NCBI RefSeq assembly: GCF_040703125.1
Contig: NZ_CP160035.1
Coordinates: forward strand, 3,210,001-3,274,000
Source: Flavobacterium ovatum
Lineage (GTDB): Bacteria > Bacteroidota > Bacteroidia > Flavobacteriales > Flavobacteriaceae
Reading direction: 5' to 3'
DNA length: 64,000 bases
Below are positions 1 through 64,000 of this stretch, in pieces. The translations under genes and the position numbers were made by a program. The stretch's first letter is position 1. Every line of letters starts with the position of its first letter. The notes beneath the pieces are model-generated. The model was not told where the DNA came from, ran no database searches, and saw only the letters and a program-made list of their open reading frames with translations.

Positions 1-823
<823 letters not shown>

Positions 824-959
824 TACCAATCTTAAAATTAATTAAGACCGTTTTTGTTTGTTCTTTACTATTACTAGTAAAAAACGCTTTCTACTTTTAA
901 TATTTTTCTTATCTCAATATGTCAATGAACTTTTTCTTTCTACTTTCGTAGATAGATAG

Positions 960-1033
960 TGGAGAATAACGGAGTCGAACCGTTGACCCCCTGCGTGCAA
1001 GGCAGGTGCTCTAGCCAGCTGAGCTAATTCCCC
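960..1033 (-). tRNA. tRNA-Ala (anticodon TGC)
   Basis: A 74-nt cloverleaf in the 16S-23S spacer. The anticodon stem CCTGC/GCAGG encloses CTTGCAC, giving anticodon TGC. The acceptor stem pairs GGGGAAT with ATTCTCC and contains the G3-U70 pair that identifies tRNA-Ala. The CCA end is not encoded beyond the discriminator A. Confidence 0.97.
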
Positions 1034-1161
1034 ATTTTTTAAGTATGAGTTATTAGTTTTGAGTTATGAATTCATATCTCATACATTCTCAACTTCTAAA
1101 ATTTCCTTTAAGTTTTTTTAAACTTATAAATTATATTTAATAACTTATAACTTTAAATTAG

Positions 1162-1235
1162 TTGTCTCGGACAGACTCGAACTGTCGACCCCTACATTAT
1201 CAGTGTAGTACTCTAACCAGCTGAGCTACGAGACA
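1162..1235 (-). tRNA. tRNA-Ile (anticodon GAT)
   Basis: A 74-nt cloverleaf in the same spacer. The anticodon stem CTACA/TGTAG encloses CTGATAA, giving anticodon GAT. The acceptor stem pairs TGTCTCG with CGAGACA. Ile followed by Ala in the spacer, in transcription order from 16S, is the usual bacterial rrn arrangement. Confidence 0.96.
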
Positions 1236-1455
1236 AGGTGATTTGGGATTTATGATTTTAAATTAACGATTGCAGATCTAAATCTGAAATCAAAAATCGT
1301 TAATCAACAATCTTAAATCGTTTATCTTTAACTTAAATTTTATTCAATTTTTTTAAATTAACAGCAAGAGTAATAAATTCTTAATATTCTAAATCCTTTA
1401 GATTCTTCGTCTTTTTCCCTACCGTGCTTATAAATAAGCTAACACTAAGGCTCTA

Positions 1456-2970
<1,515 letters not shown>

Positions 2971-3175
2971 ATATTGTGCGTTTGAATAAATTCAAACTAT
3001 TAATTGTCGACTCAGTTTCTATCGGTTATTATTCGAATCTCTCGACTCTATTACTCTTATTCTTGTGCTCTAACATCTCTGTTAAAGCGGCTGTCAATTC
3101 AATATGTCTAGGAACGTGTTCTTATCTTGTTTTTCCGTTTCGTTGTCATGTTAAACATGTTTCTCGAAGCGGGTG

Positions 3176-3206
3176 CAAAAGTAAAAAACTCTTTTGTTTC
3201 TCGCAA
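3176..3206 (-). promoter_or_regulatory. rrn promoter P1 (proximal to 16S)
   Basis: On the minus strand a TTG at 3206-3204 is followed after 20 bases by TACTTTTG (3183-3176), matching the Bacteroidota -33/-7 consensus TAnnTTTG. The start region reads CACCCGC. The leader to 16S is about 200 nt. Confidence 0.75.
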
Positions 3207-3298
3207 GAAAAATTTAAAGTTTTTTTTAGAATTTAAATCCTAATTTCTTTATTCTTTCTTACCAGTATCTCAAGGAACTTTCATCGTTTTGCGGGGTG

Positions 3299-3329
3299 CA
3301 AATGTAATTCGTTTCCTTTAACCTCACAA
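3299..3329 (-). promoter_or_regulatory. rrn promoter P2
   Basis: On the minus strand TTG (3329-3327), a 20-base spacer and TACATTTG (3306-3299), then CACCCCGC. The architecture and initial transcribed sequence match P1, 123 bp further upstream. Confidence 0.75.
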
Positions 3330-3423
3330 GCTTTATTTGATATTTTTTTTTGAAGAATTTCTTCCCCTTTATATCTCGTAATCCTTGCCAGTGTGTCAGT
3401 GAACATATTCGTTGTTGCGGGTG

Positions 3424-3453
3424 CAAAAGTACAGAGTCTTCCCCCTTAAACAA
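3424..3453 (-). promoter_or_regulatory. rrn promoter P3 (distal)
   Basis: On the minus strand TTG (3453-3451), a 19-base spacer and TACTTTTG (3431-3424), then CACCCGC. It is the third of three near-evenly spaced promoters (about 125 bp apart) upstream of the rRNA operon. Confidence 0.72.
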
Positions 3454-3621
3454 TACTTTTTAAACGCCTTTTTTTAATCTTTTTTTTAATAGACTGAAAA
3501 AGCGGGGTTTGGGATTTTAGAGCTTTATAGTTTGTAGGTATTTAGAGTTATTTACGAACGGATTTTGAATCGTTTGACTCCTACCCTAATACACTATCTC
3601 TTATATAATAGGAAATGATAT

Positions 3622-3813
3622 TGGTGGTTTGATGAACATACAAGGACGCCTACTGAATTAAAACTAACAGAAAAAGCTGCTTTAAAAATAATGGCTTACG
3701 TTCAAAAATTAGTTAATGAACAAGATCATTTAGATAATGCACCTTCACAGTACAATGCAAAAATGCAGATTTCAATACATAAATTAATATTATTTGTACC
3801 TAATACAGCGTAA
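3622..3813 (+). pseudogene. Orphan coding remnant, about 63 codons, no start
   Basis: This frame is open from a stop just upstream to TAA at 3811-3813. It reads WWFDEHTRTPTELKLTEKAA and continues with KIMAYVQKLVNEQDHLDNA, which has protein-like composition. No in-frame ATG lies near the start; the first Met is about 24 codons in. I do not recognise the family. It looks like the C-terminal scrap of a gene truncated next to the rRNA operon. The stretch 3454-3621 between it and the rrn promoters holds nothing I can name. Confidence 0.3.
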
Positions 3814-3943
3814 AAACCGTAAACAAACTACATTTACACGGCAAAATGAGAATCAATCATGATTTGAAGTCACAATTACACGTTTAAGACTAAAAAGAAA
3901 TCATTTTTAACATAATTTTACTATCCTATCTTTTACAAAATTC

Positions 3944-3951
3944 TATTTTTG
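3944..3951 (+). promoter_or_regulatory. -7 element for the histone H1-like gene
   Basis: TATTTTTG matches TAnnTTTG and lies 26 bases before the ATG at 3978. No clear -33 TTG is seen at the right distance, so the call rests on the -7 box and position. Confidence 0.5.
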
Positions 3952-3977
3952 TGACTTTAACTATAATAAATAAAATC

Positions 3978-4154
3978 ATGAAAGAATTAGTAGCCAAAAT
4001 TAACGCTGAGTTTGAAGCATTTACTGCAGAAACAGAATCTCTAATTGAAAAAGGAGTAAAAGCGGCTGGAGCAAGAGCACGTAAATCAACTTTGGAAATG
4101 GAAAAAATGCTAAAAGAATTTAGAAAACTTTCTATCGAAGAGTCTAAAAAATAA
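3978..4154 (+). CDS. Histone H1-like (Hc1-type) small DNA-binding protein
   Basis: A 58-residue, lysine-rich, helical protein beginning MKELVAKINAEFEAFTAE and ending in a KSTLEMEKMLKEFRKLS segment. This matches the short histone H1-like (Hc1) family that is nearly universal in Flavobacteriia, where it is thought to bind DNA non-specifically. An upstream in-frame Met at 3951 exists, but it overlaps the last base of the putative -7 element, and the family begins at MKELV, so 3978 was chosen. The gene is monocistronic with its own promoter and terminator. The family call is from recalled similarity and the cellular role is inferred. Confidence 0.85.
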   Translation: MKELVAKINAEFEAFTAETESLIEKGVKAAGARARKSTLEMEKMLKEFRKLSIEESKK

Positions 4155-4168
4155 TTCCATTTACAGCA

Positions 4169-4203
4169 AAAGTCCTTACTGATAGTAAGGACTTTGTTTT
4201 TGA
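4169..4203 (+). terminator. Rho-independent terminator after the histone H1-like gene
   Basis: The hairpin AAGTCCTTACT / AGTAAGGACTT with a 3-base loop is followed by a T-rich tract, 15 bases after the stop codon. Confidence 0.85.
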
Positions 4204-4331
4204 AGCTTTTGAGTATTCAAGCTAAATATATTTTGAAAATCTACTCTAATTTATTTATAACTATTATAGTACATTACATTAATTAAAACCAATTAATTAG
4301 CACCTAGTAATTATTTTATTCCTACTACTAT

Positions 4332-4523
4332 TTAACTTCCCTGCGCTACATTTTCACCATCAGCAATGGTAAGCTGCGATTCACTAAATTCACCAATTAA
4401 GGTATTTCCTAACTCATCTTTCCATTGTGTGACAACAATTTCTTCTAATCCTGGTTCCAAATCAATTACTTTCATAATTTGAACTCCAGATTCCTCCTGT
4501 ACATTTTGTCCTAGTTTAAACAT
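4332..4523 (-). CDS. Small DUF2158-like (YodC-type) protein
   Basis: A 63-residue acidic protein, MFKLGQNVQEESGVQIMKVI and onward. The layout resembles DUF2158/YodC: an initial strand with 'G..V...SG...M.V', a central 'V.TQW.DELGN' strand and a final 'GEFSESQLT' strand, like the YodC pattern 'C.W..G....G.F.E..L'. That family has no known function. ATG at 4523 is the only reasonable start. It is a single gene with no partners within 400 bases on either side on its strand. The assignment is by pattern only and could be wrong. Confidence 0.5.
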   Translation of the reverse strand: MFKLGQNVQEESGVQIMKVIDLEPGLEEIVVTQWKDELGNTLIGEFSESQLTIADGENVAQGS

Positions 4524-4870
4524 AAAATTATTTTTTAGTCTAGCGTTTTCCTATTATATTCTTCAGAAACCCTAATAGTAGTTGAATAATCCCAATCGAA
4601 CTATTTTTGGCAATCATAAAAACAACAGAAGCCTGCTGAAACCTATTATACTATTCCCTATAGATCTTATAGGATGTTTTCAAAATACTAAATTATTTCA
4701 CAATTAGCTAATTATACACAAAAAAAACAAAGCAAAACCTTTAAAAAACACATGCAAATCCAAGCTAAATAACTTATTTAAAACAACTTACATCTTTTTA
4801 CCACCAATAATAATTAGACTACCATCTCAAGATCATTCACTACAAATTAGAAGGAATCAACCATAAAGTA
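4524..4870. other. Intergenic, no feature recognised
   Basis: AT-rich DNA of about 350 bases between the DUF2158-like gene and the terminator of the GH16 gene. No open frame with protein-like content, repeat or RNA structure was recognised. Confidence 0.6.
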
Positions 4871-4906
4871 AAACCCCAAAACGAGCTTTGCTGTTTTGGG
4901 GTTTTG
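4871..4906 (-). terminator. Terminator of the GH16 lipoprotein gene
   Basis: The hairpin AAACCCCAAAAC / GTTTTGGGGTTT has an 8-10 base loop. It lies about 20 bases past the stop of the minus-strand GH16 gene and is flanked by T-rich sequence on that strand. Confidence 0.8.
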
Positions 4907-4926
4907 TTTCATTTATATTTTCCGAA

Positions 4927-6123
4927 TCACTTATCAGCCAATTTCCATGTTCTTACCCAGTCATATTTGGTTGTTAAATCATCAAATGATCCTGTTTCCC
5001 ATATCGTATCAGCGGGATCGATTGGGTTCCAATCATACACCTCAATTGCCATAGTTATAAAGCCGTCAATATCATAATTTGTTGGAGGGGTAATCGTATA
5101 AGCATATTTACCGTCTAAATAAAACACCAACTCAGTAGCAGATTTCCACCAGCAAGCATACACAAAAAAACGATCCGTATTTTTCTCTGATAAATTTACT
5201 GCCCCTTGTATTTGTTGCGTTTGAGTAATACCCGTATCACAACCAATGGCATGTCTGAAAGCGTTAGAATGAAAGATGTTTGTATATTTTGTAGCCCAAC
5301 TAGCCGTTCCACTATTAGTTTTTCCCACACATTCCTGAATATCCAACTCTAGTTTTCTAGTCACTGTAGGACAATTATTTTTCATCGCTAACCAAAACGT
5401 AGAAGACATGACCGTTTTATTTGCTTTCATTCTACACTCATAATACATTCCCAAATTCCCTGGGTTTTTGGAACGTACAATTGCTCCTCCGTGGGTATAA
5501 GTGTTCCCGTTTATCACTTCAGGACTACTCCTCTTTCTAGTGGTCACATTAAGATTACCATCTGAAACGGTCACATTACTTGGTTCAAATAACCCTGGAG
5601 CTCTACCAATCCATTTAAAACCATCATTGCTCGGATCATTAATCCATTTTGTATTATCCAAGGTAGAACCACTAAATTCATCAGACATATTTTCAACTTT
5701 TGTCCATTTTTTATCCGTTGGTGTCGGATTTACATCTACAAAGTAAGGCAAATCTGCAGAAGGTGCGTTCTTAACAACAGTAACTTTAAAACTACAAGAA
5801 ACAGCATTACCAGCAGCATCTTTCACTTGAAAAGTATTCGTAGTTACTCCCACCTGAAAAGTAGCGCCAGATGCCAAACCAGCAGTTTGCGTGGTCACAG
5901 CACCTGGTAAATTATCGATGCCTGCAGGAGTAGAATAAGTCACTATCGCTGCATTTGCAGTTGCCTCGATATTTACATTCATATCTGCAACACAAATGAT
6001 AGTGGGATTAACAGTGTCGGCAATAGTCTTTTCTTTTTCAGAATTTCCACTATCGCTGCTACAGGCAATAACCGTTGCGACAAATGATATCGCAAACGGA
6101 AAAAAAAGTTTATTCATTTTCAT
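4927..6123 (-). CDS. Surface lipoprotein: HYR domain plus GH16 glycoside hydrolase
   Basis: 398 residues. A lipoprotein signal ends at the lipobox VIAC (Cys21), followed by a Ser/Asp-rich stretch that suggests surface export. Residues about 38-118 form one HYR-type beta-sandwich (DTVNPTIICVADMNVN through VTVVKN). Residues about 135-398 form a GH16 domain opening with a DEFSG.LDN.KW signature. The catalytic beta-bulge motif ELDIQE places the nucleophile at Glu259, Asp261 and the acid/base at Glu264. GH16 enzymes cleave beta-1,3 or beta-1,4 bonds in galactans, laminarin and relatives. The phrase PSNVTVSDGNL recalls agarase or porphyranase subfamilies, but the substrate cannot be fixed here. The gene stands alone with its own terminator, 20 kb from the other CAZymes. 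Confidence 0.85.
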   Translation of the reverse strand: MKMNKLFFPFAISFVATVIACSSDSGNSEKEKTIADTVNPTIICVADMNVNIEATANAAIVTYSTPAGIDNLPGAVTTQTAGLASGATFQVGVTTNTFQVKDAAGNAVSCSFKVTVVKNAPSADLPYFVDVNPTPTDKKWTKVENMSDEFSGSTLDNTKWINDPSNDGFKWIGRAPGLFEPSNVTVSDGNLNVTTRKRSSPEVINGNTYTHGGAIVRSKNPGNLGMYYECRMKANKTVMSSTFWLAMKNNCPTVTRKLELDIQECVGKTNSGTASWATKYTNIFHSNAFRHAIGCDTGITQTQQIQGAVNLSEKNTDRFFVYACWWKSATELVFYLDGKYAYTITPPTNYDIDGFITMAIEVYDWNPIDPADTIWETGSFDDLTTKYDWVRTWKLADK

Positions 6124-6319
6124 TATTCAAAGGTTTTAGTTAGTTATCCAAAAATATGATTCCCTGACTAGTTAAGAGTATTCATATGATTCAGAATAGA
6201 GCACATATGACCCAAAAAAAACTTTTTAATAAAAACACAAACTAGATCACAACTGAACAAAACCCCTTATCTTAAACAAAAATGGTACATTACAGCTCTT
6301 TTTAAAACTACAACTAGAA

Positions 6320-6889
6320 ATGACTACTATACAAAATCGCTATTCATTAGTAATCAGTCCTCCTAACGAAATTATTAGTTTGGTGAAGTCCATGAAAGAA
6401 AAACTAGCGGAAGAAATTGGTTGGTACCATAGTAAAAACTCATTAGCACATATTACCATCAACGAATTTATGGCAACAGATAATGAAATCGAAAACATCA
6501 AAAAACAACTGATCAATATTTGCGACGGCATAAAACCAATAGACGTTCACTTAGACCACTTTAATACCTATCCTAATGGTGCTTTTTTTATCGCACCTGA
6601 TGACTTTTCAATAATTGAATTGAAACAAATTATGACACAAATCCATCAATTGTTTCGCACAAAAACACTCCTTAAAAGTAATGAACCTCATCTATCAATT
6701 GGTCGCCAACTGAAGCCAGATTATATTGCTACAGCCTATCGTTTGTTTCCTTTTATCAATTTAAATTTTCGTTGTGATAGCGTAACATTACGCCGTTTCA
6801 ACCCAATAATAAAACAGTTCGAAATAATAGACCGTTTTAGTTTCAATGATAATCCGAAACCTGTTTATAAACAAGGAACTCTTTTTTAA
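6320..6889 (+). CDS. 2H phosphoesterase (2'-5' RNA ligase-like)
   Basis: 189 residues. Two HxTx/HxSx motifs, HITI (about residues 44-47) and HLSI (about 135-138), define the 2H phosphoesterase superfamily. That superfamily includes bacterial 2'-5' RNA ligases and cyclic phosphodiesterases acting on RNA or nucleotide 2',3'-cyclic phosphates. The spacing of roughly 90 residues between motifs and the total length fit the family. No signal peptide, so it is cytoplasmic. It is a single gene convergent with the 2OG oxygenase downstream (13 bases between stops). The actual substrate cannot be predicted. Confidence 0.8.
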   Translation: MTTIQNRYSLVISPPNEIISLVKSMKEKLAEEIGWYHSKNSLAHITINEFMATDNEIENIKKQLINICDGIKPIDVHLDHFNTYPNGAFFIAPDDFSIIELKQIMTQIHQLFRTKTLLKSNEPHLSIGRQLKPDYIATAYRLFPFINLNFRCDSVTLRRFNPIIKQFEIIDRFSFNDNPKPVYKQGTLF

Positions 6890-6902
6890 GTTTTTCTAAA
6901 AA

Positions 6903-7496
6903 TTAATCCGTTTTTAACCAACCCGTAATACTCATTCTGGTATTTTGGGTTACTAAAACTTCATGTAGTAATTCGTCACTTTTGAAGAAAACTGTTTTGC
7001 CTTGAGTAGGACTTATTTTTTGAAGATTATTTTCCTGATGAATCAATAATTCGCCACCATCTACAGGTTGCCAATTGCTGTTTAAATAACTAATCATCGA
7101 GTATTTTCGACTTGGATTACTTTTAAACTGATCTAAATGTTTGAGGTAAAAATCGCCTTTTTCATATAAGGAATAATGAAATTCATAACCAGTAATTCCG
7201 GTATAGCAACTTTCATTTAGATAACTTACAAAAGCATCGATTTGGTCAAAAAACTCATTTTCAAAAACATTATTGTGTTTTTTATCCAACCAATAAATGG
7301 AATCGCTGCGTACAGCACTATCATAAGAAACAGCTTCTGAGTTTCCTGTTCCTGCCTCCATCAACAAACTTTGTTCTTTTAAAGAGAATAAATTCTGCTT
7401 TAAATTATTGACTAATGCATCGTTTAAAAAGTGTTCGCATATACCCACTTTATTTTCAATATAAGAAGCAATAAGAGCTTCAAAGCTATTTTCCAT
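6903..7496 (-). CDS. 2OG-Fe(II) oxygenase (prolyl 4-hydroxylase-like)
   Basis: 197 residues. The double-stranded beta-helix motif set is visible: YEKGDFYLKHLDQF supplies H-x-D, LLHEVL supplies the distal His, and RMSITGW supplies the Arg that binds 2-oxoglutarate. This is the SM-20/PHD-like group, which hydroxylates prolyl or other residues using Fe(II), O2 and 2-oxoglutarate. An upstream TTG in frame (7515-7517) adds seven unlikely residues; ATG at 7496 gives MENSFEALIASY and is preferred. It is monocistronic, and the substrate protein is unknown. Confidence 0.85.
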   Translation of the reverse strand: MENSFEALIASYIENKVGICEHFLNDALVNNLKQNLFSLKEQSLLMEAGTGNSEAVSYDSAVRSDSIYWLDKKHNNVFENEFFDQIDAFVSYLNESCYTGITGYEFHYSLYEKGDFYLKHLDQFKSNPSRKYSMISYLNSNWQPVDGGELLIHQENNLQKISPTQGKTVFFKSDELLHEVLVTQNTRMSITGWLKTD

Positions 7497-7646
7497 TTGG
7501 TTTTTTGGAGACCGCAAATACAGCCAACGCGCGAAAGTAGACTAAATTGAAATACAAATTACATTTGGCGATTTTATTATCACTAAATAAAAAAAAAGGA
7601 TTTAGAGACTAATCTAAATCCTTCTTAATCAATATCATAATAACCG

Positions 7647-9110
7647 TTACAATTTACTGATATAACTTCCATAAATATCCTTGAACTGATACCCTGTAGC
7701 AATACGATCTTTACTCAGTTTTCTATATTCTACCATTGCCCACAAGATGAATTCCTTCATAAACAAATGGTCTTCTATGGCAAGGTCTGGTTGGTGTTTT
7801 TTAATTAAAATTTCCAACGGTACAATCGCATTCAGAATATTTTTATATTCGGCATCAGTAGTATCATCTAATAATTCGAAACCACTTTCGGCAAAAAACC
7901 ATTCTATCAAATCCGTATAAGCAGTTTTTTCATTCGGCTTTTCTAGTTTTTCAATTTTCGGAAAATACATTGGAAACAATGTACTAATCGCTGCACCTAG
8001 CAAATGTTGTGCTACAAAAGCCGCTCCCTCCTGCTCTCCTTCATAAACCAATTCTACTTTACCCGTAATAGCTGGAATCACGCCCATAAAATCAGATAAG
8101 CGAACGGTAGTTTTGTCCTCACCATTCAACAAAGCTCTACGTTCCGCCGTACTCAACAAATTCTCATAAGCCGTAATACTCATTCTAGCACTTACGCCAC
8201 TTTTATAATCTACATATTCACTGTCTCGTGCTTCAAAACTAATTTGCTCCAGCAAATCCTTAGCCAATGACGGAACATTTACCCTACTCGATTGTGTAGC
8301 ATCCAATTTTGCTTCTTGTTCGGTAATCGTTCTCGCGATCTGCACCGTTTCTGGATAATGTGTCAAAATTTGAGAACCAATTCGGTCTTTCAATGGTGTT
8401 ACAATACTACCACGATTAGTGTAATCTTCTGGGTTGGCAGTAAATATAAACTGAATATCCAGCGGCATTCTTAACTTAAATCCTCGAATCTGGATATCTC
8501 CTTCTTGCAAAATATTAAACAATGCCACTTGAATACGAGCTTGTAAATCGGGTAATTCGTTTATCACAAAAATACAACGATTGGCTCTCGGAATCATTCC
8601 AAAATGAATCACACGATCATCTGCATAGGACAGTCTTAAGTTAGCAGCTTTAATAGGGTCTACATCTCCAATCAAATCGGCAACGGTAACATCTGGCGTC
8701 GCTAATTTTTCCGAAAAACGGTCGCTACGATGCAACCATGAAATAGGTGTATTCACTCCTTTTTCAGCAATTAAATCTTTTGAAAAACGAGAAATGGGAT
8801 GCAAAGGGTCATCATTAATCTCCGAACCCGTCACAAACGGAATGTATTCATCCAACAACTCCACCATCTTACGCGCCAACCTCGTTTTGGCTTGCCCACG
8901 AAGCCCTAAAAAATTGATATTATGACGAGACAAAATCGCACGCTCCAACTCTGGAATCACCGTGTTCTCAAAACCATGAACCCCTTCAAAAGTAGGTTTA
9001 CCCAATTTTATTTTAGCTATCAAATTGCTACGTAATTCGTCCTTTATAGACTTCGATTGATAACCCGAAGCCTTTAACTCTCCTATTGTATTTATATTTT
9101 CTATGTTCAT
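7647..9110 (-). CDS. MoxR/magnesium-chelatase I-like AAA+ ATPase
   Basis: 487 residues. The Walker A variant GLRGQAKTRLAR is at about residues 68-79. The Walker B region is RCIFVINELPDL, with an Asn before the Glu. A sensor region IFTANPEDYTNRG and an arginine-finger stretch PLKDRIG follow. This architecture belongs to the ChlI/MoxR group of AAA+ ATPases, which usually work as chaperones with a VWA partner. The partner gene lies directly upstream on the same strand (124-bp gap), so the two probably form one transcription unit. True magnesium chelatase is unlikely because no chlorophyll genes are present. Start ATG is at 9110. Confidence 0.85.
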   Translation of the reverse strand: MNIENINTIGELKASGYQSKSIKDELRSNLIAKIKLGKPTFEGVHGFENTVIPELERAILSRHNINFLGLRGQAKTRLARKMVELLDEYIPFVTGSEINDDPLHPISRFSKDLIAEKGVNTPISWLHRSDRFSEKLATPDVTVADLIGDVDPIKAANLRLSYADDRVIHFGMIPRANRCIFVINELPDLQARIQVALFNILQEGDIQIRGFKLRMPLDIQFIFTANPEDYTNRGSIVTPLKDRIGSQILTHYPETVQIARTITEQEAKLDATQSSRVNVPSLAKDLLEQISFEARDSEYVDYKSGVSARMSITAYENLLSTAERRALLNGEDKTTVRLSDFMGVIPAITGKVELVYEGEQEGAAFVAQHLLGAAISTLFPMYFPKIEKLEKPNEKTAYTDLIEWFFAESGFELLDDTTDAEYKNILNAIVPLEILIKKHQPDLAIEDHLFMKEFILWAMVEYRKLSKDRIATGYQFKDIYGSYISKL

Positions 9111-9234
9111 GTTTTTTTGTGTAGTTACTAAATTTCTGAGACCCTAAGTTGCTAAGTTTTTTTATTTTTGCCACAAGGGCACTAAGTTTTTTTATTTTTT
9201 GGAAATTTGACCTTTGATTTTTGATTTATGAAAA

Positions 9235-10353
9235 CTACTTTACTCGCTTCTTCCTATTCGTCTCATAATCCTCAAAAATCATTTCGCCCAGACCTTTCAA
9301 GCCTGTATAAAACGCTTTTCCTTGATTGGCTTCCGTAAATTTATTGACAAATTTTTGCAAATACGGATCACTCGCAATCATAAAAGTCGTAATCGGAATG
9401 TGTAATTTTCTTGCCTGTTGTGCTTGTGTGTAGCATTTATCCACGATATACTCATCAAGCCCATTGCTGTTCATATAGTAGGAACCATCACGTTCTTTTA
9501 CGCAACTCGGTTTCCCATCCGTAATCATAAAAATTTGCTTGTTGGTGTTTCGTTTTCGACGAAGCATGTCCATAGCTAGTTGTAAACCAGCTACTGTATT
9601 AGTATGAAAAGGCCCAACTTTCAAGTACGGTAAATCCTTAATCGCAATTGGCCAAGCGTCATTCCCAAAGACTAATATATCTAAAGTATCTTTTGGATAA
9701 CGTGTCGTAATCAATTCAGCAAGAGCCATCGCTACTTTTTTTGCAGGCGTTATTCGATCCTCGCCGTATAGAATCATACTGTGGCTAATATCAATCATCA
9801 GCACCGTGCTCATCTGCGATTTATGCTGTGTATCTTCAACTACCAAATCGTTTTCAGTCAGTCTAAAGTCGCCCACACCATGATTTATTTGAGCGTTCCG
9901 TAAACTCTCGGTCAACGATATTTGTTCCAGTCCATCGCCAAAATGGTACTCCCGTAGCTCTCCCGTATGTTCATCACCCGTACCCGAATGTTTGGTCTTG
10001 TGATTTCCAGAACCCGAACGTTTCAAATTCCCAAAAATCTGATCCAATGCTTGTTGTCTGATGGCTCTTTCCGTCTTGGCTGTAATCCCTAAACCCCCAG
10101 AACCATCTTCCTTAACTTCATCCTTAATGTACCCTTTCTTCTTTAAATCTTCAATAAAATCATCAATAGTATAGTTATCGTCAGTCAGTTTGTATTCGAC
10201 ATCCAACTCTCTCAACCAACTGATAGCCTCATCAAAATCTCCCGATGTATGCGTGATCAACTCTTTGAAAATACCAAAAAGTTTATCAAACGGAGATTGC
10301 TCTTGTGCTGTATATTGCTTAAAATAAAACCCTTTTTTAAACTCGTTTTTCAT
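9235..10353 (-). CDS. VWA-domain protein, partner of the MoxR-like ATPase
   Basis: 372 residues. The N-terminal about 170 residues are charged and helical. A von Willebrand factor A domain follows, with a MIDAS motif D-x-S-x-S (DISHS) in VLMIDISHSM and the second metal site in MITDGKPS. This resembles the ChlD/BatA-like partners of MoxR ATPases, where the VWA protein presents substrate and the ATPase remodels it. It has no signal peptide or membrane segment, so the pair is cytoplasmic. It lies upstream of, and is probably co-transcribed with, the ATPase gene. The client protein is unknown. Confidence 0.83.
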   Translation of the reverse strand: MKNEFKKGFYFKQYTAQEQSPFDKLFGIFKELITHTSGDFDEAISWLRELDVEYKLTDDNYTIDDFIEDLKKKGYIKDEVKEDGSGGLGITAKTERAIRQQALDQIFGNLKRSGSGNHKTKHSGTGDEHTGELREYHFGDGLEQISLTESLRNAQINHGVGDFRLTENDLVVEDTQHKSQMSTVLMIDISHSMILYGEDRITPAKKVAMALAELITTRYPKDTLDILVFGNDAWPIAIKDLPYLKVGPFHTNTVAGLQLAMDMLRRKRNTNKQIFMITDGKPSCVKERDGSYYMNSNGLDEYIVDKCYTQAQQARKLHIPITTFMIASDPYLQKFVNKFTEANQGKAFYTGLKGLGEMIFEDYETNRKKRVK

Positions 10354-10739
10354 ACGTAGATACTCTTTGTTTTTTATTGGAATATGTAATTGCTTCGCCT
10401 ATTCGCAAATACTCGAGTCGCCAATAACATTGGCATTATAAATCAAATTTTGATCATGCTCATTTCATAATTTTAAAATTACAGCTTTTTAGAGTATAGG
10501 GATAGCAAACGGTTATTAATTTTAAGTTAAAATCAACTTTTTATGCTGTCCGGGCAGGCTATCCATTACAAGTCCGCAGGAACAAGCCCATAAAACTAGG
10601 TCAAAAATGAGCTTCCTACGGTCGCTATTTTTGCCCAAGTTTTATAAAAAAGGCTTCTTCCTTTACGGGCTTTTCGTTTCTATCCTTGACAGAAAACAAA
10701 ACTGCTATACAATACATTTTTCTTTGAATTTTTTAATCC
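10354..10739. other. Intergenic with possible interspersed repeat
   Basis: About 390 bases between divergent genes. The part at about 10538-10690 is more GC-rich than its surroundings (CTGTCCGGGCAGGCTATCC followed by further clustered Gs and Cs). It resembles the dispersed non-coding repeats common between flavobacterial genes. It has no coding content. A second copy inside this window was not found, so the repeat call is tentative. Confidence 0.3.
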
Positions 10740-10767
10740 TTGGAATGAATTTTGTTTTGTATTTTTG
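10740..10767 (+). promoter_or_regulatory. Promoter of the GYF-domain gene
   Basis: TTG at 10740-10742, 17 bases, then TATTTTTG at 10760-10767, matching the Bacteroidota consensus. It lies 22 bases before the ATG. Confidence 0.6.
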
Positions 10768-10789
10768 AAACCAAATCAAGCAATCACAA

Positions 10790-11530
10790 ATGAATAGTTA
10801 TTTCCTGCATAACGGAGTTGAGAGTAGCGGACCTTTCACAATAGAAGAATTAAAAACTAAAAACATCAAAGCGACCACTCCGGTTTGGTGTCAAGGTATG
10901 TCCGATTGGACTACTGCTTCTGAGGTTGAAGAACTAAAAAGTTTACTGACTGTTAATCCACCACCCATTAAAAATTTTGTTCCAGTTGTAAACCCTGTTT
11001 CTGCACCTACTCCAACACCAAAAGTAGAAACGCCTAAAACAAAAAAAAACAAAAGCATTTTTGGATTAAATAAAAGCGTCTTTACCTTTATCCTTTTTTT
11101 TGGTGTTTTAATTATCGCTAGTTTTTTCTTGAGTATGTACCAAGACAACCGTCGTGAAGCCTCCGAATTAAAAAACAAACAAACCGAAAAAAATAACGTC
11201 CAATACCGCTTGCAGCAAAAGGAAATTGAAGAACAAAAAATTCAAATGGCTATCCAAGAAAAAATTGATGCAGACCGTCTTTTAAAAGAAAAAAAAGAAA
11301 CCGTTAATAATCAATTATCCAACAATCAAGAATTACTATTGACAGCCACCTCCAATTTTGAAAACTCTAAAAAGAGACTAGCTGAAGCTTCTAATTTTCA
11401 GTTTTTCAGATCAGCAGCTGAACGAGAAGAAGAAGTCAACTTTGCTCAAAAAGATGTTTCATATTGGAAAAAAGAAGTTGAAAAAATTAAAGACGAAAGC
11501 TATCAATTAAAATTGCAACTAGAACATTAA
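10790..11530 (+). CDS. GYF_2-domain membrane protein with coiled coil
   Basis: 246 residues. Residues 3-50 form a GYF_2 domain (YFLHNGVESSGPFTIEEL, then TPVWCQGMSDWTTA), a fold usually taken to bind proline-rich peptides or partner proteins. A Pro-rich linker follows, with one transmembrane helix at about residues 100-120 (FTFILFFGVLIIASFFLS). The rest is a long charged coiled coil rich in Gln, Glu and Lys (about 125-245). The topology suggests a cytoplasmic GYF head and an extracytoplasmic coiled coil, or the reverse. No function is known for this arrangement. It is a single gene with a good promoter. Confidence 0.7.
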   Translation: MNSYFLHNGVESSGPFTIEELKTKNIKATTPVWCQGMSDWTTASEVEELKSLLTVNPPPIKNFVPVVNPVSAPTPTPKVETPKTKKNKSIFGLNKSVFTFILFFGVLIIASFFLSMYQDNRREASELKNKQTEKNNVQYRLQQKEIEEQKIQMAIQEKIDADRLLKEKKETVNNQLSNNQELLLTATSNFENSKKRLAEASNFQFFRSAAEREEEVNFAQKDVSYWKKEVEKIKDESYQLKLQLEH

Positions 11531-11594
11531 CACCAAAGGGTTTAGATATATGAATCTAAACCCTTTGGTCGAATAATAATTTGATAGTCTTTTA

Positions 11595-11972
11595 TTAAAA
11601 TCTTCCATCTACGTAATACCAATTCTCATTCTCTTTTTTGAAAGTAGAAAATTCATGATGAATGTATTTTTGTCCTGAAGTATCTTGATAATAAGCTTTG
11701 AACTCCACCGTAGTTTCAGTTGTATTCAAAACTTCTAGTTTCAACCATTTATTGGTTGTTGCCCATTCTAATATATCCTTTTTATGGTGGTTTTTTCGAG
11801 TAGAAAAATGAGTAGTAGACACAAGATAATCCGCTTGTTGTGTTGCAAAAGCAGAATATCTAGAACGCATTAATTCTTCGGCAGTAGTTGTTTTTTTTGT
11901 CCCTAATAAATACGGTTCACAGCAACTATCAAAAATTTTTCTTGAACAGCAGTAACAATTTACAACTTGCAT
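11595..11972 (-). CDS. YchJ-family protein (UPF0225, SEC-C-like zinc motif)
   Basis: 125 residues. The N-terminus has a cysteine cluster CYCCSRKIFDSCCEPYLLG and then AEELMRSRYSAFA and DYLVSTTH, the YchJ/UPF0225 signature. The usual SEC-C end motif at the C-terminus is missing, as in short family members. YchJ proteins are NTF2-like with a zinc-binding motif and have no settled function. A TTG start at 12002 would overlap the preceding gene; ATG at 11972 leaves a 19-base gap and starts just before the Cys cluster, so it was chosen. It is the last gene of a three-gene minus-strand group. Confidence 0.85.
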   Translation of the reverse strand: MQVVNCYCCSRKIFDSCCEPYLLGTKKTTTAEELMRSRYSAFATQQADYLVSTTHFSTRKNHHKKDILEWATTNKWLKLEVLNTTETTVEFKAYYQDTSGQKYIHHEFSTFKKENENWYYVDGRF

Positions 11973-11991
11973 TTTTATACCTGTAAAAAAA

Positions 11992-12219
11992 TTAATCTTC
12001 AATAGTCGGATTTATTTTTAAAAACAACTGATTTAATAAAACTTGGTATTTACTAATTTCAATTAAATCATCGTCTTCTTCAGCAAAGTCAAGCAATTCA
12101 TCTAGTTGTTCACTAACTACAATTAACTTATTTCCTGCCTCGATGGTGTCATTTGCCGCTATTAAATCGATGACCTCTTGAACACTTTTTTTTATTCCTA
12201 AAAATTTATTTTCTTCCAT
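11992..12219 (-). CDS. Small acidic conserved-type protein, unknown function
   Basis: 75 residues, strongly acidic, probably all-helical, with a DFAEEDDDLIEI segment. It has no signal peptide or known domain. It lies between a 49-residue basic protein gene (14 bases upstream) and ychJ (19 bases downstream), so all three are likely co-transcribed. The acidic and basic neighbours might pair, but nothing in the sequence proves it. ATG at 12219 is the only Met near the start. Confidence 0.6.
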   Translation of the reverse strand: MEENKFLGIKKSVQEVIDLIAANDTIEAGNKLIVVSEQLDELLDFAEEDDDLIEISKYQVLLNQLFLKINPTIED

Positions 12220-12233
12220 TTTAAATCAATACA

Positions 12234-12383
12234 CTACTCTTTGGCAGCTTTACTTTCGTTATACTTTTTAGTAATTTGTTTTAATTGCTCTTTACGATCA
12301 ATTACAGCCTGCTTTGCTTTATCCTGAGCTTTGTGTAATTTATCATTATGCTTTTTTATATTCCTATCATTATTTCTCCCCAT
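12234..12383 (-). CDS. 49-residue basic helical protein, unknown function
   Basis: Starts at ATG (complement of 12381-12383) and ends at TAG (12234-12236). The protein, MGRNNDRNIKKHNDKLHKAQ and onward, is Lys-rich, with about one residue in three charged. It is predicted to be a single long amphipathic helix with the heptad-like region AQDKAKQAVIDRKEQLKQIT. It ends 14 bases before the start of the 75-residue acidic gene on the same strand, which argues for a real gene. It is too short for usual ORF cut-offs. No family is recognised. A role as a nucleic-acid or partner-binding peptide is speculation. Confidence 0.6.
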   Translation of the reverse strand: MGRNNDRNIKKHNDKLHKAQDKAKQAVIDRKEQLKQITKKYNESKAAKE

Positions 12384-12789
12384 TACATTTTCCTTTTTAT
12401 TGACTCCAAATATAATGTAAAACTGCGATTATACAGGTATTTATCATAACAACTATTAAAAACAAGTCTAATTTAAATTATAATTATTAGCTAAAACGAT
12501 GTAATCCAGTCTATACATAATAAATAGTACTTTCTTTTTTTAACATAAAATAGACTAACTCATTTTCTCTTTACCTCTTTTTTCAAATGTCAGTTTGATA
12601 ATAATTTTACTTTTATATTTATTAATTCTGTATCGTATATTCAAGACCAGTTATTTATAGAAAACAAAAGACGGCTAAAAATATTTAAAACACGATAACA
12701 CACTAAAAATCAATACTATTTAAAAATAATTTAATTATTAAAGTTCTTTTAGTATCTTTAAATAGTTTACTAATTAAACCTATATAATT
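12384..12789. other. Intergenic, very AT-rich, promoter region
   Basis: About 400 bases with no coding content. A near-consensus -7 box TATCTTTA lies at 12753-12760, 29 bases before the dehydrogenase ATG. Nothing else was recognised. Confidence 0.5.
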
Positions 12790-13905
12790 ATGAACAGAAT
12801 CATTTACATACTGTTTTCTTGTATGCTTATTAGTTGTCATGCTCAGGACAAGTCCAATAATATTCTCCTTCAAAACGAAATTGTCAGTTATACATTTGAA
12901 ACCATTGCAGATGGTATTCTAATACCTTGGGGAATGGTTTTTTTGCCAGATGGCTCACTCTTAGTTACTGAAAAAAGTGGACAATTACTTCATATTAAAA
13001 ACAAAATAAAAACTGAAATAAAAAATGTTCCCTCAGTATATAATCGAGGACAAGGCGGATTATTAGACATTGTTTTACACCCTAATTATATTCAAAATGG
13101 TTGGATTTATATCACTTATGCTTCCACTGAAGGCGATGGCGAAGGAGGAAATACCAAACTCATCAGAGCCAAACTGGAAAATGAATCGTTAACCCAAATT
13201 GAATATTTATACAAATGCTCTCCTAATACTACTAAGGGACAACATTTTGGTTCCCGAATTGTTTTTGATAACCAAGGCTATTTGTATTTCTCAGTAGGAG
13301 AACGTGGTGAACATTTTGTAAATCCACAAGACATCAGTCGTGACAACGGAAAAATATACCGTTTAAATGATGACGGTAGTATTCCAAGAGACAACCCTTT
13401 TGTAGGTCAAGCCAATACAAAAGAAGCGATTTACTCTTACGGTGTTCGTAATCCGCAAGGTTTGGCTAAAAACCCCATTACAGGAGCCATTTGGGAACAC
13501 GAACACGGTCCTCAAGGAGGAGACGAAATCAATATTATCAAAAAAGGAACGAATTACGGTTGGCCAATCGTTACTTATGGACTCAATTATGACAGTACTA
13601 TAATTAGTACCAAACAAGAAATAAAGGGAGTAGAAAATCCCCTTTATCAGTGGACTCCCTCTATTGCTCCCTGTGGAATGGCTTTTGTAACCAGCAACTT
13701 ATATCCAAATTGGAAAGGTCATTTGCTTGTAGGTTCCTTAAAATTCCAATACCTAGAACTAGTTAAATTAAGAGGAACGGAAATCATCGGAAGACAAAAA
13801 ATTGCAACCGACATTGGACGTATGCGTAACGTGATTGAAGGACCAGATGGCTACATCTATATAGCTGTTGAAGGAAAAGGAATTCTAAAAATTATCCCTA
13901 ATTAA
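12790..13905 (+). CDS. PQQ-dependent sugar (glucose/sorbosone-type) dehydrogenase, lipoprotein
   Basis: 371 residues. A lipoprotein signal ends at LISC (Cys16). The rest is a six-bladed beta-propeller of the GSDH family, with typical phrases IPWGMVFLPDGSLLVTE, GGLLDIVLHP and YSYGVRNPQGLA, and the active-site strand WEHEHGPQGGDEIN. Family members oxidise aldose sugars with PQQ or a related cofactor in the periplasm and pass electrons onward. The next gene, 11 bases downstream, encodes a cytochrome c that could be the acceptor, which supports the assignment. No PQQ synthesis genes are in the window. The exact sugar is unknown. Confidence 0.88.
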   Translation: MNRIIYILFSCMLISCHAQDKSNNILLQNEIVSYTFETIADGILIPWGMVFLPDGSLLVTEKSGQLLHIKNKIKTEIKNVPSVYNRGQGGLLDIVLHPNYIQNGWIYITYASTEGDGEGGNTKLIRAKLENESLTQIEYLYKCSPNTTKGQHFGSRIVFDNQGYLYFSVGERGEHFVNPQDISRDNGKIYRLNDDGSIPRDNPFVGQANTKEAIYSYGVRNPQGLAKNPITGAIWEHEHGPQGGDEINIIKKGTNYGWPIVTYGLNYDSTIISTKQEIKGVENPLYQWTPSIAPCGMAFVTSNLYPNWKGHLLVGSLKFQYLELVKLRGTEIIGRQKIATDIGRMRNVIEGPDGYIYIAVEGKGILKIIPN

Positions 13906-13916
13906 ATACACTAATA

Positions 13917-14378
13917 ATGCATTTTATAATAACCCTATTGTTATCAACATATATATATCTTCCAGGTCAATTTATGATCATCCATTCCGATTTAAAAAAA
14001 GATTATTCCCTTATTACTGGTCCCCAACAAAAAAATAATCCTTTGCAAGAAAGCATCCAACGAGGACAAGGAATCTATACTGATTTTTGTATCCAATGTC
14101 ATTTGATAAACGGCAAGGGTGATAGCAAAAATTTCCCTCCATTAGACGGGTCAGATTGGTTCCAAAATAAAAGGCTCCAAAGTATTCATGCCGTAAAATA
14201 TGGTCAAAGCGGTGCAATTATAGTCAATCAAAAAAAATACAACAACTCCATGCCTGCTATGGGGTTAAGTAATCAAGAAATAGCCGATGTGATGAATTAC
14301 ATAATGAATTCATGGAGCAATAAACAGCGTAAAATGGTAATAGCTGAAGAGGTCGAAAGCATAAAATTTCAGAAATAG
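13917..14378 (+). CDS. Class I cytochrome c, probable acceptor for the sugar dehydrogenase
   Basis: 153 residues with a signal peptide or N-terminal anchor (about residues 1-20). A single heme-binding motif CIQCH at residues 58-62 is followed by a downstream methionine ligand candidate in NSMPAMGLSNQEIADVMNYI. That segment order (CxxCH, then GxGD, then M, then a C-terminal helix) is standard for class I c-type cytochromes. The gene begins 11 bases after the PQQ dehydrogenase stop and is almost certainly co-transcribed. It most likely takes electrons from that enzyme in the periplasm. Confidence 0.88.
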   Translation: MHFIITLLLSTYIYLPGQFMIIHSDLKKDYSLITGPQQKNNPLQESIQRGQGIYTDFCIQCHLINGKGDSKNFPPLDGSDWFQNKRLQSIHAVKYGQSGAIIVNQKKYNNSMPAMGLSNQEIADVMNYIMNSWSNKQRKMVIAEEVESIKFQK

Positions 14379-14721
14379 CTAACGACTCAAAATTGAGATA
14401 TTATTTAATTAAAAAAAAACTAAATAATAATAATAATAATAGTAAACTCTTTCCGTTTACATAATCGAACAGTTATTCAATACTAAATTAAAAAATATAT
14501 TATGTTAAGTATGCAAGTAGGACTATTTAAAAAAATCACTCCACACAAAAATCAAACCCTTCATTATCAATAATATACCATAAGTAAAAACTTTCTTTTA
14601 TACAATTAAGCGACAATTTAATTAAATTAATCGTAAAAAATTTGTTAATTAATAACATGTGTGTATCTTTCAATCCCTTTATTGCTGTAAAGCTGTAAAC
14701 CATTAACAACCGACCAGAAAT
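14379..14721. other. Intergenic; short AAT microsatellite
   Basis: About 340 bases of AT-rich DNA with no recognisable gene. It contains a run of six AAT repeats at about 14424-14441. Nothing else was recognised. Confidence 0.6.
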
Positions 14722-15093
14722 ATGAAATTAAAATTAGTTAAAGTAAAAATATATCCACCTGTATTTTTTCTATTACTTTTCCTCCTACTTAGCATCTCTA
14801 ACGGATATGCTCAATCCGCGAAAGAGGATGATTGCAATCAAAAAAAGTATGTCTCAGTAGATGTTCCTAAAACTTATGAACGAATTATCGCTAAGGGATA
14901 TGAATCACTAGAAATGTTTGACTACCTAGGAAATTATTATTACAAGGTAAATGAATTAGAAAAATCAAAAACATACTTCGATATGTTGTTTAAAAAATAT
15001 CATATTTCTAAAATTTCTCAAAGTAGTATTGAGATCTATAAAAAAATTATAGAGATAGAAAAATCAAAAAAATACTTAACCGCAGCGGATTAA
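14722..15093 (+). CDS. Small exported TPR-like protein
   Basis: 123 residues. A signal peptide with a very hydrophobic core (VFFLLLFLLLSIS) is cleaved near GYAQ (about residue 31). The mature protein contains a helical-hairpin stretch, YERIIAKGYESLEMFDYLGNYYYKVNELEKSKTYFDMLFKK, that fits one to two TPR units. Similar TPR starts occur in the N-terminal half of larger OmpA/WD40-type flavobacterial envelope proteins, so this could be a shortened relative. It is a single gene followed by a strong terminator. Function unknown. Confidence 0.6.
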   Translation: MKLKLVKVKIYPPVFFLLLFLLLSISNGYAQSAKEDDCNQKKYVSVDVPKTYERIIAKGYESLEMFDYLGNYYYKVNELEKSKTYFDMLFKKYHISKISQSSIEIYKKIIEIEKSKKYLTAAD

Positions 15094-15100
15094 TTTTATA

Positions 15101-15128
15101 AAAAAAGCTTCCTACTGGAAGCTTTTTT
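15101..15128. terminator. Bidirectional terminator
   Basis: AAAAAAGCTTCC / GGAAGCTTTTTT with a 4-base loop, lying between two convergent genes (14722-15093 and 15151-15681). Confidence 0.88.
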
Positions 15129-15150
15129 TGTGACTTATATTTACAGTAAA

Positions 15151-15681
15151 CTATCTTTTATCTTTAGTAGCTTTTTTCAATTCATCGCCACCTGGTATTT
15201 TCATTTTATCGGTAAGCACTGCTATTTCATTCAAATTAAAATTGCCTGTTAATGACATCAAAACGGTTTCATTATCTCGATTACCACCTTCAATGAACAT
15301 CAATAATTCTTTGATCTTAGCATCTCCGGTACCCGACTTTACTACAATTCGAATATTTTTACCTGCTTCATTCACTTTCATTAGTTCTTCAAGACCAGCA
15401 GTTTTTATGTATTTATCAGCAGTTGATTTCATGTCCAATGCTGCCTTATTATTTGTAGTTGTATATACCTTTAAATTATCTAACTTTTTTATCAAGTTCA
15501 TGTATTGCTGTGTTTCTTTATCAGAAGCATCGACCTTTACTTTACTCATTAAGTCAAACATCTTTTTATTGACAACTACAGCAGTAATATCATCTTGATC
15601 ATTGAATTTATCCAATGCATTTTGTGAAAACACTGAAATAGAAAACAAGACAAGTACTATAGCGGTTATAAAATTTTTCAT
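15151..15681 (-). CDS. DUF4252 exported protein
   Basis: 176 residues. The signal peptide MKNFITAIVLVLFSISVFSQ is followed by the DUF4252 domain, recognised from FNDQDDITAVVVNKKMFDLM, the central 'LKVYTT' strand and the late 'LTGNFNLNEIAVL' strand. The family is restricted mainly to Bacteroidota and has no known function. It is often encoded next to ECF sigma factors and small lipoproteins. Here a small lipoprotein gene lies 20 bases upstream on the same strand, but no sigma factor is present. Location is probably the periplasm. Confidence 0.8.
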   Translation of the reverse strand: MKNFITAIVLVLFSISVFSQNALDKFNDQDDITAVVVNKKMFDLMSKVKVDASDKETQQYMNLIKKLDNLKVYTTTNNKAALDMKSTADKYIKTAGLEELMKVNEAGKNIRIVVKSGTGDAKIKELLMFIEGGNRDNETVLMSLTGNFNLNEIAVLTDKMKIPGGDELKKATKDKR

Positions 15682-15701
15682 CTTTAAAAAATTGATTAAT
15701 A

Positions 15702-15956
15702 TTATTGTTTAATAAATATTTTAGCTTTAGCTATTTCGTATTCTTGAATATACATAACAGTTTCCATGCCACGATTAACATTAGTGGAAACAAGCGCCAA
15801 AGCCTTTTGAGTTTCAATAAACGCTAATTCTGGATTATCAAAGCTTCCTAAATTAGACTCTATTTTTTTTTCTTTGCAACCAACAAAGACTCCAATTCCA
15901 ATAATGATCGCAATTATTGAGGGTAAAACTACTTTTTTAAGGCGCTGTGTTTTCAT
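15702..15956 (-). CDS. Small lipoprotein upstream of DUF4252 gene
   Basis: 84 residues. After a short Lys/Arg start, a hydrophobic stretch VVLPSIIAIIIGIGVFVGC ends at a lipobox-like GC. The mature part has the motif SFDNPELAFIETQKALALVS, seen in small proteins that accompany DUF4252 genes. The stop lies 20 bases before the DUF4252 start, so the two form an operon. An alternative is a single-pass membrane protein without lipidation. Function unknown. Confidence 0.6.
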   Translation of the reverse strand: MKTQRLKKVVLPSIIAIIIGIGVFVGCKEKKIESNLGSFDNPELAFIETQKALALVSTNVNRGMETVMYIQEYEIAKAKIFIKQ

Positions 15957-16045
15957 ATTTTCAAAAATTAATTATGTTAAATATATCCACAATTTAAAAC
16001 TAAAGATAGTATTTTTACGTTAATTACCTATACCTAAATAATTTT

Positions 16046-17437
16046 ATGAAACGTAAATCACAATTTCTTATTCTTCTCTTTCTTTCTGTTTTCAGTTTCC
16101 AAAGTTGTGAAGACACTGATGATATTGCACTTCCAAAGGATTTACAAATTAATGACTTCATATGGAAAGGGCTCAACGTGTACTACTTATGGCAATCTGA
16201 CGTCCCGAATTTAGGAGATAATCGATTTGCTAACCTCACCCAATACAAAGATTTTTTGGGCAATTACACTCCCGAAAATTTATTTGAAGCTTTAAGAGTA
16301 GCCAAAAGTATTGACCGTTTTAGTTGGATTGTAAGTGACTATACCGTTCTAGAACAGAGCTTTCAAGGGACAACTAAAAATAATGGAATTGAATTTAAAC
16401 TTAGTCTAGATCCTAATGATAATACTAAAGTAGTTGGAATCGTTAGCTATATTATCCCAAATTCGGATGCGTCAACTAAAGACATCAAAAGAGGAGAAGT
16501 TTTCTACGGAATAAATGGTACTGCTCTTACTCTAGATAATTATAGTTCCTTATTATTTAGTTCCTCTGAAATTTACACCATGAATTTTGCTGATTTTAAC
16601 GGCAGTTCCATTATTCCAAACGGAAAATCAATTGATTTCACCAAAACATTATTGGATGAAAATCCCATTCTAATTAATAAAGTAATCAATTCTGGAAGTT
16701 ATAAAATAGGGTATTTAATGTACAACGGATTTTACTCTAGTTATGATACACTTTTAAATAATGCTTTTGGTACTTTAAAAACAGAAGGAATAACAGACTT
16801 AGTTTTAGATTTACGATACAATCCAGGTGGTTCTGTGCAAACAGCAACTCGATTAGCCAGTATGATTACTGGGCAGTATACAGGGCAAATTTTTTCTAAA
16901 CTAACCTATAACAGCAAAAAAAGCAGTAATAATACTAATTATTTATTTCCTGATAAGATAGGAACTACCCCAATTAATAGTCTCAATTTATCAAAAATTT
17001 ATATTTTAACAACTGCAGGAACCGCTTCCGCTAGTGAATTAATCATAAATGGATTAAAACCTTATATCAATGTGATTCAAATTGGTGATAAAACAGTTGG
17101 AAAAAATCAAGCCTCTGTAACATTATATGACTCTCCTGATTTTAGAGCGTCAAACAGGAATCCAAATCACAAATATGCTATGCAACCTATTGTAGCTTAT
17201 ACTGTAAACAAAAATGGTTTTGGAGATTATCCATTGGGTATTGTTCCTACTTACTCTTTAAAAGAATCCGTAAGTACTTATGGTATATTAGGTGATTCTT
17301 CTGAACCTTTATTGAGTAAAGCCATAGAGAAAATTACTGGTACGGCTAAAACGGCTAAACAAACTACTGAAAAACCATTCCAAGAATTGGGCGATTCCAA
17401 AACACTCTCTGGCCGAGGAGGAATGCAAATTGAATAG
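16046..17437 (+). CDS. S41-family (C-terminal processing-like) peptidase, lipoprotein
   Basis: 463 residues. A lipoprotein signal ends at FQSC (about Cys20). A helical region and a degenerate PDZ-like segment (about 110-180) follow, then the S41 catalytic core. That core includes LVLDLRYNPGGSV, the serine in TAGTASASE and the general-base lysine in IGDKTVGKN. These Ser and Lys residues form the dyad of tail-specific proteases. Bacteroidota have many such lipid-anchored S41 paralogues of unknown substrate. The C-terminal 40 residues are polar and low in structure. It is a single gene, with a strong terminator just after the stop. Confidence 0.88.
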   Translation: MKRKSQFLILLFLSVFSFQSCEDTDDIALPKDLQINDFIWKGLNVYYLWQSDVPNLGDNRFANLTQYKDFLGNYTPENLFEALRVAKSIDRFSWIVSDYTVLEQSFQGTTKNNGIEFKLSLDPNDNTKVVGIVSYIIPNSDASTKDIKRGEVFYGINGTALTLDNYSSLLFSSSEIYTMNFADFNGSSIIPNGKSIDFTKTLLDENPILINKVINSGSYKIGYLMYNGFYSSYDTLLNNAFGTLKTEGITDLVLDLRYNPGGSVQTATRLASMITGQYTGQIFSKLTYNSKKSSNNTNYLFPDKIGTTPINSLNLSKIYILTTAGTASASELIINGLKPYINVIQIGDKTVGKNQASVTLYDSPDFRASNRNPNHKYAMQPIVAYTVNKNGFGDYPLGIVPTYSLKESVSTYGILGDSSEPLLSKAIEKITGTAKTAKQTTEKPFQELGDSKTLSGRGGMQIE

Positions 17438-17440
17438 CAA

Positions 17441-17477
17441 AAAAAATCTCGTTCTAAAACAATAGAACGAGATTTTT
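17441..17477. terminator. Bidirectional terminator between S41 peptidase and btuG-like gene
   Basis: ATCTCGTTCT / AGAACGAGAT with an 8-base loop, flanked by A-rich and T-rich arms, between convergent genes. Confidence 0.88.
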
Positions 17478-17503
17478 TTGATTATCAATATAGTTTCTAC
17501 AAA

Positions 17504-18562
17504 CTAGTTATTAAAAAAGAAACCACCTGGAATAATACCTACAGCGTAAGTAGATTTTAAACTTCCAGCAGTATCATAAATAGCTATTTTTCCGTCTGAG
17601 CTATAATCCCCAGCATCTCCAGTATAGATCAAATTATTATTTACAGCAAATCCGTAAGGGCTAAAAGTAGATTCAAATAATGCCGTTGTTGGCAAACTCG
17701 TATCACTTGTATTCATTACATAAACATTTTTAGCTTGTGTAAAATAAATTTTGTTATTTTCAATATCCATTTTTCCAGGATGAGACGTCAAAGCAAAATC
17801 TAAACTAGTCGTAACTAAATTTGTTGCAGGATTAATTTTTTGGATTTTACCGGCAGATTCAGCACCTGACCACACCGATTTCCCTTGGCATAAAACATAA
17901 ATTACCCCTTGATTCTCTTCAATAGCAGCAGGAACATCACCAACAGGAACGGTAGTTGATACTTTGGCCGTAGCAACATCGATAACAGATAGTGTGTTTC
18001 CAGAACCATACCCTCCTTTGTGCGCAACATATAACTTGCTGTTGTACACTATTAGTTTCTCTGGTCCTTCGGCAACTGGGATTTTTGATTCAACAAGGTT
18101 CGTTGTTAAATTAATAACCGCTACATAATCGTCAGTAGCATCATCACCATCTCCCCAATTGGTTACATAGCCTTTGCCATTGGCAAACACAATATATCTT
18201 GGGTTGTACAAATCTTTACTTATTGTAGCTATTCTTTTCAACGAGTATCTCTCTAGAACCTCAATCTTATTCGAACCATTCATTACTACATAAGCAGTTG
18301 CTCCGTTAGCATTAAAATTTTGTGCTACATCACCCAACAAACTTCCTCCGTTGTTTAGAGCAAACAACTTATTTTCTGTGGCTACACCTGCGTTGGCAAG
18401 AAACGAAATCTCAGCGTTCCCTTTAGTAAAACCGCCTTCGTTCAAAATAATCACACCTTTGTCATACGTCCCTTGTGATTTGGATTCATTATCATCATTC
18501 GTACAAGAAACCAAAGATAAAGCAGTGGCGATGCAAGCAATTGTAATTTTTTTAAAGTTCAT
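17504..18562 (-). CDS. BtuG-like surface lipoprotein (YncE/DUF5074 beta-propeller)
   Basis: 352 residues. A lipoprotein signal ends at LVSC (Cys20), followed by an Asp/Asn/Glu-rich surface-export stretch. The rest is a seven-bladed YncE-like propeller with repeated 'Y V ... V..I.L.T' strands. In Bacteroides, BtuG is a surface propeller lipoprotein that binds vitamin B12 tightly and hands it to BtuB. This gene sits 3 bases after a btuB-type receptor preceded by a cobalamin riboswitch, which supports the same role. That receptor is broken by an insertion sequence, so expression of this gene from the riboswitch transcript is doubtful. The BtuG name is inferred from context and fold. Confidence 0.75.
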   Translation of the reverse strand: MNFKKITIACIATALSLVSCTNDDNESKSQGTYDKGVIILNEGGFTKGNAEISFLANAGVATENKLFALNNGGSLLGDVAQNFNANGATAYVVMNGSNKIEVLERYSLKRIATISKDLYNPRYIVFANGKGYVTNWGDGDDATDDYVAVINLTTNLVESKIPVAEGPEKLIVYNSKLYVAHKGGYGSGNTLSVIDVATAKVSTTVPVGDVPAAIEENQGVIYVLCQGKSVWSGAESAGKIQKINPATNLVTTSLDFALTSHPGKMDIENNKIYFTQAKNVYVMNTSDTSLPTTALFESTFSPYGFAVNNNLIYTGDAGDYSSDGKIAIYDTAGSLKSTYAVGIIPGGFFFNN

Positions 18563-18565
18563 TAT

Positions 18566-20241
18566 TTAATATTTAATTGTTAAGGATAAATTATAATTAA
18601 TTCCAGGCATAGGCCTAATTTCTACTGTTTGATAGCTTTTATTAAATAGATTCATTACCTGAAACCCTATTTTATAATGTTGTTTTTTATCTATTTCACA
18701 AAAGGCAGATAGATTAGAAACCTGATATTCTTTGAGTCTATATAGATTGTCTGCCGTTGTAAACACAGCACCATTAAACAGAAATTGATAATTAACACTC
18801 CAATTTTCAAAAGAGTAATCCAGACTTGATGTCAATTTATGATAAGGTACATAAATCAATTGTTTTTCCTTTTTCTCATCTACAGACGAGGTGTAAGCAT
18901 AAGCTACATCCAAATCAAAACCGTGCTTTTTATACCTTTTCTTGTAATGTCCTATCAATTCTAGTCCTTTATTATTGACAACATCTGTATTTATAGGTTT
19001 CCAAAGACCGCTCTCATTAGGCACCCAACGAATCATATCTTTGGTATGTATGTAATAAAGCGTTGCCACAAACTGAAAAGCTCCTGTAACCAACTCCTGC
19101 CCCAACTCTACTTGCTGAGACAATTCTGGATTCAAATTTGGGTTACCGCTACCCTGCCAATACAAATCATTAAAGGTGGGAACTCTAAAGTTCTTGGAGG
19201 TATTCAACTTTATTTTGTAGTTATCCAATGGCATCACAACTAGTCCAACCGAATATAAAAAAGGAGCTTTATAATTGGTTGTTACTTCCTGCCTTGCACT
19301 TGCCTCCATTTTCAGCCTAGGGAATAGTGTATATTTTGCCAATAAACTAGCAGAACCTACTTCTCTCTTTTCGTTATTTATCGAACTCCCAAAACCGTTT
19401 ATTTGTGTGTAAGTAAAACCCGAATTGAGGGTAAAATCTGTAGAGAACGAATAATCTAAATCATATTTTAGCAGCTTAGTATTGGCTCCACCTTTACTAA
19501 AATTATCCTTGTTCTTATTTTCAAAATATTTGTACTCTTCAGTGATATAAGCTGCCTTTAGGGTCGAAGTAAAATCAGTAGTTCGGGCTATCCATTCTAA
19601 TAAATTTCGAGAATTAAGATCCTTATATTTACTAAGTGAAGTGGTAACTACTGTACCTGAAAAGTTTCTTTCTCCATCATACAATTGGCTATAAAAGTTG
19701 ATTTTATGATTTTCATTCAATTTGTAACCAAAGTTGGTGTTCAATCCAGAATTGTAATATTCTCCGTTTTGGTTGACTTGATTTTGATTGAGATATTTAT
19801 AATTGTTATCCGATTGATTTCTCGAAATACTTATTTGGGAAGCAAATTTACTATCAGAAACCCGTAGATCATAGAAATAACCTTGGGTATTGAAACTCCC
19901 CAAATTAACTCGTAACGTATTTTTGAATTGTTTTTTGAAGTTCAATTCGTTGTTCAAATGCACACTTCCACCAATTGCCGAACTGCCATAAATACCACTT
20001 CCTCCTCCGCTCCTGACAGAAATACTAGAATAACCCAATGGTGTAATGGTATTAAAATCTGTTTGTCCTAATAGTTGTGAGTTAATATTTATTCCGTTCC
20101 AAATAACTGCTGTTTGAGCGGCTGTTGTTCCGCGAAATGAAACTGAAGACACCATGCCATTACCATTTTCTTTAAAATAAAGTAAGCTGTTATAGCGCAA
20201 TAAATTGGTAAGGGAATTGTAATTTTTTTCGATTACAGAAT
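18566..20241 (-). pseudogene. btuB: btuB-type TonB-dependent receptor, 3' part (interrupted by IS)
   Basis: From Ile at 20233 down to the stop this encodes 555 residues of a TonB-dependent receptor: the plug end (MVSSVSFRGTTAAQTAVIWNG) and a 22-strand type barrel ending in a receptor-type 'YNLSLTIKY'. The first 54 residues lie beyond the insertion sequence at 21672-21833. Removing the IS and one 8-bp duplication rejoins the frame exactly and gives a 609-residue receptor. The Met codons that now precede this part lie inside the IS and give no signal peptide, so no working product is expected. The riboswitch and BtuG/BtuF/BtuC context points to cobalamin as substrate. Confidence 0.9.
20234..20241. 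repeat. Target-site duplication, left copy (TACAGAAT)
   Basis: TACAGAAT on the plus strand immediately left of the IS; the identical octamer is at 21672-21679. Eight bases is the duplication size known for ISL3-family elements. Confidence 0.92.
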
Positions 20242-20308
20242 GGATCAAGACAAAAAGTTGTGGGGAAATATTTAAATAAGGATATTTGTATTTTAAAATC
20301 TTTTCCCA

Positions 20309-20665
20309 ATGCAAGATTCTTTTAATGAGATCCTAAAATTATTACTACCTGAGATAATAATAAACTATTTTGAACTTACTTCTTATAAAAAGGAAAATGA
20401 AGCACTCCATCTTTATCTAAAAGAGATTAATTCACTACCAAAAGAATATCGTCAAAACAAATTAAGTTCAAAAGGATTCTTCGATGAAATAACAGTCCAG
20501 GATTTCCCTATCCGCGGTCATAAAGTATATCTTCATATCACTCGTAGAAGATGGCTTAATGAAGACACTGGTAAAGTTGTTTTTAGAGATTGGAATTTAG
20601 TAGCAGACGGAACTCGTGTAACACAGGAGTTTGCGTCTTTTTTAAAAGAGATCAATAGATTCTAG
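20309..20665 (+). CDS. ISAon1-type transposase, N-terminal frame
   Basis: 118 residues matching the N-terminal region of ISAon1-family transposases, which are commonly encoded as a short first frame. It contains the ITVQDFPIRGHKVYLHITRRRWL segment, the beta-strand/Arg-rich zone preceding a zinc-ribbon or HTH. The second frame opens at 20646 and overlaps this one by 20 bases in the +1 frame. A full transposase therefore needs a +1 shift in the overlap, either programmed or due to a mutation. The stop context TTCTAG allows a one-base forward slip, but the site cannot be proven by eye. Confidence 0.85.
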   Translation: MQDSFNEILKLLLPEIIINYFELTSYKKENEALHLYLKEINSLPKEYRQNKLSSKGFFDEITVQDFPIRGHKVYLHITRRRWLNEDTGKVVFRDWNLVADGTRVTQEFASFLKEINRF

Positions 20666-21638
20666 TCCAAATGATTGTAATACTATTGCTTCTTTCTATG
20701 GAGTTTCTGGTAGAAACCTCCAATGTCAATACAAAGACTTTTTAAGTGATTTTAAAGCTTGGGATCAAATAAAACATGCTAAAAAATGGCTTGTTTTTCC
20801 GCAAAACATTGGAAAGAACCTGTCAATAGATGAAACCTCCCTTTCAAATGGCGAACTCTATACTATTTTAACTAACAAATCTGGAAAAGGGAGAAAGGGA
20901 ACTATTGTAGCTATGATTGCAGGAACTAAAGCCGATACAGTTATTGCAGTTATAGAAAAAATCGCTCTTAAACAACGAAATCTAGTTCAGGAAATAACTT
21001 TAGACATGGCGGGAAATATGAATTTGATTGCCAAAAAATGCTTTCCTAATGCAACTCGTGTCACAGATCGATTTCATGTTCAAAAACTAGCTACAGAGGC
21101 TTTACAGGAAATCAGGATTAAATATCGTTGGGAAGCTATCGATCAAGAAAATAATGCTATTGAAAAAGCAAAAAAAAGCAAATCTAATTTCGAATCTCAA
21201 ATACTTTCAAATGGAGATACACTTAAGCAATTACTCGCTAGAAGTCGTTATTTCTTATACAAAAACAAATCAAGATGGACGCATAACCAAACGCAACGTG
21301 CCACTTTATTGTTTGAATTATATCCAGACATTTTAAAAGCATACGATTTAGCACAAGATTTGCGTACTATCTTTGAAAAAACAACTGACAAAATCATTGG
21401 GTTTGCAAAACTAGCCAAATGGCATGAAAAAGTAGATCAATCCGGATTCAAATCTTTCGGCACAATCTCTCGTACAATTACAAATCATTATCAGACCATA
21501 TTAAATTATTTTGACAATAGAAGTACTAATGCCTCTGCAGAATCATTCAATGCCAAAATAAAAGCATTCAGATCAAAATTCAGAGGAGTTAGAAATATAG
21601 AATACTTCCTGTTTAGACTAACTAATATATATGCTTAA
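20646..21638 (+). CDS. ISAon1-type transposase, catalytic frame (DDE_Tnp_ISL3)
   Basis: The open frame encodes about 330 residues with no ATG until 20913, and is expected to be made by frameshifting from the upstream frame. It contains all three catalytic acidic residues: Asp in NLSIDETSLS, Asp in EITLDMAGNM and Glu in NASAESFNAKIK. An HTH-like stretch (CNTIASFYGVSGRNLQ) sits near the start. Starting at 20913 would lose the first catalytic Asp. It ends 33 bases before the right end of the element. Confidence 0.88.
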   Translation, partial: KRSIDSSPNDCNTIASFYGVSGRNLQCQYKDFLSDFKAWDQIKHAKKWLVFPQNIGKNLSIDETSLSNGELYTILTNKSGKGRKGTIVAMIAGTKADTVIAVIEKIALKQRNLVQEITLDMAGNMNLIAKKCFPNATRVTDRFHVQKLATEALQEIRIKYRWEAIDQENNAIEKAKKSKSNFESQILSNGDTLKQLLARSRYFLYKNKSRWTHNQTQRATLLFELYPDILKAYDLAQDLRTIFEKTTDKIIGFAKLAKWHEKVDQSGFKSFGTISRTITNHYQTILNYFDNRSTNASAESFNAKIKAFRSKFRGVRNIEYFLFRLTNIYA

Positions 21639-21671
21639 TTTGTTCCACTCCACAGGTTTTCGTTATGATCC

Positions 21672-21679
21672 TACAGAAT
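21672..21679. repeat. Target-site duplication, right copy (TACAGAAT)
   Basis: Identical to 20234-20241 and immediately adjacent to the right inverted repeat of the IS. Confidence 0.92.
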
Positions 21680-21833
21680 CAGCTATTTTTTTGATTTGAA
21701 GAGAACTAGAATAGTTACGTAAAGCTACATCAGTAATCACCACCTCCTGCAAAGAAATAGGTTCCTTGGTTTGAGAGACAATCAGTTGACTTATCAAAAA
21801 TAAGCTGTAAAAAAAAGTTTGTTTTGCTTTCAT
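21672..21833 (-). pseudogene. btuB: btuB-type receptor, 5' part: signal peptide and TonB box
   Basis: 54 codons from ATG (complement of 21831-21833). They encode a signal peptide (FFYSLFLISQLIVSQ) and then ISLQEVVITDVALRNY, a typical TonB-box and plug start. The frame then enters the IS and stops after two codons. It joins in frame with the part at 18566-20241 once the IS and one 8-bp duplication are removed. The cobalamin riboswitch lies directly upstream. Confidence 0.9.
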
Positions 21834-21879
21834 CTATTTGAAATCCCTTTTTCCCGAGAGATTTGTATTTGTTAAGAAT

Positions 21880-22098
21880 AAAGGCAGGTCTCCTGGCTTG
21901 CGTCTTGTTGTTTACCTTCCCACTCGCCGCGGCGAGCAGTGGTTTTGTAGATAACAACAAGCTTTGTAGCTTACAGTTGCGGGTACAGCTTAGGATTAAC
22001 GATTTTAGATTGTAGATTTATGATTTTCGATGTATTTCAATCTGGTATCAAATATCTGCTTTCAGGTCTCGTTCACCTAATTCCCTTTTAATGTTGTT
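21880..22098 (-). promoter_or_regulatory. Cobalamin (B12) riboswitch
   Basis: On the minus strand the conserved pieces occur in order: AAAAGGGAA (near 22090), AGGTGAA, GCTGTACCCGCAACTGTAA (the B12 box region, 21990-21972) and the closing GCCAGGAGACCTGCC (21898-21884). The GC-rich hairpin CTCGCCGCGGCGAG lies between them. It precedes the interrupted btuB start by about 50 bases, as in other Bacteroidota B12 loci. It should lower btuB expression when adenosyl- or methyl-cobalamin is bound. Exact ends are approximate. Confidence 0.93.
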
Positions 22099-22233
22099 TT
22101 TGGTTAAAAAAAACAACAACCTTAAATTCTCGACAAAGGTAAATGATAAAAAAACTAAAAAGCAAATTTTATTTCAAAGGAGTATACTTAATCAAATTTG
22201 AATGAATATAATTGTTCTCGCTAGCCATGATAG

Positions 22234-22249
22234 TCCCGAAGCTTCGGGA
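22234..22249. repeat. 16-bp perfect palindrome in an interspersed-type repeat
   Basis: TCCCGAAGCTTCGGGA is a perfect palindrome inside a GC-rich non-coding stretch (about 22218-22300) that looks like the dispersed repeats of flavobacterial genomes. A related palindrome TCCCGAATATCGGGA occurs at 46484-46498. Confidence 0.5.
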
Positions 22250-22388
22250 GATATCCTCGTGTGAAACGAAGAGATAAAGGCGAAAGCAGGAACCCAATAT
22301 TATAATGGAAACTAAAACATCTGCTCCAAAATAAATTAGTCTTTTTTATAATTTCTCCTACCTTTGTGCCAAAACTTGAAATAAAATA

Positions 22389-23531
22389 ATGAAATTCATT
22401 CCCTATAAAATCCTTTTTACTTGCACTTTTTTCATTTTAATGAGCTGCAAAAAGTCGGATAAAGTACAAGCTGAAAGCGTTCCAAATATGACTAACAGTA
22501 TCGAGTACGCATCGAGTTTAGCCATTTATAAAAAAGAAGGGTATTCTGTTGTAAAAATCATCAATCCTTGGCCAAATGCTACTAAAAACCTGACTTATAT
22601 TTTAAAAGAAAAACAGACTACGCTTCCAGATAGCTTACAAAAATATCCTGTAATTACAGTTCCCTTACAATCTATTGTAGTGACATCAACAACGATTATT
22701 CCGTATCTCGAAATGTTAGGAGTTGAAAATAAATTGGTTGGATTTCCGCATACAGATTACATTTCGTCCGAAAAAACAAGAGCCTTAATTGATCAAGGAA
22801 AGATTAAAAATCTAGGTCAAAATGAAAAATTAAACGTCGAGCAATTAATTGATTTATCACCCGAATTGATTGTGACTTTTAGCATGGACAATCACAATCC
22901 GATGATTAAAAATTTAGAAAAAAGCGGTTTAAAAACACTTATTCAAGCCGACTGGATGGAACAAACTCCACTTGGAAAAGCGGAGTGGATTAAGCTTTAT
23001 GGAGCTTTGTTAGGTAAAGAAACAGATGCTCAAAAACATTTTGATCAAATTGTAAAAGACTACCAAGATGCGGTGGCACTAGCAACTATGACCAATGATC
23101 AAACATCTGTTTTGTATGGTTCTATGTACCAGGATCAATGGTTTGTAGCCAAAGGAAATAGCTGGGTTGCACAATTTATAAAAGATGCCAAAGCAGATTA
23201 TCTTTGGGCAAATTTAGAAGGTTCTGGAAGTTTGTCTTTATCATTTGAAACGGTACTCGAAAAAGCAAAAAATGCAAATTTCTGGATAGCAACCAGTTCG
23301 TTCAAAAGTTTAAACGAAATGACCAATGCTAATCCACATTACAGTCAATTTGAAGCTTTCAAGAAGAAGCAGGTCTATACCTTTGAGGGAAAAATTGGCG
23401 CTACAGGTGGTACAATTTATTATGAATTAGCACCTAGCCGACCTGATTTAGTTTTAAAAGATTATATCAAAATATTTCATCCTGAGTTACTTCCAAATTA
23501 TACCTTTACCTTTGCACAAAAATTGAACTAA
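22389..23531 (+). CDS. btuF: Periplasmic cobalamin-binding protein of an ABC transporter (BtuF-like lipoprotein)
   Basis: 380 residues. A lipoprotein signal ends at LMSC (Cys19). The rest is a class III (helical-backbone) binding protein with VPLQSIVVTSTTIIPYLEMLG, the LSPELIV segment and a C-terminal lobe. The permease gene starts 2 bases after its stop. The divergent cobalamin riboswitch and btuB/btuG genes argue that B12 is the ligand. Siderophore-type ligands use the same fold and cannot be ruled out from sequence alone. The gene has no riboswitch of its own on the plus strand. Confidence 0.8.
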   Translation: MKFIPYKILFTCTFFILMSCKKSDKVQAESVPNMTNSIEYASSLAIYKKEGYSVVKIINPWPNATKNLTYILKEKQTTLPDSLQKYPVITVPLQSIVVTSTTIIPYLEMLGVENKLVGFPHTDYISSEKTRALIDQGKIKNLGQNEKLNVEQLIDLSPELIVTFSMDNHNPMIKNLEKSGLKTLIQADWMEQTPLGKAEWIKLYGALLGKETDAQKHFDQIVKDYQDAVALATMTNDQTSVLYGSMYQDQWFVAKGNSWVAQFIKDAKADYLWANLEGSGSLSLSFETVLEKAKNANFWIATSSFKSLNEMTNANPHYSQFEAFKKKQVYTFEGKIGATGGTIYYELAPSRPDLVLKDYIKIFHPELLPNYTFTFAQKLN

Positions 23532-23533
23532 CA

Positions 23534-24556
23534 TTGGCTTCAAAACAATCTACTTTTCTATTATTTGCCTTGGTTGGAATCGGGTTCCTAAGCTTGTTTT
23601 TTCTAAACATTAGTTTTGGGTCTGTGACTATTCCGTGTAAAGATATTTACCACAGTTTGAGTGGCGGCCAAGCTAGTAAATCTACTTGGGAATACATCAT
23701 CATCAACTATAGATTACCCAAAGCGATTACGGCGATTTTGGTCGGAATGGGACTTTCAATCAGTGGTTTGTTGATGCAAACGCTTTTCAGAAATCCACTT
23801 GCTGGACCTTACGTTTTAGGATTGAGTTCAGGCTCTAGTTTAGGCGTAGCCTTCGTGATTTTGGGAGCAGGATTCCTTCCACCTTTCTTGAGTAGTATCC
23901 TATTGTCATCTTACGGAATTGTATTGGCTTCCACCATTGGCAGCACTTTGGTTCTACTAGCGGTTTTGGTCGTTGCACAACGATTGCGAGATACCATGGC
24001 GATCCTTATTGTAGGACTGATGTTTGGGAGTTTTACCTCAGCCATTGTAAGCACACTCACCTACTTTAGCACCGCCGATCAACTGCAAAAATTTACTTTT
24101 TGGGCTATGGGAAGCCTTGGGAATTTGTCATGGAATTCGATTCTTATTTTGAGCACAGCTGTGGCTATTGGTCTATTACTAAGTCTATACAGCATCAAGC
24201 CTTTGAACGCTTTACTCTTAGGAGAAAACTATGCCAAAAGCATGGGATTGAACTTCAACAAAACCCGTTTTATTATCATCTTAGCAACTAGTATTTTGGC
24301 TGGAAGCATTACTGCTTATGCTGGCCCTATTGCCTTCATTGGACTTGCCGTTCCGCATATTGCCAAATTGGTTTTTCAGACTAGTAATCATGTGGTGTTG
24401 TTTTGGAGTACCTTGCTTATTGGTGCCAGTATTATGTTACTTTGTGATGTTATATCTCAAATGCCTGGTTATGAAATAACTTTACCAATTAATGCGGTTA
24501 CGTCGCTGTTTGGAGCACCAGTCGTTATTTGGTTATTGGTTCGAAAAAGGAAATGA
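23534..24556 (+). CDS. btuC: FecCD/BtuC-type ABC transporter permease
   Basis: 340 residues with about ten transmembrane helices, typical of FecCD/BtuC. It contains RLPKAITAILVGMGLSISGLLMQ, then the NPLAGPYVLGLSSGSSLG signature and a C-terminal GPIAFIGLAVPHIAK segment. The start is TTG at 23534, 2 bases after the btuF stop; no in-frame ATG precedes the first helix. It belongs with the B12 binding protein upstream. The matching ATPase (BtuD) is not next to it; downstream is intergenic DNA, so the ATPase must be encoded elsewhere or be missing. Confidence 0.85.
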   Translation: MASKQSTFLLFALVGIGFLSLFFLNISFGSVTIPCKDIYHSLSGGQASKSTWEYIIINYRLPKAITAILVGMGLSISGLLMQTLFRNPLAGPYVLGLSSGSSLGVAFVILGAGFLPPFLSSILLSSYGIVLASTIGSTLVLLAVLVVAQRLRDTMAILIVGLMFGSFTSAIVSTLTYFSTADQLQKFTFWAMGSLGNLSWNSILILSTAVAIGLLLSLYSIKPLNALLLGENYAKSMGLNFNKTRFIIILATSILAGSITAYAGPIAFIGLAVPHIAKLVFQTSNHVVLFWSTLLIGASIMLLCDVISQMPGYEITLPINAVTSLFGAPVVIWLLVRKRK

Positions 24557-24823
24557 TTTAATTGTTATTAATATTTAAAAGAATAATTATCGCTAAGGAA
24601 AATTAATTTTATTATTTGAGATATATTGGTCTTTTTTACATATTCATTATAACCTGTATGAGTTTATAAATTGAATATTTAAAAAAAGACAGTGAATTAT
24701 TCACTTAACTGCCCCTAGGATTAAAAGTTATTATTTTGACTTAAATTTATGTCTTTTTGTGCCTTTGTGGCTAAAAAATCATAATCTATTATATTCATAA
24801 TAGAACTTTTCTTATTATAACAA
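24557..24823. other. Intergenic, no ATPase gene or other feature
   Basis: AT-rich DNA following the permease gene. I looked for an ABC ATPase (Walker A, LSGG) on both strands and saw none. It includes the low-complexity phrase TTTGTGCCTTTGTGGC, common in flavobacterial spacers. Confidence 0.6.
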
Positions 24824-24858
24824 AAAAACCCTTTGATAAAAGCAAAGGGTTTGGTTTA
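24824..24858. terminator. Terminator between btuC and the T9SS protein gene
   Basis: The stem AAACCCTTTG / CAAAGGGTTT has a loop of about 8 bases and flanking A and T runs. It serves the minus-strand gene ending at 24884 and could also serve btuC. Confidence 0.82.
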
Positions 24859-24883
24859 ACTAAAAAAAGCTAGTGAATCTAAA

Positions 24884-26071
24884 TTATTGTTTTATAATTT
24901 TACTACTTAATCCTGTATCTGTTTTCAAGATATAAGTTCCTGTTGCCAAATCAGAGATGTCAATTGTATTTGTTGCAGGAAGAGTTTTTACAACAGCTCC
25001 CAACATGTTGAATATGTTAATAGTTTTACTGTCTTTTAAATCTGAAATAGTAATCGCTCCAGTTGTTGGATTAGGGTATACATTTACGAACTCTATAACT
25101 TGTTTTGTATTCAATCCTAAAGTTGCACCTGTAGAAAATTCAATTCTGTCAATTTCTAAAGTTCCTACTAATGAACTATTACCACTCGTTCTGTGCTGTA
25201 CATCAAAAGTATCAATATTCCCAGTCCATGTTACTGCATTAGTTAAATTAACAACAGCAACTTCATAAGGACTTGCATCGGTCATGTTTAAAGTTAATGT
25301 TGTATAATTTGATCCATTAGTACCACTAGGAGCACTACCAGTAGAGATCCTAAGTTGATTATTTTCTGATTTGTTTCTATAATATACATGTGCATATTTA
25401 AAAGTATTTGCATTTACATAATTTGTTGGATCAGTTTTTCTTATAATTCCAACAGCGTGTGGTGCATTACCTGCGACTGCATCAGTTGTAATAATCATTT
25501 TACCTCCTGAAACTGTTATAGCAGAATTTATTGCATTGAAACCTTCGGTGTTAGTCCCATTATTAAATTCATAACTATGTTTTTCTACAACAGGTATAGT
25601 GTAGGTTGGTACAATTGTAACTGCTTGAGGTGGATTACTTGAAGTCCCACCAGTAGGTCTAAAATCATAACCTGCGCCTAATGGTGTAATATTTCCTGAA
25701 GATAGGGTTAACAATGAAATTACCCAAGTTCTAGTGTTTATAGCTGCGTCAACAGGATCAATGGATACAGTAGTAGCATTTGCAGTAGATAAGGTTCCTG
25801 CCGTAGCAACGTTTGTAGGTACGCTATTTTTGACAACAAAAAAAGCATTGTTATATCCACCAGAACCATCTCCAGGATCATTCGTCGAAGTAACCGTTAT
25901 TGTTCTTTGTGCGTAAACTCCAGTGCTAGTTTCTTCTAGAATATAACCATTGTCTGAAATTACAATAGCGCTTAAAGAGGTTGCATTTGTACTTAAACTA
26001 AGATTTTGCTGTGCCTGAGAAATTGTTATAGCTCCAAGGCTAGTAACAAATAAGAGTAATAATTTTTTCAT
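24884..26071 (-). CDS. T9SS-secreted protein, carbohydrate-binding-like
   Basis: 395 residues. The signal peptide ends near AQQ (residue 21). A Ser/Thr/Asn-rich beta region follows (about 25-150), then a jelly-roll-like domain (about 160-315: YEFNNGTNTEGFNAIN through LEIDRIEFST) resembling carbohydrate-binding modules. A type A T9SS sorting tail comes last (about 325-395: VYPNPTTGAITI, NIFNMLG, YILK, IIKQ). Expected product is an extracellular or surface protein. It lies next to the sulfatase/GH genes and might bind the same glycan (inference from context only). Confidence 0.75.
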   Translation of the reverse strand: MKKLLLLFVTSLGAITISQAQQNLSLSTNATSLSAIVISDNGYILEETSTGVYAQRTITVTSTNDPGDGSGGYNNAFFVVKNSVPTNVATAGTLSTANATTVSIDPVDAAINTRTWVISLLTLSSGNITPLGAGYDFRPTGGTSSNPPQAVTIVPTYTIPVVEKHSYEFNNGTNTEGFNAINSAITVSGGKMIITTDAVAGNAPHAVGIIRKTDPTNYVNANTFKYAHVYYRNKSENNQLRISTGSAPSGTNGSNYTTLTLNMTDASPYEVAVVNLTNAVTWTGNIDTFDVQHRTSGNSSLVGTLEIDRIEFSTGATLGLNTKQVIEFVNVYPNPTTGAITISDLKDSKTINIFNMLGAVVKTLPATNTIDISDLATGTYILKTDTGLSSKIIKQ

Positions 26072-26220
26072 AATTGTTTTATGTTTAAAGTTTACACAAA
26101 ACTATAATTCATTAGTGAAACAGGCATTCGCATATGGTTTTTACCCTATAACATATAGTTAACTTATTATAGGTCAACTACTTGTTAAGCGTATTTATTG
26201 TGGTTAAATACGATAAAATG

Positions 26221-26260
26221 AAAAAAAAAGCCTTTAGAAACAAATTCTAAAGGCTTTTTT
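26221..26260 (-). terminator. Terminator of the iduronate-sulfatase-like gene
   Basis: AAGCCTTTAGAA / TTCTAAAGGCTT with an A/T-run on both sides, 14 bases beyond the stop of the sulfatase. Confidence 0.88.
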
Positions 26261-26273
26261 GATTGTATTTTAG

Positions 26274-28151
26274 TTATATTTTTGGAACAATATTTTTTGG
26301 AATGTCGATTTTCTTATCATCTGCACCCAAGGCAAAAGTACTGGTGTTGTAAACGTTTTTTTGTTTCCAATCACATTCAATACGACCATCACCTAGAATA
26401 ATATTTCCGAGTTTGGCTCTAAACCAATCTGTCAAAGCAATGTAGTTTTTGTCATTAGCCAGATTGTTTCGCTCCATAGGATCTTTACGTAAATCATAAA
26501 ATGCCAATTGCACTTCTTGTCTTGGAGCATCCAATCCCCAACGTACGTTTTCATTTGGTTTGTATCTTCCTCCAGGTCCTCCATTCAATGGACGTGGACG
26601 CATTGAGAAAGCGAAATCCTTGGTACGCATATACGAGCGTGGACCTGCAACACTATTTATTTCACCAATAATGTAGTCTTTATTTAGTTTTGGGTTCGAA
26701 TACATTTCGGCTAAATCAAATCCGTCCAAAAATTGGTATTCTTTGGCTTTCAAATCAACACCTCCAGCGGCCAAAACGGTCGGCATGATGTCTACATATT
26801 CAGCAAAGCCATCATACACTTTTCCTGCAGGTACCGCTTTTTTGTCTGACGAAACCAAAATTCCAGTGGTATGTGTAGAAAGTTCCCAAGGCGAAAATTT
26901 AGATTCAATACCTTGTTCTCCCAATTGCCATCCGTGATCTCCACAAGTGTACAAGATCATGTATTCTTGATTGTTCTTTTTCGAATAGGCTTTGAATTCG
27001 GCAATTGCTTTCCCGATGATATAATCTCCAAAAGCACAAAAGGCATAATAATCTCTGATGGCTTGTTGCTTGTCTTCATAAGAGTAGCCGTCAATTCTTA
27101 ATTTATTGTATAAGTCCACCAATTGTTTTGGTAGTTTACTCAATTCTTCTTTTTTATCGAATGCTGGAATTTTATACACTTTATCTTTAAAGCGATCTCT
27201 AAATTCCTTTGGAGGCATCACAGGTGTGTGTGGGAAATGAAAACTCAAACTCGTAAAAATAGGTTTGCTGGTATCGGCACCCGCCATTTTATCTCCTAAT
27301 AAGGATTGGTAAGGCTTATTTTGATTTTGCAAATAGTTACGGTATTCGGTCAAAATATTACCATCCAATGTTTTGTCTGCCGGCATAGAGTTAACTCCAC
27401 CAATAATCAAAGTAGACTCTTCTCCATCGCTGGCATTGTGATACAGGATATCCAATTCTTTTTCAACAGAAGCTTTGATAGCTTTTTCTGCATCTGAGAT
27501 ATTATCTTCTGTAGTCCAAGATTTTTTGACATTATTCGGATAGAAAAATTGCATGCGCGTATCTATTTTAGCCGATTTTCCGTTTACTTTCCCGTAAGTC
27601 GTTTCTTTGTTCCAGTCGGTTACGCCACCTCTTTCCAGTTCGGTATCCAAAACATATTTTTGATAGAAACCTTTGTATAAGTCTTCCGTTTTTTTAGTAG
27701 CACTTTTTTTGTCAACGCTTTTATTACGGTAACCAGCCTTTCCAAACAAACTGGTTTCGTACCCGTTTTCAACCATAATCTGAGGCATCGTTTTGGTGAA
27801 AAATTCGGCCTCACCATTAAAATATTCAAAACCATAGACTCCAGAATGGTGCGGGTATTTCCCAGCTAAGATTCCGTTTCGTGATGGAGCACAAGCGGGT
27901 GAGTTGCAATACATATTCGGGAACACAACTCCCTCTTTGGCCAAAGCATCTAAGTTTGGAGATTCAATATACCCCAGTGGACTATCATTTTTTCCTGTTG
28001 TGATTTGGTTGTAATAGCCGTTGGAATCTTTTCGTTGGTCATCAGTCAAAATCCAAAGAATATTTGGTTTTTTGACTGTTTTTTGTGCCAACAATTGTGA
28101 ATTGGATGCCGCAAAGCTCAATACACAAAGGGCAAATAATTTTACTTTCAT
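26274..28151 (-). CDS. Family S1 sulfatase, exported (iduronate-2-sulfatase-like group)
   Basis: 625 residues. The signal peptide ends near LLAQ (about residue 23). The metal-site Asp pair TDDQ is at residues 37-38. The sulfatase motif CAPSR begins at Cys87, which is converted to formylglycine in active enzymes, and NGILAGKYPHHSGVYG follows. C-terminal motifs YTCGDHGWQLGEQG and KFSPWE are typical of the iduronate-2-sulfatase-like S1 branch. It should remove sulfate from a glycan in the periplasm. It neighbours GH43, GH16 and GH2 genes transcribed divergently. No formylglycine-generating enzyme lies in the window. The substrate is unproven. Confidence 0.88.
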   Translation of the reverse strand: MKVKLFALCVLSFAASNSQLLAQKTVKKPNILWILTDDQRKDSNGYYNQITTGKNDSPLGYIESPNLDALAKEGVVFPNMYCNSPACAPSRNGILAGKYPHHSGVYGFEYFNGEAEFFTKTMPQIMVENGYETSLFGKAGYRNKSVDKKSATKKTEDLYKGFYQKYVLDTELERGGVTDWNKETTYGKVNGKSAKIDTRMQFFYPNNVKKSWTTEDNISDAEKAIKASVEKELDILYHNASDGEESTLIIGGVNSMPADKTLDGNILTEYRNYLQNQNKPYQSLLGDKMAGADTSKPIFTSLSFHFPHTPVMPPKEFRDRFKDKVYKIPAFDKKEELSKLPKQLVDLYNKLRIDGYSYEDKQQAIRDYYAFCAFGDYIIGKAIAEFKAYSKKNNQEYMILYTCGDHGWQLGEQGIESKFSPWELSTHTTGILVSSDKKAVPAGKVYDGFAEYVDIMPTVLAAGGVDLKAKEYQFLDGFDLAEMYSNPKLNKDYIIGEINSVAGPRSYMRTKDFAFSMRPRPLNGGPGGRYKPNENVRWGLDAPRQEVQLAFYDLRKDPMERNNLANDKNYIALTDWFRAKLGNIILGDGRIECDWKQKNVYNTSTFALGADDKKIDIPKNIVPKI

Positions 28152-28406
28152 AGTGTTGTTTTTTGGTTATTGAAAAGTATTGGTGTTATGATGGTATAAA
28201 AGTGTATTGGTTTAATATTCTTTTTTTGTTCATTTTCAGTCACCTTTTACTTTCGAACAAAACTAAACTAGGATGTGGTAAGTCTAGTAAATCAAATGTT
28301 TTTATCTCTATAACAAATGGATTTTTGGACGTATAAGATGCTGTATTGTTGCTCCTTTGAAGTAAAAGATTGTATTTTTCAGTCTCTAAATTATTTTTCG
28401 AATAAA

Positions 28407-29726
28407 ATGAAAAAAAATACAATATTTACGCTTTTTCTTATACTTTTTATTTTGGTAGTAAAAGCGCAAAATCCGATTGTTCCTGCAGGGATGTATATTG
28501 CTGATCCGGAAGCGCATGTGTGGAAAGATGGCAAGTTGTACCTCTACGGATCTCGTGACGAGAGTGATGATTATTGGTGCTCTTATTCGCATCATGTATT
28601 GAGCACTTCTGATTTAAAAAAATGGACGGTGACCGAAAATGCTTTCGCATCCAAAGGCCCATACGACCAAGTTTCTTACCATGACAATTTACTATTCGCT
28701 CCAGATTGCGCCTACAAAGACGGAACTTATTATCTCTACTATTGCTCACCAGGCAAAAAATTAACCGAAGGTGTTGCGACTAGTTCGTCTCCTTTTGGAC
28801 CGTTTGTGAACGGGAAACAAATCAAAGGAGCCAATCAAATTGATCCCGCTGTTTTAATTGATGATGATGGTCAAGGCTATTATTATTGGGGACAAGGCAA
28901 ACCTAAAGTGGCCAAATTGAAACCTAATTTGATCGAAATAGATTCTACTACAACTACAGAACCATTAGATGCTAAAGGTAATATAGCTTTTCATGAAGGT
29001 TCTTCTATTCGAAAAATAGGAAAACTGTATTATTTTGTTTTCGCAGATGATAGCCGCAACAATAAACCCACCTGTTTGGGCTACGCAATAGGAAAATCGC
29101 CTATGGGACCTTTTGAATACAAAGGTGTTTTGATTGATAATGTGGCCTGCGATCCCGCCTCTTGGAACAATCATGGCTCAATAGAAAAATTCAAAGACCA
29201 ATGGTATGTGTTTTACCACCGTTCGACTCACAATTCTCAAAAATTTCGAAAAGCATGTCTTGAACCTATTTTCATCAATAAAGACGGAACTATTGATGAA
29301 GTCGAAATGAGTTCGCAAGGAGCAAGCGCACCCCTAGATGCCACCGCAATTATAGAGGCCGAGTGGGCGTGTCACTTATCTAGTAATGTTCGGGTTACAG
29401 GAATTGCAGCGACCGATATCAAATCAGAAGGTCTTGCGGCTTTCAAAGACGGAGATTTTGTAGCTTACAAATATTTGGATTTTCCTAAAAACTGTAGTGA
29501 GTTCGAATTAAAAGCAGTAGTTCATTCAAAAATAACTATCGAAATAAGACAAGGTTCGGAGCATGGAAATCTAATTGGTACTTGTGCATTAGAACCTTCA
29601 AAGGACTATCAAATTGTAAAAACTTCGATTCGAAATGTAAAAAAAGGAAAGCAAGCGCTGTTTCTAACTTTTAAAAATGAAACCAACAGTACCGATAATA
29701 GTTTGGACTGGTTTCGATTCAATTAA
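28407..29726 (+). CDS. GH43-family glycoside hydrolase with C-terminal CBM6
   Basis: 439 residues from ATG 28407; an upstream in-frame ATG would add 30 residues before the signal peptide, so it was rejected. The signal peptide ends at VKAQ (about residue 20). The five-bladed GH43 propeller (about 24-305) shows the base Asp33 in YIADPEAH, the second Asp in QIDPAVLIDDDG and the acid Glu in AFHEGSSIRK. A CBM6-like domain follows (about 313-439, IIEAEWACHLSSN through DNSLDWFRF). GH43 enzymes act on alpha-L-arabinofuranosides, beta-xylosides or related sugars. It is the first gene of a GH43-GH16-GH2 operon (gaps of about 32 bases). Confidence 0.88.
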   Translation: MKKNTIFTLFLILFILVVKAQNPIVPAGMYIADPEAHVWKDGKLYLYGSRDESDDYWCSYSHHVLSTSDLKKWTVTENAFASKGPYDQVSYHDNLLFAPDCAYKDGTYYLYYCSPGKKLTEGVATSSSPFGPFVNGKQIKGANQIDPAVLIDDDGQGYYYWGQGKPKVAKLKPNLIEIDSTTTTEPLDAKGNIAFHEGSSIRKIGKLYYFVFADDSRNNKPTCLGYAIGKSPMGPFEYKGVLIDNVACDPASWNNHGSIEKFKDQWYVFYHRSTHNSQKFRKACLEPIFINKDGTIDEVEMSSQGASAPLDATAIIEAEWACHLSSNVRVTGIAATDIKSEGLAAFKDGDFVAYKYLDFPKNCSEFELKAVVHSKITIEIRQGSEHGNLIGTCALEPSKDYQIVKTSIRNVKKGKQALFLTFKNETNSTDNSLDWFRFN

Positions 29727-29758
29727 TAAAAAATCAAAACAACTATATAAACCAAAGA

Positions 29759-30625
29759 ATGAAAACAGTACTATTAACTATCGTTTCTACTTTTACATTT
29801 TGTGTGACTGTACAGGCACAGGATTTAACCATTCCGCCAAAAAAGTATGCAGATTCGATTCAACTCGAAAAAGCACCTTCTAGATTGAACCAAGAATTTC
29901 CGCTTTCGGATCAAAAAAATTCTGGAAAATGGAAACTTCTAAAAGAGTATTCCGATGAATTTGATTCGAAAACTTTAAACGAAACAAAATGGTTTCCGAA
30001 CAATCCTAAGTGGAAAGGTCGTGCGCCAACTTATTTTCATCCTTCGAATGTAAGTCTGGAAAAAGGAGAGTTGGTCATTAAAGTAAACAAACATGACAAC
30101 GAGCAATTGCCAAAAGATTTTACGCATTCGACAGGATTTATAAAAAGTAAAAAACAATTTTTGTACGGCTATTTTGAAGCCGAATGTAAATTGATGGATG
30201 CGCCATGGGTGTCGGGTTTTTGGATGACCAATGTGGACAAAGATTGGTGGACAGAAATTGATATTTGCGAAAACGCACCTGGAGTTGTATACAACCGTCA
30301 TGATTTGAATTCGAATATTCATGTTTTTAAATCGCCAGCCGATCAAGGCGATGTGAAGGCCCATTTTTCAAGAACTATCAAATATTATTTTCCGAAAGAA
30401 TTGCAAGCCGATTACCACGTTTGGGGCTTAGAATGGACAGCCGAATTTATTCGTTTTTATATTGACGGAATCCTTTTTAGAGAAGCGCCCAACACACATT
30501 GGCACCAGCCGTTGGAAGTCAACTTTAACTGTGAATCCAACAAATGGTTTGGTGCTTTGCCAGACGATAAACGCTTGGACGGCGAGTTTCATGTGAAATA
30601 CTTTAGAGCTTGGGATCATAAATAA
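29759..30625 (+). CDS. GH16 glycoside hydrolase, exported
   Basis: 288 residues. The signal peptide ends near VQAQ (about residue 20), and the GH16 domain spans about residues 55-288. The catalytic beta-bulge motif EIDICE puts the nucleophile at Glu166, Asp168 and the acid/base at Glu171. Substrate-cleft residues such as WKGRAP and FHPSNV resemble galactanase-type GH16 (agarase, porphyranase, carrageenase groups), but no subfamily can be fixed by eye. The gene sits 32 bases after GH43-CBM6 and 31 bases before GH2. The trio plausibly converts a beta-galactan to oligosaccharides, then sugars. Confidence 0.88.
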   Translation: MKTVLLTIVSTFTFCVTVQAQDLTIPPKKYADSIQLEKAPSRLNQEFPLSDQKNSGKWKLLKEYSDEFDSKTLNETKWFPNNPKWKGRAPTYFHPSNVSLEKGELVIKVNKHDNEQLPKDFTHSTGFIKSKKQFLYGYFEAECKLMDAPWVSGFWMTNVDKDWWTEIDICENAPGVVYNRHDLNSNIHVFKSPADQGDVKAHFSRTIKYYFPKELQADYHVWGLEWTAEFIRFYIDGILFREAPNTHWHQPLEVNFNCESNKWFGALPDDKRLDGEFHVKYFRAWDHK

Positions 30626-30656
30626 TTACTACAAAAACCTTAGAATTTATTATACA

Positions 30657-33551
30657 ATGAAAAAAACTATTCAAATACTTAGTCTACTGTGCTTCATTTG
30701 CACCCTGAACGTGCATAGTCAGACCCAACAGGAGAAAGACACGAGAACCAAAAAAAGCATCAATTTTGGCTGGAAATTTCATCTGGGAGATCCCGATGGT
30801 GCTTTATACACCGAAAAACTAGACGATTCAAAATGGGAGTCTGTCAATGTTCCGCATTCATTAGAATTGACATCGATGGATTTGAACGGAAACCAAGATG
30901 ACAAGTACCAAAAGACTTTTATGAGAAACGTAGGTTGGTATCGTAGAGATATTACGGTTACTGCAGATACATCCAAAAAAGTATTTCTCGAATTTGAAGG
31001 CGTGCATCAAGTAACCAATGTATGGGTCAACGGCAAACATGTGGGAGAATATGCGGTAGGAGGGTATACACCCTTTCATTTTGATATTTCGAAATACGTG
31101 ACCTATGGCGGTAAAAATCAAGTAACAGTAAAGGCGGATAATCGCAAAAGCGATATCATTCCGCCCGATCCAGGACCTATGGATTATATCAAATTTGGAG
31201 GTTTGTACCGTGATGTGTATTTGGTCGAAACCAATTCTACGCACGTGACTTTCAATTGGGAATCGGATATTTCGGGACAAAATATAACAACGCCTACGGT
31301 AGACCCAATCAATTTGAATGGTACTGTAAATATCAAAACGGGAGTTCGAAATGAAACCAACCAAACGCAAAAAACTACTGTTGTCAATCGATTGGTAGAC
31401 AAAAACGGACTGGTGGTTTTGAAGCTTTCGCAAACCAAAGAAATTGGTGCAGGAAATGAAGTTCAGTTTAACGAAATTGGTAGTATTGAAGATAATTTTC
31501 ATTTGTGGTCAACGGATAATCCGTATTTGTACCGTGTGAATACCACCGTATTTGAAAACGGAAAATTAGTAGATGAAACCGAATGTAAAATGGGTTTTCG
31601 AAAAATCGAAATGAACAATGTGCAAGGTTTATTGCTCAACGGAAAACCGATTAAGTTAATTGGTGTCAACCGCCATCAGCATTATGGGTTTATAGGAGAT
31701 GCAATGCCTAATTCGTTACATTATAAGGATGTTTTGCAAATCAAAAAACTGGGTATGAATGTCATTCGCACCGCACATTATCCACATGATAACGCTTTTA
31801 TCGAAGCTTGTGACGAATTGGGGATTTTGATTTATGAAGAAGCGCCAACATGGATGTCTATTGGTAGCAATGAATGGTTTGACAACTATGAAAAAGCCGC
31901 CAGAACCATGGTGCGCAACCACCGCAACCACCCATCGGTATTTATTTGGGGAGCCGGAATTAATCATCGTGGTTATGTGCCAAGAGCGCATAATATAATG
32001 AAGCAAGAAGACCCAACTCGATTTACGGCTTCGCAAAGTAGCCGCTGGACAGGATGGCAAAACTCGGGACTGACCGATATTTTTGCACAAATGATTTATG
32101 GCGATTATTATTGGAGCGGTGACGAACCTATTCTAGCCATGGAAGGAAAACGTGGTCCCGAAGCGGTAAACGACTTTATGAGCAGCCCAATGAAAATTGG
32201 TCATATCGCGTGGACGGCGCATGCTTATTACACTTTTCACCCCAATCCAGACAAAAGAGATAAAAGTCGTAGCGGTATGATGACGGTTTTTAGATACCCA
32301 AGACCGGGACTTTTTTGGTACCAGTCGGAGTTGACCAAAGTGCCTTTTACTCGATTGGAAACCGATTGGAAAGAAGGAACTCAAGAGGTAATTGTGTACA
32401 GCAACGCCGATCAAGTAGAACTGGTTTTGAACGGAAAAATAATTGCAACGCAATCTCCAACGATCAAAGACGATTATAAAAATCTAAAGCATGCTCCATT
32501 TCATTTTAAAATAGAAAATTTCGAAAAAGGGACGCTTACCGCTAATGGTTTGGTCGAAGGACAAAAAATGTCTAGCGATACCAAAATGACACCCGAAGCT
32601 CCAGATCATATAATATTGGAATTGGATTCAGATGGTCGAAAATTGACTGCTGATGGGTCGGATATTATCGTAGGTTACGCCAAAGTAGTCGACAAAAACG
32701 GTACGATATTGCAAGATGTGGATATGGACATTAGTTTTTCGGTAAAAGGAAACGCTACTATTGTTGGGGATCAAACGGCCGCACATTCCAACCCAATGTT
32801 TACGACTCATGGGGTTGCACCCGTCCTGATTCAGGCAGGTACAGCGGTTGGGAAAATTGAAGTTACCGCTTTTGCGAAAGGTTTGAAGTCGGGCAAAGCT
32901 AGTATCATGAGTACCAAAGTAGATGACAACGCATTCGAACCAGAAACCATTCACGATTTAGAACAAGTAAAAGTAGATTTGGGAGGAAACGATCAATTGG
33001 TGCAATTTGATTGGACTCCATGGAACGGAAATGACAACAATGCAGGCATTAAAACCTTCAGCGAGATGGGTGGATTTACAGCCAAAATCGAAGCTATTGG
33101 CAAAGTTGAAAACACGAGATGGTTGGGCGAAATTAATGTTATTGGTAAATATGGATTTGCTTGCGGAGATGGTGTTTTAGGCGCGACCAAAGAGGGTTTA
33201 TCGCTAGAATTAACGGGACTTAAAAAAGGAAAATACCAATTAAAAACGGTACACCATGCCCCAAGAACCAATACAGACAGTATGGATCCAAATCAAGAAA
33301 AAGCGGCGACTTACAAGATTTACCAAATTCCGTATGCTAAAAAAATAAACATCAGTACTACAGATAAAAACGGAACTACAGTAAAAGAAAACATTGTAGT
33401 AACGGAAGGAAGTGATATGCAAAATAAATCTTTTGGTAACAGTACACAGTATTTTGAATCTGACGGTATAAATTCAGTTAAAATTATTTTTAAAGACCCA
33501 AAAGGTGCGGCAGTTTGGTTGAATAATTTTGAATTGAGTCAATGGTATTAA
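30657..33551 (+). CDS. GH2-family protein with altered acid/base site
   Basis: 964 residues. The signal peptide ends at VHSQ. GH2 sugar-binding, immunoglobulin-like and TIM-barrel domains follow (barrel about 335-600, VNRHQHYGFIGDAMP). The nucleophile is Glu496 in LAMEGKRG. At the position where GH2 enzymes have the NE acid/base pair (after HPSVFIW) this protein has Asn436-His437, so the usual catalytic Glu is absent. The C-terminal 300 residues contain bacterial Ig-like strands and a malectin-like domain (about 765-964). It is the third gene of the GH43-GH16-GH2 operon. It may be a modified exo-glycosidase or a binding protein; the fold call is firm, the activity is not. Confidence 0.85.
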   Translation: MKKTIQILSLLCFICTLNVHSQTQQEKDTRTKKSINFGWKFHLGDPDGALYTEKLDDSKWESVNVPHSLELTSMDLNGNQDDKYQKTFMRNVGWYRRDITVTADTSKKVFLEFEGVHQVTNVWVNGKHVGEYAVGGYTPFHFDISKYVTYGGKNQVTVKADNRKSDIIPPDPGPMDYIKFGGLYRDVYLVETNSTHVTFNWESDISGQNITTPTVDPINLNGTVNIKTGVRNETNQTQKTTVVNRLVDKNGLVVLKLSQTKEIGAGNEVQFNEIGSIEDNFHLWSTDNPYLYRVNTTVFENGKLVDETECKMGFRKIEMNNVQGLLLNGKPIKLIGVNRHQHYGFIGDAMPNSLHYKDVLQIKKLGMNVIRTAHYPHDNAFIEACDELGILIYEEAPTWMSIGSNEWFDNYEKAARTMVRNHRNHPSVFIWGAGINHRGYVPRAHNIMKQEDPTRFTASQSSRWTGWQNSGLTDIFAQMIYGDYYWSGDEPILAMEGKRGPEAVNDFMSSPMKIGHIAWTAHAYYTFHPNPDKRDKSRSGMMTVFRYPRPGLFWYQSELTKVPFTRLETDWKEGTQEVIVYSNADQVELVLNGKIIATQSPTIKDDYKNLKHAPFHFKIENFEKGTLTANGLVEGQKMSSDTKMTPEAPDHIILELDSDGRKLTADGSDIIVGYAKVVDKNGTILQDVDMDISFSVKGNATIVGDQTAAHSNPMFTTHGVAPVLIQAGTAVGKIEVTAFAKGLKSGKASIMSTKVDDNAFEPETIHDLEQVKVDLGGNDQLVQFDWTPWNGNDNNAGIKTFSEMGGFTAKIEAIGKVENTRWLGEINVIGKYGFACGDGVLGATKEGLSLELTGLKKGKYQLKTVHHAPRTNTDSMDPNQEKAATYKIYQIPYAKKINISTTDKNGTTVKENIVVTEGSDMQNKSFGNSTQYFESDGINSVKIIFKDPKGAAVWLNNFELSQWY

Positions 33552-33820
33552 TGGCATTCATTTTATTAAAACATTTAGCATAAATCCTCACTGATGAAGA
33601 CTATTAAGAGGTAAGAAACATTTAAATCATAGATAAAAAAATAAATTTTCTTACCTCATCATTTATGCAGACTTGAATAAAGTTCATGACATTCAAGTTG
33701 TATGCTTCGACTTCGCTCACAGAGGCTAAACTGTATGTTTCATGATGTTCATTATTTAAATTTATGTGTTTTATTTTACGAAAATAAAACCATCTAAAAT
33801 ATTTTATTTATTTCAAAGCA
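33552..33820. other. Intergenic with two inverted elements
   Basis: Between convergent genes. It holds an 11-bp stem GAGGTAAGAAA / TTTCTTACCTC (33608-33618 and 33647-33657) and the half-repeat CTTCGACTTCGCTCA at 33705-33719, which matches one arm of the inverted repeat at 51080-51127. No gene was seen. Confidence 0.55.
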
Positions 33821-33824
33821 AAAA

Positions 33825-33850
33825 AAAGGAGCGTTTTTCAACGCTCCTTT
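33825..33850 (-). terminator. Terminator of the 99-residue protein gene
   Basis: AAAGGAGCGTT / AACGCTCCTTT with a 4-base loop and an A-run that becomes a T-run on the minus strand, 18 bases past the stop. Confidence 0.87.
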
Positions 33851-33867
33851 CTCATTTTTACTGAATT

Positions 33868-34167
33868 TTATTTTTGCCAGTATGCATTCCATTCTTTCAT
33901 TTTTTCTGGTCCTAGAATACGTTGTGTCTTAGGCCAATACTCTTTGTTGATTTCTTGAATTTTAGCTTTTTCTTCTTCGCTTTCCAATTTCAGTTTTTTT
34001 ACATCTTGAATTCTTTGAGTTCTTTCTGCAGCCATCGCTTTAAGTTGATCAACTTGTTCAGTAGGCAAATTCAATTCTTTTGCGCCGTTCTCTAAACTTT
34101 TTTTCTCTTGCGCATTTATTGCTGAAGTACAAAGTGCTAAGGCTGCAATTACTAATAGTTTCTTCAT
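33868..34167 (-). CDS. Small periplasmic helical protein (Spy-like)
   Basis: 99 residues. The signal peptide MKKLLVIAALALCTSAINAQ is cleaved at about 20. The rest is a charged helical protein with the motif LNLPTEQVDQLKAMAAERTQR and ending in the pattern ILGPEKMKEWNAYWQK. It resembles short Spy/LTXXQ-type periplasmic proteins of Bacteroidota, which are thought to be chaperone-like, though the match is weak. It follows the arylsulfatase gene by about 75 bases on the same strand and is probably the last gene of a kelch-sulfatase-Spy operon. Confidence 0.6.
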   Translation of the reverse strand: MKKLLVIAALALCTSAINAQEKKSLENGAKELNLPTEQVDQLKAMAAERTQRIQDVKKLKLESEEEKAKIQEINKEYWPKTQRILGPEKMKEWNAYWQK

Positions 34168-34243
34168 GGTTGTTTTTGATTTAAAAATTAATATTCATTT
34201 AGGTAGTTAAAATTCTCATTAATAAATATACACTCATCATAAT

Positions 34244-36061
34244 CTATACCTTTTTGATATAAACATAATAAGCAACATTTTCTTGCCCTTGAGCATTAAT
34301 AAAACTGGCATTTAAGATGGTTTTTCCAGCTTTCAAATGCATTTTAAAATCTGCTGACAAAGCATTTGGATTGACCTTAATTTGTTCTTTTTTTTCATTT
34401 CCAAACTGAACGGTTGCCGATACATAATTCATTTTTGTACCTGCAGGAACTGGGTTTTCAAGACCAGGAAGTTCTTGTTTTGAGATTCCTTTGGCAACGG
34501 CATTAAGAGCCAATTTAGATTCAACAGGATAACGACGCAATTCAATTTCGTAATTACCTTCTTCCACAATATCCACATTCCAATATCCTAATCCCATAGA
34601 TCCGTTGCGAATCATGGTTTGATTCCAAGGTTGTTTTCCTTCTTCTCCATGAACATCATGAGCAGTCAATGTAATTGGGTTTTCTACTTTTGTTCCTACT
34701 TTGAATGAAACTACATCTTTAAAAGTTGGAGCTGTTTTATTCCACCAGTTTTCATAAAAAGATTTCAATTCAGCTACTTTTTCGGGATTTTTACTTGCTA
34801 GATTATCTTTTTGCCCAATATCTGTAGAGATATTATATAAGTCTTTACCGTTAATCAATCTCCATTTATCCTGCATTACCGAAGAGTTTTTCCATTTTCT
34901 AGGCTCTTGAACCCGTTGTGAATCGGTGATCAAAATTCTATTGCTGTCAAAAGCTTTTCCTTTCAATAAAGGAACAAAACTTTTTCCTGCCAATTCTAAG
35001 TGGTCTTTTGGCAATTGAATTCCACACAATTCTGCTAGTGTTGGCATAATATCTACATGAGCAGTCAAGGTATTAATATCTTTTGACCCAGTAATTTTAC
35101 CGTTTTTCCAATAGATAAAGAAAGGGACACGGTGTCCACCTTCATATTCACTACCTTTATTTCCTTTCATTCCAGCATTGTAACCTCTCACTTTTCCTTC
35201 TTTAAAAGAATAACCACTAGAAGTACCGTTATCTGTCATGAAAATTAAAATCGTATTATCAGCGATTCCAAGTTGTTGAATAGACTTTCTCAGTTTACCA
35301 AAATTTTCATCTGCATTGGTGATCATACCATAAAAGCGTTTTTGAGAATCAGATAATAAATCATCGCTTATGTCCTTATACATGTTATAATATTCGACTG
35401 GCACATTATAAGGACCGTGTGGAGCATTGGTTGCTATATAGCAGAAAAACGGTTTGTTTTTATTAGATTTAATAAAATCAATTGCTTCGCCAAAAAACAC
35501 ATCAGTGCAATATCCCGTGTATTTTTGTGGTTTTCCGTTTTTAAAATAAGTGTCATTAAAGTAAGTGTTCCCCCAATAATCTGGTGTTTGTTCTACTCCA
35601 CCACCTTGATGCATAACAGTATGTTGAAAACCTCTGTTTTCTGGTAAAAAATCATGATTATCACCCAAGTGCCATTTTCCAAATCCACCTGTAACATATC
35701 CTGCTTGGGTAAACATATCCCCCAAAGTTTTTTCGTTTTCACGCAATAATGACCATCCTCCTACTGTGTGCCAAACCCCCACTTCATCGGCATAGCGACC
35801 TGTCATTAATCCAGAGCGAGTAGGTGCACAAGTTGGCCCTACGTGAAAATCGGTTAAATGATAACTTTCTTTATAAAACAGATCTAATTCTGGTGTTTTT
35901 ATGATTGTATTTCCATGAGCTGCCACATCGCCATAGCCTTGATCATCTGTCATTACAAGAATAACATTGGGCTTGCTGTTTTTAGAAGTTTGTGCTTCAT
36001 TTTTTGATGCACAGCTAATCAATAATACACTCAAAAGTGCGGTGATTTTTAGAGTTTTCAT
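34244..36061 (-). CDS. Family S1 arylsulfatase-like lipoprotein
   Basis: 605 residues. A lipoprotein signal ends at LISC (Cys17). The metal-site Asp pair is at 39-40 (MTDDQGYGD). The sulfatase motif is CAPTR, with Cys78 for formylglycine conversion; the Ser is replaced by Thr, which the family tolerates. FGKWHLGD and IFMTDNG are further conserved blocks. A C-terminal beta-sandwich (about 450-605) follows the catalytic part. It should desulfate a glycan or oligosaccharide in the cell envelope. It is 14 bases after the kelch lipoprotein gene, so the two are co-transcribed. Confidence 0.87.
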   Translation of the reverse strand: MKTLKITALLSVLLISCASKNEAQTSKNSKPNVILVMTDDQGYGDVAAHGNTIIKTPELDLFYKESYHLTDFHVGPTCAPTRSGLMTGRYADEVGVWHTVGGWSLLRENEKTLGDMFTQAGYVTGGFGKWHLGDNHDFLPENRGFQHTVMHQGGGVEQTPDYWGNTYFNDTYFKNGKPQKYTGYCTDVFFGEAIDFIKSNKNKPFFCYIATNAPHGPYNVPVEYYNMYKDISDDLLSDSQKRFYGMITNADENFGKLRKSIQQLGIADNTILIFMTDNGTSSGYSFKEGKVRGYNAGMKGNKGSEYEGGHRVPFFIYWKNGKITGSKDINTLTAHVDIMPTLAELCGIQLPKDHLELAGKSFVPLLKGKAFDSNRILITDSQRVQEPRKWKNSSVMQDKWRLINGKDLYNISTDIGQKDNLASKNPEKVAELKSFYENWWNKTAPTFKDVVSFKVGTKVENPITLTAHDVHGEEGKQPWNQTMIRNGSMGLGYWNVDIVEEGNYEIELRRYPVESKLALNAVAKGISKQELPGLENPVPAGTKMNYVSATVQFGNEKKEQIKVNPNALSADFKMHLKAGKTILNASFINAQGQENVAYYVYIKKV

Positions 36062-36075
36062 TTTTTATATACTAG

Positions 36076-37071
36076 TTAATATTTTTCCATTGTTGTTAAT
36101 TCTGGTGAACCTCCACGATTGCCACAACCAGATGCAATATATAATGTATTATTATAAATCACGACTCCCGAGCCGTGTCTTCCTGTAACCAATTTTGGAA
36201 AAACACTCCATTCATTGGTTTTTATATTTAAGGCATCTACCTCAGCATGTGCTGGATTTTGTCTTATGGACTCTCCTCCAATTACCAAAACCTGATTTTT
36301 ATACAAAGTTGCCATTGTTCCTGCTCGTTCATTAGGAAGTGGAGACTTCAAAGTTTCCCATTTGTTTTTTTTAATATCAAATACATCGACAGCGCCAATG
36401 GTTTCGGCAAATGTGTTTTTAGGCGCTTTAGACAATCGTCCTCCCAAAACATATATTTTGTCTTTAGCTAAAACAGCTTGAAAATGATCTCTCGCTCTTG
36501 GAGCATCAGGAAGTACTTTCCATTCACCTGTTTTGATGTTGTAGCTGTCCATCTTATTTTGATGTCCGTCTATATGTCCGTTTGTAATTCCGCAAGAAAT
36601 ATATACAATGCCATCGTGAATGACATTTCCTGTTGAACCTCTCAATCGAGCAGTAGGGATTTTATCTCCCGTAGCCCATGAATTTGTGGTTGTATTGTAG
36701 CTATAAATTACAGGAACCGGAACTTCGGCAGGATATTGGCCAGTCAAAGCACCAATAAAATAGACGTTATCTTGATAAACAACCGGTTGAAAATGGTGTA
36801 ATTCTATTGGCGGTTTAGCCCCTAAACTCCATTTTTGAGTTAGAGCATCATATATACTTACCGGTCTAATTCCACGTCCTCCCAATAAATACATTTTAGA
36901 ATTCACGCGTACAAAAGCCGCTTCATGACGAGCAATTGGTTTGGAGTCATCTTTTGAATTGACTTCCTGCCATTGTTTGCTTACCGATTCTGCGCTGGAT
37001 TGTATCTTTCGACTACAGCCCAAAGCAATTATCAATACTCCCAAACCTGTAAAAAGGTATTTTTGTGTCAA
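36076..37071 (-). CDS. Kelch-repeat lipoprotein, sulfatase-operon member
   Basis: 331 residues. A lipoprotein signal ends at ALGC (Cys19). Five to six kelch repeats follow, recognised by 'YLLGGRG', 'YISCGITNG', 'YVLGGRL' and 'VIGGES' blade motifs. The best guess is a six-bladed propeller similar to N-acetylneuraminate epimerase-type or galactose-oxidase-type kelch proteins, but no catalytic residues are evident. No ATG is near the start; TTG at 37069-37071 gives a sensible signal peptide. It is the first gene of the kelch-sulfatase-small protein operon and so is likely to act on, or bind, the same glycan. Confidence 0.75.
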   Translation of the reverse strand: MTQKYLFTGLGVLIIALGCSRKIQSSAESVSKQWQEVNSKDDSKPIARHEAAFVRVNSKMYLLGGRGIRPVSIYDALTQKWSLGAKPPIELHHFQPVVYQDNVYFIGALTGQYPAEVPVPVIYSYNTTTNSWATGDKIPTARLRGSTGNVIHDGIVYISCGITNGHIDGHQNKMDSYNIKTGEWKVLPDAPRARDHFQAVLAKDKIYVLGGRLSKAPKNTFAETIGAVDVFDIKKNKWETLKSPLPNERAGTMATLYKNQVLVIGGESIRQNPAHAEVDALNIKTNEWSVFPKLVTGRHGSGVVIYNNTLYIASGCGNRGGSPELTTMEKY

Positions 37072-37220
37072 AATTATTTTAACTTAATTATACTGAAGTA
37101 AAAGTACCCAATCTATTAAGTGACTAGGATAAGTTATGGCTATAAAGCTAGAACATATGTTTTTTCATGGGTAAAACACCAATAAAACTAGTAAAAAACA
37201 AAACAGTCTATCGATTTTAT

Positions 37221-37228
37221 TACTTTTG
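37221..37228 (+). promoter_or_regulatory. -7 element of the pentapeptide-repeat gene
   Basis: TACTTTTG matches TAnnTTTG and lies 15 bases before ATG 37244. It overlaps the in-frame TTG at 37226, so that TTG cannot be the start. Confidence 0.6.
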
Positions 37229-37243
37229 CTTCAAAAATCAAAC

Positions 37244-37813
37244 ATGTCCCAATACTTCCTTGATATAAACTATAACGGTCAAATATATTCCGAAGAAGTA
37301 CTTAATTTTAAGGAATTCGAAGCTTGTGTTTTTACTGATTGTGATTTCTCTGCTTGTAGTTTTACAGCGGTGACTTTTATAGATTGTAATTTTAACAACT
37401 GTAATTTTAATGGTACCAAAATCAGTCACGTTGCTTTTAGAACCGTACATTTCAATAATTGCCAAATCAAAGAAGTGAATTTTGCCATGTGTGACAAACT
37501 CATTTTTGAAATTCATTTCAACAACTGTTTTTTGGATTTCTCCAAATTTTATGCGCTAAAAATGAAAGCTACCAGTTTTACTAATTGTAGTTTAATCGCG
37601 GTCGATTTTATGCAAACTGATTTGACGGCTGTTTTCTTTAACAACTGTGATTTGTATCGTGCCGAATTTGATCACGCCAACGCCAACAAAGCCGATTTTA
37701 AAACCAGTAGAAATTATACTATTGACCCCAAAAAGACCAAATTAAAGAAAGCCGTTTTTTCGTTAGCAGAACTCAAAGGCTTACTTTTTAGTCATAATAT
37801 TATTGTGGAATAA
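37244..37813 (+). CDS. Pentapeptide-repeat protein (Qnr/McbG-like)
   Basis: 189 residues from ATG 37244. It contains about 20 pentapeptide repeats of the A(D/N)LxX type (for example CVFTD, CDFSA, CSFTA, CNFNN, CNFNG), forming a right-handed quadrilateral beta-helix. Resemblance to Qnr/McbG-type proteins, which mimic DNA and shield DNA gyrase, is general; many pentapeptide proteins have other or no known roles. No signal peptide, so it is cytoplasmic. It ends one base from the convergent GNAT gene stop. The gyrase role is inference only. Confidence 0.8.
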   Translation: MSQYFLDINYNGQIYSEEVLNFKEFEACVFTDCDFSACSFTAVTFIDCNFNNCNFNGTKISHVAFRTVHFNNCQIKEVNFAMCDKLIFEIHFNNCFLDFSKFYALKMKATSFTNCSLIAVDFMQTDLTAVFFNNCDLYRAEFDHANANKADFKTSRNYTIDPKKTKLKKAVFSLAELKGLLFSHNIIVE

Positions 37814-37814
37814 T

Positions 37815-38342
37815 TTAGATCCGTATCTCCATCACATAATCTTCCATCCAATAGCCTTGACCGATGTCAATATTTTCTTCTTTGACAATCGAAAAACCTA
37901 TTTTTTTATAAAAACCCAATGCTTTATTGAATCGATTGACGTTTAAACAAACGGATTGAGATTCATTATCTTTTGCATTTTTAGCAACATAATCGACTAA
38001 CAACTTCCCCACTCCTTTCCCTTGTGAAACTGGTAATAAATACAATTTATGAATTTTGGTGGTTTGATTATTGAAATAGTGATGTTCGAAAGAAACAAAA
38101 CCCAAAATCGTTTCGTTTTCTTTAGCTAGCGCAAAATAATGTCCATTGGCCGAATCCGCTTTCATTTTATCAACCGAATAAAATAAATCCAACATATAGT
38201 TCATTTGTTCGATTGATAAAATAGCGCCATAAGCTTCAGGCCAAGTCGCCTTTGCTATAGCTTGAATAATTTCAAAATCAGCTGGATTGGCTGCGGAAAT
38301 TTCAATCTTATTATTTGGTAAAAATTCTGTCTTTGCGTTCAT
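37815..38342 (-). CDS. GNAT-family N-acetyltransferase
   Basis: 175 residues with the acetyl-CoA-binding motif A SQGKGVGKLL (Q/R-x-x-G-x-G pattern) after IHKLYLLPV, and the FYKKIGF segment of motif B. This is the GNAT fold, which acetylates small molecules or protein amines. The substrate cannot be told from the sequence. Tail-to-tail with the pentapeptide protein, so not in the same operon. Confidence 0.85.
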   Translation of the reverse strand: MNAKTEFLPNNKIEISAANPADFEIIQAIAKATWPEAYGAILSIEQMNYMLDLFYSVDKMKADSANGHYFALAKENETILGFVSFEHHYFNNQTTKIHKLYLLPVSQGKGVGKLLVDYVAKNAKDNESQSVCLNVNRFNKALGFYKKIGFSIVKEENIDIGQGYWMEDYVMEIRI

Positions 38343-38480
38343 TCAGTATGATGAAATTAATTTTATTAACCTTTTTTTTTAATTGAATAAATTCTGAAGA
38401 AACATCAGTCCATTCTCTATCTTTGATTCTCATTCAAAAATACCAATTTCTAAAACTTAAACCTTTAGAATAAACCACTT

Positions 38481-38524
38481 TGGACTTAAAGTCCATAGAT
38501 TTGGTTGGCAGACTTAAAGTCTGC
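38481..38524. repeat. Pair of related palindromes (ACTTAAAGT core)
   Basis: TGGACTTAAAGTCCA (38481-38495) and GCAGACTTAAAGTCTGC (38508-38524) are near-perfect inverted repeats, 7- and 8-bp stems with a one-base centre, separated by 12 bases. They share the core ACTTAAAGT. They lie in a 357-base intergenic stretch (38343-38699) in which no gene was seen. Confidence 0.55.
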
Positions 38525-38699
38525 AAGGATGAATTACAAAAAAAAAGAAAATTAGTCACAGATTAAATTGATTTACACAGATTAAATCCTTCTAATCCAA
38601 ATAATCTGTGGCAAAAAGTTTTTAGAAGCTAAAGCGAAATGCACTAAAGTACATATTTTTTAGCTATAATTTGAGACCAATAGAACAAAACTTATTGTT

Positions 38700-39557
38700 T
38701 TAACCTTTCTTCTTTTCTAAACTCAAAAAAGCCTTCCCTAGATACTGAATAATATCAGAAGCGATAAAAGACTGAGTCCCCATTTCGGGCAAAGCAAGAT
38801 CAGCGGTTAGTCCATGGAGGTAAACACCAATAATTGCCGCATCCAAAGAATCATAGGATTGCGCTAATAAACTCGTGATTATTCCTGTCAACACATCACC
38901 ACTTCCAGCTGTTGCCAAAGCGGCATTTCCTGTTGAATTTTGATACACATAAGAACCATTAATAATATGTGTAGGCGCTCCTTTCATTACAACAATAACA
39001 TTGTGTTTTATCGAAAAACTAATGGTTTTAGCCATTTTGTCTTCCTCATTTTGCCAATCCCCAACCAACCTTTTCAACTCTTTGGGATGAGGAGTGAGAA
39101 TCGTTTTTGGAGATAAATAGGCTAACCCTTCTGGGTTCTTTGATAGAATATTCAATCCGTCAGCATCAATAACCATAGGGTAATAATTTTTTTTCAAAAA
39201 ATTCAAAACTGCCTTCTGTGTTTGTGGAGAAATTCCCAAACCTGGACCTATCCCAATCGCGTTAGGATGAAAACCTATATTTATATTCGAAATACGTTTT
39301 TCAACATCATCGGTATACACCATCACCTCAGGATTGGCCAATTGAAGTATGTGATAACCACATCGAGGTATAAAAGCCGTTACCAATCCACAACCTGTTT
39401 TAATACAAGACTTTGTAGCCAAGACTGCTGCGCCAATTTTCCCATAACTTCCCGCAATAATCAATGCATGACCTTGAATTCCTTTATGCGTATCAAAAGC
39501 TACAGGTTTGAATCTTTTTAAAATTTCATTTTTATCAATATATTTAATCGGTCTCAT
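38700..39557 (-). CDS. nnrD: ADP/ATP-dependent NAD(P)H-hydrate dehydratase (NnrD/YjeF C-terminal domain)
   Basis: 285 residues from ATG 39557; the longer start adds 20 hydrophobic residues absent from the family, so it was rejected. The carbohydrate-kinase-like fold motifs are present: [24 protein letters not shown] near the start, [15 protein letters not shown] and [20 protein letters not shown], whose Asp is catalytic. The enzyme repairs the damaged cofactors NADHX and NADPHX. In many bacteria it is fused to the YjeF N-terminal epimerase; here it is a separate protein, and no epimerase gene is in the window. Cytoplasmic. Confidence 0.93.
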
Positions 39558-39687
39558 TATTTGTAAATATTTACTTAAAATTACAACTAATTTTAGGAAC
39601 AGTTGTGAAATTTGCACATAATTTAAACCCGAAACCTAAACTTGAAGGTCATAAATCCATATTATATAAAAACTATAAAGTCTAAGC

Positions 39688-39863
39688 CGTTGGGTGAAAT
39701 TGGTTTTATTAGATAAATTATCGTCAGTTCGAGTGATTTTCGACAGAAAATTGTATCGAGAACTAGAATATTTATCTAATAAAACGGTTCTCGATACATT
39801 TTTTGTTCCATTTCATTACACAAAAAACACTCGAACTGACGTTTTCAATAATTTCACCCAACG
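39688..39863. repeat. 176-bp element with four interlocked inverted repeats
   Basis: Perfect inverted pairs: A 39688-39701/39850-39863 (14 bp), B 39703-39718/39770-39785 (16 bp), C 39722-39735/39828-39841 (14 bp), D 39752-39763/39787-39798 (12 bp). A, C and D nest, but B pairs across C and D because its second arm lies in the D loop. A transcript could therefore form either A-C-D or A-B folding, or a pseudoknot. The core CGTCAGTTCGAGTG resembles intergenic repeats of other flavobacteria (from memory). An open frame crosses it but is a by-product of the palindromes. Confidence 0.85.
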
Positions 39864-39988
39864 AGTAAAAATCTAATCAATGTAATAAATCAAGCCTGAT
39901 TTTAATTCCTTAATAAGTGATAGCTTTCACTTTGGTCAGTCCATAAAAAAGCAATAAATTAGCGACTTCAAAATCATAGACAGACAAA

Positions 39989-41071
39989 ATGAAAAATACA
40001 GCGTTAACGCACATACACGAAGCTTTGGGAGCAAAAATGTTGCCTTTTGCAGGTTACAATATGCCTATTTCATACGAAGGAATCAATGCAGAACACGAAA
40101 CAGTTCGTACTGCCGTAGGTGTTTTTGATGTTTCGCACATGGGAGAGTTTTTACTCTCGGGACCAAATGCTTTGGCTTTAATCCAAAAAGTAACTTCCAA
40201 TGACGCTGCTGTTTTAGTAGACGGAAAAGCACAATATTCATGTTTACCCAACGCAACAGGCGGAATCGTAGATGATTTATTGGTTTACAAAATCAAAGAC
40301 GAGCAGTATTTATTGGTGGTAAACGCCTCTAATATCGACAAAGATTGGGAATGGATTTCGAGCCAAAATGATCTAGATGTCGATATGAAAAACCTATCCG
40401 AAGATTATTCCTTATTGGCGATTCAAGGACCAAAAGCCGTTGAAGCTATGCAAGCATTATCTTCTATCGATTTAGCTTCTATCGAATATTATAATTTTGT
40501 AGTAGGTGATTTTGCAGGAATCGAACATGTAATCATCTCTGCAACGGGTTATACTGGTGCGGGTGGATTTGAAATTTATTGCAAAAACAGTGAAGCCAAA
40601 CAAATTTGGAACAAAGTTTTTGAAGCTGGTGCAGCATTCGGAATCAAACCAATTGGTCTAGCCGCTCGTGATACTTTGCGTCTCGAAATGGGTTTCTGTT
40701 TGTACGGAAACGACATCAACGACACCACTTCGCCACTAGAAGCCGGTTTGGGATGGATTACCAAATTCAACAAAGAATTCACCAATTCGGCTAACCTAAA
40801 AGCACAAAAAGAAGCTGGTGTAACTCGTAAACTAGTCGGTTTCGAAATGCAAGAGCGCGCTATCCCAAGACACGATTACGAAATCGTAGACGCCAACGGC
40901 AACGAAATCGGAATCGTAACTTCGGGAACCATGTCACCATCTTTGAATAAAGGAATCGGTTTGGGTTATGTCACCGTTGAAAACAGCAAAATAGACAGCG
41001 AAATTTTCATTCGCATTCGCAAAAAAGACGCAGCTGCCAAAGTAGTCAAGTTGCCTTTTTATAAAAAATAG
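39989..41071 (+). CDS. gcvT: Aminomethyltransferase, glycine cleavage T protein
   Basis: 360 residues. The family start is [23 protein letters not shown]. The folate-binding core includes [18 protein letters not shown] and [12 protein letters not shown], the Asp-containing [18 protein letters not shown], and a C-terminal [12 protein letters not shown]. It transfers the aminomethyl carbon of glycine from lipoyl-GcvH to tetrahydrofolate. The other glycine cleavage genes are not in the window. Length is the usual one. ATG 39989 is the only fitting start. Confidence 0.96.
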
Positions 41072-41117
41072 CAACAAGAAAACACCATTTTACCTATAAA
41101 GAACATTTCTTTTATTA

Positions 41118-41171
41118 ACCATTAAGAGATTAAGAAGCATTAAGTCTAAATTTTCTCAATCTCTTAATGGT
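41118..41171. repeat. Long hairpin between gcvT and yebC
   Basis: ACCATTAAGAGATT (41118-41131) and AATCTCTTAATGGT (41158-41171) are perfect inverted arms of 14 bp with a 26-base loop. It is not followed by a T-run, so a terminator role for gcvT is possible but not clear. Confidence 0.6.
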
Positions 41172-41222
41172 AAAACAAATTACAAGAACGTTGAATTTAA
41201 AAGTAAACTGGTTTAAAATCAT

Positions 41223-41251
41223 TTGAAACTTACATAATAATTGTATTTTTG
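41223..41251 (+). promoter_or_regulatory. Promoter of yebC
   Basis: TTTG ending at 41225, 18 bases, then TATTTTTG at 41244-41251: a full Bacteroidota consensus promoter, 23 bases before the ATG. Confidence 0.75.
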
Positions 41252-41274
41252 CAATCGTTAAATAAAAAATAGAA

Positions 41275-41988
41275 ATGGGAAGAGCATTCGAATTTAGAAA
41301 AGGAAGAAAGATGAAACGTTGGTCAGCAATGGCAAAAGCGTTTACACGTATAGGAAAAGATATTGTAATGGCCGTAAAGGAAGGTGGACCAAATCCTGAA
41401 GCCAACTCCCGATTAAGAGCCGTAATCCAGAATTCAAAGGCAGTCAATATGCCAAAGGATAACGTAGAACGCGCCATCAAAAAAGCAACCGACAAAGATA
41501 CTGCCAACTACAAAGAAGTACTTTTTGAAGGGTACGCACCCCACGGAATCGCCCTTCTAGTAGAAACCGCTACCGACAACAACAACAGAACCGTTGCCAA
41601 CGTACGTAGCTATTTTAACAAATGCAACGGAACATTAGGAACACAAGGTTCGGTAGAATTTATGTTTGACCACACTTGCAACTTCCGTATTCCTGCCGAA
41701 GGTCTTGACCCAGAAGAACTAGAATTGGAACTAATCGATTTTGGTGCCGAAGAAGTTTTTGAAGACGAAGACGGAATCTTAATCTATGCTCCTTTCAACA
41801 GCTTTGGAACCATCCAAAAAGAACTAGAAAGCCGCAACATCGAAATCCTATCATCAGGTTTTGAAAGAATTCCGCAAATCACCAAAAAACTATCCGAAGC
41901 CGAAATGGCCGACGTAGAAAAATTGATTGAAAAAATGGAAGAAGACGATGACGTCATGAACGTCTATCATACTATGGAAGAAGCTTAA
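41275..41988 (+). CDS. yebC: YebC/PmpR-family protein (TACO1-like)
   Basis: 237 residues beginning MGRAFEFRKGRKMKRWSAMA, as in flavobacterial YebC proteins. Signature blocks are GGPNPEANSRLR, NMPKDNVERAIKKA, EGYAPHGIALLVE and GTLGTQGSVEFMF. YebC proteins bind near the ribosome or DNA and help translation of proline-rich stretches or regulate transcription, depending on the homologue. Cytoplasmic, own promoter and terminator. Length is normal. Confidence 0.95.
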   Translation: MGRAFEFRKGRKMKRWSAMAKAFTRIGKDIVMAVKEGGPNPEANSRLRAVIQNSKAVNMPKDNVERAIKKATDKDTANYKEVLFEGYAPHGIALLVETATDNNNRTVANVRSYFNKCNGTLGTQGSVEFMFDHTCNFRIPAEGLDPEELELELIDFGAEEVFEDEDGILIYAPFNSFGTIQKELESRNIEILSSGFERIPQITKKLSEAEMADVEKLIEKMEEDDDVMNVYHTMEEA

Positions 41989-42014
41989 ACCCTTCTCTCC
42001 TATCCACATACAAG

Positions 42015-42044
42015 AACTCTAGCGAAAGCTGGAGTTTTCTTTTT
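42015..42044 (+). terminator. Terminator of yebC
   Basis: AACTCTAGC / GCTGGAGTT with a GAAA tetraloop and a T-rich tail; one GU pair in the stem. Confidence 0.85.
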
Positions 42045-42838
42045 GGAGCTGATCCAGCTATGCGTTCCCGCTTTTTTCTGATACAAAGTAAAGGAGAAGT
42101 CTCACGACTCATACCCTATCAAATTGTCACTTACTCAAATTTCTGTTGCATAATATTTACACTCAAAGGATTTACAGTGAATGAGATACCTACGGAACAA
42201 AACAAGGGGGATTATTGGGAAAATAGCATCTTATAAACTCAAATACACTACATCATTATCAGCAATTCACCTGAAGTATTACGTACTTAAAAACACCGAT
42301 TTTCTTTCTTTTACACTAAAAACATGTATTGTAATTAAATGAAACAAACAGTAGTTTTTCAAAGACTCATGTTATCCGCTATTATTTTCCCCACCTTCTG
42401 TTTTTTTTTACTTAAAACACTGTATTTATGTGTTTTACAAATTCAACAAGCTCAAATAACGCAACAAAAAGTAAGCAATTACTTGTTTATCCGTATCTGT
42501 TTTTGTACCTTAGTAATCTGTTTCAGAAGTGTTGAAATACTTACACTATATTAAAAACATAGTCAACAACATTAATTTTTGATTTTCCTATCTTAAATTA
42601 ATCCGCAGAAAACACCAGTAATACCCCACTGGACACTGCCCTACTTATATATCCAATTATAAGAGACAGAAAAAACAAAATTAATTACTGCTGAAGTAAA
42701 ACACAAAACTATCGAAAGCGATAAAGAAAAACTATCCTAAGAACGTCCTTCTGAACAATGATTCCCAACTATACAAACCAACACAAAACCTAATCATAGC
42801 AATAATATATTTACACTAACATTTAAAAAAATGATATT
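42045..42838. other. Long intergenic region, no confident feature
   Basis: About 790 bases. A 71-codon frame at 42339-42554 encodes a hydrophobic, Phe/Leu/Ile-rich peptide without family resemblance; it is more likely chance than a gene. No repeat or RNA structure recognised. Confidence 0.45.
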
Positions 42839-43315
42839 ATGAAACATAGAAATACAATGACGATTGCGGTGTTTATTCTCTTAAGTAGTGGAGGACTGCA
42901 AGCACAAGAAAGCTCAACTGCAACAGGTGGAGAAGCTTTTGGAGTAGGCGGAACAACAAGCTACTCGATAGGTCAATTAGTTTACACTACTAATTCAGTA
43001 ACAAACGGAAGTATAGTACAAGGTGTACAACAACCTTACGAAATTTCTACAATATTAGGCGTAAAGGAAACAACTATTCGATTAGAACTTTCTATTTATC
43101 CCAACCCTACAACCAATTATTTAACCTTAAAAACAAAGGATAGTTCTAATTTGAGCTATCACCTATACGATCTACAGGGAAAAGTAATTGAAAATAAAAA
43201 AATAATTACAACTGAAACTACTATAAAATCAGAAGAATTACCCACAGCTACTTACTTATTAAAAGTGATTAAAAACAACAAAGTAACCAAAACATTTAAA
43301 ATTATTAAAAATTAA
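42839..43315 (+). CDS. Small T9SS-secreted protein
   Basis: 158 residues. The signal peptide ends near LQAQ (about residue 22). A short beta-region (GGEAFGVGGTTSYSIGQLVYTT) follows, then a type A T9SS sorting domain at about 80-158 (LSIYPNPTTNYLTL, YDLQGKVIENKK, TYLLKVIKNNKVTKTFKI). The sorting tail is most of the protein, so the cargo is only about 50 residues. The next gene starts 5 bases later, and the pair is probably co-transcribed. The frequently seen 'GG.A.G.GGT.SYS.GQ' N-terminus is recurrent in flavobacterial secreted proteins. Function unknown. Confidence 0.78.
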   Translation: MKHRNTMTIAVFILLSSGGLQAQESSTATGGEAFGVGGTTSYSIGQLVYTTNSVTNGSIVQGVQQPYEISTILGVKETTIRLELSIYPNPTTNYLTLKTKDSSNLSYHLYDLQGKVIENKKIITTETTIKSEELPTATYLLKVIKNNKVTKTFKIIKN

Positions 43316-43320
43316 AAATC

Positions 43321-43962
43321 ATGAAAAGAATATTTACTATAGCTGCAGCATTAATGATGACTGCAAACATATGGGCTCAAGCCCCAGAAAAAATGAGCTA
43401 CCAAGCTGTTATTCGGAATGCAAGTAATGAACTTGTAAATACCCAAAACGTAGGTATGCAAATAAGTATACTACAAACTTCGGCAACTGGAACTGCAATT
43501 TACGTAGAAACCCAAACACCAAGTACTAATGCCAATGGCTTAATAAGTTTAGAAATAGGAACAGGAACTCTTGTCAGTGGAGATTTTACGACAATTGATT
43601 GGGCTAACGGTACCTATTTTATAAAAACAGAAACCGATCCTATTGGTGGGACAAGTTACACTATTACAGGAACAACACAACTAATGAGTGTTCCTTATGC
43701 ATTACACGCTAAAACAGCTGAAAACTTTACAGGTAATATTACTGAAAGTCAAATTTCTGATTTAAAGCATGAAAAGATATCTAATATCCAATTAAACGGG
43801 TCTATCCTAGAAATTACTGAAGGTGGTCAAGCTTTTTCTATTGATTTAAGTCCAATTACATCTCAAGCATATTCAGAAGGATATAATTTAGGTTACGATA
43901 CTGGATACGATAATGGATACGATACTGGATTTGATGATGGATACAACATTGGAGGTCCATGA
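43321..43962 (+). CDS. Secreted protein with C-terminal GYD repeats
   Basis: 213 residues. The signal peptide ends near IWAQ (about residue 20). A conserved flavobacterial domain follows (about 22-150: KMSYQAVIRNASNEL, GLISLEIGTG, WANGTYFIKTE, LMSVPYALHAKTAE). After a short linker, the C-terminal 30 residues form tandem tetrapeptide-like repeats GYDTGYDNGYDTGFDDGY. There is no T9SS tail. The gene follows the T9SS protein by 5 bases. A 14-bp piece of the repeat, ATACGATAATGGAT, also occurs just beyond the stop codon (43966-43979), suggesting the array once extended further. Function unknown. Confidence 0.75.
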   Translation: MKRIFTIAAALMMTANIWAQAPEKMSYQAVIRNASNELVNTQNVGMQISILQTSATGTAIYVETQTPSTNANGLISLEIGTGTLVSGDFTTIDWANGTYFIKTETDPIGGTSYTITGTTQLMSVPYALHAKTAENFTGNITESQISDLKHEKISNIQLNGSILEITEGGQAFSIDLSPITSQAYSEGYNLGYDTGYDNGYDTGFDDGYNIGGP

Positions 43963-44204
43963 TTAATACGATAATGGATCAGGTAACAAATTAAAAAAAC
44001 TTTAGATCACAAATGTAGTGCATTTCCTTTATAATCTACTACTTGAAACGTCTTTAGGGCATAACAGCTATTCGTTCACTCTTTTTATTTATCTTGTAAA
44101 AAAATATAAAATAGCTCTCGCGAAGCGTCGCGATTACCTGGGCTAGGGATTTCGAGGATTAAATTATTTTATATACATAAATAAACAATAAAAATTAATA
44201 GTAC

Positions 44205-44633
44205 ATGAAAACCTCAAATTTTAAACTACTTACAGTTTTAACTGCAATGATACTATTTATTGGAACATTTACATCTTGTTCTGATGATGATGGACCAACT
44301 GTAAAAATCACTGTTAACGAAGGACCTTCCGGAGATATTGGTGGAGACTTTACTGGTAATGGCGGAAATGGATCAAGAATAATTAATTGGAAAAACAACT
44401 TAGCAACGGCTGATTATAATGCTGATATTACTGCCACAGCATCTGGAACATTCCAAATGGTAGTTGCAGACGCTAATGGAACTGTGGTGCTTGATAGAAG
44501 AATTAATGGTGCAACTGAACCAGATTCTATAGATGGCGTAACAAATGCAGGAGTACCCGGAAATTGGACTGTTACTATTACGCTGACTTCATTCAATGGA
44601 GACGGTAGTTATTCATTAAGTGCTGGAAACTAA
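44205..44633 (+). CDS. Small lipoprotein, unknown function
   Basis: 142 residues. A lipoprotein signal ends at FTSC (Cys25), followed by SDDDGP, an acidic Asp-rich start typical of surface-exported Bacteroidota lipoproteins. The remaining 110 residues look like a single beta-sandwich (GTFQMVVADANGTVVLDRRI, NWTVTITLTSFNGDGSYSL). No family recognised. It is a single gene with a following terminator; the upstream 240 bases contain no promoter-like -7 box I could identify with confidence. Confidence 0.7.
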   Translation: MKTSNFKLLTVLTAMILFIGTFTSCSDDDGPTVKITVNEGPSGDIGGDFTGNGGNGSRIINWKNNLATADYNADITATASGTFQMVVADANGTVVLDRRINGATEPDSIDGVTNAGVPGNWTVTITLTSFNGDGSYSLSAGN

Positions 44634-44661
44634 TAACAATTAACACATAAATTATTAAAAG

Positions 44662-44691
44662 GGCTGTCTCAATTTGACAGTCTTTTTTTTT
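44662..44691 (+). terminator. Terminator of the small lipoprotein gene
   Basis: GGCTGTC / GACAGTC with one GU pair, a 7-base loop and a run of nine Ts, 28 bases past the stop. Confidence 0.83.
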
Positions 44692-44874
44692 AAAATAATG
44701 TCCCGTCCTGAAATGGCGATACTCAAATAGTACCCTAATGAAGAAACAAAGTAAAACTGAAATTTGAGTACTTTAAATCATAAGCCCTCTAAATAAGTTA
44801 CAATAAAAATATTAGTTATATTTGAAATACAATAGTGACGGCTCCTGTCTAAGTCTATAAATTTCGACCACGCA

Positions 44875-44926
44875 GATATGACGGCAGTTCATCGGTTCGT
44901 TAGCGGATTTGCAATCCGTGCCCGCA
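44875..44926. repeat. REP-like repeat, copy 1
   Basis: GATATGACGGCAGTTCATCG, then GTTCGTTAGCGGATTTGCAA, then TCCGTGCCCGC. It shares GGATTTGCAATCCGTGCC with copies at 45381-45432 and 46185-46234. The centre GGATTTGCAATCC is a short inverted repeat. Confidence 0.7.
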
Positions 44927-44931
44927 AACAA

Positions 44932-45066
44932 AAAACAGACTACATTCATAACAATCCAGTAAAAGAGAAAATTGTCACCTTACCCGAAGATTATTTTTTT
45001 AGTTCTGCTAGAAATTATGCAAGTTTAGACCATGATTTAGAAGTAGTTTTATTGGATTTATTTTAA
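44932..45066 (+). pseudogene. Truncated RAYT transposase (C-terminal about 45 codons only)
   Basis: The frame encodes YIHNNPVKEKIVTLPEDYFF to the stop, matching residues from about 140 on of the intact gene at 45460-46014. The last 105 or so bases are identical to that gene. It keeps the catalytic-Tyr motif YIHNNP but lacks the HUH (HIH) motif and the N-terminus. The apparent start upstream (44878) merely reads through the REP repeat. It is a remnant of a deleted copy. Confidence 0.85.
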
Positions 45067-45125
45067 TTAAAAGTTTTAATCGGAATTAGAACCTTTGTAA
45101 AATTGAAAATGACTACAGCCAATCT

Positions 45126-45172
45126 TTGTGGGCACGGAATGCAATTCCGCGCTATCGTTGACGTTGATAGAA
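45126..45172. repeat. Inverted-orientation REP-like repeat after copy 1
   Basis: CGGAATGCAATTCCG is a perfect odd palindrome inside GGGCACGGAATGCAATTCCG, followed by CGCTATCGTTGACGTTGATAG. It recurs with two changes at 46075-46115 after the intact RAYT. Confidence 0.7.
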
Positions 45173-45374
45173 ATTATAAAAAAAACGCTCTTCGAAGGCT
45201 TCTTGTGACAACAAAACATAATCAGGACAGCTGTGCGTACTCCCCCCGCTCTTCGAAGTCTTCATGCAACAACAAAACATAATTAGGAACGCTGTGCGAA
45301 GTCTCCTGACTTCGTACCCATTCCTATTTTCCAGACTTGTCGACAGCTTGCATATAACGGCAGTTCACCCGACC

Positions 45375-45434
45375 GCGCGGATATGACGGAAGTCCATCGA
45401 TTCGTTAGCGCGGATTTGCAATCCGTGCCCGCAC
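45375..45434. repeat. REP-like repeat, copy 2 (upstream of intact RAYT)
   Basis: CGCGCGGATATGACGGAAGT, then CCATCGATTCGTTAGCGCGG, then ATTTGCAATCCGTGCCCGC. It starts 85 bases upstream of the RAYT ATG. Confidence 0.72.
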
Positions 45435-45459
45435 AGAAAATCAATCAAAAGAAAGAGTT

Positions 45460-46014
45460 ATGTCAACAAAATATAAAGCAACAACTTCAGAAGAAGCATA
45501 TTTTATCACCATAACAACAGTAGGTTGGCTAGATGTTTTTACAAGGTTGAATCAAAAAAAGGTACTTATTAATGCACTTCAACATTGTCAAGAAAATAAA
45601 GGATTAGAAATATATGCCTTTTGTATCATGAGTAGCCATATACATTTACTTTGCAAAACAACAAACGGTTTCATACTTTCAGATGTGGTGCGAGATTTTA
45701 AAAAATTCACTTCAAAAAAAATAGTTCAAACTATTATTGAAGAACCAGAGAGCAGAAGAGAGTGGATGTTGGAGTTTTTTCAAAAAGCATGCGATCATCT
45801 TAAACGAGAACAAAAATATAAGGTCTGGCAAGATGGTTATCATGCAGAACACATTTACAGTAACTCGTTCATCAAACAAAAAATAGATTATATTCATAAC
45901 AACCCTGTAAAAGAGAAAATTGTCACCTTACCCGAAGATTATTTTTTTAGTTCTGCTAGAAATTATGCAAGTTTAGACCATGATTTAGAAGTAGTTTTAT
46001 TGGATTTATTTTAG
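45460..46014 (+). CDS. REP-associated tyrosine transposase (RAYT, Y1_Tnp)
   Basis: 184 residues. The HUH motif is His60-Ile-His62 in MSSHIHLLCKTTNG, and the catalytic tyrosine is Tyr144 in KIDYIHNNPVKEKI. Both are arranged as in single-domain Y1 transposases of the REP-associated (RAYT) type. These enzymes nick single-stranded DNA at REP palindromes and are thought to spread them. REP-like repeats lie immediately up- and downstream, which supports the assignment over a stand-alone IS200. Start ATG 45460 gives the usual 'YFITITTVGW' N-terminus. The gene appears intact. Confidence 0.92.
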   Translation: MSTKYKATTSEEAYFITITTVGWLDVFTRLNQKKVLINALQHCQENKGLEIYAFCIMSSHIHLLCKTTNGFILSDVVRDFKKFTSKKIVQTIIEEPESRREWMLEFFQKACDHLKREQKYKVWQDGYHAEHIYSNSFIKQKIDYIHNNPVKEKIVTLPEDYFFSSARNYASLDHDLEVVLLDLF

Positions 46015-46176
46015 TTATAAGTATAACTAGGAATTAGAACTTTTGTAAAGAAGTTAACCGCAGCCAATCTTTGTGGGCTCGGAATGCAATTCCCCGCTAT
46101 CGTTGACGTTGATAGAAATTATAAAAAAAACGCTCTTCGAAGTCTTCTTTTGACAAATGCAATTCCGCGCTACCCG

Positions 46177-46234
46177 ACCGCGCGGATATGACGGAAGTTC
46201 ATCGGTTCGTTAGCGCGGATTTGCAATCCGTGCC
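46177..46234. repeat. REP-like repeat, copy 3
   Basis: CGACCGCGCGGATATGACGG, then AAGTTCATCGGTTCGTTAGC, then GCGGATTTGCAATCCGTGCC. It lies 160 bases beyond the intact RAYT. A diverged fourth copy is at 46345-46390 (GGCGGTTCATCAGTTCGTTA then ACACGGATTTGCAA). Confidence 0.72.
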
Positions 46235-46390
46235 CCGCTCTTCTAAGTCTTCATGTAACAACAAAACATAATTAGGAACGCTGTGCGTACTCTCCTGAGT
46301 ACGTACCCATTCCTATTTTCCAGAGCAGTCGACAGCTTGCATATAACGGCGGTTCATCAGTTCGTTAACACGGATTTGCAATTTAACGTG

Positions 46391-46674
46391 TTTATAACAG
46401 TTTGGTATACATATTTGTTATGAAACAAAACCTGAAATTCTTTCAGAATGACAAGATTGAGGAGATACTTTACGTGATTGCTTTCCCGAATATCGGGACA
46501 GGCTATTCGTCGCAATGACTAAATCAAAAACAAATTTAGCTCGTCTACCCTACTTTCTAATGGAACTACACGATTTGTCAAAATTGGTTAAATGTAAGTT
46601 AAAAAGCACGAAGGCAATTTTTTATATTAAAAAAAAGTCGTGATTTGTCTTAAATAACTTAAATTTTAAAGGAA
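46391..46674. other. Intergenic with dispersed-repeat-like sequence
   Basis: Contains the palindrome TCCCGAATATCGGGA (46484-46498) followed by CAGGCTATTCGTCGCAATGA, a phrase resembling repeats common between genes of Bacteroidota. No gene was seen. Confidence 0.5.
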
Positions 46675-47214
46675 ATGAAAAAAAAATTATTAGTAGCGCT
46701 TATTGCAGTTATGGGACTAGCAAATGTTACTGCTCAAGAAGTTCAATTTGGTGTTAAAGGTGGTTTAAACTTTGCATCCCTTCAAGGAGATAATACTGCT
46801 GGAACAAGTACCGTAACGGCTTTTAATGTTGGTGTTATGGCAGAAATACCATTGTCTGCCAAATTTTCTTTCCAACCCGAATTACTATTTTCTGGTCAAG
46901 GATTTAGTTTCAATGATAAAATCAATGCGTTAAATTATTTAAACGTACCGTTAATGGGTAAATATTATGTAACCAAAGGATTGAGTATTGAAGCTGGACC
47001 ACAAATTGGTTTTTTACTATCGGCAAAAAATGATAACACAGATGTGAAAAATTTATACAAAAGCGCTGACATTGGTGCCAATTTTGGCTTAGGTTATAAA
47101 CTTAACAACGGACTGAATTTTGGAGCACGATACAATCTTGGACTATCGGACATTAATAGTACTACTAGTAAAAATGGAGTAATTCAATTATCTGTTGGTT
47201 ATTTCTTTTTCTAA
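46675..47214 (+). CDS. Outer-membrane beta-barrel protein (PorT-like family)
   Basis: 179 residues. The signal peptide ends near VTAQ (about residue 20). Eight amphipathic strands follow, starting VQFGVKGGLNFASL and ending with aromatic strand LSVGYFFF, whose terminal Phe is typical of BAM-inserted barrels. It fits the short outer-membrane beta-barrel (OMP_b-brl_2/PorT-like) family common in Bacteroidota. True PorT (T9SS) is longer, so this is a relative, not PorT itself. Monocistronic with a strong terminator. Function unknown. Confidence 0.82.
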   Translation: MKKKLLVALIAVMGLANVTAQEVQFGVKGGLNFASLQGDNTAGTSTVTAFNVGVMAEIPLSAKFSFQPELLFSGQGFSFNDKINALNYLNVPLMGKYYVTKGLSIEAGPQIGFLLSAKNDNTDVKNLYKSADIGANFGLGYKLNNGLNFGARYNLGLSDINSTTSKNGVIQLSVGYFFF

Positions 47215-47237
47215 AACGTACAGATTCACGCTATTTA

Positions 47238-47268
47238 TGAGGCTGCCTAAAAAGGGCAGCCTCATTTC
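47238..47268 (+). terminator. Terminator of the barrel gene
   Basis: TGAGGCTGCC / GGCAGCCTCA with a 7-base loop and a T-rich tail. Confidence 0.9.
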
Positions 47269-47363
47269 TTTTAATCAATACCTAGTTCATCCAAAACTTT
47301 CAATCTCTTTTAAAAAAAAACAATTTTTTAATTTCAATTCACTAATTTGTGCTTATTATAACG

Positions 47364-47804
47364 ATGACTATGAAATCAATATCAACTGACCAAATAAAAG
47401 AAATTGCGGAGCACATAGATATGGGCTTACAATGTTATTATAATGCAAAAAACAACAAACTTCTTTTCATTCCTAAAGATTTAGATTACGATGATGATAT
47501 GGCCGAGTGTTGGCAAGAAGAAATAGACACTTTAGGGAACAACCCAAAAGATTTTATAGAAATTGAAGCACCAGAAAGTCATGATTCCTTCAGAATAATG
47601 AAGGATTTTACGAACAGTATTGTAAAAGATTCTGTTTACCAAAATCAACTTTTCAATATACTAGAAAACAGAAAACCATTCGCTAATTTCAAAAATAGTA
47701 TTGAAAATTCATCCTATAGTGAAGATTGGTTTTTGTTTAAAAACAATTGGATGATTCAATGGGTTGAAAGCCTAATTGAACTAAACAACGAAGAATTCGA
47801 ATAA
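47364..47804 (+). CDS. UPF0158-family protein
   Basis: 146 residues from ATG 47364; an upstream GTG would add five residues. It matches the UPF0158 family: IAEHIDMGLQCYYNAKNNKLLFIPK, then an acidic linker, then FIEIEAPESHDSFRIMKDFTNS and a C-terminal SEDWFLFKNNWMIQWVE. The family is cytoplasmic and has no known function. It lies 68 bases before an AlkD-like glycosylase gene on the same strand, possibly co-transcribed. Confidence 0.75.
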   Translation: MTMKSISTDQIKEIAEHIDMGLQCYYNAKNNKLLFIPKDLDYDDDMAECWQEEIDTLGNNPKDFIEIEAPESHDSFRIMKDFTNSIVKDSVYQNQLFNILENRKPFANFKNSIENSSYSEDWFLFKNNWMIQWVESLIELNNEEFE

Positions 47805-47871
47805 TAAAAACACGGCTCGAACTACTATCTTTATATAGACCACACTACACTTTCAAAGCTAAAACAAACTC

Positions 47872-48516
47872 ATGACAGCTAAAGAGTTCATTGAAACTTT
47901 AAAAATAATCGCTCAAGATTATTCGGGAGAAATTCCGAAAAGGGAATTATTTTCATTAGCAAAAGAATATCAGTACATTTCTGTATTGGAAGTTATAAAA
48001 CTACTACAAGATGACAATGAGAATCATCGACTAGGAGCGGTATCTATTTTGGATTGGAAAGCCCGAAATAAGAAAACTTCCGAAGAAGAAAAGAAAGAAA
48101 TATATAGAGCCTATATTGACAATCACAAATGGATCGACAACTGGGGTTTGGTAGATCGAGCAGCACCTTATGTAGTTGGAGGATATTTGTATAACAAGGA
48201 TAAAGCAGCATTATACGGTTTAGCCAAATCCAAAAACCCAATGGAACGAAGAACTGCTATAGTAAGTACCTATTATTTTATTCGAAAAAATGAAATAGAG
48301 GACACCTTTAAAATTGCTAAAATCCTTGTGAATGATTCCGATGAATATGTCCAAAAATCTGTGGGAAGTTGGATAAGAGAAGCTGGAAAACGAAATGAAG
48401 AAAAACTAAAACACTTCCTTGAAAAACACGCTACAGAAATGCCGAGAATTACGCAGCGGTATGCTATTGAGAAATTTGACAAAGCAACTAGAGAACATTA
48501 CCTCAAATTGAAATAA
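47872..48516 (+). CDS. AlkD-like DNA alkylation repair protein (HEAT-like)
   Basis: 214 residues, all-helical, matching the ALK/HEAT-like repeat family of DNA glycosylases. The signatures are HRLGAVSILDWKAR, then HKWIDNWGLVDRAAPYVVGG, where the Trp/Asp (WGLVD) pair sits at the active-site position, then NPMERRTAIVSTYYFI. AlkD enzymes remove bulky or cationic alkylated bases (3-methyladenine, 7-methylguanine). No other repair genes are nearby. The presumed activity is from family membership. Confidence 0.85.
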   Translation: MTAKEFIETLKIIAQDYSGEIPKRELFSLAKEYQYISVLEVIKLLQDDNENHRLGAVSILDWKARNKKTSEEEKKEIYRAYIDNHKWIDNWGLVDRAAPYVVGGYLYNKDKAALYGLAKSKNPMERRTAIVSTYYFIRKNEIEDTFKIAKILVNDSDEYVQKSVGSWIREAGKRNEEKLKHFLEKHATEMPRITQRYAIEKFDKATREHYLKLK

Positions 48517-48935
48517 CTAAAGAGAAAGACTACCAGAAAGAACAATAGTATTCAATGGTTTCTACTTGATTAACTTTTTTTTATCTCATTTAATTTAAAT
48601 TTCCAAGCTGAATGATGATTCTAGTTCACAAAATTAGTACGGATTTAAAACCTGAAAAAGACTTATTCACCGATTTCCGTTTGTACTACAAATTTATTCT
48701 CATGAATTTGTGATCACACACTTTTAAGAACTGACTAAGAAATTTACTTTTAAAAGTCATCATCCCTAAATTTTTAACACCAAATAGCCTGTCATTAGGG
48801 TAACAATGGCTAAATAGTGAAATTTAATTACTAAATTACACCCCATTTAAATTGCAAAGGACTTCGCAACCTATACATATAAACGGCTGGGACATCTAGT
48901 TAATTAAAACACTGCTATTTAAAGAATACCGTTCT
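48517..48935. other. Intergenic, no feature recognised
   Basis: About 420 bases upstream of the large PLP gene. I looked for repeats, riboswitch motifs and small genes and found none. No clear TAnnTTTG promoter is visible near the ATG. Confidence 0.5.
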
Positions 48936-51035
48936 ATGGAACGTTTTAAATTATACCATCTTATGACAAACAACATTCTGATTGAAAACCAATATAAAAG
49001 ATCTAGTTTATTTGAAAAAGAGAATGTCAATTATTTAGTTCGTATTTTAAAGCGATTTAATACCGTACCCAAGATAAACAACATCAATATTATCACCTCA
49101 ACCAGTGAGCCTACTATTTTTAGAATCGTTCCCAACAAATCGATTATAATTGGTACGCATTTCTTGGACAAACCCATTTTGGCCCTAGTTTATTTAAGAT
49201 ATGGAATCGAATGGCAACTCTGGTATAAAGCTCTGAATAACGAAAAAGAAGATACTGTTTTATGCGATACTGCGGCGCTTGAAGTGACTCGAATATTTTA
49301 TAAACTACTTCCTAAAGACGATAAAGAAAAATTAGAAAATCTAGATTATCTTTTAACAAATTTAATTAAAAATGAAAACCATTTAGAGCCCGAATGTTCA
49401 TTACAACACGAAGGACTACAAGCTTTTCATGGATTGAAAACTTCTGAAAATGAATGTAAAGAATCCTGGAAACCAATTGTTGAAAATCTAGCAAAACCTA
49501 CCGAATATTTATTGATGTCTGGAGGAGATTTGCGATTGAATATTGACGAAATTCATTTGCTTAATAAATATGGCTGTCGTCCGTTCCCTAGGCCTGATGC
49601 ATTTACTTTTTCGTCGTCAACAGCATCAAGTGTTTCCAATTTCGCCTATGATAAAACAGACAAAGTAAGAAGCATATTGATTCGAAATAGCTTGAAAAAT
49701 GGGTTTAAAAAAGCATCTATAGAGTTTTCTGAATTGCTAAAAACCAATCTTAGAAAAATATTCAAATTAAGTGAAGAATGTGAAATAATTTTTTCTCCAT
49801 CGGGTACCGATTCGGCTCTTCAGATTGCGGCAATCACTCAAATTATTTCCGATAAAGAGATCACACATATTTTAGTGGCTTCTGATGAAACTGGTAGCGG
49901 TGTGGCTTCGGCATTAAAAGGATGCCATTTTGAAAACACAACAGCTTTAAATCATCCAATCAAAAAAGGGGATAGAATTGAAGGTTTTAGAGAGGTCGAT
50001 TTGATTAAAATTCCTTTTAGAGATGAAAATGGCGCTTTAAAATCGGCCAGTCAACTAGATGAGGAGGTATTTAATGCGGTTTCAAAAACCAATGAATTAG
50101 GCAGGTATGTAGTTTTGCATACGATGGACCAATCAAAATTAGGGTATCAATCTCCTACTGACGAATTAATTAAAAAACTGAACTCACTCGATAGCTTATC
50201 GATTCAGATTATTGTCGATGGCTCGCAACTTAGATTAGACCCAAGAGACATTCAAAATTATCTAAATAAAGGGTATATAGTGACCATTACAGGAAGTAAA
50301 TTCTTTACTGGCCCTCCTTATTCCGGTGCGTTAATTCTACCTGAAAATGTTAATAAATCAATTCAATCTGTAAAAAATAAGCTACCTGAAGGTTTAACCC
50401 AATATTACAATCATTCGGAATGGCCCACATCGTGGTTCTGCTCTAATGAATTATCAGATGGCTTTAATTATGGTTCCTATATGCGCTGGAATGCAGCCAT
50501 AGTCGAAATGATTCGATACTATAAAACTCCCATTTTATATAGGAATATGGGAATTGAAATGTTTTGCAATTTTGTGGAAGACTCCATAAAAGATGCCAGT
50601 TTCCTTGAACTGATTTATGATGATGAAGTCAAAACAAACAATTATAATAGTAAAGAGTTTGGAATAAGAAATATCCGTACTATTTTCCCTTTTTTCATTC
50701 TTAACAACAAGGAAGCGTTATCTGTAGAAAAAGTAAAAAAACTCTATACTTTATTAAACTCGGATTTATCTGATCAGTTTGAAGATTCTTCAATTGAAAT
50801 CATTAGACTTGCTGCTCAAAAATGCCATATAGGCCAAGCGGTTAATGTAAAATATGCTAATGATATTGAAAGTGCTGTTTTAAGAATTAGCTTGGGTGCA
50901 AGAGTTATTTCTGAAAGTTGGGTCAATAGAGATATTAGTCTCTTTTTTAGAAATATAGAATTACAAATGAATCAAATCACGATTACTATTAAAAAGATAG
51001 AATTAATACTCAGTAATCCTGAATTATTAGATTAA
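48936..51035 (+). CDS. Unrecognised fold-type I PLP-dependent enzyme with extra N-terminal domain
   Basis: 699 residues. The C-terminal two thirds (about 210-699) read as a fold-type I PLP enzyme: FSPSGTDSALQ (Ser289-Asp292) is the phosphate-binding loop, IIVDGSQLRLD (Asp428) the pyridine-N site, and TGSKFFTGPP (Lys455) the Schiff-base lysine. It is most like aminotransferase class V-type proteins but longer. Residues 1-200 form an additional alpha/beta domain with IFRIVPNKSIIIGTHFL and a LQHEGLQAFHG motif that I do not recognise. ATG 48936 and ATG 48963 are both possible starts. It stands alone, convergent with a cysteine-synthase-like gene. Substrate unknown; decarboxylase-like or lyase chemistry is also possible. 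Confidence 0.75.
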   Translation: MERFKLYHLMTNNILIENQYKRSSLFEKENVNYLVRILKRFNTVPKINNINIITSTSEPTIFRIVPNKSIIIGTHFLDKPILALVYLRYGIEWQLWYKALNNEKEDTVLCDTAALEVTRIFYKLLPKDDKEKLENLDYLLTNLIKNENHLEPECSLQHEGLQAFHGLKTSENECKESWKPIVENLAKPTEYLLMSGGDLRLNIDEIHLLNKYGCRPFPRPDAFTFSSSTASSVSNFAYDKTDKVRSILIRNSLKNGFKKASIEFSELLKTNLRKIFKLSEECEIIFSPSGTDSALQIAAITQIISDKEITHILVASDETGSGVASALKGCHFENTTALNHPIKKGDRIEGFREVDLIKIPFRDENGALKSASQLDEEVFNAVSKTNELGRYVVLHTMDQSKLGYQSPTDELIKKLNSLDSLSIQIIVDGSQLRLDPRDIQNYLNKGYIVTITGSKFFTGPPYSGALILPENVNKSIQSVKNKLPEGLTQYYNHSEWPTSWFCSNELSDGFNYGSYMRWNAAIVEMIRYYKTPILYRNMGIEMFCNFVEDSIKDASFLELIYDDEVKTNNYNSKEFGIRNIRTIFPFFILNNKEALSVEKVKKLYTLLNSDLSDQFEDSSIEIIRLAAQKCHIGQAVNVKYANDIESAVLRISLGARVISESWVNRDISLFFRNIELQMNQITITIKKIELILSNPELLD

Positions 51036-51079
51036 AATTTCATTATAAGTATTAAATATAATTTGCTGAGTTGTCTCGC

Positions 51080-51127
51080 TGAGCGAAGTCGAAGCGTACC
51101 ACTTGTGTGCCTTCGACTTCGCTCAGG
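51080..51127. repeat. 16-bp inverted repeat (REP-like)
   Basis: CTGAGCGAAGTCGAAG (51080-51095) and CTTCGACTTCGCTCAG (51112-51127) are perfect inverted arms separated by 16 bases. One arm recurs at 33705-33719. Likely a dispersed hairpin repeat. Confidence 0.7.
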
Positions 51128-51213
51128 CTGACATAAATAGTAAGATTAAAAAATCACGTTTTTCCATGATATGAATAACTACTTTTAAATATTATGACAA
51201 TTTAGATCAAAAA

Positions 51214-51246
51214 AAAAGTCCCATTTGCAAACGCAATGGGACTTTT
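51214..51246 (-). terminator. Terminator of the cysteine-synthase-like gene
   Basis: AAAAGTCCCAT / ATGGGACTTTT with a 11-base loop and flanking A-run, 20 bases past the stop. Confidence 0.87.
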
Positions 51247-51265
51247 AAATTTATACAATTTCAAT

Positions 51266-52306
51266 TTATTTTATCATTTCAATTTTTTGAGCTTCTTCTT
51301 GGTGTACACTGTCAAAGAATCCTTGTTCGTTCATCCAGTCGTCACTAAATACTTTACTCATATAACGAGAACCGTGGTCTGGAAAAATAGCGATGACATT
51401 ACTGTTGGCGTCGAATTCTCCTTCTTCTGCGTATTGCTTAATCGCTTGTAAAACTGCTCCCGAAGTATACCCTACAAACATTCCTTCTTTTCTAGTGATT
51501 TCTCTAGCAGCGTGAGCACTCTCTTCGTCGGTTACTTTCATGAATTTATCAATAACATCAAAGTTAGTTGCTGTAGGAATTAAATTTTTACCTAAACCTT
51601 CAATACGGTATGGATAAATTTCATCATTATCAAATTCTTTGGTTTCATGATATTTTTTCAAAACAGAACCAAAAGCATCTACCGCTAAAATCTTGATATT
51701 AGGATTTTGTTCTTTCAAATACTTGGCTGTCCCAGAGATTGTTCCTCCAGTACCACTACAAGCTACTAAATGTGTGATTTTACCGTTAGTTTGTTTCCAA
51801 ATTTCAGGCCCAGTACTTTTATAATGAGCATCAATATTCAATTGATTGAAATATTGATTGATATAAACAGATCCTTTGGTTTCTTCATGTAATCTTTTAG
51901 CAACACTATAATAAGAACGTTCATCATCTGCCGCTACGTGAGCAGGACAAACATAAACTTTAGCTCCCAAACTGCGTAACATATCAATTTTGTCCTTAGA
52001 GGACTTTGAGCTTACAGCCAGAATACAGTTATACCCCTTAATAATACTCACCATAGCTAAACTAAAGCCCGTATTACCAGAAGTAGTCTCTACTATTGTA
52101 TCACCTGGGGATAATATACCTTTTTTTTCTGCTTCTTCAATAATGTACAAAGCTATCCTATCCTTAGAAGAATGTCCCGGATTAAAAGCTTCTACCTTAG
52201 CATAAAAGTTTCCTTCTAGGCCTTCAGTCACTTTATTTAGTTTAATAAGCGGGGTATTGCCTATTAGTTCTAAAACATTATTATAAGCATTTATTTCTTC
52301 TTTCAT
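51266..52306 (-). CDS. Cysteine synthase / cystathionine beta-synthase-like PLP enzyme
   Basis: 346 residues from ATG 52306; the longer start adds six residues. It is a fold-type II PLP enzyme. The lysine is in [10 protein letters not shown] (the usual motif is SVKDR, here SSKDR), the phosphate-binding loops are [11 protein letters not shown] and GTGGTISG, and the C-terminal part is [13 protein letters not shown]. It could be O-acetylserine sulfhydrylase-type or the cystathionine beta-synthase-type that uses homocysteine. Neighbouring genes do not decide it. It is convergent with the large PLP gene. Cytoplasmic. Confidence 0.85.
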
Positions 52307-52375
52307 AAAAAAATAGTTAATCAACGTTAATTTTATTTAACAATGATACATTGCAAATTTAACAAAAAAATCCGA

Positions 52376-54436
52376 TTAGTGTTTAATTTTTTCTAAATCT
52401 AGTAAAAAACTAAATTCCTTTGCTAATTCTTTAAGAGCTTCAAATCGTCCTGAAGCTCCTCCATGACCTGCATCCATATTTGTATCAAGATACAATACTG
52501 TATCCTCTTTTTTTGCTATTCTCAACTTAGCCACCCACTTTGCTGGTTCCCAATATTGCACTTGTGAATCATGTAAACCAGTTGAAACATACATATGGGG
52601 ATATCTTTGTTCTTTGATATTATCATAAGGTGAATACGATCTCATATAATTGTAATATTTTTTCACATTTGGATTCCCCCATTCATCGTATTCCCCAGTT
52701 GTCAAAGGAATAGTGTCATCTAACATAGTAGTCATAACATCTACAAAAGGAACTTGCGCAATGATTCCATTATACAATTCTGAAGCTTCATTGATAATCA
52801 CTCCCATTAACAAACCGCCAGCTGAACCGCCTTCGGCATACAAATGTGCTGGACTAGTATAATTTTGTTCAATGACATATTTAGAGCAGTCAATAAAATC
52901 TGTAAAGGTGTTTTTCTTACTTAACAGCTTTCCGTCTTCATACCATTGCCTTCCTAAATCTTCCCCTCCGCGGATATGTGCAATTGCATAAATAAATCCT
53001 CTGTCTAATAATGACAAACGAGTGGATGAAAAATGAGCATCCATAGAATGGCCATAAGAACCATAAGCGTATAGCAACAATGGATTTTGGCCGTCTTTCT
53101 TTAGCTCTTTACTATATACCAATGAAATTGGAACTTTAGTTCCATCAGTAGCCGTAGCCCAAACACGTTCTTCTGTATAATTATTTTTATCAAATTGTCC
53201 TCCGAGAACTTGCTGCTCTTTTAATACTTCTTTTTCTTGAGTTCTCATATTGAAATCAATAATTGAAGCAGGAGTAGTCATTGACTGGTAACCATATCTT
53301 AATATTTCCGTTTCAAAATCTACATTCGTTGATGTGTAAGCAGTATATGTTTCACTACCAAAAGGTAAATAATATTCTTCCGTACCGTCCCAAGACATGA
53401 TTCGGATTTTATTCAAACCTCCCGTTCGTTCTTCGAGAACTAAATAATTAGCAAAAAGCTCAATATCTTCTAATAAAACATCCTCTCTATGCCCGATTAG
53501 CTCTACCCAATTATCTGAAGTAGTAGCCCCTTCATGAGTTTTCATTAATTTAAAATTCTCAGCATCATCTTTATTGGTCAGAATATAAAAGCTGTCTTTA
53601 TAGTGATTGATGCTGTACTCTACTCCTCTTTTTCTTTTTTGGAACATTTTAAATTTCCCATCAGGAGTGTCGGCATTCAAAATACGATATTCCGTTGTAA
53701 TAGAACTTCCGCACTCAATAGCCAGATACTTTCTAGATTTTGATTTAGCTATATCAACACTGTAAGTATCATCTTTTTCAAAATACACCAAAACATCTTC
53801 TTCTTGTTTGGTTCCTAATTTATGTTTCAAAATTTTATCAGAACGTAAAGTAACTTCGTCTTGTGAAGAATAAAAAATAGTATGATTATCATTTGCCCAA
53901 ACGGCAGAACCTGTTACATTTTCAATCTTGTCCGATAAAATTTCGTTGGTTTCCAGGTTTTTTACTTGAATCGTATAAATTCTTCTACCTATTACATCCG
54001 TACTAAAAATAGCCATTGTGTTATCAGGACTGATACTCATTCCACCTAACTTAAAATAAGGTTGACCTTCTGCTAATTCATTACAGTCAAAAAGAATTTC
54101 TTCTTTTGCCGAAAGGCTCCCTTTTTTTCGAGCATAAATCGGGTACCCTTTTCCAATCTCAAAACGCGTTATGTAGTAATAATCGTTATAAAAATAAGGA
54201 ACAGATTCGTCATCTTCCTTAATACGGCTTTTCATTTCCTCATACAATTCCTTTTGAAAGTCTTGAGTATGAGCGGTCATCTCTTGATAATATTCATTTT
54301 CTTTATTAAGATAATCAATAACTTCTGGATTTTCGCGGTCATTTAACCAAAAATAATCATCAATTCTAACGTCATTGAATTTTTCTAGCGTAGTAGGTAT
54401 AACTTTTGCAACAGGTGCAGTTCTGGTTTTTATCAT
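52376..54436 (-). CDS. ptrB: Oligopeptidase B (S9A serine peptidase)
   Basis: 686 residues from ATG 54436, exactly the usual length; the longer start at 54481 lies upstream of the likely transcription start (TATTTTTG box at 54470-54477) and was rejected. A seven-bladed propeller precedes the alpha/beta-hydrolase domain. The catalytic serine is in YAEGGSAGGLLMG and the histidine in NMDAGHGGASG, and the Asp is expected in the S-H spacing. Oligopeptidase B cuts after Arg and Lys in short peptides. Cytoplasmic, single gene. Confidence 0.9.
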   Translation of the reverse strand: MIKTRTAPVAKVIPTTLEKFNDVRIDDYFWLNDRENPEVIDYLNKENEYYQEMTAHTQDFQKELYEEMKSRIKEDDESVPYFYNDYYYITRFEIGKGYPIYARKKGSLSAKEEILFDCNELAEGQPYFKLGGMSISPDNTMAIFSTDVIGRRIYTIQVKNLETNEILSDKIENVTGSAVWANDNHTIFYSSQDEVTLRSDKILKHKLGTKQEEDVLVYFEKDDTYSVDIAKSKSRKYLAIECGSSITTEYRILNADTPDGKFKMFQKRKRGVEYSINHYKDSFYILTNKDDAENFKLMKTHEGATTSDNWVELIGHREDVLLEDIELFANYLVLEERTGGLNKIRIMSWDGTEEYYLPFGSETYTAYTSTNVDFETEILRYGYQSMTTPASIIDFNMRTQEKEVLKEQQVLGGQFDKNNYTEERVWATATDGTKVPISLVYSKELKKDGQNPLLLYAYGSYGHSMDAHFSSTRLSLLDRGFIYAIAHIRGGEDLGRQWYEDGKLLSKKNTFTDFIDCSKYVIEQNYTSPAHLYAEGGSAGGLLMGVIINEASELYNGIIAQVPFVDVMTTMLDDTIPLTTGEYDEWGNPNVKKYYNYMRSYSPYDNIKEQRYPHMYVSTGLHDSQVQYWEPAKWVAKLRIAKKEDTVLYLDTNMDAGHGGASGRFEALKELAKEFSFLLDLEKIKH

Positions 54437-54469
54437 TGGTATGATTTCGAATTTTGATACGATCGATGG

Positions 54470-54477
54470 CAAAAATA
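54470..54477 (-). promoter_or_regulatory. -7 element of ptrB
   Basis: On the minus strand TATTTTTG, matching TAnnTTTG, about 34 bases before ATG 54436. No clear -33 TTG. Confidence 0.5.
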
Positions 54478-54578
54478 ACATAAGCCAACGGAATCACAGC
54501 CTGTTTTAACCTAATTTAACATTGTGAATTGATTTGAATATATTAATTTAGCCTTATAAACTGCTAAAAGAAATAAAA

Positions 54579-54899
54579 ATGGATTTAATGGGAATGATGG
54601 GTAAATTGAAAGAGACCCAAAATAAAATAGAAGCTACTAAAAAACGTTTGGATACCGTTCTTGTTGACGAACAAAGCACAGATGGTTTATTTAAAGTGAC
54701 CATGACCGCTAATCGAAAAATAACAGCTGTATCTATTGCAGATGAATTATTGGAAGATAAAGAACAACTAGAAGATTACATCATCTTAGTCCTTAACAAA
54801 GCGATTGAAAAAGCCACTAAAGTTAACGAATCGGAACTAGATGCTGTTACAAAAATGGATATGCCTATGATTCCAGGAATGGATAATTTATTCAAATAA
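54579..54899 (+). CDS. YbaB/EbfC nucleoid-associated protein
   Basis: 106 residues. Helical, Met-rich [24 protein letters not shown], a beta-hairpin [17 protein letters not shown], and a C-terminal helix ending in [12 protein letters not shown]. This is the small YbaB/EbfC DNA-binding dimer family. It is usually encoded near recR or dnaX, but neither is in this window. Cytoplasmic. Confidence 0.9.
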
Positions 54900-54920
54900 A
54901 ATACAGATAATTTAAAAACT

Positions 54921-54957
54921 AAAAAAGCATGAAAAAATTAATTTCATGCTTTTTTTA
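54921..54957. terminator. Bidirectional terminator between ybaB and the aldolase gene
   Basis: AAAAAAGCATGAAA / TTTCATGCTTTTTT with a 7-base loop; A-run and T-run on either side. Confidence 0.88.
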
Positions 54958-54963
54958 GTTTTA

Positions 54964-55989
54964 TTAAACTTCTAATTTCCCAAGGATTTCCAGAACGTAT
55001 CCATGCATGACCTCTCGATAATCTAAATGAGTAACAATGCGAAGTTTACCTTGTCCCATTGTACTTATTGATATGTTTTTGAGTTTAAATTTTTCTACAA
55101 TTAATTTTTCATTGTATTGTGGTTTTATGGTAAAAACAATGATATTCGTTTCTACAGGAGCAATATGTTCCACCCAATGCGTTTTTCTTAAAACTTGAGC
55201 TATTTCTTTGGCCCTACGGTGGTCTTCGGGTAATTTTGAAATGTTATTTTCTAAAGCATACAAACCTGCTGCTGCTAAATAACCTACTTGTCGCATTCCT
55301 CCACCTAATATTTTACGGATTCGCAAAGCTCTATGGATAGTCGCTTTATCTCCTAACAATACCGAGCCAATAGGCGCTCCCAATCCTTTGGACAAACAAA
55401 CCGAAATCGTATCAAAGAGTTGACCAAATGCTTTTGGATTTTGCTTTTTTTCCATTAAGGCATTCCAAATTCGGGCACCATCTAAATGGAATTTTAAATT
55501 ATTAGCGACACAAACAGCTTTAATTTTTTGCAAATCCTCGAGTTCATAACAAGCACCTCCACCTTTATTAGTCGTATTTTCAACACAAACTAAACTCGTT
55601 AGGGCACTATGATAAAATTCTGGATTATTGATAGATTGTACTACCTGATCGGCGGTAATCATTCCTCGATGACCATCAATTAAACTAAACGATGCGCCAC
55701 TATTAAAAGAAGCACCTCCTCCTTCATAAAGATAAACATGTGAGTTTTTATCAGCAATGATTTGATCTCCTGGATTGGTATGTAATTTAATAGCCGTTTG
55801 ATTAGCCATAGTTCCTGATGGAAAAAACAATCCTTCCTCCATACCAAATATCTGAGCCACAGTAGCTTCTAGTTCTTTTACTGTAGGATCTTGTTTGTAA
55901 ACATCATCCCCTACTTGAGCGTTAAACATACACTCCAGCATTTCGAAATTGGGTTTAGTAACAGTGTCACTAACCAAGTTTATTTCCAT
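54964..55989 (-). CDS. Low-specificity threonine aldolase (beta-eliminating lyase family)
   Basis: 341 residues, the usual length. Fold-type I PLP enzyme with SDTVTKPNFEMLECM near the start, PSGTMANQTAIKLH, FHLDGARIWNA (pyridine-binding Asp) and the Schiff-base lysine in SVCLSKGLGAPIGSVL. The reaction is cleavage of L-threonine or L-allo-threonine to glycine and acetaldehyde. It runs minus-strand, divergent from prfB with about 90 bases between starts. Cytoplasmic. Confidence 0.92.
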   Translation of the reverse strand: MEINLVSDTVTKPNFEMLECMFNAQVGDDVYKQDPTVKELEATVAQIFGMEEGLFFPSGTMANQTAIKLHTNPGDQIIADKNSHVYLYEGGGASFNSGASFSLIDGHRGMITADQVVQSINNPEFYHSALTSLVCVENTTNKGGGACYELEDLQKIKAVCVANNLKFHLDGARIWNALMEKKQNPKAFGQLFDTISVCLSKGLGAPIGSVLLGDKATIHRALRIRKILGGGMRQVGYLAAAGLYALENNISKLPEDHRRAKEIAQVLRKTHWVEHIAPVETNIIVFTIKPQYNEKLIVEKFKLKNISISTMGQGKLRIVTHLDYREVMHGYVLEILGKLEV

Positions 55990-56027
55990 ATCTTTCTATA
56001 TATATACAAATACTCACAAGCCACGAC

Positions 56028-56057
56028 TTGTGTCTTTGCTAAATTTTTCTATTTTTG
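56028..56057 (+). promoter_or_regulatory. Promoter of prfB
   Basis: TTG at 56028-56030, 19 bases, then TATTTTTG at 56050-56057: full consensus, 21 bases before ATG 56079. Confidence 0.75.
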
Positions 56058-56078
56058 TGGCACAAAATTACAAATTTT

Positions 56079-57177
56079 ATGACAACTACCGAACAAATTA
56101 AAGGTATTGTAGAGCGCCTTGGTGCGTTGAGGAGGTATCTTTGACGTTGATGCCAAATTAATCGAAATTGCAAACGAAGAAGAAAAAACTTTTGCTCCTG
56201 ACTTTTGGAACAATGCAAGAGAAGCAGAACTTATTGTTAAAAACCTGAGGTCCAAAAAGAAATGGATTGAAGATTACAATAAAGCGATAGAGTTGACTGA
56301 CGAATTGCAATTAGCCTACGAGTTTTACCGTGAAGGAGAACTCACCCCAGAAGAACTAGATGAACAGTATGCAAAATCTGAAAATCATATTGAAGCCATA
56401 GAATTCAAAAATATGCTTTCAGATGAAGGTGATTCACTTAGTGCAGTTATACAAATTACAGCTGGAGCTGGAGGAACTGAAAGTTGCGACTGGGCAGAGA
56501 TGCTTATGCGTATGTACATGATGTGGGCAGAAAAAAACGGGTACAAAATCAAAGAACTGAACTTTCAAAAAGGAGATGCTGCAGGAATTAAAACAGTAAC
56601 TCTAGAATTTGAAGGTGATTACTCTTTTGGGTATCTCAAAGGTGAAAATGGCGTTCATCGTTTAGTACGTATATCACCCTTTGATAGTAATGCCAAAAGA
56701 CATACTTCTTTTGCGTCCGTCTATGTTTATCCCTTAGTGGATGACACTATAGAAATTGAAATCAATCCTGCTGATATCGAAATTACAACTGCTCGTTCCA
56801 GTGGAGCTGGTGGACAAAATGTAAATAAAGTAGAGACTAAAGTTCAGTTGGTACACAAACCTTCTGGAATCCAAATTCAATGTTCTGAAACACGTTCACA
56901 ACATGATAACAGAAGTAGAGCCATGCAAATGTTACGTTCTCAGTTGTATGAAATTGAATTAAAGAAGCAACAAGAACAACGTTCTGATATTGAAGCGGGT
57001 AAAATGAAAATTGAATGGGGCTCTCAAATTCGTAATTACGTGATGCAACCTTATAAATTGGTAAAAGACGTTCGTACAGGTTACGAATCTAGCAACGTTG
57101 ACGCTGTAATGAATGGTGAAATCGATGAGTTCTTAAAAGCCTACCTGATGATGATGGGACAAAAAGAAGAAGAATAA
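56079..57177 (+). CDS. prfB: Peptide chain release factor 2, with programmed +1 frameshift
   Basis: The 365-residue product requires joining 56079-56141 and 56143-57177: the first frame ends at an in-frame TGA (56142-56144) after 21 codons, and a +1 shift resumes the reading. The second part carries the SPF tripeptide (RISPFDSN) that reads UGA and UAA, and the GGQ motif in [16 protein letters not shown]2 recognises UGA and UAA and releases the peptide. The frameshift lets RF2 control its own level. A start in the second frame only (MTDELQ) would lose the N-terminal domain and is rejected. Confidence 0.97.
56129..56145 (+). promoter_or_regulatory. RF2 programmed frameshift site
   Basis: AGGAGG stimulator (Shine-Dalgarno-like) at 56129-56135, then TATCTTTGAC with CTT at 56139-56141 and the stop TGA at 56142-56144 followed by C. 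This is the classical RF2 signal (SD-like element, CTT TGA C). Confidence 0.95.
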
Positions 57178-57202
57178 AGTTCTCTTTTATTATTACATAT
57201 CA

Positions 57203-57236
57203 AACCCGACAGTTTAAAACTGTCGGGTTTCTTTAT
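57203..57236 (+). terminator. Terminator of prfB
   Basis: AACCCGACAG / CTGTCGGGTT with an 8-base loop and a T-rich tail. Confidence 0.9.
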
Positions 57237-57333
57237 TTAACTTTACATTATTTGTTTAGCCAAATGAAAAAATACTGTAGTTTTTAAATTACATTTACAA
57301 AAACAGCGCTACTAATAGCTAATAAACCTTTCG

Positions 57334-58941
57334 ATGAAAAAAAATAAAATCGTATTGATTCTCTTTATGATTTCTGTTATTTCTTATGCACAGAAACCAA
57401 TCTTTACTTCGGCCAAAGTAAAAGCCGCCACTGTATATTCAAATGCTGCAGAGTTAACTCAAAACACGACAGTAAACCTTCCTGCTGGAACGAGTGAAAT
57501 TGTCATCAAAAATGTGGCGAATAATTTAAACGAAAGTACCATTCAAATTGGGGCTCCAAGTTCCGTAACTATTCTTTCGGTTCAGTTTACCAATAATTAC
57601 ATTTCAGAATTTGAAATTGATGAAAGTAATCCTGCCATAAAAAAAGTGCGTGACAGTATTACATTGGTACAAAAAGAAATAAAAAAAATTCAGATTCAAG
57701 TGCTGTCCAATACACAGACCATTGCATTATTAGATAAAAACCAAACCGTTTCTGGAATAAATTCTGGTCTAAATGTAGCCGAATTAATGAAAATGGTCGA
57801 ATATTATAAAACCAAAAGAACGGAACTTGAAATTACAGTTGTAGATTTAAAAGAGAAAGAGACTAATTGGAACAAAAGGCTTATCATTTTAAACAACAAA
57901 TTAGATTTCAACACTAAAAATGAAGAGAAATCCTCTTCAGGAAAACTGATTTTACAAGTCATGAATGAAGTTGCGGGAACTGTTCCTTTGAATATAACCT
58001 ACATCACGAACGCTGCTAATTGGAAACCATTTTACGACTTACGAGCCGAAAGTATCAAGGAACCAATCAATATGATGTATAAAGCGCAACTGGTACAAAC
58101 TACCGGAATTGATTGGAGAAAAATACAACTAACGTTATCCAGCGGAAATCCAAACCAAAATAATCAAGCTCCCGAATTACAACCTTGGTTTTTGAGATAC
58201 AATCAGCCTATAACTTATGCTAATAAAAGTGCTGAATTAAATGAAGTGGTTGTAATAGGTTATGGTACGCAAAAAAGAAGCAGTCCTAGTCAAATTTCAA
58301 GTGTTTCTAACTACACAACAATCAATGAAAACCAACTCAATGTTTCCTTTGACATTGAGATCCCTTATGATATTCTATCCAACGGGAAAGTACATAGTGT
58401 TGCTTTGAAAGAAATTAAATTACCTGCAACATATAATTACTATGCTGCTCCAAGACTTGACAAAGAAGCTTTTTTATTGGCTGAAATAATTGATTATTCA
58501 AAATATAATCTTTTAAAAGGAGAAGCTAATATCATTTTTGAAGGTATGTATGTTGGAAAAACGACGATCAATCCAAATCAAACTGCTGATACTTTAAAAT
58601 TAAGTATGGGTAGAGATAAGAAAATCTCCATCACACGCGAAAAAATAGTAGATAAGTCGGGAACAAAATTCTTATCTTCATACAAAGAACAAACGTTTAC
58701 TTATGAGATTACTGTTCGAAACAACAAAAAAGAAGCTATTGAAATACTATTAAAAGATCAATACCCATTGAGCAATGACAAAGAAATAACAATCGAAATT
58801 TTAGAAAAAAGCAAAGCCAAAGTCAATGAAGAAACAGGGATTCTAACTTGGGAATTAAACCTTACCCCTAACGAGACAAAAAAAATAAGGCTTAGTTATA
58901 AAGTAAAATATCCAAAAGATAAAGATATCAGTAACTTATAG
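57334..58941 (+). CDS. Exported MuiA-like protein (DUF4140/DUF4139) with a SusC-like plug motif inside
   Basis: 535 residues. The signal peptide ends near SYAQ (about residue 20). DUF4140 (about 28-130; VKAATVYSNAAELTQNTTVNLPAG), a helical hairpin (about 130-195) and DUF4139 (about 205-530; YITNAANWKPFYDLRAES) follow the family order for mucoidy inhibitor A-like proteins, whose role is unclear. Unusually, residues about 301-325 contain ELNEVVVIGYGTQKRSSPSQ, the phrase that marks the plug start of SusC-type receptors. It sits in a loop of DUF4139. It is a single gene with a clear terminator. Confidence 0.85.
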   Translation: MKKNKIVLILFMISVISYAQKPIFTSAKVKAATVYSNAAELTQNTTVNLPAGTSEIVIKNVANNLNESTIQIGAPSSVTILSVQFTNNYISEFEIDESNPAIKKVRDSITLVQKEIKKIQIQVLSNTQTIALLDKNQTVSGINSGLNVAELMKMVEYYKTKRTELEITVVDLKEKETNWNKRLIILNNKLDFNTKNEEKSSSGKLILQVMNEVAGTVPLNITYITNAANWKPFYDLRAESIKEPINMMYKAQLVQTTGIDWRKIQLTLSSGNPNQNNQAPELQPWFLRYNQPITYANKSAELNEVVVIGYGTQKRSSPSQISSVSNYTTINENQLNVSFDIEIPYDILSNGKVHSVALKEIKLPATYNYYAAPRLDKEAFLLAEIIDYSKYNLLKGEANIIFEGMYVGKTTINPNQTADTLKLSMGRDKKISITREKIVDKSGTKFLSSYKEQTFTYEITVRNNKKEAIEILLKDQYPLSNDKEITIEILEKSKAKVNEETGILTWELNLTPNETKKIRLSYKVKYPKDKDISNL

Positions 58942-58972
58942 AAAGTCTTAATAATAATTTAGCTAAAAACAC

Positions 58973-59012
58973 AAACCCGAAAGTTCAAATGGACTCTCGG
59001 GTTTTCGTTTTT
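58973..59012 (+). terminator. Probable terminator of the MuiA-like gene
   Basis: AACCCGAAAGTT / GACTCTCGGGTT stem with two to three mismatches and a T-rich tail (TTTTCGTTTTT). Confidence 0.7.
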
Positions 59013-59155
59013 ACCACTAAAACAAATTCATTCAAATCGCAAAACATTTTTCTACTTATCTCTTATTCTTCAAACAATCATGATATAAGTTTGCCAAAAA
59101 ATTAGGAATACCTAAATCAAATCACTTATTTTGAAACTAAATAACGAACTACATT

Positions 59156-60154
59156 ATGAAATCATATTCTATTTTAGAAATAAATGAAGTCCTTCAAGGA
59201 ATTATCCTGGGGGATACTCAACAAAACATAACTGCTCCTGAACAATTAGAAGTTGCCAGTAATACTGAGATTTCATTTATTGGAAATAAGAAATATGAAA
59301 AACTTTGGGCTACCTCTAATGCTTGTGTTGCTATTGTCAACGAAGATATTTCTATAGAGCCAGGTGAAAACAGAGCTTTTATTAAAGTTAAAAATGCTGA
59401 TTTAGCGATGTCGCAAATCTTAGAACTTTTTGCTTTTCCAATGCCTGAATTTGATTCCGAAATTCATCCTTCAGCAACTATTGATATTACAGCTACTATT
59501 TCAACTGGAGTAAAAGTGGGTGCTGGTTGCTATGTGGGACCTAAAGTCGTTATTGGTAAAAACTCTATTATTTATCCAAATACAACCATTTTGGATGGTA
59601 CCACTATTGGTGAAAACACTGTAATTTGGTCAGGAACTGTCGTTAGAGAACGATGTCATATTGGCAATAATTGTATTATTCATCCCAATGCTACTATTGG
59701 TGCAGATGGATTTGGTTTTCGTCCATGTCCTGAAAGAGGATTGGTAAAAATCCCGCAAATTGGAAATGTAATCATTGGAAACAATGTTGAAATAGGTGCC
59801 AACAGTTGTGTTGACAGAGGAAAGTTTAGCTCGACTGTAATAGGTGACGGTTGTAAGATTGACAACTTAGTACAAATAGGTCACAATAGTAAACTAGGTC
59901 GTTTTTGTATTATGGCAGGAAATAGTGGGTTAGCCGGTTCTGTTACACTAGGAAATGGAGTCATGATTGGCGGAAGTGCTTCTATCAAAGATCATACAAC
60001 TATTGGTGATGGTGCTATTGTAGGAGCTGGTTCAGGAGTTACAGGCGATATTCCTGCAGGAAAAACAATGCTAGGATATCCAGCAGTTGAAGCGCGTGAC
60101 GCACTCAAACAATGGGCTATATTGAAAAGATTAGTAAACGATTCTAAAAAATAA
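59156..60154 (+). CDS. lpxD: UDP-3-O-acylglucosamine N-acyltransferase
   Basis: 332 residues. An N-terminal UDP-binding domain is followed by the left-handed beta-helix of hexapeptide repeats (about 110-300: STGVKVGAGCYVGPKVVIGK and onward), with the catalytic His in QIGHNSKLGRFC. It transfers a 3-hydroxyacyl chain to UDP-3-O-acylglucosamine in lipid A synthesis. Bacteroidota often carry a second lpxD copy, and this one stands alone, away from lpxC/fabZ/lpxA, so it may be the second copy. Cytoplasmic. Confidence 0.93.
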   Translation: MKSYSILEINEVLQGIILGDTQQNITAPEQLEVASNTEISFIGNKKYEKLWATSNACVAIVNEDISIEPGENRAFIKVKNADLAMSQILELFAFPMPEFDSEIHPSATIDITATISTGVKVGAGCYVGPKVVIGKNSIIYPNTTILDGTTIGENTVIWSGTVVRERCHIGNNCIIHPNATIGADGFGFRPCPERGLVKIPQIGNVIIGNNVEIGANSCVDRGKFSSTVIGDGCKIDNLVQIGHNSKLGRFCIMAGNSGLAGSVTLGNGVMIGGSASIKDHTTIGDGAIVGAGSGVTGDIPAGKTMLGYPAVEARDALKQWAILKRLVNDSKK

Positions 60155-60232
60155 ATGTTTTTTTTTTCATTAGAATCACTCTATAATTGAATGTTTTTAT
60201 TTTATTTTTGAATAAAACAAAAGCCCTTTAAT

Positions 60233-60877
60233 ATGAAAAAAGCCCCGATACTAAGCCAAAAAAATATTGAAATAGCTGGAACAATATTAGGTTGGACTGC
60301 AGTATTAATTCAACTCTACCTCATTATAAATAACCGAATAGCTTCAATCCCTGAAACGCTTATTCGGTTTTTTAGTTTTTATACAATCCTAACGAATATC
60401 TTAGTTGCTTGTTGTTTTTCAATTCTTTGGTTAAAGCCCGAAAACGGACTTTATTCCTTTTTCAAAAATTACAAAATACAAACAGCGATTGCAGTTTACA
60501 TAAGTGTTGTGGGATTGGTGTATAATGCAATTTTACGATTTTTATGGAATCCAACTGGTTTACAGTATATTGTTGATGAACTACTCCATTCAATTATTCC
60601 CGTTTTATATCTAATTTATTGGTTTAATTACCACCAAAAAGAACGTCTAAATTTCAAACCTGTTATTAAATGGCTTATTTACCCTTTAATTTATCTTCTT
60701 TATATTTTAATACGGGGTCATTTTTCAAACTATTACCCTTATCCGTTTATTGATGTAAACATTCTTGGATACAATAAAACATTCTTAAATAGTACATTTC
60801 TATTTGGCTTCTTTGGACTAATTTCAATTCTGTTTATTGGAATATCGCGTCTCATTAGCAAAACAAAGACTCCTTAA
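60233..60877 (+). CDS. Pr6Pr-family integral membrane protein
   Basis: 214 residues with six predicted transmembrane helices, starting IAGTILGWTAVLIQLYLII. Recognisable Pr6Pr features are RFFSFYTILTNILVACCF and YNAILRFLWNPTGLQYIVDELLHSIIPVLYLIYW. The family is annotated only by its six-helix organisation; function unknown. It lies 78 bases after lpxD on the same strand but has its own spacer. No signal peptide. Confidence 0.75.
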   Translation: MKKAPILSQKNIEIAGTILGWTAVLIQLYLIINNRIASIPETLIRFFSFYTILTNILVACCFSILWLKPENGLYSFFKNYKIQTAIAVYISVVGLVYNAILRFLWNPTGLQYIVDELLHSIIPVLYLIYWFNYHQKERLNFKPVIKWLIYPLIYLLYILIRGHFSNYYPYPFIDVNILGYNKTFLNSTFLFGFFGLISILFIGISRLISKTKTP

Positions 60878-61008
60878 AAGTAAATAAGTTGGAATGACTG
60901 AATTCGAATTGTTTTTTTTAATTATAAAACTCCATTTTCCTGAAATCTTATTCTAAATTTTCACTGGATTTTGTAATTTAGCCCTGCATTATAAAACTCT
61001 CACTTCAC

Positions 61009-62637
61009 ATGGATTTAAACTTCAATAAAAACGAAGATCACAATAAACTATTAGTATCCGATTTAAAACAAAAGTTTGCAAAAGTAAGATTAGGAGGAGG
61101 TGAAAAACGCATCCAAAAACTTCACAATGAAGGTAAAATGACTGCTCGTGAACGCATAAATTACCTACTTGATAAAGAAGGTAAAGTAATTGAAATTGGA
61201 GCTTTTACAGGAGAAGGAATGTATGCAGAACATGGCGGTTGTCCTTCCGGAGGTGTGGTAATCAAAATTGGGTATATCCGAGGAAAGCAATGTATTGTTG
61301 TTGCCAATGATGCCACAGTGAAAGCAGGCGCTTGGTTCCCTATTACTGGTAAGAAAAACTTAAGAGCACAAGAAATCGCCATGGAAAATCGCTTACCTAT
61401 TATTTACTTAGTAGATAGTGCGGGCGTGTTTTTACCATTACAAGATGAAATTTTCCCAGATAAAGAACATTTTGGACGTGTTTTTAGAAATAACGCTTTG
61501 ATGAGTAGCATGGGAATTACTCAAATATCAGCTATTATGGGAAGCTGTGTGGCTGGAGGAGCTTACTTACCAATTATGAGTGACGAAGCTATTATTGTGG
61601 ATAAAACGGCAAGTATTTTCCTTGCTGGAAGTTATTTAGTAAAAGCTGCTATTGGTGAAACCATTGATAATGAAACTTTGGGTGGGGCTACTACGCATTG
61701 TGAAATATCTGGGGTTACGGATTATAAAGCTAAAGATGATAAAGATGCACTTGACAAAATCAAAAATATTATTGACAAAATAGGTGATTACACGCCAGCA
61801 GGTTTCAGTCGAGTCAAAGCTATAAAACCGAATTTAGACGAAAACGATATCTACGGTATTTTACCTAAAGCTCGAAATGAACAATACGATATGATGGAAA
61901 TCATCCATCGATTGGTTGATAATTCAGAATTTGAAGCATACAAAGAGGGTTATGGACAAACCATTATTACTGGTTATGCCCGTATTGACGGTTGGGCAGT
62001 TGGAATTGTTGCCAATCAACGCAAAGTAGTAAAAACCCAAAAAGGCGAAATGCAATTTGGAGGAGTTATCTATTCGGATAGTGCTGATAAAGCTACTCGA
62101 TTTATTGCCAATTGCAACCAAAAGAAAATACCATTAGTTTTTTTACAAGACGTTACTGGTTTTATGGTAGGTTCTAAGTCTGAACAGGGCGGAATTATTA
62201 AGGACGGTGCTAAAATGGTGAATGCTGTAAGCAATTCTGTAGTGCCTAAATTCACTGTGGTAATAGGGAATTCCTACGGTGCTGGAAATTATGCCATGTG
62301 CGGAAAAGCATTTGATCCTAGATTAATTTTTGCATGGCCAAGTGCTGAGTTGGCGGTAATGGGAGGCACTCAGGCAGCCAAAGTATTGGCACAAATTGAA
62401 GCTTCGTCTTTAAAATCCAAAGGAGAAACTATTGATGAAGCGAAAGAAAATGAATTGTTTACAAAAATCAAAGCAAGATATGACGAACAGGTTTCTCCTT
62501 ACTACGCTGCGGCACGCTTGTGGACTGATGCTATTATTGATCCTTTAGATACTAGAACATGGATTTCAATGGGTATTGAGGCTGCTAACCACGCTCCTAT
62601 TGAAAAGAAATTTAATTTAGGTGTGATTCAGGTTTAG
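61009..62637 (+). CDS. Acyl-CoA carboxylase beta (carboxyltransferase) subunit, methylcrotonyl/propionyl-type
   Basis: 542 residues. Carboxyltransferase family: MTARERINYLLDKEGKVIEIGAF, the oxyanion-hole blocks GSCVAGGAYLPIMSD (N-half) and NSYGAGNYAMCGKAF (C-half). The pattern CAVVANDATVKAGAWFPITGKK and the DSAGVFLPLQDEIFPD stretch favour the methylcrotonyl-CoA carboxylase beta branch, but propionyl-CoA carboxylase is close. The biotin-carboxylase alpha chain is not in the window. Start ATG 61009. Cytoplasmic, heteromeric complex expected. Confidence 0.85.
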   Translation: MDLNFNKNEDHNKLLVSDLKQKFAKVRLGGGEKRIQKLHNEGKMTARERINYLLDKEGKVIEIGAFTGEGMYAEHGGCPSGGVVIKIGYIRGKQCIVVANDATVKAGAWFPITGKKNLRAQEIAMENRLPIIYLVDSAGVFLPLQDEIFPDKEHFGRVFRNNALMSSMGITQISAIMGSCVAGGAYLPIMSDEAIIVDKTASIFLAGSYLVKAAIGETIDNETLGGATTHCEISGVTDYKAKDDKDALDKIKNIIDKIGDYTPAGFSRVKAIKPNLDENDIYGILPKARNEQYDMMEIIHRLVDNSEFEAYKEGYGQTIITGYARIDGWAVGIVANQRKVVKTQKGEMQFGGVIYSDSADKATRFIANCNQKKIPLVFLQDVTGFMVGSKSEQGGIIKDGAKMVNAVSNSVVPKFTVVIGNSYGAGNYAMCGKAFDPRLIFAWPSAELAVMGGTQAAKVLAQIEASSLKSKGETIDEAKENELFTKIKARYDEQVSPYYAAARLWTDAIIDPLDTRTWISMGIEAANHAPIEKKFNLGVIQV

Positions 62638-62750
62638 GCTGTAAGACAAGTCCAAATCACAGCTTATTGAAGGAAATTTTTCGACACTACTATCACCTAT
62701 TATCTTAAAAATCACTACCTTAGTGTATTAATTTAAAAAACTATAGTATT

Positions 62751-63173
62751 ATGAACAACGTAAAAACCTTAAATAAATGGGCGAATGCGCACACTTATTT
62801 ATCTATAGATTTAATCCGAATTGCACTGGGGATTTTTTTATTCATGAAAGGTGTTGAATTCATTACAAATATTCAATATCTAGTAGATTTGATTTCTCCC
62901 ATCGATAGAATTGGAGGAGGAATGTTTCTTATACATTATATTGCTCCTGCCCATATGATTGGTGGTATTATGATTGTTTTTGGACTCTTGACTAGATGGG
63001 CAATAATAGCACAACTACCAATCCTTTTGGGAGCTGTTGTTGTAAACTTCATGGGAGAAATGCAATCACAAAACCTTATCTTAGCAATAGCAACTTTAGC
63101 TGTATGTATCTTCTTTATGTTTTATGGAAGCGGAAAAAATTCAGCAGATTACTATTTTAAGATGGAACAGTAG
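62751..63173 (+). CDS. DoxX-family membrane protein
   Basis: 140 residues, four transmembrane helices: IDLIRIALGIFLFMKGVEFI, FLIHYIAPAHMIGGIMIVFG, AIIAQLPILLGAVVVNF and ILAIATLAVCIFFMFYG. The order and the start of helix 1 fit the DoxX family, an inner-membrane protein of unclear role in redox stress or quinone metabolism. Single gene, 113 bases after the carboxylase. Confidence 0.78.
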   Translation: MNNVKTLNKWANAHTYLSIDLIRIALGIFLFMKGVEFITNIQYLVDLISPIDRIGGGMFLIHYIAPAHMIGGIMIVFGLLTRWAIIAQLPILLGAVVVNFMGEMQSQNLILAIATLAVCIFFMFYGSGKNSADYYFKMEQ

Positions 63174-63217
63174 CGAAAGACAATTGCAAATATCAATGTT
63201 TATGTTCAATAGAACAT

Positions 63218-63262
63218 AAAAAAAGGAAGCATTTTGAAAAATCAATTTGCTTCCTTTTTTTA
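63218..63262. terminator. Bidirectional terminator between doxX and menE-like gene
   Basis: AAAAAAGGAAGCA / TGCTTCCTTTTTT with a loop of about 17 bases; A-run and T-run. Confidence 0.82.
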
Positions 63263-63275
63263 AAATATATAGTGA

Positions 63276-64000
63276 CTATTTTAATTTAGACAATATTTCT
63301 TTACGCTTACATTTTCCTGTTTCTGTTTCATCAAATTTAGAAACAAATAGAATTTCTTTTGGCTTTTCATATTTGTCAAGAGCATCAAAGATAGAAGTAT
63401 CAAACTCTTTATTTTCGCCTTCTATTACAAGTACCAATTTTTCACCAAGTACTTCATCTGGTAGTCCGCCAATAAAAAATCTGTTAGAAATAGCGTTTGA
63501 TAACTTTTCTTCAATTACCTCAGGAAGCATCTTGATTCCCCCACTATTAACAACATTATCAATTCTACCTAAGAAAACAAATTGTTTATCGTTAAGGATT
63601 TCTACAATATCATTAGTAACAATCTGTTCTTTAGCAACCCTTGGCGCATCAATCACCAAACATTTTTGATCGTTTTGAGAAACTTTAACCCTTGGCAAAA
63701 CAGTAAATGCTTTTTCTCCAATTTTTTTAGCAGCAATATGAGTCATTGTTTCCGTCATACCATATGTTTCATACACTTTGGTATTTATCATTAGTAAACT
63801 TTTTTCCAATTCCTTACTCATTTGTGCTCCACCTACTATTAACTTTTTAACATTCCTTAAAGCTGCAATAGAATTTTTAGCTTGCAAAGGAACCATTGCT
63901 GCAAAATCATACATAGTTTCATTTCGTTCCAAAGGAGTCGAACTAGGCGCTACAAAATCAATATCTAATCCTAAGATAAAACTTCTAACCAGCATCATTT
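63276..64000 (-). CDS. menE: AMP-binding CoA ligase, menE (O-succinylbenzoate-CoA ligase)-like, C-terminal part
   Basis: The visible 240 residues are the C-terminal two thirds of an adenylate-forming enzyme; the 5' end lies beyond the right edge, since the frame is still open there. Motifs: YGMTETMTHIA (adenylate-forming core), FLGRIDNVVNSGGIK and the C-terminal GKCKRKEILSKL lysine motif. The short GGLPDEVLGEK block and RxVxxLGLD-like start fit MenE of menaquinone synthesis, which Bacteroidota use. Other acyl-CoA ligases share these motifs, so the MenE name rests on general resemblance. A ATG at 63998 is inside the protein, not the start. Confidence 0.75.
   Translation of the reverse strand, partial: MMLVRSFILGLDIDFVAPSSTPLERNETMYDFAAMVPLQAKNSIAALRNVKKLIVGGAQMSKELEKSLLMINTKVYETYGMTETMTHIAAKKIGEKAFTVLPRVKVSQNDQKCLVIDAPRVAKEQIVTNDIVEILNDKQFVFLGRIDNVVNSGGIKMLPEVIEEKLSNAISNRFFIGGLPDEVLGEKLVLVIEGENKEFDTSIFDALDKYEKPKEILFVSKFDETETGKCKRKEILSKLK

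Follow-up and report, generated by a model that had tools for sequence, protein, structure and literature searches.

Within the 64,000-nucleotide stretch of the Flavobacterium ovatum genome analysed here (the window), a gene for a btuB-type receptor is interrupted by an insertion sequence whose own transposase is divided between two reading frames. The locus raises two questions: what the interruption costs the cell in vitamin B12 uptake, and how a single transposase could be made from two frames. As a joint reading, we consider it highly probable that the element inserted recently into an auxiliary btuB gene, that a second locus keeps B12 uptake, and that the transposase would be produced by slippage. 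The transposase junction matters more than the insertion and is the part worth following.

An insertion sequence interrupts a btuB-type receptor gene

The 1430 bp lying between two copies of TACAGAAT (20234..20241 and 21672..21679) form an ISAon1-type insertion sequence on the plus strand (20242..21671), identified by its sequence, by protein models and by its other copies. The receptor gene is on the minus strand and was split between codons 54 and 55 without loss of any base. Its 5′ piece contains 54 codons (21672..21833), and its 3′ piece, which encodes the plug and β-barrel according to models, a structure match and alignment, contains 555 codons and the stop codon (18566..20233), for a sum of 609 residues. 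When the two pieces were aligned separately with four intact orthologues of 70–79% identity (P0122, P0123, P0124 and P0126; two named Flavobacterium faecale, one Flavobacterium sp. 7A and one F. limicola), they met exactly, with neither a gap nor an overlap. The initial annotation had described a complete insertion sequence with imperfect inverted ends, both transposase frames and a clean 8-bp duplication, as well as receptor fragments joining in frame to 609 residues; our analysis bore out each of these points. No intact allele from the same species was present among the best 120 of 2995 passing proteins (7994 candidates scored), where the nearest other intact receptor was 79% identical.

A cobalamin riboswitch (21866..22139, minus strand; RF00174, 96.9 bits) precedes the receptor gene, and a gene for a BtuG-type DUF5074 β-propeller lipoprotein, assigned by domain and structure matches, follows it on the same strand (17504..18562). 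The 5′ end of the riboswitch overlaps a promoter-like TTG-N21-TACCTTTG (22134..22165, minus strand), which resembles a promoter consensus and may have arisen by chance; two promoter-like sites were found on the riboswitch strand of 18563–22300, compared to 0.4 expected per strand. Divergently oriented genes on the plus strand encode a btuF-like periplasmic-binding protein (22389..23531; PF01497) and a btuC-like FecCD-type permease (23534..24556), the latter scoring 199 bits with the BtuC model, below its cut-off of 334. The best solved relatives of the receptor and of the DUF5074 lipoprotein were chains A and B, respectively, of the same entry, 8p97, and the next match to the receptor was chain A of 8p98, which is named BtuB. 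The curated BtuB model TIGR01779 (cut-off 599.7) was passed neither by the 3′ piece (115 bits) nor by the intact paralogue described below (103.9 bits).

Reading the 5′ piece into the element gave 54 receptor residues followed by Gly-Ser and a stop codon, and the 3′ piece is without the N-terminal signal and TonB-box region, as judged by eye. Because the broken receptor ends after 56 residues, we infer that this riboswitch-led receptor is null and that transcription of the downstream btuG-type gene is probably lost. We also looked in the element for an outward promoter that might drive the 3′ piece; the single minus-strand match, at 21210, was not counted, given 0.4 expected per strand.

Fifteen matches to the element were found in the genome, which consists of one contig of 4,249,485 bases, and four of them are full-length. 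The window copy and two others are identical, and the fourth (C1:114231) has one 2-base gap. Each of the four is flanked by a different 8-bp duplication (TACAGAAT, CCTTTTTT, GCAAATTA and ATAAAAAT). The proposal of the initial annotation that the insertion was recent is backed by the three identical copies and by the 555-codon fragment, which is still open; as that annotation also suggested, the insertion may be a strain-level difference or may date from cultivation. The remaining matches have diverged or are incomplete, and several lie within C1:115–126 kb. At C1:112000–131999, full and partial ISAon1-type copies are clustered, and one full copy is 22 bases away from a second right end of 45 bases. 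Of 121 genomes of the genus and 296 of the phylum, 18 and 13, respectively, contained ISAon1 N-terminal parts, with the source genome included in both counts. Also observed in the source genome was a 531-codon frame (L145:5868–7463, minus strand) whose C-terminal part is made up of near-identical repeats of approximately 30 residues.

A second receptor locus is intact

A second btuB was sought, as proposed with the initial annotation, and an intact one was identified at C1:4131081–4132748. Its open frame comprises 621 codons, which gives 611 residues when read from the ATG, and the protein shares 48% identity with the 3′ piece in the window. Its own cobalamin riboswitch lies 33 bases ahead of it and its own DUF5074 (BtuG-type) gene follows, such that both loci have a cobalamin riboswitch ahead and a BtuG-type gene adjacent. 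The putative substrate of both receptors is B12. Bacteroides genomes each contain several BtuB-BtuG loci, according to the part of PMC10404256 used here. The Flavobacterium loci resemble them in that a TonB-dependent receptor is encoded beside a β-propeller lipoprotein, both being relatives of 8p97 and 8p98, and in that the genome has more than one locus, whereas one of the two loci here is broken by an insertion and B12 binding is putative.

Among 150 genomes of the genus, 70 contained a receptor at an E value of 1e-60 or better, and none of the 72 receptor places had an inner stop codon. Two such receptors were found only in the source genome and in one fragmentary genome, in a count that scored at most nine candidates per genome and may therefore miss second copies. 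When the second receptor was used as the query against ten genomes of named loci, all ten gave a match, and two places were found only in Flavobacterium sp. 7A. A maximum-likelihood tree of 103 receptors was also built by a quick method; it does not include the orthologues of F. faecale and F. limicola, and its deepest forks are weak. In this tree the broken copy paired only with the Flavobacterium sp. 7A receptor (support 100), and the intact copy was placed in a Flavobacterium clade of ten rows (support 100).

DNA identity to Flavobacterium sp. 7A is 97.3% over 4.7 kb at the second locus and 73.8% over 5.1 kb at the window locus. This result only suggests that genes were exchanged at the second locus, since other stretches of at least 500 bases already span 72 to 96% identity to the same genome. 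The second btuB-btuG locus adjoins a putative nitrate-uptake type cluster with MFS and NIR_SIR genes by Pfam, and this region (L093:4868–18510) is 94–97% identical to Flavobacterium sp. 7A DNA, above most other stretches compared. In the window, a 3.8-kb stretch with a glycoside-hydrolase-like gene pair, recognized by eye (29754–33553), has 96% identity to Flavobacterium sp. 7A, compared to 72–89% for the neighbouring stretches.

As the second riboswitch-btuB-btuG locus was kept, the cell probably remains able to take up B12; loss of all BtuB-type uptake was rejected in view of this intact locus. The initial annotation had suggested that a high-affinity B12 entry route would probably be lost. 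This is supported for the window receptor but overstates the effect on B12 entry, as the genome contains the second receptor with its riboswitch and BtuG-type gene. The insertion is thus an ordinary event that removed an auxiliary locus, with a smaller effect than had been proposed. Loss of a spare B12 receptor, with retention of one that is common to other Flavobacterium, provides a small case of uptake-locus turnover.

The genome encodes methylmalonyl-CoA mutase and a two-part MetH, and a MesX gene adjoins one for a MesD-like methionine synthase (L131). We also observed that metE is a 216-codon remnant of the catalytic domain (L143:3297–3947; matched part C1:487796–488419). The MesD/MesX pair requires oxygen but not B12, as described in the portion of PMC7857596 drawn on here, which weakens the case for a strict B12 requirement based on the metE remnant. 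Taken together, the mutase and MetH, the metE remnant and the MesX/MesD-like pair indicate that B12 is probably used by the cell and that methionine supply in air probably does not strictly depend on it.

Other accounts of the insertion were weighed against these results. An assembly artefact among near-identical copies would have material to act on, as the genome contains four of them, but swapped junctions would break the matching 8-bp duplications that are present on both sides of each copy. Moreover, because the four copies have four different duplications of their own, these duplications are not due to chance and would be hard to obtain by misjoined assembly. We therefore find an artefact scarcely credible and regard the insertion event as confirmed at the level of the assembled sequence. 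Selection for the insertion, e.g. as resistance to a phage that uses the window receptor, draws on the role of BtuB as a phage receptor in enterobacteria; it is highly improbable here, as the genome holds no evidence of it and loss of a spare copy does not require selection.

The element belongs to the ISAon1 group

The element terminates in imperfect inverted repeats, GGATCAAGACAAAAAGTTGTGG and GGATCATAACGAAAACCTGTGG (left end 20242..20263, plus strand; right end 21650..21671, minus strand), which are alike at 17 of 22 positions when counted by eye and share GGATCA. Inverted ends that begin with GG are typical of the ISL3 family and the ISAon1 group. ORF1 (20309..20665, plus strand) encodes 118 amino acids corresponding to the N-terminal part of the ISAon1 transposase (NF049916, 164.3 bits, cut-off 55). 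The ORF2 frame (20646..21638, plus strand), which contains the main transposase part, is open for 330 amino acids and is +1 relative to ORF1, with its first ATG only at 20913. The part from 20913 scored 387.7 bits with the NCBIfam ISAon1 downstream model NF049917 (cut-off 250) and 170.3 bits with the DDE_Tnp_ISL3 domain PF01610 (cut-off 23). With the general NCBIfam ISL3 transposase model (cut-off 180), both the ORF2 part (136.2 bits) and L167, a relative with a single frame (105.4 bits), scored below the cut-off. On the basis of the GG ends, the 8-bp duplication, the DDE_Tnp_ISL3 domain and the two ISAon1 models above cut-off, we assign the element to the ISAon1 group, with an ISL3-like transposase. 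It is unlike the ISL3 family in that its transposase is split over two frames and the general ISL3 model is not passed. The split of the ISAon1 transposase is already known, as shown by the designations 'upstream' and 'downstream' in the NCBIfam model names.

A conserved T/A run and a predicted stem-loop mark the frame junction

ORF1 and ORF2 overlap at TTTTTTAAAA (20638..20647, plus strand), a conserved run that we propose as a slippage site from the constancy of its codons. The junction was compared among 59 loci (57 fetched, plus L007 and L097), 55 of which contain both transposase parts. Of the loci, 42 had the +1 layout and an ORF1 of at least 95 residues, and 21 of these 42 are more than 10% apart in ORF1; the loci set aside were truncated, broken, of another layout or near-copies. 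In these 21 divergent Bacteroidota elements, the codons of the F-L-K junction columns were TTT in 20 of 20, TTA in 19 of 19 and AAA in 18 of 19. They are the top three of 37 conserved columns with synonymous choice, the rest of which have a median of 0.53, and the same three codons lead 38 columns when ten representatives at 70% are used. T6 or longer followed by A4 was found in 19 of the 21 elements, with another phase in L202; the exceptions are L188, which has T7A3, and L199, which has T8 followed by GAA.

Removal of one A from the run left the next 75 bases open in 19 of 21 elements, the exceptions being L158 and L202, in which stop codons follow every change to the run. Losses or gains inside the T run were rejected, as in 20 of 21 elements a stop codon then follows within 75 bases. 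The exception is L199, which combines the T8 run with the absence of a stem-loop (see below), and in which loss of a T would suffice. Frameshifting by −1 at U_UUU_UUA or U_UUA_AAA was rejected by reasoning, since the wrong frame results, as was a −2 shift at U6A, which runs into the TAA that T-run changes also reach. In the one-frame relative L167, the N-terminal model matches residues 13–120 and the main model matches from residue 122; thus, one continuous ISAon1-type protein occurs in nature.

Folding tests predicted a stem-loop directly 5′ of the run (20605..20638, plus strand). These tests included 20 elements, with L202 left out as its junction is disrupted. In 16 of 20 elements, the 36 bases 5′ of the run folded better than approximately 90% of the element's own windows; for the 36 bases 3′ of the run, this held in none of 20. 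When codons were resampled such that the amino acids were kept, the 5′ stem-loop had a p-value of 0.1 or below in 16 of 20 elements (median 0.023) and in eight of ten distant representatives, whereas 10.3% of 556 control sites in ORF1 reached 0.1 or less. As the elements are related, combined p-values are not to be trusted at face value. Four of the 20 elements missed the threshold of 0.1, and L199 is entirely without a stem-loop (p 1.0). Weak stem-loops were found in L155, L161, L164, L165, L188, L189, L192 and L197 (p 0.05 to 0.21), and the one-frame relatives gave p-values of 0.24 (L167) and 0.10 (L186, truncated). A stem-loop is thus not clearly absent from these two relatives, a result that counts neither for nor against the proposal.

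Proposed transcriptional slippage would join the two transposase frames

As the sequence shows, an ISAon1-type insertion sequence moved recently into an auxiliary btuB gene, duplicating 8 bp. During transcription of the element, RNA polymerase would most likely slip at TTTTTTAAAA behind the nascent RNA stem-loop and drop one A, as the pattern of conservation suggests, with the result that ORF1 and ORF2 would be read as a single full transposase. We infer this mechanism from the layout, which matches that of stem-loop-stimulated transcriptional slippage. We lean towards the view that ISAon1-type transposases throughout the Bacteroidota would be made by loss of an A at T6A4 behind a stem-loop. 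By our reasoning, such a loss would leave an rU:dT mismatch, which is less easy than the rU:dG mismatch of the known T5C5 case.

The same protein would be obtained by +1 ribosomal frameshifting, in which tRNA-Lys moves from AAA onto the overlapping AAG within UUA_AAA_G. A G follows AAA in most of the 21 elements, which would allow good re-pairing; however, the base after AAA is C in L197 and the L188 sequence is TTA AAG AAG, and yet both kept the +1 layout. Structure above chance level was detected 3′ of the site in none of 20 elements, but was present 5′ of it, and the section of a 2016 review used here states that no insertion sequence using +1 ribosomal frameshifting had been identified (PMC5009743). 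We consider ribosomal frameshifting unlikely. Translation of ORF2 from its own start, with no recoding, could draw on an ATG, GTG or TTG of the ORF2 frame that precedes the Asp taken here to be the first catalytic one, in 11 of 17 rows (a count that includes one duplicate pair and the wrongly bounded L202). No such codon precedes this Asp in L152, L154, L165 and L194, the window's element among them, and an independent start would not explain why the TTT TTA AAA codons are so constant; we consider it very unlikely. A hairpin followed by U6 is also the layout of an intrinsic terminator, such that the stem-loop and T run might lower transposase expression, with the frame change brought about otherwise. 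That role would account neither for the A4 and the codon phase nor for the TAA that is reached upon T-run changes in 20 of 21 elements; we judge it quite unlikely as the sole explanation, although terminator and slippage roles may coexist.

Comparison with known slippage systems

Our literature search returned nothing on ISAon1 by name; ISfinder, which was outside the search, may already list ISAon1 as using a frameshift. The search also returned nothing joining the ISL3 family, two open reading frames and bacteroid, or joining programmed ribosomal frameshifting, transposase, insertion sequence and Flavobacterium. The insertion sequence families listed as using frameshifting in the consulted part of a review are IS1, IS3, IS5 and IS630 (PMC5009743), and ISL3 is not mentioned in the passages of that review or of PMC3711429 used here. 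If slippage by loss of an A is true, it would be a second and far wider case of slippage driven by a stem-loop, with a new motif and in a family other than IS630. Transposases that are now annotated as two proteins would be one, and the Bacteroidota would provide a widespread natural test set for the action of RNA structure on RNA polymerase slippage.

The closest parallel that we consider is the Roseiflexus IS630 element, in which T5C5 has a stem-loop directly 5′ and loss of one C gives the full transposase (Penno et al. 2015, as summarized in the corresponding part of PMC5009743). The window element has in common with it a ten-base, two-letter run starting with T, a 5′ stem-loop and a net +1 change. 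The two differ in family and in motif, T6A4 rather than T5C5, and slippage was measured in the Roseiflexus element, whereas here it is suggested by sequence conservation in many elements. IS1447 of the IS3 family likewise requires slippage after a stem-loop for its transposase, as we propose here, according to the portion of PMC6211511 consulted; unlike the window element, it belongs to another family, its run is a homopolymer, A9, and a base is gained.
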